The notes under the pieces are model-generated. The model saw only the letters and a program-made list of their open reading frames with translations. It searched no databases and had not been told where the DNA came from. From a virus, in IMG/VR virus record IMGVR_UViG_3300044675_001691, positions 1 through 29,960 of that record: a DNA stretch of 29,960 nt; one strand, written 5' to 3'. This document shows positions 1-29,960 of the stretch, in pieces. Each line of letters begins with the position of its first letter. Positions within the stretch are counted from its first letter, which is position 1. Made by a program: the position numbers and the translations under genes.

Positions 1-635
1 AAGATGTTTGGATATACAATAGTTCTACGGGTGGAGATATTTCAATACTTAACGACTTTGCAACGGGTCGCATTAAATTTGCAGCAGGTGCTTCAAGCAC
101 GGCTCAAATGACTTTATTCAGCACGGGTAATCTTGGCATCAACACCACCACAGACGCAGGCTTTAGACTTGACGTTAATGGTACTGCGCGAATCACGGGA
201 CTTGCATACCAAACGGGTTATTCATATTCGATTCAAAGATTACAATTTAACCAAGGTGTTACTACTACTAATGTTGGTTATATTAGCGGAATTAGTAACG
301 GAGTGATTAGATTGACTAATGCTTCAGAAACAGATTTCACACGACTTCAATTTGGAGGTGGAACAACTTCCTACCCTTCATTGCAAAGAAGCGGTTCTGC
401 ACTTGCTATTATGGATGCAACGGGAACGTCTTTGAGTAATTTACTAATAGGAACTGCTACGGATGTGGCTTCGTCTAAACTTACAATTGAAAGCACGACT
501 CAAGGCTTCCTTCCCCCACGAATGACAACAACACAAAAGAACGCTATTGCAACACCTGCAACGGGACTTCAAATATTCGACACCACTTTAAATCGTCCGT
601 GTTTTTATGACGGCACAACTTGGATAACTTTATAA
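1..635 (+). CDS. Tail fibre / receptor-binding protein, 3' part (continued from right end)
   Basis: Reading from base 3 (GAT GTT TGG) the frame is open to the TAA at 633-635 and matches the frame leaving the right edge; the joined gene has 504 codons including the stop. Residues encoded near 130-195 repeat the shaft motif INTTTDAGFRLDVNGTAR seen at the right end. The C-terminus carries TIESTTQGFLPPRMTTTQKN and ends in a short domain with FYDGTTWITL, the standard C-terminal cap of Bacteroidetes fibre proteins (surface attachment; the exact fold is unknown to me). An internal ATG at 108 is not a likely start, since it would cut a shaft repeat and has no gene-start context. The protein would sit at the tail tip and contact the host surface. 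Confidence 0.85.
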   Translation, partial: DVWIYNSSTGGDISILNDFATGRIKFAAGASSTAQMTLFSTGNLGINTTTDAGFRLDVNGTARITGLAYQTGYSYSIQRLQFNQGVTTTNVGYISGISNGVIRLTNASETDFTRLQFGGGTTSYPSLQRSGSALAIMDATGTSLSNLLIGTATDVASSKLTIESTTQGFLPPRMTTTQKNAIATPATGLQIFDTTLNRPCFYDGTTWITL

Positions 636-644
636 ATAAAATAT

Positions 645-917
645 ATGACAACAACACCAACAAACGGAGTAGCTATTGAACCCGTAGTCTACCCACTTAA
701 CGAAGGTACGGCAACACGAATGACCGTATTAGTATTGAACTTCGAAACAACTGCAACAACTTGCACGACTTACTACGAACTTTTAACCGATGAAGGTAAG
801 TGCTTAAAGGCGGACAACTACACGCTAACACCTGAGCAGTTTGCAGCGTGGGGGCAAGACAACAACGTAGTGAATGAGTACGTAGCTGAGGCTATCGGAG
901 TTACAATTATTTCGTAA
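645..917 (+). CDS. Small late protein, unknown function
   Basis: A 90-residue protein begins 9 bases after the fibre stop in an A-rich start context (AAATATATG). It contains YPLNEGTATRMTVLVLNFE near the start, suggesting beta strands, and EQFAAWGQDNNVVNEYV near the end. Small proteins of this kind often follow fibre genes in Bacteroidetes phages, where they may be fibre chaperones or minor tip proteins. That role is only an inference from position. No catalytic motif, signal peptide or membrane segment is visible. Codon use matches neighbouring late genes. Confidence 0.7.
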   Translation: MTTTPTNGVAIEPVVYPLNEGTATRMTVLVLNFETTATTCTTYYELLTDEGKCLKADNYTLTPEQFAAWGQDNNVVNEYVAEAIGVTIIS

Positions 918-935
918 TTTAGCGAAAAAAAAGCT

Positions 936-1076
936 ATGTTAACACTATCCGAAAAACAAGTAAAAGAACTAGAACAAGTAATTGCTGAAATGCCAACTAA
1001 GTTTGGCGTACTGGTTTTGAACATCCTAAACCAAAAGGCAGAAGTAGAACCAGAAGAAAATGGCGTACAAGAATAA
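936..1076 (+). CDS. Very small late protein (46 aa)
   Basis: ATG at 936 follows an A-rich stretch (GCGAAAAAAAAGCT), typical of start sites in this genome. The 46-residue product has an amphipathic helical start (LSEKQVKELEQVIAEMP) and an acidic tail (EVEPEENGVQE). It overlaps the next gene's start by 17 bases (1060-1076), a spacing also seen at several other gene junctions here (10746-10762, 20038-20054, 20446-20462). That shared overlap supports a real, translationally coupled gene. No function can be assigned. Confidence 0.6.
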   Translation: MLTLSEKQVKELEQVIAEMPTKFGVLVLNILNQKAEVEPEENGVQE

Positions 1077-1494
1077 CGGAACATTTAACGTTCTTTATAA
1101 AACACGTAACAAGATCGCAAAGACCTTGCGCCGCATTATTGCCGAAGAAGCTTTAATAGACACGCAGGCGCTTTACGACTCTATTCGTATTAACGCAAAG
1201 ATACCAGCGCTAGGCGAACTTGAAATTCAAATTGTGGCAATGTACTATTTCGGGTTTCTAAACAACGGAACTGTAAACATGTTACCATTTGACCTTTGCG
1301 CAAAGCTTACACAACGCCTAAACGCCGAAGGAATAACCGCAGAAATTTATTCACAATATACCGAATGGATGACAAAACGCTATCCTATTCTACAAGTAGC
1401 TAGAATTTTAGGCGACAAGAAAAGCATTATTTACACGTTCGAGCCTATCGGTGGAGACTTTAACGCGGCGTTAGCTTTTAGGGGTTTCAAGTAA
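1060..1494 (+). CDS. Possible HK97 gp10-like minor head/tail-completion protein
   Basis: 144 residues. The segment IDTQALYDSIRI (about residues 32-43) followed by a strand-rich stretch and YYFGFLNNGT resembles the 'tGaLrdSI ... Ya..vE.GT' pattern of the HK97 gp10-like family, which sits at the head-tail joint. The match is weak and made by eye. It is the last plus-strand gene before the minus-strand pair and overlaps the 3' end of the 1471-2253 gene by 24 bases tail to tail. A hairpin with a T-rich tail at 1538-1568 would end its transcript inside that opposing gene. Alternative: an unrelated small tail protein. Confidence 0.6.
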   Translation: MAYKNNGTFNVLYKTRNKIAKTLRRIIAEEALIDTQALYDSIRINAKIPALGELEIQIVAMYYFGFLNNGTVNMLPFDLCAKLTQRLNAEGITAEIYSQYTEWMTKRYPILQVARILGDKKSIIYTFEPIGGDFNAALAFRGFK

Positions 1495-2253
1495 GCCCAT
1501 TTCTTTACGCATTGCAAGCATATTAAAAACGAGAATTAAGGGCAGTTCACCGACTGCCTTTATTTTTGTAAAGTCACCTTCGCATAAATCGTAAATTAAA
1601 CTTTCCCAGCCCCACTTGCGGGCTTTTTTGTTGTCTTCTTGGGCCTTTAGTTCGTCTTTGTATTCTTCGATAGTGTCAAAGTCTTTGGGGTTAATCGGTT
1701 CTTCGTCGTTTATGTCGTCGGAATTAAACAAAGCCGCGTACTTTTGCATGAAATTTTCCCGAAATTTAAGGTACTCGTTTAAGATCCCATAGACTTTTGT
1801 TATTTCTACTTCGTCGAATTGTTCATGGCGTTCAAAAGGGCTAAAAATGTAGGGTTCAAAGTGTACGTTTTCCCATTCGTCTAGCCGAGTACGCCGCCAA
1901 AACACGGAAACAATATGCGAAATGTGTACTAAGTAGTCGTTTTGTAGGAAATATTCGAGGTCTATAAATTCGTCTAGCGTTAGTTTCTTGAATGGTTGTA
2001 GGGTGTAGAAGTAACCACCCACAAATAGTTCGTTAGATAGCCCCTTTTTAGGCTCATTCAGCACCCATTTAACCGACTTGAAAAGCTCGGCAATTTCCTC
2101 TAGCGTTAGTTCTTCTATTTCATCCGTGCTTACATCCGCTAAAATAGCCAATGTTTCTAGCTGAATGTTAAAGAACCCGCCCGCATCTTTAAGCGCGCGG
2201 AGTTCCTTAAACTGGTATATCTTAACGTCGTTCCAACTATGCGGTAGGTTCAT
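1471..2253 (-). CDS. Minus-strand protein of unknown function, paralogue-like to its neighbour
   Basis: 260 residues, acidic and largely helical. The N-terminus NLPHSWNDVKIYQFKELRALK parallels the start of the upstream minus-strand protein (IPNELNELTIQQFEDITEIH). Both then share an order of elements: an acidic 'EE..L..EEIAELFK' helix, a strand pair around GYFYTLQPFKKLTLDEFI, and 'HISHIVSVFWRRTRLDEW'. This suggests an old duplication. The ATG lies inside the end of the 2237-2776 gene (17-base overlap), so the two are probably co-translated. Position within virion genes suggests an assembly role; a tail-assembly chaperone pair is one possibility, but nothing in the sequence proves it. Confidence 0.75.
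   Translation of the reverse strand: MNLPHSWNDVKIYQFKELRALKDAGGFFNIQLETLAILADVSTDEIEELTLEEIAELFKSVKWVLNEPKKGLSNELFVGGYFYTLQPFKKLTLDEFIDLEYFLQNDYLVHISHIVSVFWRRTRLDEWENVHFEPYIFSPFERHEQFDEVEITKVYGILNEYLKFRENFMQKYAALFNSDDINDEEPINPKDFDTIEEYKDELKAQEDNKKARKWGWESLIYDLCEGDFTKIKAVGELPLILVFNMLAMRKEMGLLETPKS
1538..1568 (+). terminator. Rho-independent terminator lying antisense inside a minus-strand gene
   Basis: AAGGGCAGT (1538-1546) pairs with ACTGCCTTT (1553-1561), with one G-T pair and a six-base loop (TCACCG), and is followed by ATTTTTG. On the plus strand this has the layout of an intrinsic terminator, 43 bases past the stop of the 1060-1494 gene. It lies within codons of the opposing 1471-2253 gene. 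On the minus strand no T-run follows, so it should act only on plus transcripts. Confidence 0.6.
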
Positions 2254-2776
2254 TAAGGCTCTGGACTTGTTTGTTAATTGTTTCAGCTACGGCAACTAGG
2301 TAAGGCACGGCAACCTCGGCGGGTAATTCACGTATAATTTTTGCCTTAAACTTTACATGAGCGTCTGTATAGTGTTCGTTTTTACTTAGGTCTGTACGTT
2401 TGAACAATACCGCTAGCACTTCGGAAATGTAACCTTTGTGTTTGTTGTTTAAAATCTTTTCGATTAGCTTAGTTTCTTTGGCGCTTAGTTTCCATTCTTC
2501 GTCGTAGGCTTGGTAGGTGTAGCCGTCCGCTTCAAAGCGTTTTAACAAGATGCCTTCGGGTGCTTTTGCCGTGTTGAAAAGACGAATGTACTCCTTAAAA
2601 ACTTCAAAGTCTACGTCTTCTATTTCTTCGGGTGCGCCCATGTACTTAAAAACCTCTAAGTGCTTTTCAACGTGGTCAAGCTTTTCGTTAGCGTGAATTT
2701 CTGTAATGTCTTCGAATTGCTGGATAGTCAACTCGTTTAATTCGTTAGGAATTTCTTTGTTTAATATAGTAACCAT
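2237..2776 (-). CDS. Minus-strand protein of unknown function, first of a paralogous pair
   Basis: 179 residues, acidic, mostly helical. Starts MVTILNKEIPNELNELTIQQ; a central DGYTYQAYDEEWKLSAKETKLIEKIL is followed by LAVLFKRTDLSK. This aligns by order and character with YFYTLQPFKKLTLDEFI and VSVFWRRTRLDEW in the downstream protein. A perfect Bacteroidetes -7 box (TATATTTG, complement of 2794-2801) lies 17 bases upstream of its ATG, so the pair has its own promoter facing away from the head operon. Being on the opposite strand from every other gene suggests expression at a different time or level. No known domain is recognised. Confidence 0.75.
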   Translation of the reverse strand: MVTILNKEIPNELNELTIQQFEDITEIHANEKLDHVEKHLEVFKYMGAPEEIEDVDFEVFKEYIRLFNTAKAPEGILLKRFEADGYTYQAYDEEWKLSAKETKLIEKILNNKHKGYISEVLAVLFKRTDLSKNEHYTDAHVKFKAKIIRELPAEVAVPYLVAVAETINKQVQSLNEPTA

Positions 2777-2785
2777 AGTAATAAA

Positions 2786-2820
2786 TTTTTGAACAAATAT
2801 AGGCTTTTTTTAATATCGTT
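2786..2820 (+). promoter_or_regulatory. Putative late promoter: TTTTTGAAC-N-TAATATCGTT abutting ATG
   Basis: TTTTTG (2786-2791) is separated by 19 bases from TAATATCGTT (2811-2820), which touches the ATG at 2821. A promoter is required here because the upstream gene is divergent. The same 9-mer TTTTTGAAC and a near-identical TAATATAGTT recur with a 20-base gap before the gene at 5432. The transcript would have almost no leader. Confidence 0.6.
2794..2801 (-). promoter_or_regulatory. -7 box (TATATTTG) for the minus-strand gene pair
   Basis: The complement reads TATATTTG, an exact fit to the Bacteroidetes TAnnTTTG -7 consensus, 17 bases before the ATG at 2776. No clear TTG lies at the expected -33 distance. 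The box sits between the -33 and -7 elements of the plus-strand promoter at 2786-2820, so the two divergent promoters overlap and may exclude each other. Confidence 0.6.
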
Positions 2821-3795
2821 ATGGTTAACGACTTACCCGTTTACAAAATTACAATAGACCCCGAGTATAGCGACGGCGAAGATTTAGGCATTGAACAAAT
2901 TGCCTTTACTTCGAACCCCGCTATTAAAGTAAAGGGCCTAGCATTTTCAAACGTGGCAAAACATTTCTTTGCTGACGAACTAAAATACCGCGTTACTGCG
3001 CCTGCCATGATCCCAATGGAAATTTACAGACGCGACGAAGAAGAATACTACGTAACATTTGACGAGGAAACAATCGAACAAATACACGTAAAGTTTATGC
3101 GAGACTTGCAAAACCGCAACGTTTTCAATTTAGAGCATGACCAAAACAAAGGCGTTCCCGCTTACATTCTTGAAGCGTGGATAGTCGAAAACCCAACCCA
3201 AGATAAAGCATATACAACCTATGGCATCGAAGTACCTAAAGGAACTTTAATGTTAACGGCGCAAGTTACCGACGTAGACTATTACAATACGCTAGTAAAA
3301 AACGAACAAGTAGGTTTTTCAATAGAAGGCTTTTTGGGAATGAAATTAAGTAAACACTTAAAACAAAATAATATGAATTTCCCAGACGGAGAACACCTTT
3401 TAGAAGGCAAAATCTACGTGGTTAAAGACGGCCAAGTAGTAGAAGTAAAAGAAGTACCAGTTGTCGAAGAAGAAATGGCCGAAGTAACCGAAGAAGTTAC
3501 CGAAGAAGTAGCCATGGAAGACACAAGCGTAACCGAAGAAGAAGTAGTAGAAGAAGAAGTTGCCGAAACTGAAATGGCAGTTGACCCAGCTACGGACGCC
3601 GAAGCAATCAAAGCGGTTGTTATGCCTATCATCGAAGAACAAGTAAACGCAGTAATCGGAATGATTGCAGACTTAAAAAACCAAATCGAAGAAATGGGCG
3701 TAATTCGCGAAGAAGAAGAAATTGAAATGGCTAAAGACACAAAAATGTCTAGCGTATTTGACAAGTTCAAAGCTTTCCGCGCATCAAACAAGTAA
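2821..3795 (+). CDS. Prohead protease (XkdF/S78-like) fused to an acidic scaffold-like domain
   Basis: 324 residues. The first 175 fit the XkdF-type phage serine protease family: NLEHDQN gives the candidate catalytic His106, and VGFSIEGF gives Ser167. Between them lies the family's ESWIVE-like strand (EAWIVENP) and GTLMLTAQVTD. Residues about 205-255 are extremely Glu- and Val-rich (tandem GAAGAAGTA-type codons). The rest forms a predicted coiled coil (residues about 260-300) ending in a basic tail (MSSVFDKFKAFRASNK). In related phages such a C-terminal part acts as scaffold and is cleaved by the protease during head maturation. It directly precedes the capsid gene by 31 bases. Start chosen at ATG 2821, which abuts the late motif. 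Confidence 0.8.
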   Translation: MVNDLPVYKITIDPEYSDGEDLGIEQIAFTSNPAIKVKGLAFSNVAKHFFADELKYRVTAPAMIPMEIYRRDEEEYYVTFDEETIEQIHVKFMRDLQNRNVFNLEHDQNKGVPAYILEAWIVENPTQDKAYTTYGIEVPKGTLMLTAQVTDVDYYNTLVKNEQVGFSIEGFLGMKLSKHLKQNNMNFPDGEHLLEGKIYVVKDGQVVEVKEVPVVEEEMAEVTEEVTEEVAMEDTSVTEEEVVEEEVAETEMAVDPATDAEAIKAVVMPIIEEQVNAVIGMIADLKNQIEEMGVIREEEEIEMAKDTKMSSVFDKFKAFRASNK

Positions 3796-3826
3796 ACAAA
3801 TAAAAACAAAATAAAAACCAACAAAA

Positions 3827-4753
3827 ATGAGAAATCTTAAATTTGACTTGGACGTAGACACAAACGCGTTGTTATGTCCTAACCCAGATGAATTCTATTC
3901 AAAAGCTTATTTGACTGAAGACATCGCAGACAACTACCGCACATTGCCTGGTATTAAGTCAGCAACGAAACTTGCAAACGTTACTTTCGGTAACTTACTT
4001 GCGCCAAGTTCTTGTAACTTTACCGCTCCAACTGACAACCTCGACGCTATCGATATTACGGTATGTCCGTTATCGGCCCTCGCGCAAATTTGTCAATTTG
4101 ACCTAGAGCAGTCTTTCTTGGCTTTGCAAATGTCGCAAGGTTCAAACGGCGACTTCACAGTAGCTTCTTTCATGTCTTACTATTGGAATGAAATGGCTGG
4201 CCGTATCGGTAACGACTTAGAGCTTATCCGTTGGCAAGGTGACACCACAAGCGAAGATGCAGTTTTGTCTTTGTGCGATGGTTACATTAAACAACTTTGT
4301 GCTAACGAAGCGGTAATCGGTCTTTATACTGACGCTATCACATCTTCAAACGTATTGGCTCGCATGACTGCGGTTCTTCAAGCTTCACCTGCTGCCGTAC
4401 AATCTAAGCGTGCTGACCTTCGTTTGTTCGTTTCTAGCGACGTTTTCGTTAACTACCAAATTGCTGCTGCATCTGGTAACACTTTGACATACGTTACTGC
4501 ACCTTTAGCACCTACTTTCTTAGGTATCAAAATTGTTCTTGCAGAAGGTATGCCAGTTAACACAATGGTTCTTGCGTTGAAAACAGATCTTATATACGCC
4601 TTTGACTCTGAAGGAGACTCTAAAGCATTGAAAGCGGTTAACTTGTCTGACTCAGTTGCTGAGCCGTACATCCGTACACGTGCTAACTTGAAAGCTGGTT
4701 TTGCTTTTACAAACCCAGACCAAATTGTAATGTACAACGTTTGTTTCGACTAG
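3827..4753 (+). CDS. Major capsid protein (HK97 fold)
   Basis: 308 residues. Position right after the protease-scaffold gene, length, and the run of features (helix near residues 100-130 QSFLALQMSQGSNGDF, long helix NEMAGRIGNDLELIRWQG as the spine helix, and late strands YAFDSEGDSKALKAV and YIRTRANLKAGFAFTNPDQIVMY) fit an HK97-fold capsid protein of the Bacteroidetes phage type. There is no extended N-terminal delta domain; scaffolding is probably supplied by the preceding gene. The leader is A-rich (AACAAAAATG), matching strong start sites in Flavobacterium. Codons differ from neighbours: GCT, CGT, TCT, GGT and TTG are favoured, as expected for a very highly expressed gene. A strong terminator follows 27 bases after the stop. 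Confidence 0.85.
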   Translation: MRNLKFDLDVDTNALLCPNPDEFYSKAYLTEDIADNYRTLPGIKSATKLANVTFGNLLAPSSCNFTAPTDNLDAIDITVCPLSALAQICQFDLEQSFLALQMSQGSNGDFTVASFMSYYWNEMAGRIGNDLELIRWQGDTTSEDAVLSLCDGYIKQLCANEAVIGLYTDAITSSNVLARMTAVLQASPAAVQSKRADLRLFVSSDVFVNYQIAAASGNTLTYVTAPLAPTFLGIKIVLAEGMPVNTMVLALKTDLIYAFDSEGDSKALKAVNLSDSVAEPYIRTRANLKAGFAFTNPDQIVMYNVCFD

Positions 4754-4780
4754 TCGTTAACTACAATTTAAAATGATACG

Positions 4781-4810
4781 GGGCGGCCATAATACGCCGC
4801 CCTTTTTTAT
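4781..4810 (+). terminator. Rho-independent terminator after the capsid gene
   Basis: GGGCGGC (4781-4787) pairs perfectly with GCCGCCC (4796-4802) across an eight-base loop (CATAATAC) and is followed by TTTTTT. This is the strongest intrinsic terminator in the window and would set capsid mRNA apart from the downstream tail and portal genes. Confidence 0.9.
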
Positions 4811-4831
4811 AACTACTTAAAAATCAAAGAC

Positions 4832-5344
4832 ATGGCTTGTGCAACTCTCGAGGAGATCCTGAAGGACTGCCTCAACAACTCAGGGGGAATTTATACTCTC
4901 TTAATTAACCAACAAGATAACATCACTGGTATTACCACCGACGAAACTGGTACGAACTGGGAAGTTACTGCAATTACAAAAACTGCCCCTTACATTCCGT
5001 TAGAGTTCAAACGTAATACTGGTAGCTTTACCGAAGACGGAACTATCGACTTAATCAATGGTTCGTCTTACGTTACTCAAACTATTAACTTAATGTTTCA
5101 CCGTCGCGATCAAGAGAAAAGCCGCGCTATCAAAGTTTTGGCAGCGGGTCAACAATACTTGAACGCAGTTGTAGGTGACGCTAACGGCAACTATTGGTAT
5201 TTCCCATACTTGCAAGTTACTGCATACGGCGAAGGTTCGGGCGCAGTTCGTGCAGATGGTTCGAAATATTCACTTACGCTTGTAGCGGAAAACGAAACAT
5301 TGGCCTACGCAGTAGATCCAGCTATCGTTGCTGGCCTCGTTTAA
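4832..5344 (+). CDS. Probable major tail tube protein
   Basis: 170 residues, strand-rich. Features include NWEVTAITKTAPYIPLEFKR, GSFTEDGTIDL, INLMFHRRDQEKSRAIKVLA and GDANGNYWYFPYLQVTAYGEGSGA. The layout (central 'F.RRD..K...I..L' helix, then 'DANGNYW' strand) fits tail-tube-like proteins encoded near the head genes of Bacteroidetes siphophages. Like the capsid gene it is isolated by terminators on both sides (4781-4810 and 5371-5400) and uses high-expression codons (GGT, CGT, GCA), consistent with a protein made in many copies. The alternative is a capsid-decoration protein; I judge tail tube more likely. Confidence 0.6.
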   Translation: MACATLEEILKDCLNNSGGIYTLLINQQDNITGITTDETGTNWEVTAITKTAPYIPLEFKRNTGSFTEDGTIDLINGSSYVTQTINLMFHRRDQEKSRAIKVLAAGQQYLNAVVGDANGNYWYFPYLQVTAYGEGSGAVRADGSKYSLTLVAENETLAYAVDPAIVAGLV

Positions 5345-5370
5345 TTAGGTCCTTTTATTCGGAATACACT

Positions 5371-5400
5371 AGCCCCCTTTATAGGGGGTTTTGTGTTTTT
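5371..5400 (+). terminator. Rho-independent terminator after the tail tube gene
   Basis: AGCCCCCT (5371-5378) pairs with AGGGGGTT (5383-5390), including one G-T pair, around a four-base loop (TTAT), followed by TTGTGTTTTT. It lies immediately before the putative late promoter at 5396-5431; the last T residues of the terminator double as the TTTTTG element. Confidence 0.85.
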
Positions 5401-5431
5401 GAACGTTAAGGTTTTGAACTTTAATATAGTT
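5396..5431 (+). promoter_or_regulatory. Putative late promoter: TTTTTGAAC-N-TAATATAGTT abutting ATG
   Basis: TTTTTG (5396-5401) is followed after 20 bases by TAATATAGTT (5422-5431), directly before the ATG at 5432. It restarts transcription just after a terminator. It shares both TTTTTGAAC and the TAATATnGTT element with the 2786-2820 site. It also decides the gene start at 5432 rather than the GTG at 5393. Confidence 0.6.
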
Positions 5432-5782
5432 ATGATTTACATAGACAAAGGGGAAATAAACACGTTTGCGCTAACTCTAAGCGAGGTAACGACGTTAGTT
5501 AACCCCTACTATTTGTTCGTGTTTGAGGGTGAATATAACACCGCCGTAGAGCCTATTTTTTGGGTAGGTACAGACACTAGCAACTGGCCCGTACGTTACA
5601 ACCTTTTTACTTTAGAAGAAGGCGTAGACGTTACACTAATCAAAGGCCAATATAAATATAGCGTGTTCGAAAGTGACACGCCTATAATAGTAGACGAAAA
5701 CACGAATACAGACGAATTAAATTTAATAGAAGAAGGCCGCATGGTTGTTGCTGGCGTTGCCGTTTCTTCGATATACGACTAA
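5432..5782 (+). CDS. Small virion-region protein, unknown function
   Basis: 116 residues from ATG 5432. An in-frame GTG at 5393 would add 13 residues but would overlap the promoter, so it is rejected. The protein (MIYIDKGEINTFALTLSEV, VNPYYLFVFEGEYN, VRYNLFTLEEGVDVTLIKGQYKYSVFE) looks like a small beta sandwich, as in many phage structural or neck proteins. It begins a run of tightly packed genes leading to the portal, starting 3 bases before the portal ATG. The strand-rich protein with 'YLFVFEGEYN' and 'YKYSVFES' recalls small proteins near portals in Bacteroidetes phages, but I cannot name its role. Confidence 0.7.
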   Translation: MIYIDKGEINTFALTLSEVTTLVNPYYLFVFEGEYNTAVEPIFWVGTDTSNWPVRYNLFTLEEGVDVTLIKGQYKYSVFESDTPIIVDENTNTDELNLIEEGRMVVAGVAVSSIYD

Positions 5783-5785
5783 ACA

Positions 5786-7099
5786 ATGGGAATTTTCGAT
5801 AGATTCAAACAACCTAAAACCGAAGTAATAGAGGGCTACCAGTCCTTTAGTACGCCTTTTGGTAAAATTGGCGGTGGCAACCTTACTTTGCCTTACGTAA
5901 ACGGACGCTACCAGGTGGCTGGCTACGTGCCATTCGGGCAGGATAACCTTTTCCCCGAAACGCTTAACCAACTTTACTACATGTCGCCTTTACACGGGGC
6001 AATTGTAGACTTTAAAGTTAACGCTGCTATCGGTGCGGGTTACGAATTAAAAACGGACAAGCTTACACCCGACGAAAAGCTAGCGCTTTACACTTGGGAA
6101 AAGAAAATGAAGCTTTCAAAGTCTGTAAAAGCCGTGACTAAACAGCTAGTAATGCACCACCGCGTGTACTTTAAGTTGTATTTTGACGAAAAAGGAAAGG
6201 TTAAAAGCATCGAAAACGTAAGCCCCGAAAAGGTCCGTATCAATAACCGCAAAGACCGCTACTATTTGTGCGACGACTGGTCGTCTAGAATTGACGTAGA
6301 AGAAATCAAACCATTTCACCCGCTTTGTGCTGACAAATGCCAGCTTTGGGCGTACGAATTACCTAGTATCGGGCAGGACTATTACCCACTTCCGCAGTAT
6401 TCTAGCGCGTTAAACTTCGCTTTCCTTTCAGGTGAGCTTTCATATTTCGCAAAGTCGAACATTCAGAACTCTATTTTCCCGTCTTTTGCTATGCTTTTCC
6501 CTAAACGCCCACAAAGCGAAGAAGAAAAGAAGGTATTACGCGACACTATTGACCGAATGAAAGGCGCGGCCAACGCTGGTAAGGGTGTGGCGTTCTTTGC
6601 AAATAGTCAGGACCAATTACCAAAAATTGAAAGCATCCCAGTTAACCAAAACGACAAATTGTTTCAAGAGGCTAGTGCTTTAAACACGGAACAAATTTGC
6701 TTTGCCCATACAATCGACCCTATCTTAATGGGCGTGCGCACAACTGGATCGCTAGGCGGTGGCGCGGACATTAAACAAGCCTACGTAATATTTGAAAAAA
6801 ACGTGGTTATTCCGTTACGCGAACAAGTAACCGAAATATTCCAAGAACTATTGAACGTTTCAAGAATTAGCGCGGCGTTTTCTATTAAGAATTTCCAGAT
6901 TATTAACGAAACAATTGTAGAAGTTGAGGGCGACGCTAGCAAAACGCAGGACGCGCTTAACGCAATGTCTCCGTTAGTAGCTACGAAAGTCCTAGATACA
7001 ATGACACCTAACGAAGTTCGAGCGCTTGCAAGCTTACCACCCGTAGAAGGTGGCGACGTAGTAGCACAACCAGAACCAGCCCAAACCTTTAAGAAATGA
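5786..7099 (+). CDS. Portal protein
   Basis: 437 residues, near the usual size for HK97-type portals. The N-terminal half has YYMSPLHGAIVDFKVNAAIGAGYEL and a strand-rich wing (HHRVYFKLYFDEKGKVKSIENVSPEKVRI split by short gaps). The centre has AFLSGELSYFAKSNIQNSIFPS, and the clip/stem/crown region has SALNTEQICFAHTIDPILMG and IKQAYVIFEKNVVIPLREQ, the standard order for phage portals. The dodecameric ring would form the DNA gate at one capsid vertex and dock the terminase. The C-terminal Pro-rich tail (PPVEGGDVVAQPEPAQ) is probably flexible. It shares an ATGA overlap with the connector gene. Unusually, the portal lies after the capsid and tail-tube genes and far from terminase. Confidence 0.85.
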   Translation: MGIFDRFKQPKTEVIEGYQSFSTPFGKIGGGNLTLPYVNGRYQVAGYVPFGQDNLFPETLNQLYYMSPLHGAIVDFKVNAAIGAGYELKTDKLTPDEKLALYTWEKKMKLSKSVKAVTKQLVMHHRVYFKLYFDEKGKVKSIENVSPEKVRINNRKDRYYLCDDWSSRIDVEEIKPFHPLCADKCQLWAYELPSIGQDYYPLPQYSSALNFAFLSGELSYFAKSNIQNSIFPSFAMLFPKRPQSEEEKKVLRDTIDRMKGAANAGKGVAFFANSQDQLPKIESIPVNQNDKLFQEASALNTEQICFAHTIDPILMGVRTTGSLGGGADIKQAYVIFEKNVVIPLREQVTEIFQELLNVSRISAAFSIKNFQIINETIVEVEGDASKTQDALNAMSPLVATKVLDTMTPNEVRALASLPPVEGGDVVAQPEPAQTFKK

Positions 7100-7653
7100 T
7101 TTACTTCATAACCGAAAACTACCTAAAGACGAACACGCCAATAACGGCGAACGTAGACGTTACAGACGTAACCCCGTACATTAAAACGCAGTCCGACCTA
7201 AGAGTACAACCTATTTTGGGTTCGGTGTTTTACAACTACCTACTAGACGCCTACAATAACCAAACGTTAACCAACGACGAAGAAGACCTAGTGGCTTTCA
7301 TTCAGCCCGTGGTAGCGTGGCGTTCGGCCGAAGATGCAGTTTTCGGGCTATCTTACCAACTTAAAAACAAAGGTATTCAAACACAAAACGGCGACTACTC
7401 AAATAGTGTAAGCCGTGCCGAGGTTGCCTTTTCTATGGAGCATTATGCACAAAAAGCATCTTTCTTTGAAGCCCGTTTGTCTAGATGGTTACTTGCAAAT
7501 AAAAATTTGTTTCCGTTATTCACTAGCTTACAAAACCGCGACACAGACTTACGCCCAATGATTGACGCGTGTGATTGCGTAGGTACGTGTTTTGGACGTT
7601 GTGGGCAGCGTTACAACGACAACGGTTATAATAACGCTATAATGGTGTTTTAA
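7096..7653 (+). CDS. Probable head-tail connector/adaptor protein
   Basis: 185 residues, mostly helical. It starts IYFITENYLKTNTPITANVDVTDVTPYIKTQSD, with a central helix AFIQPVVAWRSAEDAVFGLSYQLKNKGIQ. This resembles the helical adaptor proteins found right after portals in Bacteroidetes phages (a DUF6712-like family, by memory). Translation is coupled to the portal (ATGA) and to the holin (TAATG). The C-terminus is unusual: CDCVGTCFGRCGQR packs four cysteines within 11 residues and could bind a metal. Confidence 0.65.
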   Translation: MIYFITENYLKTNTPITANVDVTDVTPYIKTQSDLRVQPILGSVFYNYLLDAYNNQTLTNDEEDLVAFIQPVVAWRSAEDAVFGLSYQLKNKGIQTQNGDYSNSVSRAEVAFSMEHYAQKASFFEARLSRWLLANKNLFPLFTSLQNRDTDLRPMIDACDCVGTCFGRCGQRYNDNGYNNAIMVF

Positions 7654-8078
7654 TGACAACGAAACTACAAATATTTGCCTTTGCCGTGTTGTCGGTTTTA
7701 GCACCCGTTACACCGCTTGTTTTGGTAGCTATCCTTTCGATAGTTCTAGATACCGCCTTCGGTATTTGGCGCAGCGTTAAAAAGGGCGGTTGGGTTTCTA
7801 TAAGATCGCGACGCCTAAGCCATACAATTAGCAAAAGCCTACTATATTCTGGCGCTATTGTGTTTATTTTCCTACTAGAAAAATTTGTAGTAGCCGACAT
7901 TCTAGGCCAATTTATTGCCATTGATTTAGTGTTAACAAAAATGTTTACTTTCTTTTGCGTAGTGACTGAGGTTAAAAGCATAAACGAAAGCTATTTTAGT
8001 GTTACGGGCGTGAATGTTTGGGATAAATTTAAAGCCTTTGTTTTACGTAGCAAAGAACAACTAGAAGACTTAAAGTAA
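7653..8078 (+). CDS. Holin (phi29-type / holin_4_1-like)
   Basis: 141 residues. Three hydrophobic segments lie at about residues 6-34, 63-81 and 88-105. A basic cytoplasmic loop follows the first (RSVKKGG), and EVKSINESYF after the third matches the 'E..SI.EN' signature of toxin-secretion/phage-lysis holins. It would open the inner membrane at lysis time. The start overlaps the connector stop (TAATG). The endolysin gene follows after a terminator, so the two may be expressed at different levels. Confidence 0.8.
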   Translation: MTTKLQIFAFAVLSVLAPVTPLVLVAILSIVLDTAFGIWRSVKKGGWVSIRSRRLSHTISKSLLYSGAIVFIFLLEKFVVADILGQFIAIDLVLTKMFTFFCVVTEVKSINESYFSVTGVNVWDKFKAFVLRSKEQLEDLK

Positions 8079-8117
8079 CCCCACGCGACTGGTTGCCATA
8101 GGTGAACACCGCGAACC

Positions 8118-8147
8118 CCCCGATGATACTGTCGTCGGGGTTATTTA
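8118..8147 (+). terminator. Terminator between holin and endolysin, with an upstream small hairpin
   Basis: CCCCGATGA (8118-8126) pairs with TCGTCGGGG (8132-8140) with one G-T pair and a five-base loop, then TTATTTACTT. Just upstream (8091-8117) GGTT and AACC flank a small GGT/ACC hairpin, so the whole 8084-8147 stretch may fold as a unit. The T-tract is weak (TTATTT), so read-through into the endolysin is likely. Confidence 0.65.
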
Positions 8148-8175
8148 CTTAATTCAGCTGAAAAACACTTAATCT

Positions 8176-8640
8176 ATGCTAACAACTGCACAAACCCTAG
8201 CAAAATACGGAACGCCAAACGAACGCGGAACGTACCTAACTACTATTAATTTGCCTTACCCTATGCGCATTGCATGGGACATAAACACCAAAGTCACAAA
8301 GATGCGTTGCCATAAGGACGTAGCTAAGGCCTTTTTAAGCGTGTTTAACGAACTTTTAGCAGTCTATGGGTACGAACGTATAGTAGAACTAGGTATAGAC
8401 CTATATGGGGGTTGTTTCAACTTTCGCAAAATGCGCGGCGGTACGTCATGGTCAAAGCACGCGTGGGGTATTGCCATAGATTTAGACCCCGCACGTAACA
8501 CGCTAAAGGAAACTTCTAAAACTGCACGCTTTGCACGCCCAGAATACAAACAAATGCTAGACATTTTCGAAAAACACGGGTTCTTGTCTTTAGGTAGGGC
8601 CAAGAATTACGACTGGATGCACTTCGAAATATCAGCTTAA
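8176..8640 (+). CDS. Endolysin, M15-family peptidase (VanY / L-Ala-D-Glu peptidase type)
   Basis: 154 residues. The zinc-binding pattern of M15 peptidases is complete: [13 protein letters not shown] gives His95 and Asp102, and DWMHFEIS near the C-terminus gives His149. The residue three before His149 is Asp146; M15C enzymes such as Ply500 have a catalytic Glu at this place, so this is a conservative variant. The enzyme would cut peptide stems of peptidoglycan. There is no signal peptide, so it depends on the holin. The N-terminal 30 residues ([18 protein letters not shown]) are typical of phage members. No separate cell-wall-binding domain is present. Confidence 0.88.
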
Positions 8641-8651
8641 AACCTTATAAA

Positions 8652-9092
8652 ATGAAAAAACTTTCAATCTATACCCTGATTTTGTCGCTAATATTGGCGA
8701 TTTTTGCGACAGGATGCTCCGCTAACTATCACATTCGTAGAGCAATGAAGAAAGGATTTAGCGTAGGGGAGTCCGCTGATACAATCCGTATTTCTACGAT
8801 AGACTCAATTCCTTACGTTTTAAGAGACTCAATTTATTGGGAAAAGGTAATAGTCCAAAAAGATACAATAGTGCGTTACAAGCGTTCTTTCGTGCCTAAA
8901 ACGCGACTAGAAACACGAATAGAATACAGACTAAAGCGCGACACAATAAAAATGCTAGAAAAAGTAGAGGTCGTTAAGTGGAAAACCGAACGCAATAAAA
9001 AAACAAAAGCTAACTTGTGGCTATTTATTATAGGGTTTGGCATGGGCTTTCTTGCAAACTGGTTACTTAAATTTTCTAAAACCGTTTTATGA
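8652..9092 (+). CDS. Lipoprotein with C-terminal membrane anchor, probable u-spanin
   Basis: 146 residues. The N-terminus is a lipoprotein signal (LILSLILAIFATGC, lipid-bearing Cys22) and residues 122-139 (LWLFIIGFGMGFLANWLL) form a C-terminal membrane helix. The periplasmic middle is charged and predicted strand-rich (IRISTIDSIPYVLRDSIYW, KDTIVRYKRSFV). A lipid anchor in the outer membrane plus an inner-membrane helix in one chain is the defining layout of unimolecular spanins such as T1 gp11. Those fuse the two membranes at the last step of lysis of a Gram-negative cell. It directly follows holin and endolysin, and overlaps the next gene by ATGA. Confidence 0.7.
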   Translation: MKKLSIYTLILSLILAIFATGCSANYHIRRAMKKGFSVGESADTIRISTIDSIPYVLRDSIYWEKVIVQKDTIVRYKRSFVPKTRLETRIEYRLKRDTIKMLEKVEVVKWKTERNKKTKANLWLFIIGFGMGFLANWLLKFSKTVL

Positions 9093-10153
9093 GTAAATTT
9101 AGACCTAGAATAACACGCGAAGAATTTGACGTAGTGGCGCAGTATAGAGCCATAAAAAACAAAGCTAACGAACTAGGACTAGATGACAAAGACGTAAAGC
9201 ACGGGTGGTTAAAAACAAACGACGCTAGTTTATTCTTTAGAAACCCGTCTTTTGGTAGCGACTTCGACATTAAAAATATAGACTTTCAGGCCCTAATTAA
9301 AGACGCGCCCAAGTTAATTGTAGAACCTACAAAAAAACGAACGCACAAGGGCCTATTTGACAAGCTAGTATTTACAGACGTACACATAGGAATGGACGCA
9401 GGCGACAAAGGGCGCAGCATGTACGGAACAGAATGGAACGAAAACATACTATTCGACCGCTTAGAGCAAATGATAAGCTACACGCTAGAAAAACAAAATA
9501 GCGACACGCTTTACATTCTGGATCTCGGCGACTACCTAGACGGGTTTAACGCTCAAACGACTAGAGGCGGCCACGCGTTACCGCAAAACATGAGCAACCA
9601 AAAAGCTTTCGACGTTGGGTTTCAGTTTAAGACCTTGTTACTGCAATACCTTGCGCCGTTCTACAAAACTATTCACGTTCGTAACATTTGCAACGACAAC
9701 CATAGCGGCGACTTTGCGTACTTTGTTAACCAGTCTTTCAAAACATACGTCGAACGCGACTTAAAACACGTGAAGGTAACCAACCAAACGGCGTTTATAG
9801 ACTACGAACTAGTTGGTAACTATTGTTTTATTACAACGCATGGAAAAGACACGCACAATTTAAAGCATGGTTTTAAGCCTAAGATTGATCCTGCGCAGAT
9901 TAACAAAATACTCGGCTACTTAAACACGAAGCAACTTGTAAACAAAGGCCTAGATATTACGTTTGAAAAAGGCGATAGCCACCTATACTTGTTCGATAGC
10001 TCTAGTTCGGACGTTTTCAAGTATTATAATTACCCCGCTTTTAGCCCGTCTAGCAACTGGGTAGCTACAAACTTTCAACTTGGGAAGTCGGGCTTTGTAC
10101 ATTTTAACTACGACGAACACCGAAAAAGCATAAACGAATACTTTTTTACGTAA
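9089..10153 (+). CDS. Calcineurin-like metallophosphoesterase
   Basis: 354 residues. All metal-binding motifs of the family can be read in order: FTDVHIG (Asp97, His99), LDLGDYLDG (Asp148), CNDNHSGD (Asn204, His205) and THGKDTH (His251, His256). The first 90 residues form an N-terminal extension (REEFDVVAQYRAIKNKANELGL) of unknown role that could recognise DNA or a partner. Similar proteins are frequent in Bacteroidetes phages and may act on nucleic-acid ends or nucleotides, but the substrate cannot be told from sequence. It is translationally coupled to the spanin-like gene and ends the late operon before a clear terminator. Confidence 0.8.
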   Translation: MSKFRPRITREEFDVVAQYRAIKNKANELGLDDKDVKHGWLKTNDASLFFRNPSFGSDFDIKNIDFQALIKDAPKLIVEPTKKRTHKGLFDKLVFTDVHIGMDAGDKGRSMYGTEWNENILFDRLEQMISYTLEKQNSDTLYILDLGDYLDGFNAQTTRGGHALPQNMSNQKAFDVGFQFKTLLLQYLAPFYKTIHVRNICNDNHSGDFAYFVNQSFKTYVERDLKHVKVTNQTAFIDYELVGNYCFITTHGKDTHNLKHGFKPKIDPAQINKILGYLNTKQLVNKGLDITFEKGDSHLYLFDSSSSDVFKYYNYPAFSPSSNWVATNFQLGKSGFVHFNYDEHRKSINEYFFT

Positions 10154-10178
10154 CTTTACACGTTTCATAATTGTTCTA

Positions 10179-10204
10179 GGCCACCTTTCGGGGTGGCTTT
10201 TTTG
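10179..10204 (+). terminator. Rho-independent terminator closing the head-lysis operon
   Basis: GCCACC (10180-10185) pairs with GGTGGC (10192-10197) around a TTCG-type loop and is followed by TTTTTTG. It lies 27 bases after the phosphoesterase stop. Confidence 0.9.
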
Positions 10205-10402
10205 TTTTGTTACCCTTACTTTATTACAAATGGGGCATTAATTACCCCTTATTCTGTTACAAAAGGTAAAATTTCTAAAAATATTTTGCGTCTGTAACCC
10301 ACGTAAATACTAGCATCTTAAAAATAATGTTAAAAAAATGCAACTTTTTTTTGTTAATAACGAATTAGTGTATATATTTGCATATACAAAAACCACAACG
10401 TT
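10205..10402. other. Non-coding regulatory region, possible origin or operator
   Basis: About 200 bases without a plausible gene, AT-rich. At 10208-10268 short related words recur (TTACC, TTACAAA, GGGG, TTACCCC, TTACAAAAGG) with possible GGGG/CCCC and TTACC/GGTAA pairings. The right part holds the early promoter. Being the largest non-coding gap, between late and early operons, it is the best place for an operator or replication origin, although no DnaA box was recognised. Confidence 0.4.
10351..10387 (+). promoter_or_regulatory. Strong early promoter (TTG-N19-TATATTTG)
   Basis: TTG (10351-10353, in a run of T) and TATATTTG (10373-10380) are separated by 19 bases, an exact match to the Bacteroidetes promoter model. 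The -7 box lies within GTATATATTTGCATATA (10370-10386), which recurs exactly at 16100-16116 and has TATAT/ATATA inverted arms. The first early gene starts at 10403. Confidence 0.8.
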
Positions 10403-10582
10403 ATGAAAACAACACTAAACTACAAAGGCTTTCAAATTGAAGAAACAATGCAAGAAGGCGGCGCTACTACGGCAGTAGCTTATTTAAACGGACAAGTTAT
10501 GTTTGGTACATTTAGCCATTTAGACACGCTTACCGCTTACGAAAAAATGATAACAAAAATTAACAACTACTTAAATAAATAA
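10403..10582 (+). CDS. Small early protein (59 aa)
   Basis: The first gene after the early promoter, starting in the context ACGTTATG. The product MKTTLNYKGFQIEETMQEGG then TAVAYLNGQVMFGTFSHLDTL looks like a small alpha/beta fold with a C-terminal helix (TAYEKMITKINNYLNK). The first gene of a phage early operon often encodes a host-takeover factor; that is only inference here. No known domain is recognised. Confidence 0.7.
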   Translation: MKTTLNYKGFQIEETMQEGGATTAVAYLNGQVMFGTFSHLDTLTAYEKMITKINNYLNK

Positions 10583-10585
10583 GCC

Positions 10586-10762
10586 ATGAGCAAAGAACAA
10601 ATTTTAGACCTTATCAGAAGCCAAGAGGCTGAGATGTATCAAGACCTTCTCTACATGCGTCAGCGCTTTGGTGCTGATGACAAGGCAACACGCTACGCAG
10701 CGGCGCAATGGGCTGCAATTAATAACCTATTAGATACAATACAAGATGAAGAAAATCTTTAA
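10586..10762 (+). CDS. Small early protein (58 aa)
   Basis: Starts 3 bases after the previous stop. It is almost wholly helical (SKEQILDLIRSQEAEMYQDL, then RQRFGADDKATRYAAAQWAA) and ends LLDTIQDEENL. The last 17 bases overlap the start of the next gene. Codons such as GAG, CTT, CAG and GCT are more frequent than in neighbours, so it may have come from another phage. Function unknown. Confidence 0.7.
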   Translation: MSKEQILDLIRSQEAEMYQDLLYMRQRFGADDKATRYAAAQWAAINNLLDTIQDEENL

Positions 10763-10982
10763 CGAATACCGCGCATTTAACAAAGACGAAAAAGACCTAG
10801 CGCATAGCATCCTAGTAGGCCTAGTTTTGTTTATTGGTTTCTTTTGGTTGGTAAGTACAAACACCCCACCACGTTTAGACCACGCGACAACAGACCCGCA
10901 AACGTACAAGCAAAACACGTACGAACTAAAGACGAGTTACACAAAGTACATGAACCACGTTTACAACGACAAATTCAAATAA
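10746..10982 (+). CDS. Small single-pass membrane protein
   Basis: 78 residues. A charged N-terminal helix (KKIFNEYRAFNKDEKDLAHS) precedes one membrane segment (ILVGLVLFIGFFWLVS, about residues 22-37), and the C-terminal part is polar (KQNTYELKTSYTKYMNH). It overlaps its upstream neighbour by 17 bases and ends 1 base before the next ATG, so it belongs to the early operon. A small early membrane protein could serve superinfection exclusion or membrane remodelling; neither is shown by sequence. Confidence 0.7.
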   Translation: MKKIFNEYRAFNKDEKDLAHSILVGLVLFIGFFWLVSTNTPPRLDHATTDPQTYKQNTYELKTSYTKYMNHVYNDKFK

Positions 10983-10983
10983 G

Positions 10984-11298
10984 ATGATAGCACCAGAAAT
11001 TAAAGACTTTGAGGTTTACAAAGCTAGCGGTAAGAACCTAGTTTACTTAATGGTAACCCTTTGGGATGAGGGCGACACAAAAACTAACGGAGAAATACTA
11101 GCCGAATACGAAATAGAAATTTACGACGCTTACTCAAATTATAAAATAACTAAAAAAACATACCATGAAACGCTTACTATCAAACAAACCCGTGACTGCG
11201 ACGACCGCATTGCTGAACTTTACGAAGACAACTATTTCGAAGACGACTATGTCAGCGAATACAACGAAGACGACTTCACCCCTGACTGGCCCATTTAA
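10984..11298 (+). CDS. Acidic early protein, unknown function
   Basis: 104 residues. The first half is strand-rich (NLVYLMVTLWDEGDTKTN, EYEIEIYDAY). The C-terminal 30 residues are strongly acidic (YEDNYFEDDYVSEYNEDDF), a feature of DNA-mimic and other nucleic-acid-protein inhibitors, though many phage proteins share it. It is followed by 81 bases that stay open in the +1 frame up to the next gene, so a longer frameshifted form is possible. Confidence 0.65.
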   Translation: MIAPEIKDFEVYKASGKNLVYLMVTLWDEGDTKTNGEILAEYEIEIYDAYSNYKITKKTYHETLTIKQTRDCDDRIAELYEDNYFEDDYVSEYNEDDFTPDWPI

Positions 11299-11379
11299 CC
11301 GATACCAAATAAACCGCTTTTGGACAAACTTTAACGAGGGTCTTTATAACCGAATTTGTGAAATTAAAATGCAAGAACT

Positions 11380-11631
11380 ATGAAAACACCACTAGAATGG
11401 TTTTTAACTGAATTTCAAAAACAAGTTTGGTTTGAACCTAACTCAGAACTTGACATTTGGATAAAAGATTTAATACCAAAAGCCAAAGAAAAAGAAACCG
11501 AACTTTTGCTACACGTTATAAAGTGCTATCATAACAATTTGTTTTTTGTGCCACTTAACGAAAACGGCGAAGCTCAAGCAATACTAGAATTAATTTTAAG
11601 CGGTCAAATAAAATCAAAATTAGACATATGA
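11380..11631 (+). CDS. Small early protein (83 aa)
   Basis: Starts MKTPLEWFLTEFQKQVWFEP and continues with two helices (IKDLIPKAKEKETELLLHVI and EAQAILELILSGQIKSK). The pattern of a helix-rich small protein with 'AK.KE.E.....I' is common in Bacteroidetes phage early regions but has no known function. It is coupled to the next gene through an ATGA overlap at 11628. No metal or nucleotide motif is visible. Confidence 0.7.
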   Translation: MKTPLEWFLTEFQKQVWFEPNSELDIWIKDLIPKAKEKETELLLHVIKCYHNNLFFVPLNENGEAQAILELILSGQIKSKLDI

Positions 11632-11843
11632 AATACTACTGGAAAATGCTCGACGGCGAAATAATAGACGTAGACCAAATGAGCGAAACGCATTTAAGAA
11701 ACGCGCTTAAAATGGTGTTACGCAATAGCCAACGGAAAGTAGCTATAAGAAAACCGATAGGCAATATTGAAGCCAATTTCTTTGAGGCTCAAAATAACGA
11801 ATACTTAGAAGACGAATTTATAAACCAATTTTACGGAGCATGA
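11628..11843 (+). CDS. Small early protein (71 aa)
   Basis: MKYYWKMLDGEIIDVDQMSE, then a helix THLRNALKMVLRNSQRKVAI, and an acidic end (EAQNNEYLEDEFINQFYGA). Start and stop are both fused to neighbours by ATGA overlaps (11628 and 11840), which supports translation. Function unknown; no membrane segment or signal peptide. Confidence 0.7.
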   Translation: MKYYWKMLDGEIIDVDQMSETHLRNALKMVLRNSQRKVAIRKPIGNIEANFFEAQNNEYLEDEFINQFYGA

Positions 11844-11986
11844 AATACCTACTTACCTACTACGTCGGCGCAAAAGCCGTGCAAAGCTGGCGGTTCTACT
11901 CTAAGGCTATGGCATACGCTGCAAAGTCCGAACTACTATTTACGGAAAATTACAACCTTGGGAAATTCAAAATAACGGAAATATGA
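11840..11986 (+). CDS. Very small basic early protein (48 aa)
   Basis: ATGA overlaps at both ends (11840 with the gene before, 11983 with the gene after) argue that this short frame is real. The protein KYLLTYYVGAKAVQSWRFYSKAM resembles a small beta hairpin followed by a helix (AYAAKSELLF) and ends NLGKFKITEI. No function recognised. Confidence 0.6.
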   Translation: MKYLLTYYVGAKAVQSWRFYSKAMAYAAKSELLFTENYNLGKFKITEI

Positions 11987-12411
11987 AAAACAAAATAGCA
12001 CTTATTCACGAACTTATAGCAGCCTACGACTTAACAAACAAGTGTAGAGATCGCGGCCTAATTTACAAACGCGCGTACCTATACAATGAACTACGAACTA
12101 GCGGCTTTAGCCTTTCGCAAATTGGCGAAATATTCGGTAAGCACCACGCTACTATAATTCACGGCCTACGAACACACGAAAACTTAATGGGTTACAACGA
12201 CGAAGACTACAAATTGGAAACTATACAACTCAAACAACAACTAGAGGGTAGCGTATTAATATTCCCAGAAGAAAGCACGGCTAAAAAACGAGACTTAAAA
12301 ACAGACATTATAGAGGCTAAGACTATCCGAGACTTCAAACGTATTCGACGACGTGTAAAGCTAGGTGTTTACGAAAAACTTTTAGCCGAAAGCAACTTAA
12401 TTAAAAGTTAA
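11983..12411 (+). CDS. DnaA domain IV-like DNA-binding protein
   Basis: 142 residues. Residues about 43-68 (SLSQIGEIFGKHHATIIHGL) closely follow the helix-turn-helix and signature helix of bacterial DnaA domain IV ('S...IG..FG..DHSTV.H'), which binds the DnaA box. There is no AAA+ ATPase domain. In a phage this could recruit or compete with the host initiator at an origin, or act as a regulator; the choice is inference. The C-terminal part is basic (DFKRIRRRVKLGVYEKLL). It is the last gene before the HNH island, and the replisome organiser and helicase follow the island. Confidence 0.75.
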   Translation: MKNKIALIHELIAAYDLTNKCRDRGLIYKRAYLYNELRTSGFSLSQIGEIFGKHHATIIHGLRTHENLMGYNDEDYKLETIQLKQQLEGSVLIFPEESTAKKRDLKTDIIEAKTIRDFKRIRRRVKLGVYEKLLAESNLIKS

Positions 12412-12448
12412 TTTTTACTACAAAGCAACCGAAATCAAAATTTTACGT

Positions 12449-12456
12449 TATCTTTG
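12449..12456 (+). promoter_or_regulatory. -7 box (TATCTTTG) ahead of the structured RNA
   Basis: TATCTTTG is an exact TAnnTTTG match 38 bases after the stop of the preceding gene. No clear TTG stands at -33. Transcription would start near 12460, exactly where the predicted RNA hairpins begin. Confidence 0.55.
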
Positions 12457-12457
12457 T

Positions 12458-12546
12458 GTGTCCAGTGGTGCGGACTTGTAAAACATTATTTAAAGCCTCG
12501 GCCTAGTAGGGAAGCACCACCCCGAAAAGTCGAGGTTTTGTTTTTT
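12458..12546 (+). ncRNA. Putative structured RNA with loop-loop pairing upstream of the HNH gene
   Basis: GTCC (12460-12463) pairs with GGAC (12472-12475), leaving loop AGTGGTGC. A second hairpin, GGG (12509-12511) with CCC (12521-12523), exposes GCACCAC (12514-12520), which is fully complementary to GTGGTGC (12465-12471) in the first loop. AAAGCCTCG (12492-12500) pairs with CGAGGTTTT (12531-12539) and encloses the second hairpin, followed by GTTTTTT like a terminator. Promoter box, two hairpins, 7-base loop complementarity and terminator fit within 100 bases. It could be a separate small RNA or an attenuating leader for the endonuclease. I could not match it to a named RNA family. Confidence 0.5.
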
Positions 12547-13104
12547 ATGAAAAAATGTAAAGAATGTGGAATAGTAAAAGATCTTACTGAATTCCATAAA
12601 AACCCCAAAGCACATGATGGGGTTAGAACTAAATGTAAGACATGTGTTTGCCATCGGCAATCTACTTACAGAAAAAATAATCAAGAAAAAATTAGTGCTT
12701 ACTCGCGTAGCTGGTTAGAAAAAAATCCAGAATATGGTAAAATTTATTATTTAAAAAAATATGTGAAAAAAAATAAAATTGCTTTAACAGAAGAAGAACT
12801 AAAGCGAAGAAAAAAACACCATGATTTAAATTATAAGGAAAAATATCCAGAGAAACATAAAGCTAAAATGGCTGTAAATTTTGTTAAAGTTGAAAAAGGA
12901 ATTCACAAGCATCATTGGAGTTATAATAAAATAGACTATAAAAATGTCATTCTTTTACAAGAAAAAACGCATTTAACTTTACACAAGCATTTGAAATATT
13001 GTAAGGAAACATTTTATTATAAAAATACAAATGGTGAATTATTGAATACTAGAGAAAAGCATTTGGCTTATATACAACAATTATTAAAAAATAATAAGTT
13101 ATGA
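12547..13104 (+). CDS. HNH homing endonuclease with N-terminal zinc ribbon
   Basis: 185 residues from ATG 12547; the longer frame from TTG 12454 would translate the structured RNA and is rejected. An N-terminal zinc ribbon has Cys4, Cys7, Cys30 and Cys33 (CKECGIVKDLTEFHK ... KCKTC). A lysine-rich linker leads to the HNH core HKHHWSYNKIDYKNVILLQ with His122-His123, Asn133 and a later HLTLHKHLKY. 'HHWSYN' is diagnostic of free-standing endonucleases carried by Bacteroidetes phages. It would nick or cut phage DNA and promote its own spread. Composition is foreign: AAA, AAT, ATT and TTA codons dominate, while neighbours prefer CTA, ACG and CGC. Its stop overlaps the next ATG (ATGA), so insertion left the replication operon intact. 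Confidence 0.85.
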   Translation: MKKCKECGIVKDLTEFHKNPKAHDGVRTKCKTCVCHRQSTYRKNNQEKISAYSRSWLEKNPEYGKIYYLKKYVKKNKIALTEEELKRRKKHHDLNYKEKYPEKHKAKMAVNFVKVEKGIHKHHWSYNKIDYKNVILLQEKTHLTLHKHLKYCKETFYYKNTNGELLNTREKHLAYIQQLLKNNKL

Positions 13105-13712
13105 GCGGTTGGATTAAATTACACAAAACACTTAAAGACTGGGAATGGTACGACGACCACAACGCAACGCGTTTGCTAGTTCACTTACTTTTATCGGTAA
13201 ACTACGAAGACAAGGAGTGGAAAGGGCAAACAATAAAAGCGGGTTCATGCGTTACTAGTTGGGAAAACTTAGCCAAAGAAATAGGCCTTTCGGTCAAGCA
13301 AACACGCACCGCAATGGCCAAGCTTGAAGCCTCTAAAGAAGTGGCACGCCACACGACAAACAAATGGCAAGCTGTAAGCCTTGTAAAATGGTCTAAGTTG
13401 CAAGTTGAATGTGCTAATGAGGGCAAACAACAAGGCACACAAAGGGCAACAACTAAAGAATATAAAGAAATAAAGAATATATTTACGCGCCCAAGTGTTG
13501 AAGAAATTAAATCCTACTGCCAAGAAAAAAGCTTACAATTAGACGCCCAAAGCTTTATAGATTATTACGATAGTAACGGGTGGAAAGTAGGTAAAAACCA
13601 AATGAAAGACTGGAAAGCTACGGTAAGACGTTGGGCAAAGCCAAAAGAACAAGTAGAAATGATACACGACCCGCTTTACGAACAAGCTAAAAAACTAGGT
13701 TATGTTAAGTAA
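13101..13712 (+). CDS. Replisome organiser / winged-helix replication initiator
   Basis: 203 residues. The N-terminal half (SGWIKLHKTLKDWEWYDD, RLLVHLLLSVNYEDKEWKG, then SWENLAKEIGLSVKQTRTAM) is the winged-helix pattern of phage replisome organisers. The C-terminal part (FIDYYDSNGWKVGKNQMKDW, then KATVRRWAK) is the DnaD/DnaT-like motif that loads helicase. It overlaps the next gene (13702) by 11 bases, and that gene encodes the helicase-like ATPase, as in many phages. A middle stretch (residues about 105-135) is polar and probably a linker. Role: origin binding and helicase recruitment. Confidence 0.8.
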   Translation: MSGWIKLHKTLKDWEWYDDHNATRLLVHLLLSVNYEDKEWKGQTIKAGSCVTSWENLAKEIGLSVKQTRTAMAKLEASKEVARHTTNKWQAVSLVKWSKLQVECANEGKQQGTQRATTKEYKEIKNIFTRPSVEEIKSYCQEKSLQLDAQSFIDYYDSNGWKVGKNQMKDWKATVRRWAKPKEQVEMIHDPLYEQAKKLGYVK

Positions 13713-14643
13713 AGGAATACACCTAGAAAAGCTTTTCGACTATAAGAACGGAAAAATAAAACAAGGGCTAGGCATAGGCACAAAGCTAGACGAATACTTA
13801 AGATACAAGCCTAGACAACTGAATATTATTTTAGGCCATGACAACGTCGGTAAGACTTATTGGATCAATTGGTATTTTCTTACCCTTGCACTTAAACACG
13901 AATTAAAGTTTGTTATGTGGTCTGGTGAAAACCAATACTGGCAAGTTCTTCGCGACATGGTACAAATTTACGCTGGCAAACCATTTAAGCAATTAAGCGA
14001 ACGCCAAATAGCGAGATACACGGCTTACCTAGAGCAATACTTCGAATTTATAGACAACTCAAAGCTTTACAAACCTAGCGAACTTTTCGAACTATTCCGT
14101 AAGTCGGACGCCGACGCTTGTTTAATTGACCCCTATACGGGCTTAGACCGCCAAATGGGCTACGAGGGTAACTATAAGTTTTTGAACGACGCCCGCCAAT
14201 TTTGCAACGAAACTGGAAAGACTTTGTATATAAACACCCACCCGAATACGGAAAGCGGACGTAGTGGCAACATTTACCCAGATAACCATATGTGGAAAGG
14301 CCACCTTAAACCGCCAATGAAAGACCATATAGAGGGTGGTAAGGCGTTCTTAAACCGCTGCGACGACATGATAGTAGTACATAGGCTAGTAAAACACGAA
14401 ACAATGAAATACGTAACGCTAGTAACAACTGAAAAGATTAAAGACCAAGAAACGGGCGGGGCTATTACGGGCTTTGATGAATTTATTTTTTGTGAATTTA
14501 ACCACGGCTTAGGCTTTGTGATTGAAAACAAAGACGCTCTTAAAGAAATGCGACCACGCGAACAACAAACCAAACTGCAAACAAACGAAATACTAACAAC
14601 CAGCGAAAAGCTTAGACGCCTCGCTAACGAAACACCTTTTTAA
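13702..14643 (+). CDS. DnaB-like RecA-fold helicase/ATPase (no primase or N-terminal domain)
   Basis: 313 residues. Walker A is GHDNVGKT (residues 45-52), Walker B is ACLIDPY with Asp143, and TLYINTHPNTESGR serves as the sensor-like segment after it. The order fits the C-terminal ATPase domain of DnaB/RecA-type replicative helicases; the N-terminal collar domain is missing. Position after the replisome organiser supports a role in unwinding or loading at the fork. The Walker A differs from the common GxxGxGKT in having His-Asp-Asn before Val-Gly-Lys. Start at 13702 overlaps the upstream gene and has the GGTTATG context seen elsewhere here. Confidence 0.75.
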   Translation: MLSKGIHLEKLFDYKNGKIKQGLGIGTKLDEYLRYKPRQLNIILGHDNVGKTYWINWYFLTLALKHELKFVMWSGENQYWQVLRDMVQIYAGKPFKQLSERQIARYTAYLEQYFEFIDNSKLYKPSELFELFRKSDADACLIDPYTGLDRQMGYEGNYKFLNDARQFCNETGKTLYINTHPNTESGRSGNIYPDNHMWKGHLKPPMKDHIEGGKAFLNRCDDMIVVHRLVKHETMKYVTLVTTEKIKDQETGGAITGFDEFIFCEFNHGLGFVIENKDALKEMRPREQQTKLQTNEILTTSEKLRRLANETPF

Positions 14644-14645
14644 AC

Positions 14646-14936
14646 ATGGAACTAGGACTTGAAATTATCAAAACACGGGCTAACCTTTGGGCAATTCAGT
14701 ATAGAATAAAAACAGCACGCGAACAAATACTAAAAACACGCCCAAAAGCAACAGACTACATACAAGGCGCTGAGAAAAGCGAACAAGAACTACTAGAGGC
14801 GGTTTCGTTTTTCACTAGACTACACGAACATGCGGTATCTTTAAGCCGTGAAAACACAATACTAGCTAGTCGTAACATAGAACTAGCCAGACGCATCAAA
14901 GAATTAGAAACGGAACTACAAACAAGTAATTTTTAA
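14646..14936 (+). CDS. Coiled-coil early protein
   Basis: 96 residues, almost entirely helical. Heptad-like spacing appears in SFFTRLHEHAVSLSRENTI and NIELARRIKELETELQ. The N-terminal helix is basic (KTRANLWAIQYRIKTAREQI). It starts 2 bases after the ATPase stop and ends 3 bases before the methyltransferase, so it sits in the replication operon. It could be an accessory replication or recombination factor; no direct evidence exists. Confidence 0.65.
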   Translation: MELGLEIIKTRANLWAIQYRIKTAREQILKTRPKATDYIQGAEKSEQELLEAVSFFTRLHEHAVSLSRENTILASRNIELARRIKELETELQTSNF

Positions 14937-14939
14937 GAC

Positions 14940-15593
14940 ATGAAGTTATTAGAGCTTCACGCTGGCAGTAGATCAGTAGGTAAAGTCGCCGAAAGTTTAG
15001 GTCTTAAAGTCTTTTCGGTTGACTGGACGGACTACGAAAACATAAACCTAGTAATAGACATAGAGCAATTAAAACCCGAACACGTGCCATTTATTCCAGA
15101 CGTTATTTGGACTAGCCCAGATTGCACCACTTATTCAATAGCAGCAATAAGCCACCACCGAAACGGAACGCAACCAGTAAGCGAATACGCTAAAAAGTGC
15201 GACGCGGTAAATTTTCACCAAATAGAACTAATAAATTACTACCTAAAGCTAAACCCTAACTTAAAATTCTTTATTGAAAACCCCCGCGGCATGATGCGAA
15301 AAATGCCTTTTGTAAAGGGTATAGATAGAGCAACTATTTGGTATTGCCGTTACGGCGACGACCGCGCAAAGCCGACCGACATATTTACAAACCATTTGTA
15401 TAGTGTTTTCAATCCTAACGGGTGGCTACCAAAACACGAATGTTTTAACGGCAACCAGCATTGTCACCACCAAAGAGCGCCTAGAGGATCCAAAACGGGA
15501 ACGCAAGGCCGTGCGGGTAGTTATGAGCGTTCTGTAATTCCTAACGCTTTAGTTTATGAAATTTTATATAGTTGTAAAGATGCCACGTTGTAA
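14940..15593 (+). CDS. C5-cytosine DNA methyltransferase (phage type)
   Basis: 217 residues. Motif I is LELHAGSRSVGKVAESLG (SAM binding). Motif IV is WTSPDCTTYS with the catalytic Cys62; Asp replaces the usual second Pro of 'PPC'. Motif VI is FFIENPRGMM with Glu113. The target-recognition part must be short. It would methylate cytosines in phage DNA, most likely to escape host restriction; no partner nuclease gene is present. The family is common in Bacteroidetes phages. The protein ends SVIPNALVYEILYSC, matching the usual last motif that closes the fold, so it does not look truncated. Confidence 0.8.
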   Translation: MKLLELHAGSRSVGKVAESLGLKVFSVDWTDYENINLVIDIEQLKPEHVPFIPDVIWTSPDCTTYSIAAISHHRNGTQPVSEYAKKCDAVNFHQIELINYYLKLNPNLKFFIENPRGMMRKMPFVKGIDRATIWYCRYGDDRAKPTDIFTNHLYSVFNPNGWLPKHECFNGNQHCHHQRAPRGSKTGTQGRAGSYERSVIPNALVYEILYSCKDATL

Positions 15594-16098
15594 AAATTGC
15601 AAAAACAAGTTCGAGCCGATCCGTTTTAACCATAAATTTTGCCTAAAAGACGAATGTGTTAGGGCGTTTGTAGAAGAAACCAAAGCGGCCGCGTGGAAAA
15701 ACACGAAAAAGAAATGGACAACCGAACTAAAGACAACCAGCGACTGGCTAAAAGACGCGCAAAAAGTATTCAATACCTACATAAGAACTAGAGACGAAGG
15801 TAAGCCGTGCATAAGCTGCAACCAACCGCCAAAGAAAAAGAACGCGGGCCACTATTACAGCCAAGGCGGACACTCAAACGTGCGGTTTGACGAAGACAAC
15901 GTGCATTTGCAGTGCGAACATTGCAACACTTTTCTATCTGGCAACCTTCTAAACTACCAAATAGGCATAGAACAACGCATAGGCGCCGATAAATTGATTG
16001 AATTACAAGGACGCGCACACCTCGAAAAGCGTTGGGACGTCGAAGAACTTAAAGAATTGATAAAAATTTACAAGAAAAAAACGAATGAATTGAAATAA
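15580..16098 (+). CDS. ninG: NinG/Rap-like recombination endonuclease
   Basis: 172 residues from ATG 15580 (MPRCKNCK); an upstream in-frame ATG at 15556 lies deeper in the methyltransferase gene. The zinc ribbon has Cys4, Cys7, Cys21 and Cys26. The core follows NinG closely: FNTYIRTRDEGKPCISC, NAGHYYSQGGHSNVRF, then HLQCEHCNTFLSGN. NinG (lambda Rap) is a structure-specific nuclease that cuts recombination branch points such as D-loops and Holliday junctions. It stands directly before the Erf annealing and exonuclease genes, completing a recombination module. It overlaps the methyltransferase stop by 14 bases. Confidence 0.88.
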   Translation: MPRCKNCKNKFEPIRFNHKFCLKDECVRAFVEETKAAAWKNTKKKWTTELKTTSDWLKDAQKVFNTYIRTRDEGKPCISCNQPPKKKNAGHYYSQGGHSNVRFDEDNVHLQCEHCNTFLSGNLLNYQIGIEQRIGADKLIELQGRAHLEKRWDVEELKELIKIYKKKTNELK

Positions 16099-16099
16099 A

Positions 16100-16116
16100 G
16101 TATATATTTGCATATA
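16100..16116 (+). promoter_or_regulatory. Second copy of the early promoter 17-mer (GTATATATTTGCATATA)
   Basis: Identical over 17 bases to 10370-10386, with the -7 box TATATTTG at 16103-16110. It begins 2 bases after the NinG stop and 25 bases before the Erf ATG. The -33 TTG is not conserved here, so this may be a weaker or regulator-dependent promoter. The inverted TATAT/ATATA arms could bind a dimeric repressor. Confidence 0.65.
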
Positions 16117-16140
16117 GTTAACACTTAAAAACAACAAGTT

Positions 16141-16668
16141 ATGAAACATTTATTTAAAGCGCTTGCGGCTTTTCAGCAAGAAGTACCAGTAATCCACAAA
16201 GGAACGCAAGGGTTTGGCTATTCTTATAGCGACTTACCCGCAATCTTTAAAGTAATTAACCCGCTACTAGCAAAACACGGTCTAGGCTTTACCCAAAACC
16301 TACACACCAAAGACGGCGCCAACTACATTTCTACTATTATTTTCCACGTAGAAACGGGCGAAAACATGGAAAGCATGGTTTCAATTCCTAGCGTTAGCCT
16401 TAAAGGCCAAAACGACTACCAAGCCTTCGGCAGCGGCGTGACCTACTACCGTCGTTATGCCATCTCGGCCGCCCTTGCACTTGTGACGGATAAAGACACA
16501 GACGCAAGTGGTGAACAAGTTAAAAACGAAATCAAAAAGAAAACACTTGACGCAAAACGTTTTCAAGCCGCAGTAGTTGCAATACAAAAAGGTGAGTTTA
16601 ATCGTGAAAAACTTGAAAGCCTTTACGAATTAACCGAAGGTCAAACCGATATGTTAAACGCGCTATGA
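16141..16668 (+). CDS. erf: ERF-family single-strand annealing recombinase
   Basis: 175 residues. GFGYSYSDLPAIFKVINPLL near the N-terminus and FGSGVTYYRRYAISAALAL with DKDTDA near residues 95-122 are the ERF signatures (compare P22 Erf). The protein anneals complementary single strands at resected ends during phage recombination and repair. The C-terminal 50 residues are helical and may bind partners. It is translationally coupled (ATGA) to an exonuclease gene, giving a synaptase-exonuclease pair, and has its own promoter copy upstream, so it may be expressed separately from the replication genes. Confidence 0.88.
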   Translation: MKHLFKALAAFQQEVPVIHKGTQGFGYSYSDLPAIFKVINPLLAKHGLGFTQNLHTKDGANYISTIIFHVETGENMESMVSIPSVSLKGQNDYQAFGSGVTYYRRYAISAALALVTDKDTDASGEQVKNEIKKKTLDAKRFQAAVVAIQKGEFNREKLESLYELTEGQTDMLNAL

Positions 16669-17345
16669 AGACTTTTAAAATTAGATGTTCTGCCATAGGT
16701 AAAATAATGACTAACCCCCGCACTAAGGGGGAGTTATTAAGCCAAACCGCAAAGACGTACATAGAAGAAGAAGTGTTGCGTGCGAAATACGGCATTATTA
16801 AGACGTTTTCAAGCCGTTACACCGACAAAGGTAACCTAGTAGAAGACGAAGCCATAGAAATGGCCGCAAACGCGCTAGAATTAGGTTTCTTATATAAGAA
16901 CCACGAACACTTTGAAAACGACTTCTTGACTGGGACACCAGACGTAAACACGAACGACATACTTTTAGACGTAAAAAGTTCTTGGGACGCTACTACCTTT
17001 CCGTTTTTTGCTACGGAAATACCGACTAAAGACTACTACTACCAATTGCAAGGCTACATGGAATTGACGGGTAAGACCGAAGCTTTGCTAGTTTACTGCC
17101 TAGTCAACACACCCGCCGACATGATTGAAGACGAAGTGCGCCGCGCACACTGGAACGCTAGACTTATGGACGAAAGCCAAGAACTACGCGACGAGGTGTT
17201 AAAGCGCCATTCGTTTGACCATATACCCGACAACCGCCGTGTGAAGTTCTACAAAATAGAAAAAGACGAACAAGTAATAGCCGAAATCAAAGAGCGCGTC
17301 GAACTATGCCGCGAGTATTTTAACACCCTATACAATTTTTTATGA
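16665..17345 (+). CDS. YqaJ/lambda-exonuclease-like PD-(D/E)XK nuclease
   Basis: 226 residues. The N-terminal RCSAIGKIMTNPR fits the 'R.S..g.i...' motif. The PD-(D/E)XK core is TGTPDVN (Asp93) with ILLDVKSSW (Asp102, Lys104), and YYYQLQGYMELTG carries the conserved Gln and Tyr of viral alkaline exonucleases. It resects double-strand ends to make single strands for the Erf protein encoded just before. Coupled to Erf (overlap at 16665-16668) and to the following gene (ATGA at 17342). The active-site set looks intact. Confidence 0.85.
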   Translation: MKTFKIRCSAIGKIMTNPRTKGELLSQTAKTYIEEEVLRAKYGIIKTFSSRYTDKGNLVEDEAIEMAANALELGFLYKNHEHFENDFLTGTPDVNTNDILLDVKSSWDATTFPFFATEIPTKDYYYQLQGYMELTGKTEALLVYCLVNTPADMIEDEVRRAHWNARLMDESQELRDEVLKRHSFDHIPDNRRVKFYKIEKDEQVIAEIKERVELCREYFNTLYNFL

Positions 17346-17665
17346 AACAAGAAGTAGAAGACCAGATAGTAAAAAGCGTGCTAGCTAAGTACGTCGAACG
17401 CTCAAACACGGGGCTAAAGAAATACGGAACGCCGCTAACACGAAACGACCTAACGCTAGATCAATGGATAACCCACCTACAAGAAGAACTAATGGACGCC
17501 ACTTTATACCTAGAGCGCATCAAAAAAGACATAGCGCTAGTAGAGGTCGAAGCGTTTAGCAATGGTTACCGCGAAGCTTTAGGAAATTACCGCGAAACGT
17601 TACTAACAAAAAAAGGCTGCGCGTGCTATGGCAGCAACGAAATACACGAATGTAATTGTAAATAA
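17342..17665 (+). CDS. Possible MazG-like protein
   Basis: 107 residues. KYGTPLTRNDLTLDQWITHL followed by QEELMDATLYLERI resembles the 'EE..D' helix of MazG-like nucleotide pyrophosphohydrolases in phages ('eEl.Da..Yl.k'). Only one such helix can be seen, so catalytic activity is uncertain. The C-terminus holds four cysteines (KKGCACYGSNEIHECNCK), an uncommon addition that may bind zinc. It is coupled to the exonuclease by ATGA and is followed by a 26-base gap. Confidence 0.5.
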   Translation: MKQEVEDQIVKSVLAKYVERSNTGLKKYGTPLTRNDLTLDQWITHLQEELMDATLYLERIKKDIALVEVEAFSNGYREALGNYRETLLTKKGCACYGSNEIHECNCK

Positions 17666-17691
17666 ACACGAACTAAATAAATCAGAATAAG

Positions 17692-17916
17692 ATGAAAGTA
17701 ACAATAGAGCTGCACAACGAAGAAGACGCCCTAGACGCTTTGAACGGTACTAAGTGGAAACTGGCAATGTTTGAACTTGATCAAGAACTGCGAGGCATAG
17801 TTAAACACGGGTATATCGGAAACCGCGAGGCAACCGACTGCGAAATGGAAGTGTACGACAAATGCCGCGAATTGTTACGCGAAAAAATGAACGACTATAA
17901 TTTAATTTTTGACTAA
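17692..17916 (+). CDS. Small early protein (74 aa)
   Basis: MKVTIELHNEEDALDALNGTK then KLAMFELDQELRGIVKHG, ending ELLREKMNDYNLIF. This ferredoxin-like start ('IEL.NEEDA.DALNG.KW') is widespread as a small conserved protein in many unrelated phages, without known function. It overlaps the next gene by one base (TAATG at 17914-17918). Confidence 0.7.
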   Translation: MKVTIELHNEEDALDALNGTKWKLAMFELDQELRGIVKHGYIGNREATDCEMEVYDKCRELLREKMNDYNLIFD

Positions 17917-18323
17917 TGAAACACAACCTAGAAAATTACAAGGCCACAATAGACGCAATGGCCGAAAAGAAAACCTTTAGACTGGCGGAATTTCACCCGC
18001 GACGCTTCGACTTGTTTTACGTGCTGAAAAAATACAACTACATTCAGCAAATAGACTACGGGGTTTATGAATGGGCGGGTAAAAAGCCAAACATTCGAAC
18101 GGCTAAACGTGTGGCCTTACTAACTCAAGAATACCGCCGTACGTGGACAAGTTCACAAAACAAAGAACAAACTAGCCTAGAGCTAAAAACGGAGCGCAAA
18201 ACGCCAAAAACAAACCCAAAACAAATAAACAAAGAAAAAGCGGGCGCAATTGCTACAATGATCCTAGTAGGCGTTGTTGTATTGGCTACTATCATTAACT
18301 TTATTATTTACTTAAAGAACTAA
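17916..18323 (+). CDS. C-terminally membrane-anchored early protein
   Basis: 135 residues. Residues 1-65 (KATIDAMAEKKTFRLAEFHP, FDLFYVLKKYNYIQQIDYGVYEW) look like a small winged helix. A basic polar linker follows (TERKTPKTNPKQINKEKAGA), and residues about 112-131 form a single membrane helix (ATMILVGVVVLATIINFIIY). Tying a DNA- or protein-binding head to the membrane is an unusual layout for such a small phage protein. Function unknown; the membrane segment and linker are clear, the winged helix is a guess. Confidence 0.65.
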   Translation: MKHNLENYKATIDAMAEKKTFRLAEFHPRRFDLFYVLKKYNYIQQIDYGVYEWAGKKPNIRTAKRVALLTQEYRRTWTSSQNKEQTSLELKTERKTPKTNPKQINKEKAGAIATMILVGVVVLATIINFIIYLKN

Positions 18324-18327
18324 AAAC

Positions 18328-18513
18328 ATGAAAACACAAGCACAATTTTACAACAACGAAACGGCTATGGAATACTGGGAGCAGTATTTTACAACACAAA
18401 CACCAACTGCAATAACAATAGAGCAATTAAACGAAATAAAACGCATTTTAGACGACTTGACGCACTTGTTAAGTGAAGGCTATAAAGTAGACGTGCAACT
18501 ACAAACAGTATAA
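18328..18513 (+). CDS. Small early protein (61 aa)
   Basis: Starts in the A-rich context CTAAAAACATG. Helical: AQFYNNETAMEYWEQYFTTQ then IEQLNEIKRILDDLTHLLSEG, ending YKVDVQLQTV. Lies between the membrane-anchored protein and the SSB-like protein in the same operon. Function unknown. Confidence 0.65.
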   Translation: MKTQAQFYNNETAMEYWEQYFTTQTPTAITIEQLNEIKRILDDLTHLLSEGYKVDVQLQTV

Positions 18514-18534
18514 TAATAAAAAACAACTAAAAAC

Positions 18535-18780
18535 ATGGAAACAAAGAACAACGCGGGTGCAATTTTCAAAAACAACTACAAGAAATCGGAAAGCCACCCA
18601 GACTACAAAGGAAAATGCGTAGTAAACGGTAAAGAAATGGAGATTGCGTTATGGGTAAAGGACACAAAGACGGGCGAAAAGTTCTTTTCGGCTTCATTTA
18701 GCGAACCATACGTAGCCCAAGAACAAGCCCCAGCGCCAACAAACCCGCCCGTAATGCTTAACGACAATCTACCATTCTAA
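18535..18780 (+). CDS. Putative DNA-binding protein with SSB-like C-terminal tip
   Basis: 81 residues. NAGAIFKNNYKKSESHPDYK, KCVVNGKEMEIALWVKD and KFFSASFSEPYV form a strand pattern found in small phage/plasmid proteins of the DUF736-like type. A Pro- and Ala-rich linker follows and the chain ends MLNDNLPF. An acidic or polar tail closing in (D/N)xLPF matches the partner-docking tip of bacterial single-strand-binding proteins. No other SSB gene is visible, and neighbours are recombination genes, so a single-strand-binding role is plausible but unproved. Confidence 0.6.
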   Translation: METKNNAGAIFKNNYKKSESHPDYKGKCVVNGKEMEIALWVKDTKTGEKFFSASFSEPYVAQEQAPAPTNPPVMLNDNLPF

Positions 18781-18785
18781 AAGTT

Positions 18786-18986
18786 ATGCACATAAACGAC
18801 ATAGAATTACGCAATAAGTTGCGGCACGTCTTAAAGTCGAAAACACGTAACCAAATAGCCGAGGAAATCAAAGAAAAGACGGGTAAGTTTCACCCCTTTC
18901 AAATACAAAATTTCCTAGATGGCAAAGACGTTTCATTGTCCACGGCGGTAAAGCTAGACGAGTATCTAATTAGACACGAACTTTAA
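18786..18986 (+). CDS. Small helix-turn-helix protein
   Basis: 66 residues. LRHVLKSKTRNQIAEEIKEK then FQIQNFLDGKDVSLSTAVKL follows the Cro/C1-type helix-turn-helix layout (helix 2 NQIAEEI, recognition helix FQIQNFLDGK, then 'S..T..KLDEYL'). It would bind DNA as a dimer and is the best candidate in the window for a repressor of the early promoters, for example at the repeated 17-mer with inverted arms. It is the last gene before the terminator at 19005. Confidence 0.65.
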   Translation: MHINDIELRNKLRHVLKSKTRNQIAEEIKEKTGKFHPFQIQNFLDGKDVSLSTAVKLDEYLIRHEL

Positions 18987-19004
18987 ACGCTTAACTACTA
19001 CTAC

Positions 19005-19028
19005 AAGCCCCTTAATTGGGGCTTTTTT
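19005..19028 (+). terminator. Rho-independent terminator closing the early operon
   Basis: AAGCCCC (19005-19011) pairs with GGGGCTT (19018-19024) around TTAATT, followed by TTTTG. It lies 18 bases after the stop of the small helix-turn-helix gene. Confidence 0.9.
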
Positions 19029-19040
19029 GTTGAAAAATTA

Positions 19041-19072
19041 TTGAAACACGAATACAAAAACCTATACTTTTG
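19041..19072 (+). promoter_or_regulatory. Promoter (TTG-N21-TACTTTTG) before the sigma-like operon
   Basis: TTG (19041-19043) and TACTTTTG (19065-19072) are 21 bases apart, fitting the Bacteroidetes model. The ATG at 19077 is only 4 bases past the -7 box, so the mRNA should be leaderless or nearly so. It comes directly after a terminator, which makes a new promoter necessary. Confidence 0.7.
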
Positions 19073-19076
19073 ACCT

Positions 19077-19328
19077 ATGGAATTACTAATATATGTTTCG
19101 TTAGCGTGGTGGCTTGTCAATTTCGAGCCTTTACAGCTACTTTTGGACGCTATCTTTAGCCGTATACCAATTAACAACCTTACAATAGCTATACACGCCG
19201 CTTTCGGGTGTCCTAAGTGCGTAGGCTTTTGGGTAAGTTGGGCTTTAACTGGTGAATTTTTAACGGCTACGCTTATAAGTTTAACCGCACATGCTATTGA
19301 CCTATGCTTACAGAAACTCAGCAACTAG
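19077..19328 (+). CDS. Small membrane protein with CxxC motif
   Basis: 83 residues. Hydrophobic segments lie at about residues 2-25 (LLIYVSLAWWLVNFEPLQLL) and 50-76 (GFWVSWALTGEFLTATLISL). The middle contains FGCPKCVGFWVSW, with a Cys-Pro-Lys-Cys pair at the membrane edge. Small proteins with 'F.C.KC..FW' are common in Bacteroidetes phages without known role; redox or metal binding is possible. First gene of the operon that carries the sigma-like factor. Confidence 0.65.
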   Translation: MELLIYVSLAWWLVNFEPLQLLLDAIFSRIPINNLTIAIHAAFGCPKCVGFWVSWALTGEFLTATLISLTAHAIDLCLQKLSN

Positions 19329-19507
19329 AAGTAGGCAAATTGCTCGAACAACTTACGCCCACGCGTCTAAGTAAAATGCACCTGAAAAAGCTGCAAAAGA
19401 TAAAGAACGCCGTAACTGGCCAAAATGACAACCGTTGTTTATGCGCTGCTTCGGATCGCGTTAACTATTATAATGAGTTCCTTGTCTGGTATCAAAAGAA
19501 CGCTTGA
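19304..19507 (+). CDS. Small protein (67 aa) before the sigma-like gene
   Basis: Overlaps the upstream gene by 25 bases. Helical: LTETQQLEVGKLLEQLTPTR then SKMHLKKLQKIKNAVTGQ, ending DRVNYYNEFLVWYQKNA. It also overlaps the next start by 35 bases (19473-19507), a level of packing that suggests coupled translation with the sigma-like protein. Function unknown; a partner or anti-factor is possible only by position. Confidence 0.6.
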   Translation: MLTETQQLEVGKLLEQLTPTRLSKMHLKKLQKIKNAVTGQNDNRCLCAASDRVNYYNEFLVWYQKNA

Positions 19508-20054
19508 CGCGTACATAACCGCGAATTACGACGAAGTTAGGGCCTACACTAACCATATGCTAACGCGTTTACGCCACCATAAAAAGCTAGAACTTATAAT
19601 GGTGAAGGCCGACACCATAATAAACAACGCATATTTACACGTTGCAAGCTTAGAAGACCACGAAGCCGACGAAAACAAGGTAAAAAGCTACCTACTTAAT
19701 ACAATCAAAATGCAGGTTTGGTGGCCTACGTCGGTAAGCCGCAAACAAGACGAGGTGTATAGCCAAGAATACGTAGCAAAAGACGAACCCAACGACACCG
19801 AAATAGAGCATAAGGTCAAAATCGAAGAACTTATAAACCTACGCAAAGCCTGCATAGCAATTTACTTGGACGAATTGGTTAGCCCCGTGGAAAAAAGGAT
19901 AGCCGAGGCGTATTTTGAACACCGCCGTCAAACCTCTAGGGAAATGGCCGAGTTCTTCGACATACCCCGCACGTCGGCTTACTACATGATAAAGGCTATG
20001 AAACAAAGAATAAAAGAAATCGAATATAGTTATAGAAATGGAAAAGACCAATAA
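19473..20054 (+). CDS. Sigma-factor-like protein (region 4-type helix-turn-helix)
   Basis: 193 residues from ATG 19473 (MSSLSGIKRTL); a longer frame from 19425 begins with a hydrophobic stretch belonging to out-of-frame coding sequence and is less likely. Residues about 136-181 (VSPVEKRIAEAYFEHRRQTS, then REMAEFFDIPRTSAYYMIKA) resemble sigma region 4, which reads the upstream promoter element. The N-terminal half is helical (LDAYITANYDEVRAYTNHML) as in region 2 of small sigma factors. It is transcribed just before terminase and tail genes, so it may switch on late transcription, possibly at the TAATATnGTT sites. The alternative is a generic phage transcription regulator. Confidence 0.6.
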   Translation: MSSLSGIKRTLDAYITANYDEVRAYTNHMLTRLRHHKKLELIMVKADTIINNAYLHVASLEDHEADENKVKSYLLNTIKMQVWWPTSVSRKQDEVYSQEYVAKDEPNDTEIEHKVKIEELINLRKACIAIYLDELVSPVEKRIAEAYFEHRRQTSREMAEFFDIPRTSAYYMIKAMKQRIKEIEYSYRNGKDQ

Positions 20055-20199
20055 GATAGCCGCGGGCATAGTCGTTATGTCAATAGGTACGTTAATAGCC
20101 CTATGCGAATACCGACACGCTTTGTTTTTAACGGGGTGCTTTATTGCTTTGAGCGGCATAGGAATTATAGTAGAAACCATAGAAAAAGACGAAAGATGA
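20038..20199 (+). CDS. Small membrane protein (53 aa)
   Basis: Begins inside the end of the sigma-like gene (17-base overlap) and ends with ATGA overlap on the next gene. Two hydrophobic stretches (IAAGIVVMSIGTLIAL and HALFLTGCFIALSGIGIIV) separated by CEYRH form a probable two-helix membrane hairpin. Its size and shape would suit an antiholin or a second holin, but it is far from the lysis cassette. Function unknown. Confidence 0.6.
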   Translation: MEKTNKIAAGIVVMSIGTLIALCEYRHALFLTGCFIALSGIGIIVETIEKDER

Positions 20200-20462
20200 G
20201 AATTAAAGAAGAATACAAAGGCAAAACAATCATTATTTACGATAGTGTCCTAGGCGAACGCCGAGTAGAAGTAGACAAAATAGACCCTAAGCGCTTTGCT
20301 TACTACACCACTATAGGCCTAGGTTACCTATTCGACAAGTCACCAAAGGAATTGCTTTACCTAGGCATTGAACATGAAGTAGCGCAAGCTGACGCAGTCG
20401 AAGAACCTAAGCCAGTTGTTAAACGCACTAGAAAAAGACGAAAAAATGCCCCAGCCAATTAA
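20196..20462 (+). CDS. Small protein with basic tail
   Basis: 88 residues from ATG 20196; an in-frame ATG at 20103 would read through the overlapping membrane gene and is rejected. KGKTIIIYDSVLGERRVEVDK then FAYYTTIGLGYLFDKSPKEL suggest a small alpha/beta domain, followed by an acidic-to-basic tail (KPVVKRTRKRRKNAPAN). Similar proteins lie just before terminase genes in Bacteroidetes phages. The last residues overlap the next gene's start by 17 bases. Confidence 0.65.
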   Translation: MRIKEEYKGKTIIIYDSVLGERRVEVDKIDPKRFAYYTTIGLGYLFDKSPKELLYLGIEHEVAQADAVEEPKPVVKRTRKRRKNAPAN

Positions 20463-20625
20463 AGGAGAAGGTAAAGACAAGTACCTAGAACGTTGCATGG
20501 CCGCCGAAGAAAGTGTGAATAGCTTTCCAGACGAAAGCCAACGTTACGCAGTCTGCAATAGAGTATGGGAAACGCACAAACGCGAAGCCCTAACCCGTTA
20601 CGTTAAGTCACTAAACAAAAAGTAA
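20446..20625 (+). CDS. Small protein with QRYAVC motif
   Basis: 59 residues from ATG 20446 (MPQPIKGEGKDKYLERCMAA); an in-frame ATG at 20416 lies farther inside the previous gene. SFPDESQRYAVCNRVWE with the earlier Cys fits the short 'C...........F....QR.AVC...W' unit that is found in many tailed phages, often fused to prohead proteases or near head genes. Here it is a separate small protein beside terminase. Possible zinc-linked structural role, not proved. Confidence 0.7.
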   Translation: MPQPIKGEGKDKYLERCMAAEESVNSFPDESQRYAVCNRVWETHKREALTRYVKSLNKK

Positions 20626-20820
20626 ATGGCTTTTTATCTTATAGACATGGGCGCAAACATGACACACATAGGCCACGCCGTAGAAGTCGAACTAAGAAAA
20701 GACGGAAACCACCTAATTATTTACTTAACAGACATGCCGAACCTACTATGCGTAGAAGAACTAACCGAAGACCAATTTTTAGACCACTATAAAAACACGA
20801 AACCAAATGGGAAAGCATAA
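20626..20820 (+). CDS. Small protein (64 aa) before terminase
   Basis: Starts directly after the previous stop (TAAATG). MAFYLIDMGANMTHIGHAVE, then LIIYLTDMPNLLCVEELTED, ends YKNTKPNGKA. Strand-rich start with a helical end. Overlaps the terminase small subunit by 14 bases, so it belongs to the packaging operon. Function unknown. Confidence 0.65.
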   Translation: MAFYLIDMGANMTHIGHAVEVELRKDGNHLIIYLTDMPNLLCVEELTEDQFLDHYKNTKPNGKA

Positions 20821-21238
20821 GTACATAGAAACACCAGAAAAGCTATGGGAAATGTTTAAGGAATACGCAACCCACGTAAAGACGAACCCTAGAACAATAG
20901 ACAAAGCACTACAAAGCGGTAAGGTAGTACAAGAAAAGCTAGAAGTACCCCTAACAATGGAAGGCTTCGAAATTTGGTGTATTGAAAATTACAGCGACTG
21001 CCATCATTATTTCGATAATACTGACGGGCGATATTCCGAATATGGGACAATCACTACGCGTATTAAGAAGGCAATACGACGCGACCAAATAGAAGGTGGC
21101 ATGGTTGGCCAATACAACCCGTCAATAACTCAGCGTTTGAACAACCTAACCGAAAAGACGGACGTAACCAGCAACGGCGAAAACATAAACGAAATAAAAA
21201 TTTCAATTATTAGACCCGACACCAAAGAACTAGAGTAA
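20807..21238 (+). CDS. terS: Terminase small subunit
   Basis: 143 residues. TPEKLWEMFKEYATHVKTNP then LTMEGFEIWCIENY and YSEYGTITTRIKKAIRRDQI fit the DNA-packaging protein family in which an N-terminal helix-turn-helix binds the packaging site. The C-terminal part (TEKTDVTSNGENINEIKIS) is strand-rich and likely oligomeric. It overlaps the large subunit by one base (TAATG), the normal coupling of the pair. It would select phage DNA and regulate the large subunit's ATPase. Confidence 0.8.
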   Translation: MGKHKYIETPEKLWEMFKEYATHVKTNPRTIDKALQSGKVVQEKLEVPLTMEGFEIWCIENYSDCHHYFDNTDGRYSEYGTITTRIKKAIRRDQIEGGMVGQYNPSITQRLNNLTEKTDVTSNGENINEIKISIIRPDTKELE

Positions 21239-22389
21239 TGGATCTCAAGTCAACAATAGTTTTTGAACGGAATTACGACGCGCTTTACAACAATGAGGCG
21301 CGTTTTATTATTAACGAGGGTGGCAGCCGTTCAAGTAAGACGTACAGCCTTTGCCAGCTTATAATGGTGTATTGCTTACAGAATAACGGCGTAGTAGTTT
21401 CTATTATTAGAAAAACTTTGAACGCTTTGAAGTCAACGGCAATGCGTGACTTTTTCGACGTACTTAAGGAAAGCGGAATTTACGAAAAGGCTAGCCATAA
21501 CATGTCCGCAAATACCTACACGTTTCCAAATGGTGCTATGGTAGAGTTCTTTTCGGTAGATGATGAGCAGAAAATACGCGGTAGAAAAAGGGCCTTGGCG
21601 TGGTGCAACGAGGCAAACGAACTATTCCATGAAGACTTTTTGCAGTTAAACATGCGTACCGAGTTCAAAATGATTTTTGATTATAACCCGAGTGACTCGA
21701 ATAGCTGGCTTTACGAACTACCAAAAGACGAAAGCGTACTAATTAAGTCCACGTACCGCGACAACCCGTTTTTACCTGACAGCATCAAACGCCAAATAGA
21801 AGACCTCAAAAGAACAGACGAAGCGCTGTACCAAATTTACGCGCTAGGCGAACACGCAATATCTAAAGCCAATATCTATTCAAACTGGACGTTCTTACCC
21901 CACAGACCCGCACGCTTCACACAATTTGTTTACGGGCTAGACTTTGGTTACAATCACCCCACCGCTTTAATGCGTATTTACTGGCACGAAAAAGACATAT
22001 TCATAGAACCAGTAATATACGAAAGCTACCTAACGACCTCGAACCTTATAGACCGCATGGCCTCGCTAGACGTCGAAAAGGAAACCGAAATAATAGCCGA
22101 CTATGCCCGCCCCGAAATTATAGCCGAAATGAACAACGCGGGTTACAACGTCCTAAACGCAAACAAGGTGGTGAAAAAGGGTATCGACAACATTAAGACC
22201 TTCGGCGTGTTTGCTCTAGCCGACAAGAACCTAGAAAAGGAATACCAAAATTACAAATGGAAAAAGATAGGCGACACAATCACGGACGAACCTGTTAAGC
22301 TATTCGACGACGCAATGGATGCCGTTAGGTACGCGACTACCTACATTAAAGGGCAATACTTTACCGACGACGCCTATTTCGCGTTCTAA
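21238..22389 (+). CDS. terL: Terminase large subunit
   Basis: 383 residues. Walker A variant GGSRSSKT (residues 28-35), Walker B with catalytic Glu (LAWCNEANE, Glu125), and a coupling segment FDYNPSDSNSW. The C-terminal RNase H-like nuclease has GLDFGYNHPTA (Asp235), IIADYARPE (Asp288) and LFDDAMDAVRY (Asp358/Asp361). It packages DNA into the prohead through the portal and cuts it. At 383 residues it is shorter than the common 420-550 but keeps both active sites. Unusually, tail genes follow it immediately, and the portal lies about 14 kb away around the circle. Confidence 0.9.
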   Translation: MDLKSTIVFERNYDALYNNEARFIINEGGSRSSKTYSLCQLIMVYCLQNNGVVVSIIRKTLNALKSTAMRDFFDVLKESGIYEKASHNMSANTYTFPNGAMVEFFSVDDEQKIRGRKRALAWCNEANELFHEDFLQLNMRTEFKMIFDYNPSDSNSWLYELPKDESVLIKSTYRDNPFLPDSIKRQIEDLKRTDEALYQIYALGEHAISKANIYSNWTFLPHRPARFTQFVYGLDFGYNHPTALMRIYWHEKDIFIEPVIYESYLTTSNLIDRMASLDVEKETEIIADYARPEIIAEMNNAGYNVLNANKVVKKGIDNIKTFGVFALADKNLEKEYQNYKWKKIGDTITDEPVKLFDDAMDAVRYATTYIKGQYFTDDAYFAF

Positions 22390-22409
22390 ATTAACACGGA
22401 CTAGAATTT

Positions 22410-22419
22410 TAATATAGTT
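22410..22419 (+). promoter_or_regulatory. Late-gene start motif TAATATAGTT
   Basis: TAATATAGTT abuts the ATG at 22420, preceded by GAATTT. The site at 5422 has GAACTTTAATATAGTT, nearly the same over 18 bases. No TTG stands at -33, so promoter activity here is less certain than at 2811 and 5422. Confidence 0.45.
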
Positions 22420-23889
22420 ATGGCACAAACTACAATAGCAAGACCCCAAAGCTTTACACCAGCTTATAACCCCGTTAAGTACATTATAGACAGTACAAAC
22501 AAGAACAACACGGGTTTCAAATACATTTTCGACGTATACAACGGCGCAACCCAAATAGGCCGCTTTAAAACCCTGCCAACCTTCGGCACGGGCTATGGTG
22601 AAGTGGATCTATCTAAGTTCCTAAGCTCTTACGTAAGCTGGGACTTTGACCCGAACGTAACACTTGACTACGACGCGGCAAATAGTTACTACCAATACCA
22701 GATAAAGACGGGCGAAGAATACCTAGCCGAATTTAGCTACACGTCGGCCCTAACCAACTCGGCGGGCTTTGTACGCGTAAACGTAACTAACACCTTTGCA
22801 ATAGGCGACCAAATAAACATAACACAAGCGGACGGCGGTACGGCTAACCCTCTAGTCGAAGGATTGCACTCAGTTACCAACGCTTCGGCTACATGGTTCG
22901 AAATTGGCGTGGCATGGTCTAGCGTAACAGATGCGAACATAGACGGGGTGGTAACCTATGCCGACAACCGCAAAGTAGCAACCTACGACGTGCAAACGCT
23001 AGCTAGCAGCAACGTGTTCAATGGGGCTAGACGCTGGACTGAGTTTGTATATTGGAACGCTGACGAATACAACCTAAACGACCCGACGAAATACTGGCTA
23101 ACAAATCAACCGCTTACAAACTTTAGCTGCACAATAGCGCAAGACCTTTGGTTAAACGCACGCGCAAGGGTAGGCAAAAAGATAGTATTTGAAAACTCGA
23201 ACGGGGATTTATTCAGCAAAACCATAGTAGCAAATTCAACCATTCAGCAAATTGCAGTAGGACCGAATAACCACGGAACACTAACGCCCGCCGTTGGTAC
23301 TTTGCCACTAGTCAAAGAAGATACAACCTATTACGACTTTTGGTTTGAAGACGGAACACAAAAGAGCCGCAAGTATAGAGTAGACATAGACCGCCGTATT
23401 CAAATTAGCGAGTACGACGTGGTCTTTTTGGATCGCATGGGCAGCTATTCCAGCTTTGCTTTTCAACTTAAGTCTTACGAACGTGGCGAAGTGTCACGCG
23501 AAGAATACAACCAAGACGTTACAGGCTTTGTAAGCGGTGGCCAATGGTCGTACAACTACGAAGAATTTGGCTATTCTACTATAAACCTAAACGCCGTAAA
23601 GACGCTAGAATTAAATTCTAACTGGATGAGCCAAGACATGGCAACTTACTTCGAAGAATTGGTAACTAGCCCGCAATGCTTTTTAAAAGTTGTGCAGTAC
23701 GTAACCACCGAAGACGGCGAACTATTGCTAGACGAAGACGGATGCCTAGTACATATTGCCGAAAGTACAATGTACGTGCCTATAATTGTGGCAACGAATA
23801 GTTATGAAGTATTCAACCAACGCAATAAAAACCTAATGAAGCAAACAATAGTTGTCAAGCTTGCAAATAACGACGCAATCAATGGTTAA
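22420..23889 (+). CDS. Large tail tip/baseplate-type protein
   Basis: 489 residues, almost wholly predicted beta strand. The N-terminal domain (TTIARPQSFTPAYNPVKYII, GFKYIFDVYNGATQIGRFKT, LPTFGTGYGEVDLSKFL) and a later motif (YDVVFLDRMGSYSSFAFQLK) recur in structural proteins of Bacteroidetes siphophages, encoded beside tip proteins. Residues about 105-170 (NSAGFVRVNVTNTFAIGDQI) look like an inserted Ig-like fold. It is the first of two large tip genes and shares an 8-base overlap with the second. Probably distal tail or tip adaptor; exact equivalent unknown. Confidence 0.6.
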   Translation: MAQTTIARPQSFTPAYNPVKYIIDSTNKNNTGFKYIFDVYNGATQIGRFKTLPTFGTGYGEVDLSKFLSSYVSWDFDPNVTLDYDAANSYYQYQIKTGEEYLAEFSYTSALTNSAGFVRVNVTNTFAIGDQINITQADGGTANPLVEGLHSVTNASATWFEIGVAWSSVTDANIDGVVTYADNRKVATYDVQTLASSNVFNGARRWTEFVYWNADEYNLNDPTKYWLTNQPLTNFSCTIAQDLWLNARARVGKKIVFENSNGDLFSKTIVANSTIQQIAVGPNNHGTLTPAVGTLPLVKEDTTYYDFWFEDGTQKSRKYRVDIDRRIQISEYDVVFLDRMGSYSSFAFQLKSYERGEVSREEYNQDVTGFVSGGQWSYNYEEFGYSTINLNAVKTLELNSNWMSQDMATYFEELVTSPQCFLKVVQYVTTEDGELLLDEDGCLVHIAESTMYVPIIVATNSYEVFNQRNKNLMKQTIVVKLANNDAING

Positions 23890-26578
23890 GATAGTATTAC
23901 AAACTGGCGTGCTAGACGTACGCCCCGACGTTAATTTTCCGCTTACGTTTTCAGTTGGTGAAATTAGAGACATAACAAAGCGAACGGGTACGTTTTCCAA
24001 GACCATTGTACTACCCGCCACGGACAACAATAACCAGCTACTCAATCACTACTACGACGTAAACATTCAGGCGGGAACGTTTGACATTACGCAGCTTACA
24101 CGTTGTCAGGTCCTACAAAATGACGTAATCATTTTAGAAGACGCAATCTTACAATTAGTAGCCGTCAATAAATACCAAACCACGGACGCCTACGAACAAG
24201 TTGCTAACTACGAAGTCTTAATAAAAGACACCAAAGCGGAACTATTCACGGCAATTACAAACGCCGAACTTACAGACATAGACTTTAGCGACTTAAACCA
24301 TTACGCGGTTAGCTCTAGTATTATTTCGACGTACTCATTCACGCAAGCCAACGGCTACAAATACGTGTTACCTTACGACAACGACAACCTATACAACGTT
24401 CGCCAACTTAAGCCTGCTATCTACGCAAAGACGTACTTTGATCGCATCTTTGCAAATGCAGGTTTTACGTACACTTGGGCGGACCTACAAGCGGCACGCT
24501 TTGACAAGTTGTTAATTCCATACAACGGTGACGAAAATCAAATAGACTGGACGGACTACAAGGTTATTGCTAGCAATTCGTGGACAACCACACAAACCAA
24601 TTCGGTAGGTAACTTCTTTACATTTCAAGAAACGCTTACGGGATGGACTGAGCAACTAGATACGCAAAGTATTTTTAACCCAACGACGGGCCAATACACC
24701 GCACCAACTAACACCGACCCCGCAGCTTCGCAAGGCTACGAATTTAACATTACAATACAATACGAAGTAGTTTTCGACAACACTAGCGCATTGCCAGTTA
24801 GGGCGTATCTAAACGGCGCAACGCAAGACGTAGTGTTTTACCCGTTTGTCAAAGCTTTAAACCCATCGGGCCAAGGCACAATAGGTTCGCTTACGCCTAT
24901 TACAATAGACGCGCCGCTAGCTTCGGGGGCTAACATATTCGGAACTTATGCCAACCTTGTAATAACAAGCCCAACTGGCTACATAAACACGGGCGACATT
25001 TTAACTATGGTTACTGGCATCTTGTCTACGAACTGGCAGAACGGCGGCACTAAGTGGCGAACCACTACCACGAACGCCCTTTCAACTGTCAACGTTAATC
25101 TAGACATCCTAGACATTCAAGTGCAAATAATGCCGAATAGCAACACCCAACCTATTGGCGGGTTTGTTACAATGAACCAATACGTCCCGCAAAAGATAAA
25201 GCAAAGCGACTTTGTAAAGTCAATATTTACAATGTACAACCTATTTGCGGATGTAGACCCAGAACAACCGAACAATATAATACTAACACACCGCGACAAA
25301 TACTACGACAACGGCGCAAAAAAGGACTGGACAAAGAAACTAGCCAAAGACCGCGAACAAAATCTAGAGTTCCTGCCCGACGTTACAAACAAGCGCCTAA
25401 TCTTAACTTATAAACAAGACACCGATAGCGCAAACCAGTTGTATTTTGACACCACCCGCGAAATTTACGGGCAACTTGAATACATTTTTAATTCGGAATA
25501 CGTTAAAGACATAGACACTAAGGAACTAATCTTTAGCCCTACGCCCATAACGTCTACTACATTCGGTGCAATTGTGCCAATGATTGACGGCCAAACGCCT
25601 AAGACGGGGTTAAGAATACTTTACGACGGAGGCGAACAACCTTGTGGCTCTTACGATCTAATTGACGGCGGTGTAACTGGAACTTATGGGGTAACTACCT
25701 ACCCAGCTATTACGCACTTCGACAACGCAAATACGCCTAGCTTCGACTTGAACTTTGGTACGTGCGACTTTTACTACTACCAACCGCAAACGCTAACAAA
25801 CAACAACCTATATAATCTATACTGGCGTCGTACAATTAACCAAATTAACGAGGGCAAAATGCTTACCGCGTTTTTCTACTTGCGAGAAAACGACATACAT
25901 AGCTTAAAGCTTAACGACAAAATCCGCATAGACAATTCGTGGTGGAATATCAATAAGGTAATAGACTACAACGCAAACACGGACGGCCTAACAAAAGTCG
26001 AACTTATAAGCGTGGATAGCGAACAAGAGCTAGCGCCGTTTATTACCAACACGGGCAACCCTGCGCCTAGCGTTACCACACAAGTGGCTTTGTCGTCTGT
26101 AATGCAGTCGCGCATGGCTTCTGGTAACCTAATCTTAGAGGGTGCAAACGTAGCGGTATACGGAACGCGTAACACAATAGCGCAAGGCGTGCGAGGTGTC
26201 GTTATTGGCGACGACCAAACACTAAACGAAGACGGAATTATAACGCCTAGAATTAACGGCATAGCGACGCAAAGAGGCGCGTATATAGCTAACCTCACCC
26301 AAGTCGGAACGGCTGCGCCTACGGACCTTATTTTAGCTGACAACTTAGGTTTAATAACATGGTCTAGAACCGCACAAGGGCAATACAAAGGCGTGCCTTT
26401 AGTTCCTTTCGACTTTCAAAGTACGTATGTCATGATTAATAGTAACGAACATGACCACCTTTGTAGTGCGTACATAAACACGGACGGGGACGTTATTGTA
26501 AAAACTACCAACACTTCGAACCACCAGCATAACGACGACATACTAAACAACACAACTCTAGAAATTCGAACCTACTAA
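23882..26578 (+). CDS. Large tail tip protein (898 aa)
   Basis: Start chosen at ATG 23882 (MVKIVLQTGVLDVRPD), which overlaps the previous gene by only 8 bases; an ATG at 23852 is deeper inside it. The N-terminal region EIRDITKRTGTFSKTIVLPA and NNQLLNHYYDVN is characteristic of large tail proteins in Bacteroidetes phages. The middle contains FVKSIFTMYNLFADVDPEQP and KDWTKKLAKDREQNLEFLPD, like hub or wedge-type tip proteins. Near the C-terminus, VAVYGTRNTIAQGVRGVVIG, then DDQTLNEDGIITPRING, is a repeat-rich strand region that may hold the fibre. The final part has paired His (HDHLCS, NHQHNDD). Tail tip, contacting the tape measure and fibre; function inferred from position. Confidence 0.65.
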   Translation: MVKIVLQTGVLDVRPDVNFPLTFSVGEIRDITKRTGTFSKTIVLPATDNNNQLLNHYYDVNIQAGTFDITQLTRCQVLQNDVIILEDAILQLVAVNKYQTTDAYEQVANYEVLIKDTKAELFTAITNAELTDIDFSDLNHYAVSSSIISTYSFTQANGYKYVLPYDNDNLYNVRQLKPAIYAKTYFDRIFANAGFTYTWADLQAARFDKLLIPYNGDENQIDWTDYKVIASNSWTTTQTNSVGNFFTFQETLTGWTEQLDTQSIFNPTTGQYTAPTNTDPAASQGYEFNITIQYEVVFDNTSALPVRAYLNGATQDVVFYPFVKALNPSGQGTIGSLTPITIDAPLASGANIFGTYANLVITSPTGYINTGDILTMVTGILSTNWQNGGTKWRTTTTNALSTVNVNLDILDIQVQIMPNSNTQPIGGFVTMNQYVPQKIKQSDFVKSIFTMYNLFADVDPEQPNNIILTHRDKYYDNGAKKDWTKKLAKDREQNLEFLPDVTNKRLILTYKQDTDSANQLYFDTTREIYGQLEYIFNSEYVKDIDTKELIFSPTPITSTTFGAIVPMIDGQTPKTGLRILYDGGEQPCGSYDLIDGGVTGTYGVTTYPAITHFDNANTPSFDLNFGTCDFYYYQPQTLTNNNLYNLYWRRTINQINEGKMLTAFFYLRENDIHSLKLNDKIRIDNSWWNINKVIDYNANTDGLTKVELISVDSEQELAPFITNTGNPAPSVTTQVALSSVMQSRMASGNLILEGANVAVYGTRNTIAQGVRGVVIGDDQTLNEDGIITPRINGIATQRGAYIANLTQVGTAAPTDLILADNLGLITWSRTAQGQYKGVPLVPFDFQSTYVMINSNEHDHLCSAYINTDGDVIVKTTNTSNHQHNDDILNNTTLEIRTY

Positions 26579-26583
26579 AAAGG

Positions 26584-26593
26584 TAATATAGTT
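26584..26593 (+). promoter_or_regulatory. Late-gene start motif TAATATAGTT
   Basis: TAATATAGTT directly before the tape-measure ATG at 26594, 5 bases after the preceding stop. No -33 element is visible in the expected window, which is coding sequence of the previous gene. Confidence 0.45.
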
Positions 26594-28624
26594 ATGAATG
26601 AAGTACAAATCCCTTTAAAACTTACGGGCATTGCTGCTATTAAAGCCGAACTTAAAGCGGTTAAGAGCGAAATAGCTAACGCAACAGATCCCGAAACAAT
26701 GACTAAGCTAGCCCAGAAAGCGGGTGAACTAGCCGACAAACTTAAAGACGTAAACGAACAAGTCGGCGTCTTTAACACGGGGTCAAAATTCGAGGCGGTA
26801 AGCAATTCATTCGGCATGATACAAGCCGACCTAGCTAGCCTAGACTTTGAGGGCGCAAGCGAAAAAGCAAAGGTATTCAGCAAGGCTTTGGGTGGCGTAG
26901 GTAAAGCGGAAATAAGCGGTGCGATTAAAGGCATAACTAGCACGGTAAAAACGTTAGGCGGGGCCTTTGTAAGACTAGGCGCTCAAATTCTAGCAAACCC
27001 CTTATTTCTACTCGCTGCAATTATAGCGGGTTTGGTTATTGCCTTCGTTACGTTCCTAGCAAAAATAGGCGCACTAGAAAAAGCATTTAATTTATTAATG
27101 GCGCCTATAAACGCTATTATAAACGGGTTCAAAAAGCTAACTGATGAGATGGGGTTAACCAATTTCAAAGCCGAAGAACACGCTAAAGTTATGGAAAAGA
27201 CTAACGAACGCGCCGCCGTAAGTTCTAAACAACGCGCCGAGAAAGTTAGTGACGCATACGACATAGAAATAGCCAAAGCAAAGGCAGCGGGTAAAGATAC
27301 CACGGACCTAGAAATAGCAAAGTCGAAAGCAATAAGCAAAGAAAGCCAAACACGTTTAAGTGACCAGCAAAAGGAATACGCATTTTTACAAAAGATAGCA
27401 TCTAAGGACAACCTAGAACGCCGTAAAAAACTACGCGAACAAATTGCCGCTGAAAAAAAGATACTAAGCGAGGGCCGAAAAGAACGCCAATTGCTAGAAA
27501 TTCAAGACGCAGCCGAACAAGAACAAAAGGACAAAGAGGCTAAAGAAAAACGTATCGAAAGACAAAAGACATACGAAAAAAATAGGCTAGACGCAGCGCG
27601 TACTATTAAAGATATTGAACTTAGTTTAATTGCTGACGAGGCAAAACGCGAAGAAGAAATAACTAAAGAAAAGTACAAGCGCCTAATTGAAGACGTAAAG
27701 AAAAACGAAAACCTTACGGGCAAAGAAAAAGTCGAATTAACTAAGCTTTACGAAAGCCAACGTGTAGCCGAACTAGACGCAAGCGCAAAAACCATAGCAG
27801 AAAACGACGCTAAACACAAGGCGCAAATTAAAAAAGGTATAGACGACTTTTATAATCAAGAAGCCGAAAAGCAAGAAGAAATAGAAGAACAACTTTACCA
27901 GCTAGGATTAACCGCACAACAACGCGAACTAGAGGCCAATAAATACCACTACGAAGAACTTATAGCACAAGCCAAAAGATACGGTGCAGATGCTACCTTA
28001 TTTGTAGAAGAACAAAAGAAAAAAGAAGCCGAAATAAATAAGAAGTACACCGAAGAAGAAAACGCCGAAAGCCTTAAGAAAATACAAGCCGCCCAAGCAG
28101 AACGCGACGCCAAACTAACTCTAGCTAGTGACGTGGTAAACGGAATAGGCGCGCTAGGTAACGCCTTTATTAAAGACCAAAAGAAACTAGAAAACTTTAA
28201 CAAGGCTAGTGCATTGATCCAGATAGGCATTGATACGGCTAAGGCTATTTCGGCTCTAGTTGCTGCCTCGCAGTCAAACCCTTTTAACGGGGTTTCAGCG
28301 GGTGCGGCTGGTATTGCACAATTCGCCTCGGGTATCTTACAAATCACCACGAACATAGCCAAAGCAAAAACACTTCTTACAAACCCTAGCGGTACGGTAA
28401 GCGGTGGCGGTGGTGGTGGCGGTGTAAATGGCGGTGCAACTAGCGTAACGCCTATTACCCCAAGCGTTCAAATGTTCGGACAAGGCAACGACTTAAACAC
28501 GGTAGGACAACCTAAGAGCGTAAACACGAACCAAAACATAGTAGTGCAAGCCATTGTAAGCGAAAGCGACATAACAAGCACTCAAACGAAAATTAATAAA
28601 ATCAAACAAGGGTCTGAGTTATGA
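26594..28624 (+). CDS. Tape measure protein
   Basis: 676 residues. The start is helical (IAAIKAELKAVKSEIANATD), a hydrophobic segment lies at about residues 136-158 (LFLLAAIIAGLVIAFVTFLA), and residues about 195-520 form a long charged coiled coil rich in Lys, Glu and Ala (KEREAEINKKYTEEE-like heptads). A second Ala-rich hydrophobic region follows (FNGVSAGAAGIAQFASGILQ), then a run of Gly and a polar end. This layout is standard for siphophage tape measure proteins, which set tail length and enter the host at ejection. At the usual 0.15 nm per residue the tail would be roughly 100 nm. It overlaps the next gene by ATGA. Confidence 0.85.
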   Translation: MNEVQIPLKLTGIAAIKAELKAVKSEIANATDPETMTKLAQKAGELADKLKDVNEQVGVFNTGSKFEAVSNSFGMIQADLASLDFEGASEKAKVFSKALGGVGKAEISGAIKGITSTVKTLGGAFVRLGAQILANPLFLLAAIIAGLVIAFVTFLAKIGALEKAFNLLMAPINAIINGFKKLTDEMGLTNFKAEEHAKVMEKTNERAAVSSKQRAEKVSDAYDIEIAKAKAAGKDTTDLEIAKSKAISKESQTRLSDQQKEYAFLQKIASKDNLERRKKLREQIAAEKKILSEGRKERQLLEIQDAAEQEQKDKEAKEKRIERQKTYEKNRLDAARTIKDIELSLIADEAKREEEITKEKYKRLIEDVKKNENLTGKEKVELTKLYESQRVAELDASAKTIAENDAKHKAQIKKGIDDFYNQEAEKQEEIEEQLYQLGLTAQQRELEANKYHYEELIAQAKRYGADATLFVEEQKKKEAEINKKYTEEENAESLKKIQAAQAERDAKLTLASDVVNGIGALGNAFIKDQKKLENFNKASALIQIGIDTAKAISALVAASQSNPFNGVSAGAAGIAQFASGILQITTNIAKAKTLLTNPSGTVSGGGGGGGVNGGATSVTPITPSVQMFGQGNDLNTVGQPKSVNTNQNIVVQAIVSESDITSTQTKINKIKQGSEL

Positions 28625-29070
28625 CAAGTTACCAAGCACTAATAAACGAAATTGAAACGTTTTACAACAACCATGTACAAGTTAAAAAGGTTGGGTCGGA
28701 CTTTCAAGAGCAGATGTTCAACTTTGCTACTAAGGACGAAAAATACCCTATTGTTTTTATAGTTCCCGTATCAGCTTTAGCCACCGAAAACACGAACGAC
28801 TTTGTACTAGATATTTATTGCTTTGACATTATCCAAAAGGATCGCGCAAACATTAACGTAATTCTTAGCGACTGCCAGCAAATATTGTACGACTTGTTTA
28901 CCTACTTTATCAATTCGACAAACTACGACTTTGACTTTGTAGATACGCCAACTTTCACGCCGTTAAACAACGACTTACTAGACTACGCCGCGGGGTGGGT
29001 TATGTCCGCAACTTTCTGTGTAAACAACTGGACAGACTGCGCCGTACCACTCAAACAAGAAGGCAACTAA
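28621..29070 (+). CDS. Probable tail completion/terminator-like protein
   Basis: 149 residues. MTSYQALINEIETFYNNHVQ then KYPIVFIVPVSALATENTND, FVLDIYCFDIIQKD and ILSDCQQILYDLFTYF alternate helix and strand as in tail terminator/completion proteins. The C-terminal Cys pair (FCVNNWTDC) recurs in such Bacteroidetes phage proteins. It follows the tape measure by an ATGA overlap and precedes the fibre. In Bacteroidetes phages this gene commonly sits here; that it caps the tail is inferred. Confidence 0.5.
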   Translation: MTSYQALINEIETFYNNHVQVKKVGSDFQEQMFNFATKDEKYPIVFIVPVSALATENTNDFVLDIYCFDIIQKDRANINVILSDCQQILYDLFTYFINSTNYDFDFVDTPTFTPLNNDLLDYAAGWVMSATFCVNNWTDCAVPLKQEGN

Positions 29071-29073
29071 ATT

Positions 29074-29083
29074 TAATATTGTT
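29074..29083 (+). promoter_or_regulatory. Late-gene start motif TAATATTGTT
   Basis: TAATATTGTT directly before the fibre ATG at 29084, 3 bases after the previous stop. Same element as at 2811, 5422, 22410 and 26584, with T in place of A or C at the variable place. Confidence 0.45.
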
Positions 29084-29960
29084 ATGAACCAAAAAATTAA
29101 GATTAGCCAACTACCCGCTAAGGGTTCAAACCTAGCCGCTGCCGACCTTTTAGAAATAGCGGAGTTCACGGGTACGGGTTACATTTCAAAGTCTATAACT
29201 GGCGCTGAAATTGCAGCGGGTGCAACTGCGGGCTTTGTCCCAGAAACACGCACGCTAACAATAAACGGAACAACCCAAGACCTTTCAGCAGATAGAACGT
29301 TTACCATTTCAACGGGCATAACAATAGGCACAACACTTATTACTTCAGGTACAGTCGGACGGGTATTATTCGAGGGAACGGGAAATGTAGTTCAGGAGAG
29401 TGCAAACTTGTTTTGGGATAACACTAATGGAAGGTTGGGGATTGGGACTAGTACGCCTGCGACAAAATTGCACATCAAAGCAGAAACCACATCTACATCA
29501 GCAATCATAATTGAAAATCCATCTTCAGGTTCAGCCTATTTACCAACAACAACCTATGTAACCGGTTTAAACCAAACAACAGCAGGTTCAAACAATGCAT
29601 CATATTTATTAATGGTAGCAGGTCCCGGAAGCGGCATACCATCGGCAGGTCCTTATTTCCAATTAAATGGAAATTTACATACAGCTTTTGGTGGACAAAG
29701 GGGATATATTCAATTCACATCAGGTCAAGTTACAAGCCCAACAGGAAACGATGGTAAAATTGCATTTAATTGCGCATCTTCAGCAATTGATTTTAACACA
29801 GCGGGAACTAATAAGCTAAGCATACAAAACAACGGCAACGTCCTAATCAACACAACAACCGATGCAGGTTTCCGCTTAGACGTTAACGGAACTGCGAGGG
29901 TGCAGGATACACTGACTGTTGTTAAAAACCAAAATCTTGGTACTTCTTTAAATATTACTA
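29084..29960 (+). CDS. Tail fibre / receptor-binding protein, 5' part (continues at base 1)
   Basis: This is the first 292 codons of a fibre gene that stays open to the window edge. The N-terminus (KISQLPAKGSNLAAADLLEI) resembles the virion-anchoring start of Bacteroidetes phage fibres, and is followed by a TLTINGTTQDLSADRTFTI segment. Around residues 115-130 comes GRLGIGTSTPATKLHI, and near the edge INTTTDAGFRLDVNGTAR, both typical of beta-rich fibre shafts in this phage group. The ATG at 29084 directly follows the late-gene motif TAATATTGTT. One base is left over at the edge, and with bases 1-2 it forms a lysine codon that keeps the frame, so the 3' part is the feature at 1-635. The middle (about 29500-29800) uses GGT, TTA and CCA codons and few CG dinucleotides, unlike neighbouring genes, which suggests a swapped receptor-binding segment. 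Role inferred from motifs and position after the tail genes. Confidence 0.85.
   Translation, partial: MNQKIKISQLPAKGSNLAAADLLEIAEFTGTGYISKSITGAEIAAGATAGFVPETRTLTINGTTQDLSADRTFTISTGITIGTTLITSGTVGRVLFEGTGNVVQESANLFWDNTNGRLGIGTSTPATKLHIKAETTSTSAIIIENPSSGSAYLPTTTYVTGLNQTTAGSNNASYLLMVAGPGSGIPSAGPYFQLNGNLHTAFGGQRGYIQFTSGQVTSPTGNDGKIAFNCASSAIDFNTAGTNKLSIQNNGNVLINTTTDAGFRLDVNGTARVQDTLTVVKNQNLGTSLNIT

Follow-up and report, generated by a model that had tools for sequence, protein, structure and literature searches.

A covarying kissing-loop RNA with a built-in putative terminator in the replication region of phages of Flavobacteriia

The window, i.e., the whole analyzed stretch of 29,960 nucleotides of the virus record IMGVR_UViG_3300044675_001691, contains on its plus strand a gene for a protein with a DnaA C-terminal-like HTH domain (11983–12411; Pfam PF08299, E = 4.5e-6, below the curated cut-off), a structured RNA element (12449–12546), a gene for an HNH/endonuclease VII-like homing endonuclease of 185 aa, probably an inserted passenger (12547–13104), a gene for a DnaD-like helicase loader, the conserved neighbor of the RNA (13101–13712; PHROG 2514/186), and a gene for a primase/helicase-like ATPase of the replication module (13702–14643; PHROG 18375/239). 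In Cellulophaga phage phi18:3, a DnaA_C gene is likewise located upstream of the RNA. The GC content of the HNH gene is 25.6%, compared with 41% for the window. Its ATG lies directly behind the U-tract of the RNA and its stop codon overlaps the start of dnaD (ATGA), an overlap through which the insertion may couple dnaD translation to that of the HNH gene.

The RNA element follows a promoter −7 box TATCTTTG (12449–12456) of the Bacteroidetes type TAnnTTTG. Hairpin P1 (12460–12475), recognized by sequence and folding and covarying in relatives, is formed by GTCC (12460–12463) and GGAC (12472–12475) and closes loop 1, AGTGGTGC, with the kissing bases GTGGTGC (12465–12471). The single-stranded spacer (12476–12491) contains, by comparison with relatives, the conserved type-B element GTAAAA.ATTATT. 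The terminator hairpin (12492–12539), detected by sequence and folding and having counterpart pairs that covary in relatives, is represented by the outer stem P2 (12492–12502 with 12529–12539; 11 pairs, two of them G-U), a loop-E/sarcin-ricin-like internal loop AGUA (12505–12508)/GAA (12524–12526), in which AGTA is invariant among type-B relatives, the 3-bp inner stem P3 (GGG, 12509–12511, with CCC, 12521–12523), and the apical loop 2 with GCACCAC (12514–12520). The U-tract TTTTGTTTTTT occupies positions 12536–12546. Complementary loop words and mutual information in relatives support a kissing helix of 7 bp between 12465–12471 and 12514–12520. A previous reading of this DNA, made from the sequence only, had listed the −7 box, P1, the matched loops, the outer stem and the T-tract, all of which are present, and had missed the 3-bp P3 and the AGUA/GAA internal loop; the promoter that it assigned to the RNA has its counterpart in the box TATCTTTG, though a −33 TTG box is either lacking or only weak. 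The folding energy of the window RNA alone is unremarkable (z −1.5 for the single copy), and the case therefore had to rest on comparison with relatives; a 4-bp hairpin with a downstream 7-base complement of its loop occurred in 0.06% of shuffles of the window RNA.

The sequence-only reading attributed no coding role to the element and recognized no named family in it, and both statements held. In the window, the frame that begins with the TTG at 12454 runs without a stop across the RNA and into the HNH gene, but this TTG is itself a part of the promoter box, and in 71 of 118 relatives all three frames are interrupted by stops. Covariance models of Rfam 15, applied to the window, 15 relatives and 10 further loci, gave no match at the gathering threshold except a tRNA, and relaxed matches (RT-14, Phe leader and others) were far below gathering. 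No description of such an RNA was found in open-access literature.

Searches anchored on the HNH gene, as previously proposed, revealed no RNA homologues upstream of 10 HNH relatives. Searches with the exact loop TCCAGTGGTGCGGA and with the promoter plus GTCC/GGAC gave chance matches only, because the loops vary, and the exact 3′ hairpin gave no match. Homologues of the next gene, encoding the DnaD-like helicase loader, do have the RNA upstream; thus, L247 contains a promoter, GGGT-GTTGCAG-ACCC, a spacer and a terminator hairpin exposing CTGCAAC, followed by dnaD with no HNH gene between. A descriptor was composed of the promoter box, a 5′ hairpin and a loop complementary to the loop inside a terminator hairpin. 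Its first scan detected dozens of members, compared with four low-scoring matches in 3218 promoter sites of the shuffled control; TAnnTTTG was required, so the box is present in these matches by construction, and L282 and L298 were found by a covariance model without the promoter requirement. Two backbone patterns added further loci to the descriptor set. The IMG/VR relatives yielded about 118 distinct RNAs; their loop words are of 39 kinds, and the paired words are always complementary. At least one descriptor match (L551:13114) is probably spurious. The covariance model gave 100 matches at E ≤ 1.3e-7.

In 98 distinct model matches, the alignment of which (the second one) was fitted to the nested stems and not to the kissing pairs, compensatory changes were found in 24 of 27 pairs and in all four helices, including 6 of the 8 pairs of the kissing helix and, as double changes, all 5 pairs of P1; pair counts in alignment A5 lean towards the nested model structure. 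Pairing holds in 96.9% of the cells of the 98 sequences, with a covariation score of 0.731, compared with 0.208 for shuffled sequences and less than 0.08 with the partners slid. Compensatory changes in all four helices were also present in an earlier alignment of 24 members. In an unsupervised mutual-information scan, the top 18 positions were all taken by pairs proposed for P1, P2, P3 or the kissing helix, and no alternative (antiterminator) pairing covaried. Accordingly, the proposal of a kissing-loop RNA closed by a terminator, which had been staked on covariation of the stems and loop pairs among homologues, is supported. The mean energy of the kissing duplex is −12 kcal/mol and that of the terminator hairpin −18. 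The unpaired bases AUA, AAAG and GA/GA are conserved. Diversifying selection on the loops was considered and rejected, the kissing helix varying no more than P1 or P3 in the relatives. By sequence and covariation, the predicted RNA follows a host-type promoter box and consists of P1 and the intrinsic-terminator hairpin P2/P3, the apical loops of which pair over 6–10 bp. That it is real and conserved and has the proposed structure is nearly certain.

Two types of the RNA were distinguished. In type A, loop 1 comprises about 14 bases and includes conserved AUA, the internal loop is UGA/GGA, and the spacer contains AAAG..AUUAUU. In type B, to which the window copy belongs, loop 1 is shorter, the spacer contains GUAAAA.AUUAUU, and the internal loop AGUA/GAA resembles loop E. 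Model R2, built from six type-B relatives with the window left out, finds the window copy at 12461–12544 (41.1 bits, E = 5.7e-8), and type-A model R1 does not report it; the proposed tie between the two types rests on synteny, architecture and the type-B relatives. A third copy of loop 1 (TGTTGCAG, AGGCAG or GTGCAG), tracking the loop sequence, is located directly before the dnaD ATG in type-B L247, L259, L270 and L382. In L263, which has no matching third copy, the RNA looks swapped in. In L553, 7 of 8 bases of loop 1 are copied before the downstream start codon. Over the 118 RNAs, loop 1 matches the stretch preceding the next start codon to the same extent as the control, only type B and L553 having the copy, which suggests that the third copy before the dnaD start is a feature of type B and not a general one. 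A search for the loop words elsewhere in the phages, as targets in trans, showed no clear enrichment.

The RNA occurs in many viruses of Flavobacteriia. It was found in three isolated phages: phi18:3, Flavobacterium phage elemoE_6-9C and Tenacibaculum phage Gundel_1. Most IMG/VR virus records, which were screened whole, contain one copy; several carry two, and in L546, L494 and L292 the two copies of one genome have different loop words. In a search for prophage copies under strict filters, 2 matches, one of them (L420) weak, were found in 397 cellular genomes of one Flavobacterium-anchored family sample and none in 395 of a Sphingobacterium-anchored phylum sample, a rarity expected for mostly lytic phages.

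The genomic context places the RNA in the early replication module, with DnaD-like helicase loaders or other initiators encoded downstream of it. A DnaD-like gene lies no more than 2.5 kb downstream in 77 of 118 RNAs, and other replication initiation proteins are encoded behind the RNA in L419 and L422/elemoE; some other copies precede proteins of unknown function or with a weak DnaD-like match. In Gundel_1 (L421, 3001–3853), the RNA precedes not a replication gene but one for an AntA/KilAC antirepressor, followed by an HNH gene, an arrangement reminiscent of the control of antirepressors by C4 RNA. The first ORF starts 3–28 nt past the terminator in 114 of 118 cases, mostly at 20–24 nt (about 22), and TAnnTTTG is present between the terminator and this ORF in only four of 118. 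Given this short spacing to the start codon and the lack of a promoter between, the downstream genes would need read-through.

The window HNH gene is, judging from the genomic comparison, a late insertion into a slot behind the terminator, a passenger in a hot spot. HNH is absent from the corresponding place in relatives L247, L250, L259 and L270. A homing endonuclease is encoded directly behind the RNA in eight of 118 cases, and these enzymes are unrelated, namely, EndoVII-like HNH, NUMOD4-type HNH and GIY-YIG. L546 (5277–5838) and L568 (reverse strand, RNA from 5085, HNH 5187–5729) each have, near ninG, a NUMOD4-type HNH gene preceded by a second RNA, which is of type B; this pair lies on opposite sides of ninG in the two genomes, and a type-A RNA is located elsewhere in each. 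Occasional joint travel of type-B RNA and HNH near ninG is possible. The earlier suggestion that the RNA controls the homing endonuclease or travels with it thus fails as a specific tie, in view of the 10 HNH relatives without the RNA, the eight of 118 copies followed by a homing endonuclease and the unrelated enzymes, and survives only as such occasional joint travel.

With about even confidence, we regard the element as a conserved phage RNA of about 85–105 bases, a self-terminating leader or small RNA, the terminator of which gates read-through into replication genes. We infer that it is transcribed, terminated and read through. Its synthesis would yield a small RNA that terminates itself, and expression of the downstream genes would depend entirely on polymerases passing the terminator. 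The terminator cap would be poor on its own, with a loop of 6–10 bases, a P3 of 3–4 bp and an internal loop, and efficient closure would be expected only when loop 1 kisses loop 2, the duplex adding about −12 kcal/mol; kissing would thereby set terminator closure and how often the replication operon is read. The effect could have either sign, favoring read-through, as in the HMP-PP riboswitch, or termination, as in plasmid attenuators. Kissing may be broken or favored by another copy of the RNA or by a factor, either a protein or a small molecule, located at the conserved unpaired bases; the conservation of these bases favors a bound factor, and a classical switch is unsupported, because no alternative pairing covaries. 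The two copies in several records, the Gundel_1 copy before an antirepressor and the weak −33 box are points against gating.

It is possible, with rather less confidence, that the RNA is a trans-acting phage small RNA, the terminator of which just ends its gene and the kissing of which provides a stable compact fold; the unpaired bases would then bind a host or phage factor, and the location would reflect early transcription only. The single conserved fold, which includes the terminator and has no alternative, the promoter box of its own, the conserved single-stranded bases and the diversity of downstream genes agree with this, but the constant spacing of about 22 nt to the next start codon with no promoter between argues for a role in cis, as does the recurrent link to replication modules. 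Control by RNA–RNA pairing in trans, in the style of plasmid copy control, is unlikely. In such a scheme, a released copy would use loop 2 or loop 1 to pair with a nascent RNA of its own type, and the RNA level, set by genome number or a resident phage, would thereby feed back on the replication genes, with the loop sequence as specificity. Such control would agree with the 39 loop words, all self-complementary, the different words of two RNAs in one genome, the start-codon copies of loop 1 in three type-B lineages (GTTGCAG, AGGCAG and GTGCAG) and, over 7/8 bases, in L553, and internal loops like those of kissing regulators (PMC4878617); against it, the kissing helix shows no extra diversification relative to P1 and P3, the loop words are not clearly enriched elsewhere, and almost all type-A RNAs lack the start-codon copy, which in L263 is mismatched. 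A more speculative and rather improbable version is a self-complementary RNA switch, in which released and nascent copies would compete for loop pairing, the phage would count its own genomes or sense kin phage, terminator closure would shut or open the replication operon, and the loop would serve as an interchangeable specificity key.

The RNA as a part of the HNH mobile unit or a controller of the HNH gene is very improbable and, as a general role, already refuted, most RNAs having no homing endonuclease behind them, HNH relatives lacking the RNA and the endonucleases being unrelated, even if the HNH ATG abuts the terminator in the window, L546 and L498, RNA and HNH occur on either side of ninG, and cases are known in which structure silences the translation of a homing endonuclease (PMC3014915). 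Hardly credible is an element acting at the DNA level, in which inverted repeats would serve a protein as sites within an origin or operator: the loops do form inverted repeats near replication genes and type B has an extra direct copy, but the repeats coincide exactly with loops of hairpins that covary, P2 contains G-U pairs, and the U-tract is present on one strand only.

Among known systems, the HMP-PP (thiS motif) riboswitch, a terminator-embedded aptamer in which a pseudoknot within the terminator promotes read-through (PMC6478431), similarly combines a conserved structure and a pseudoknot with the intrinsic terminator before a gene, and conserved unpaired bases together with a pseudoknot within the terminator were found here upstream of a gene. 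In the riboswitch, the pseudoknot competes with the terminator, whereas no competing fold covaries in this RNA, and its predicted pseudoknot is a loop–loop kiss with a separate 5′ hairpin. Plasmid attenuators of pT181 and pIP501, in which the kissing event favors termination, likewise place kissing hairpins and an intrinsic terminator ahead of a replication initiator gene (PMC4878617), but they employ a separate antisense RNA and an antiterminator, whereas both complementary loops are in one RNA here and alternative pairs of the pT181 antiterminator type do not covary. C4 antisense RNA of P1/P7 (RF01695; PMC2864571) is also a structured phage RNA, and the Gundel_1 copy also precedes an antirepressor; in contrast to C4, there is no Rfam match and no consistent complementarity to the downstream start region. 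The T4 gene 32 leader (PMC3014915) likewise forms a pseudoknot ahead of a replication gene, the start region of which is A/U-rich, but it has neither a terminator nor kissing hairpins, and this RNA is predicted to have both; autoregulation by the downstream gene, in contrast to T4 gene 32, is unlikely here, because that gene varies. Similar to HEARO/IscB omega RNA, the structured RNA of the window is located upstream of an HNH gene, but Rfam HEARO was not matched, the protein is an EndoVII-like HNH of 185 aa and not one with RuvC plus HNH, and the RNA occurs without an HNH protein.

This well-supported family, absent from Rfam, is an addition to the RNAs of phages of Flavobacteriia. With a compact RNA and cultured isolates, it is testable whether loop–loop pairing in a terminator sets the output of a replication machinery, and the 39 natural matched loop pairs are ready candidates for orthogonal parts. 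The RNA also appears to mark a reusable cargo slot for homing endonucleases and small unknown phage genes. In the slot (window 12547–13100 and relatives), more than 30 unrelated first ORFs are located about 22 nt past the terminator, including unknowns of 57–97 aa, HNH and GIY-YIG. DnaD, too, can occupy the first position. In the genome of Sphingobacterium paludis (L330, 3820–4000), a small HNH-like gene precedes a dnaD-like gene directly, without the RNA. PHROGs gave little or no match for the small slot ORFs that were tested, which are candidates for early host-takeover or anti-defence genes.
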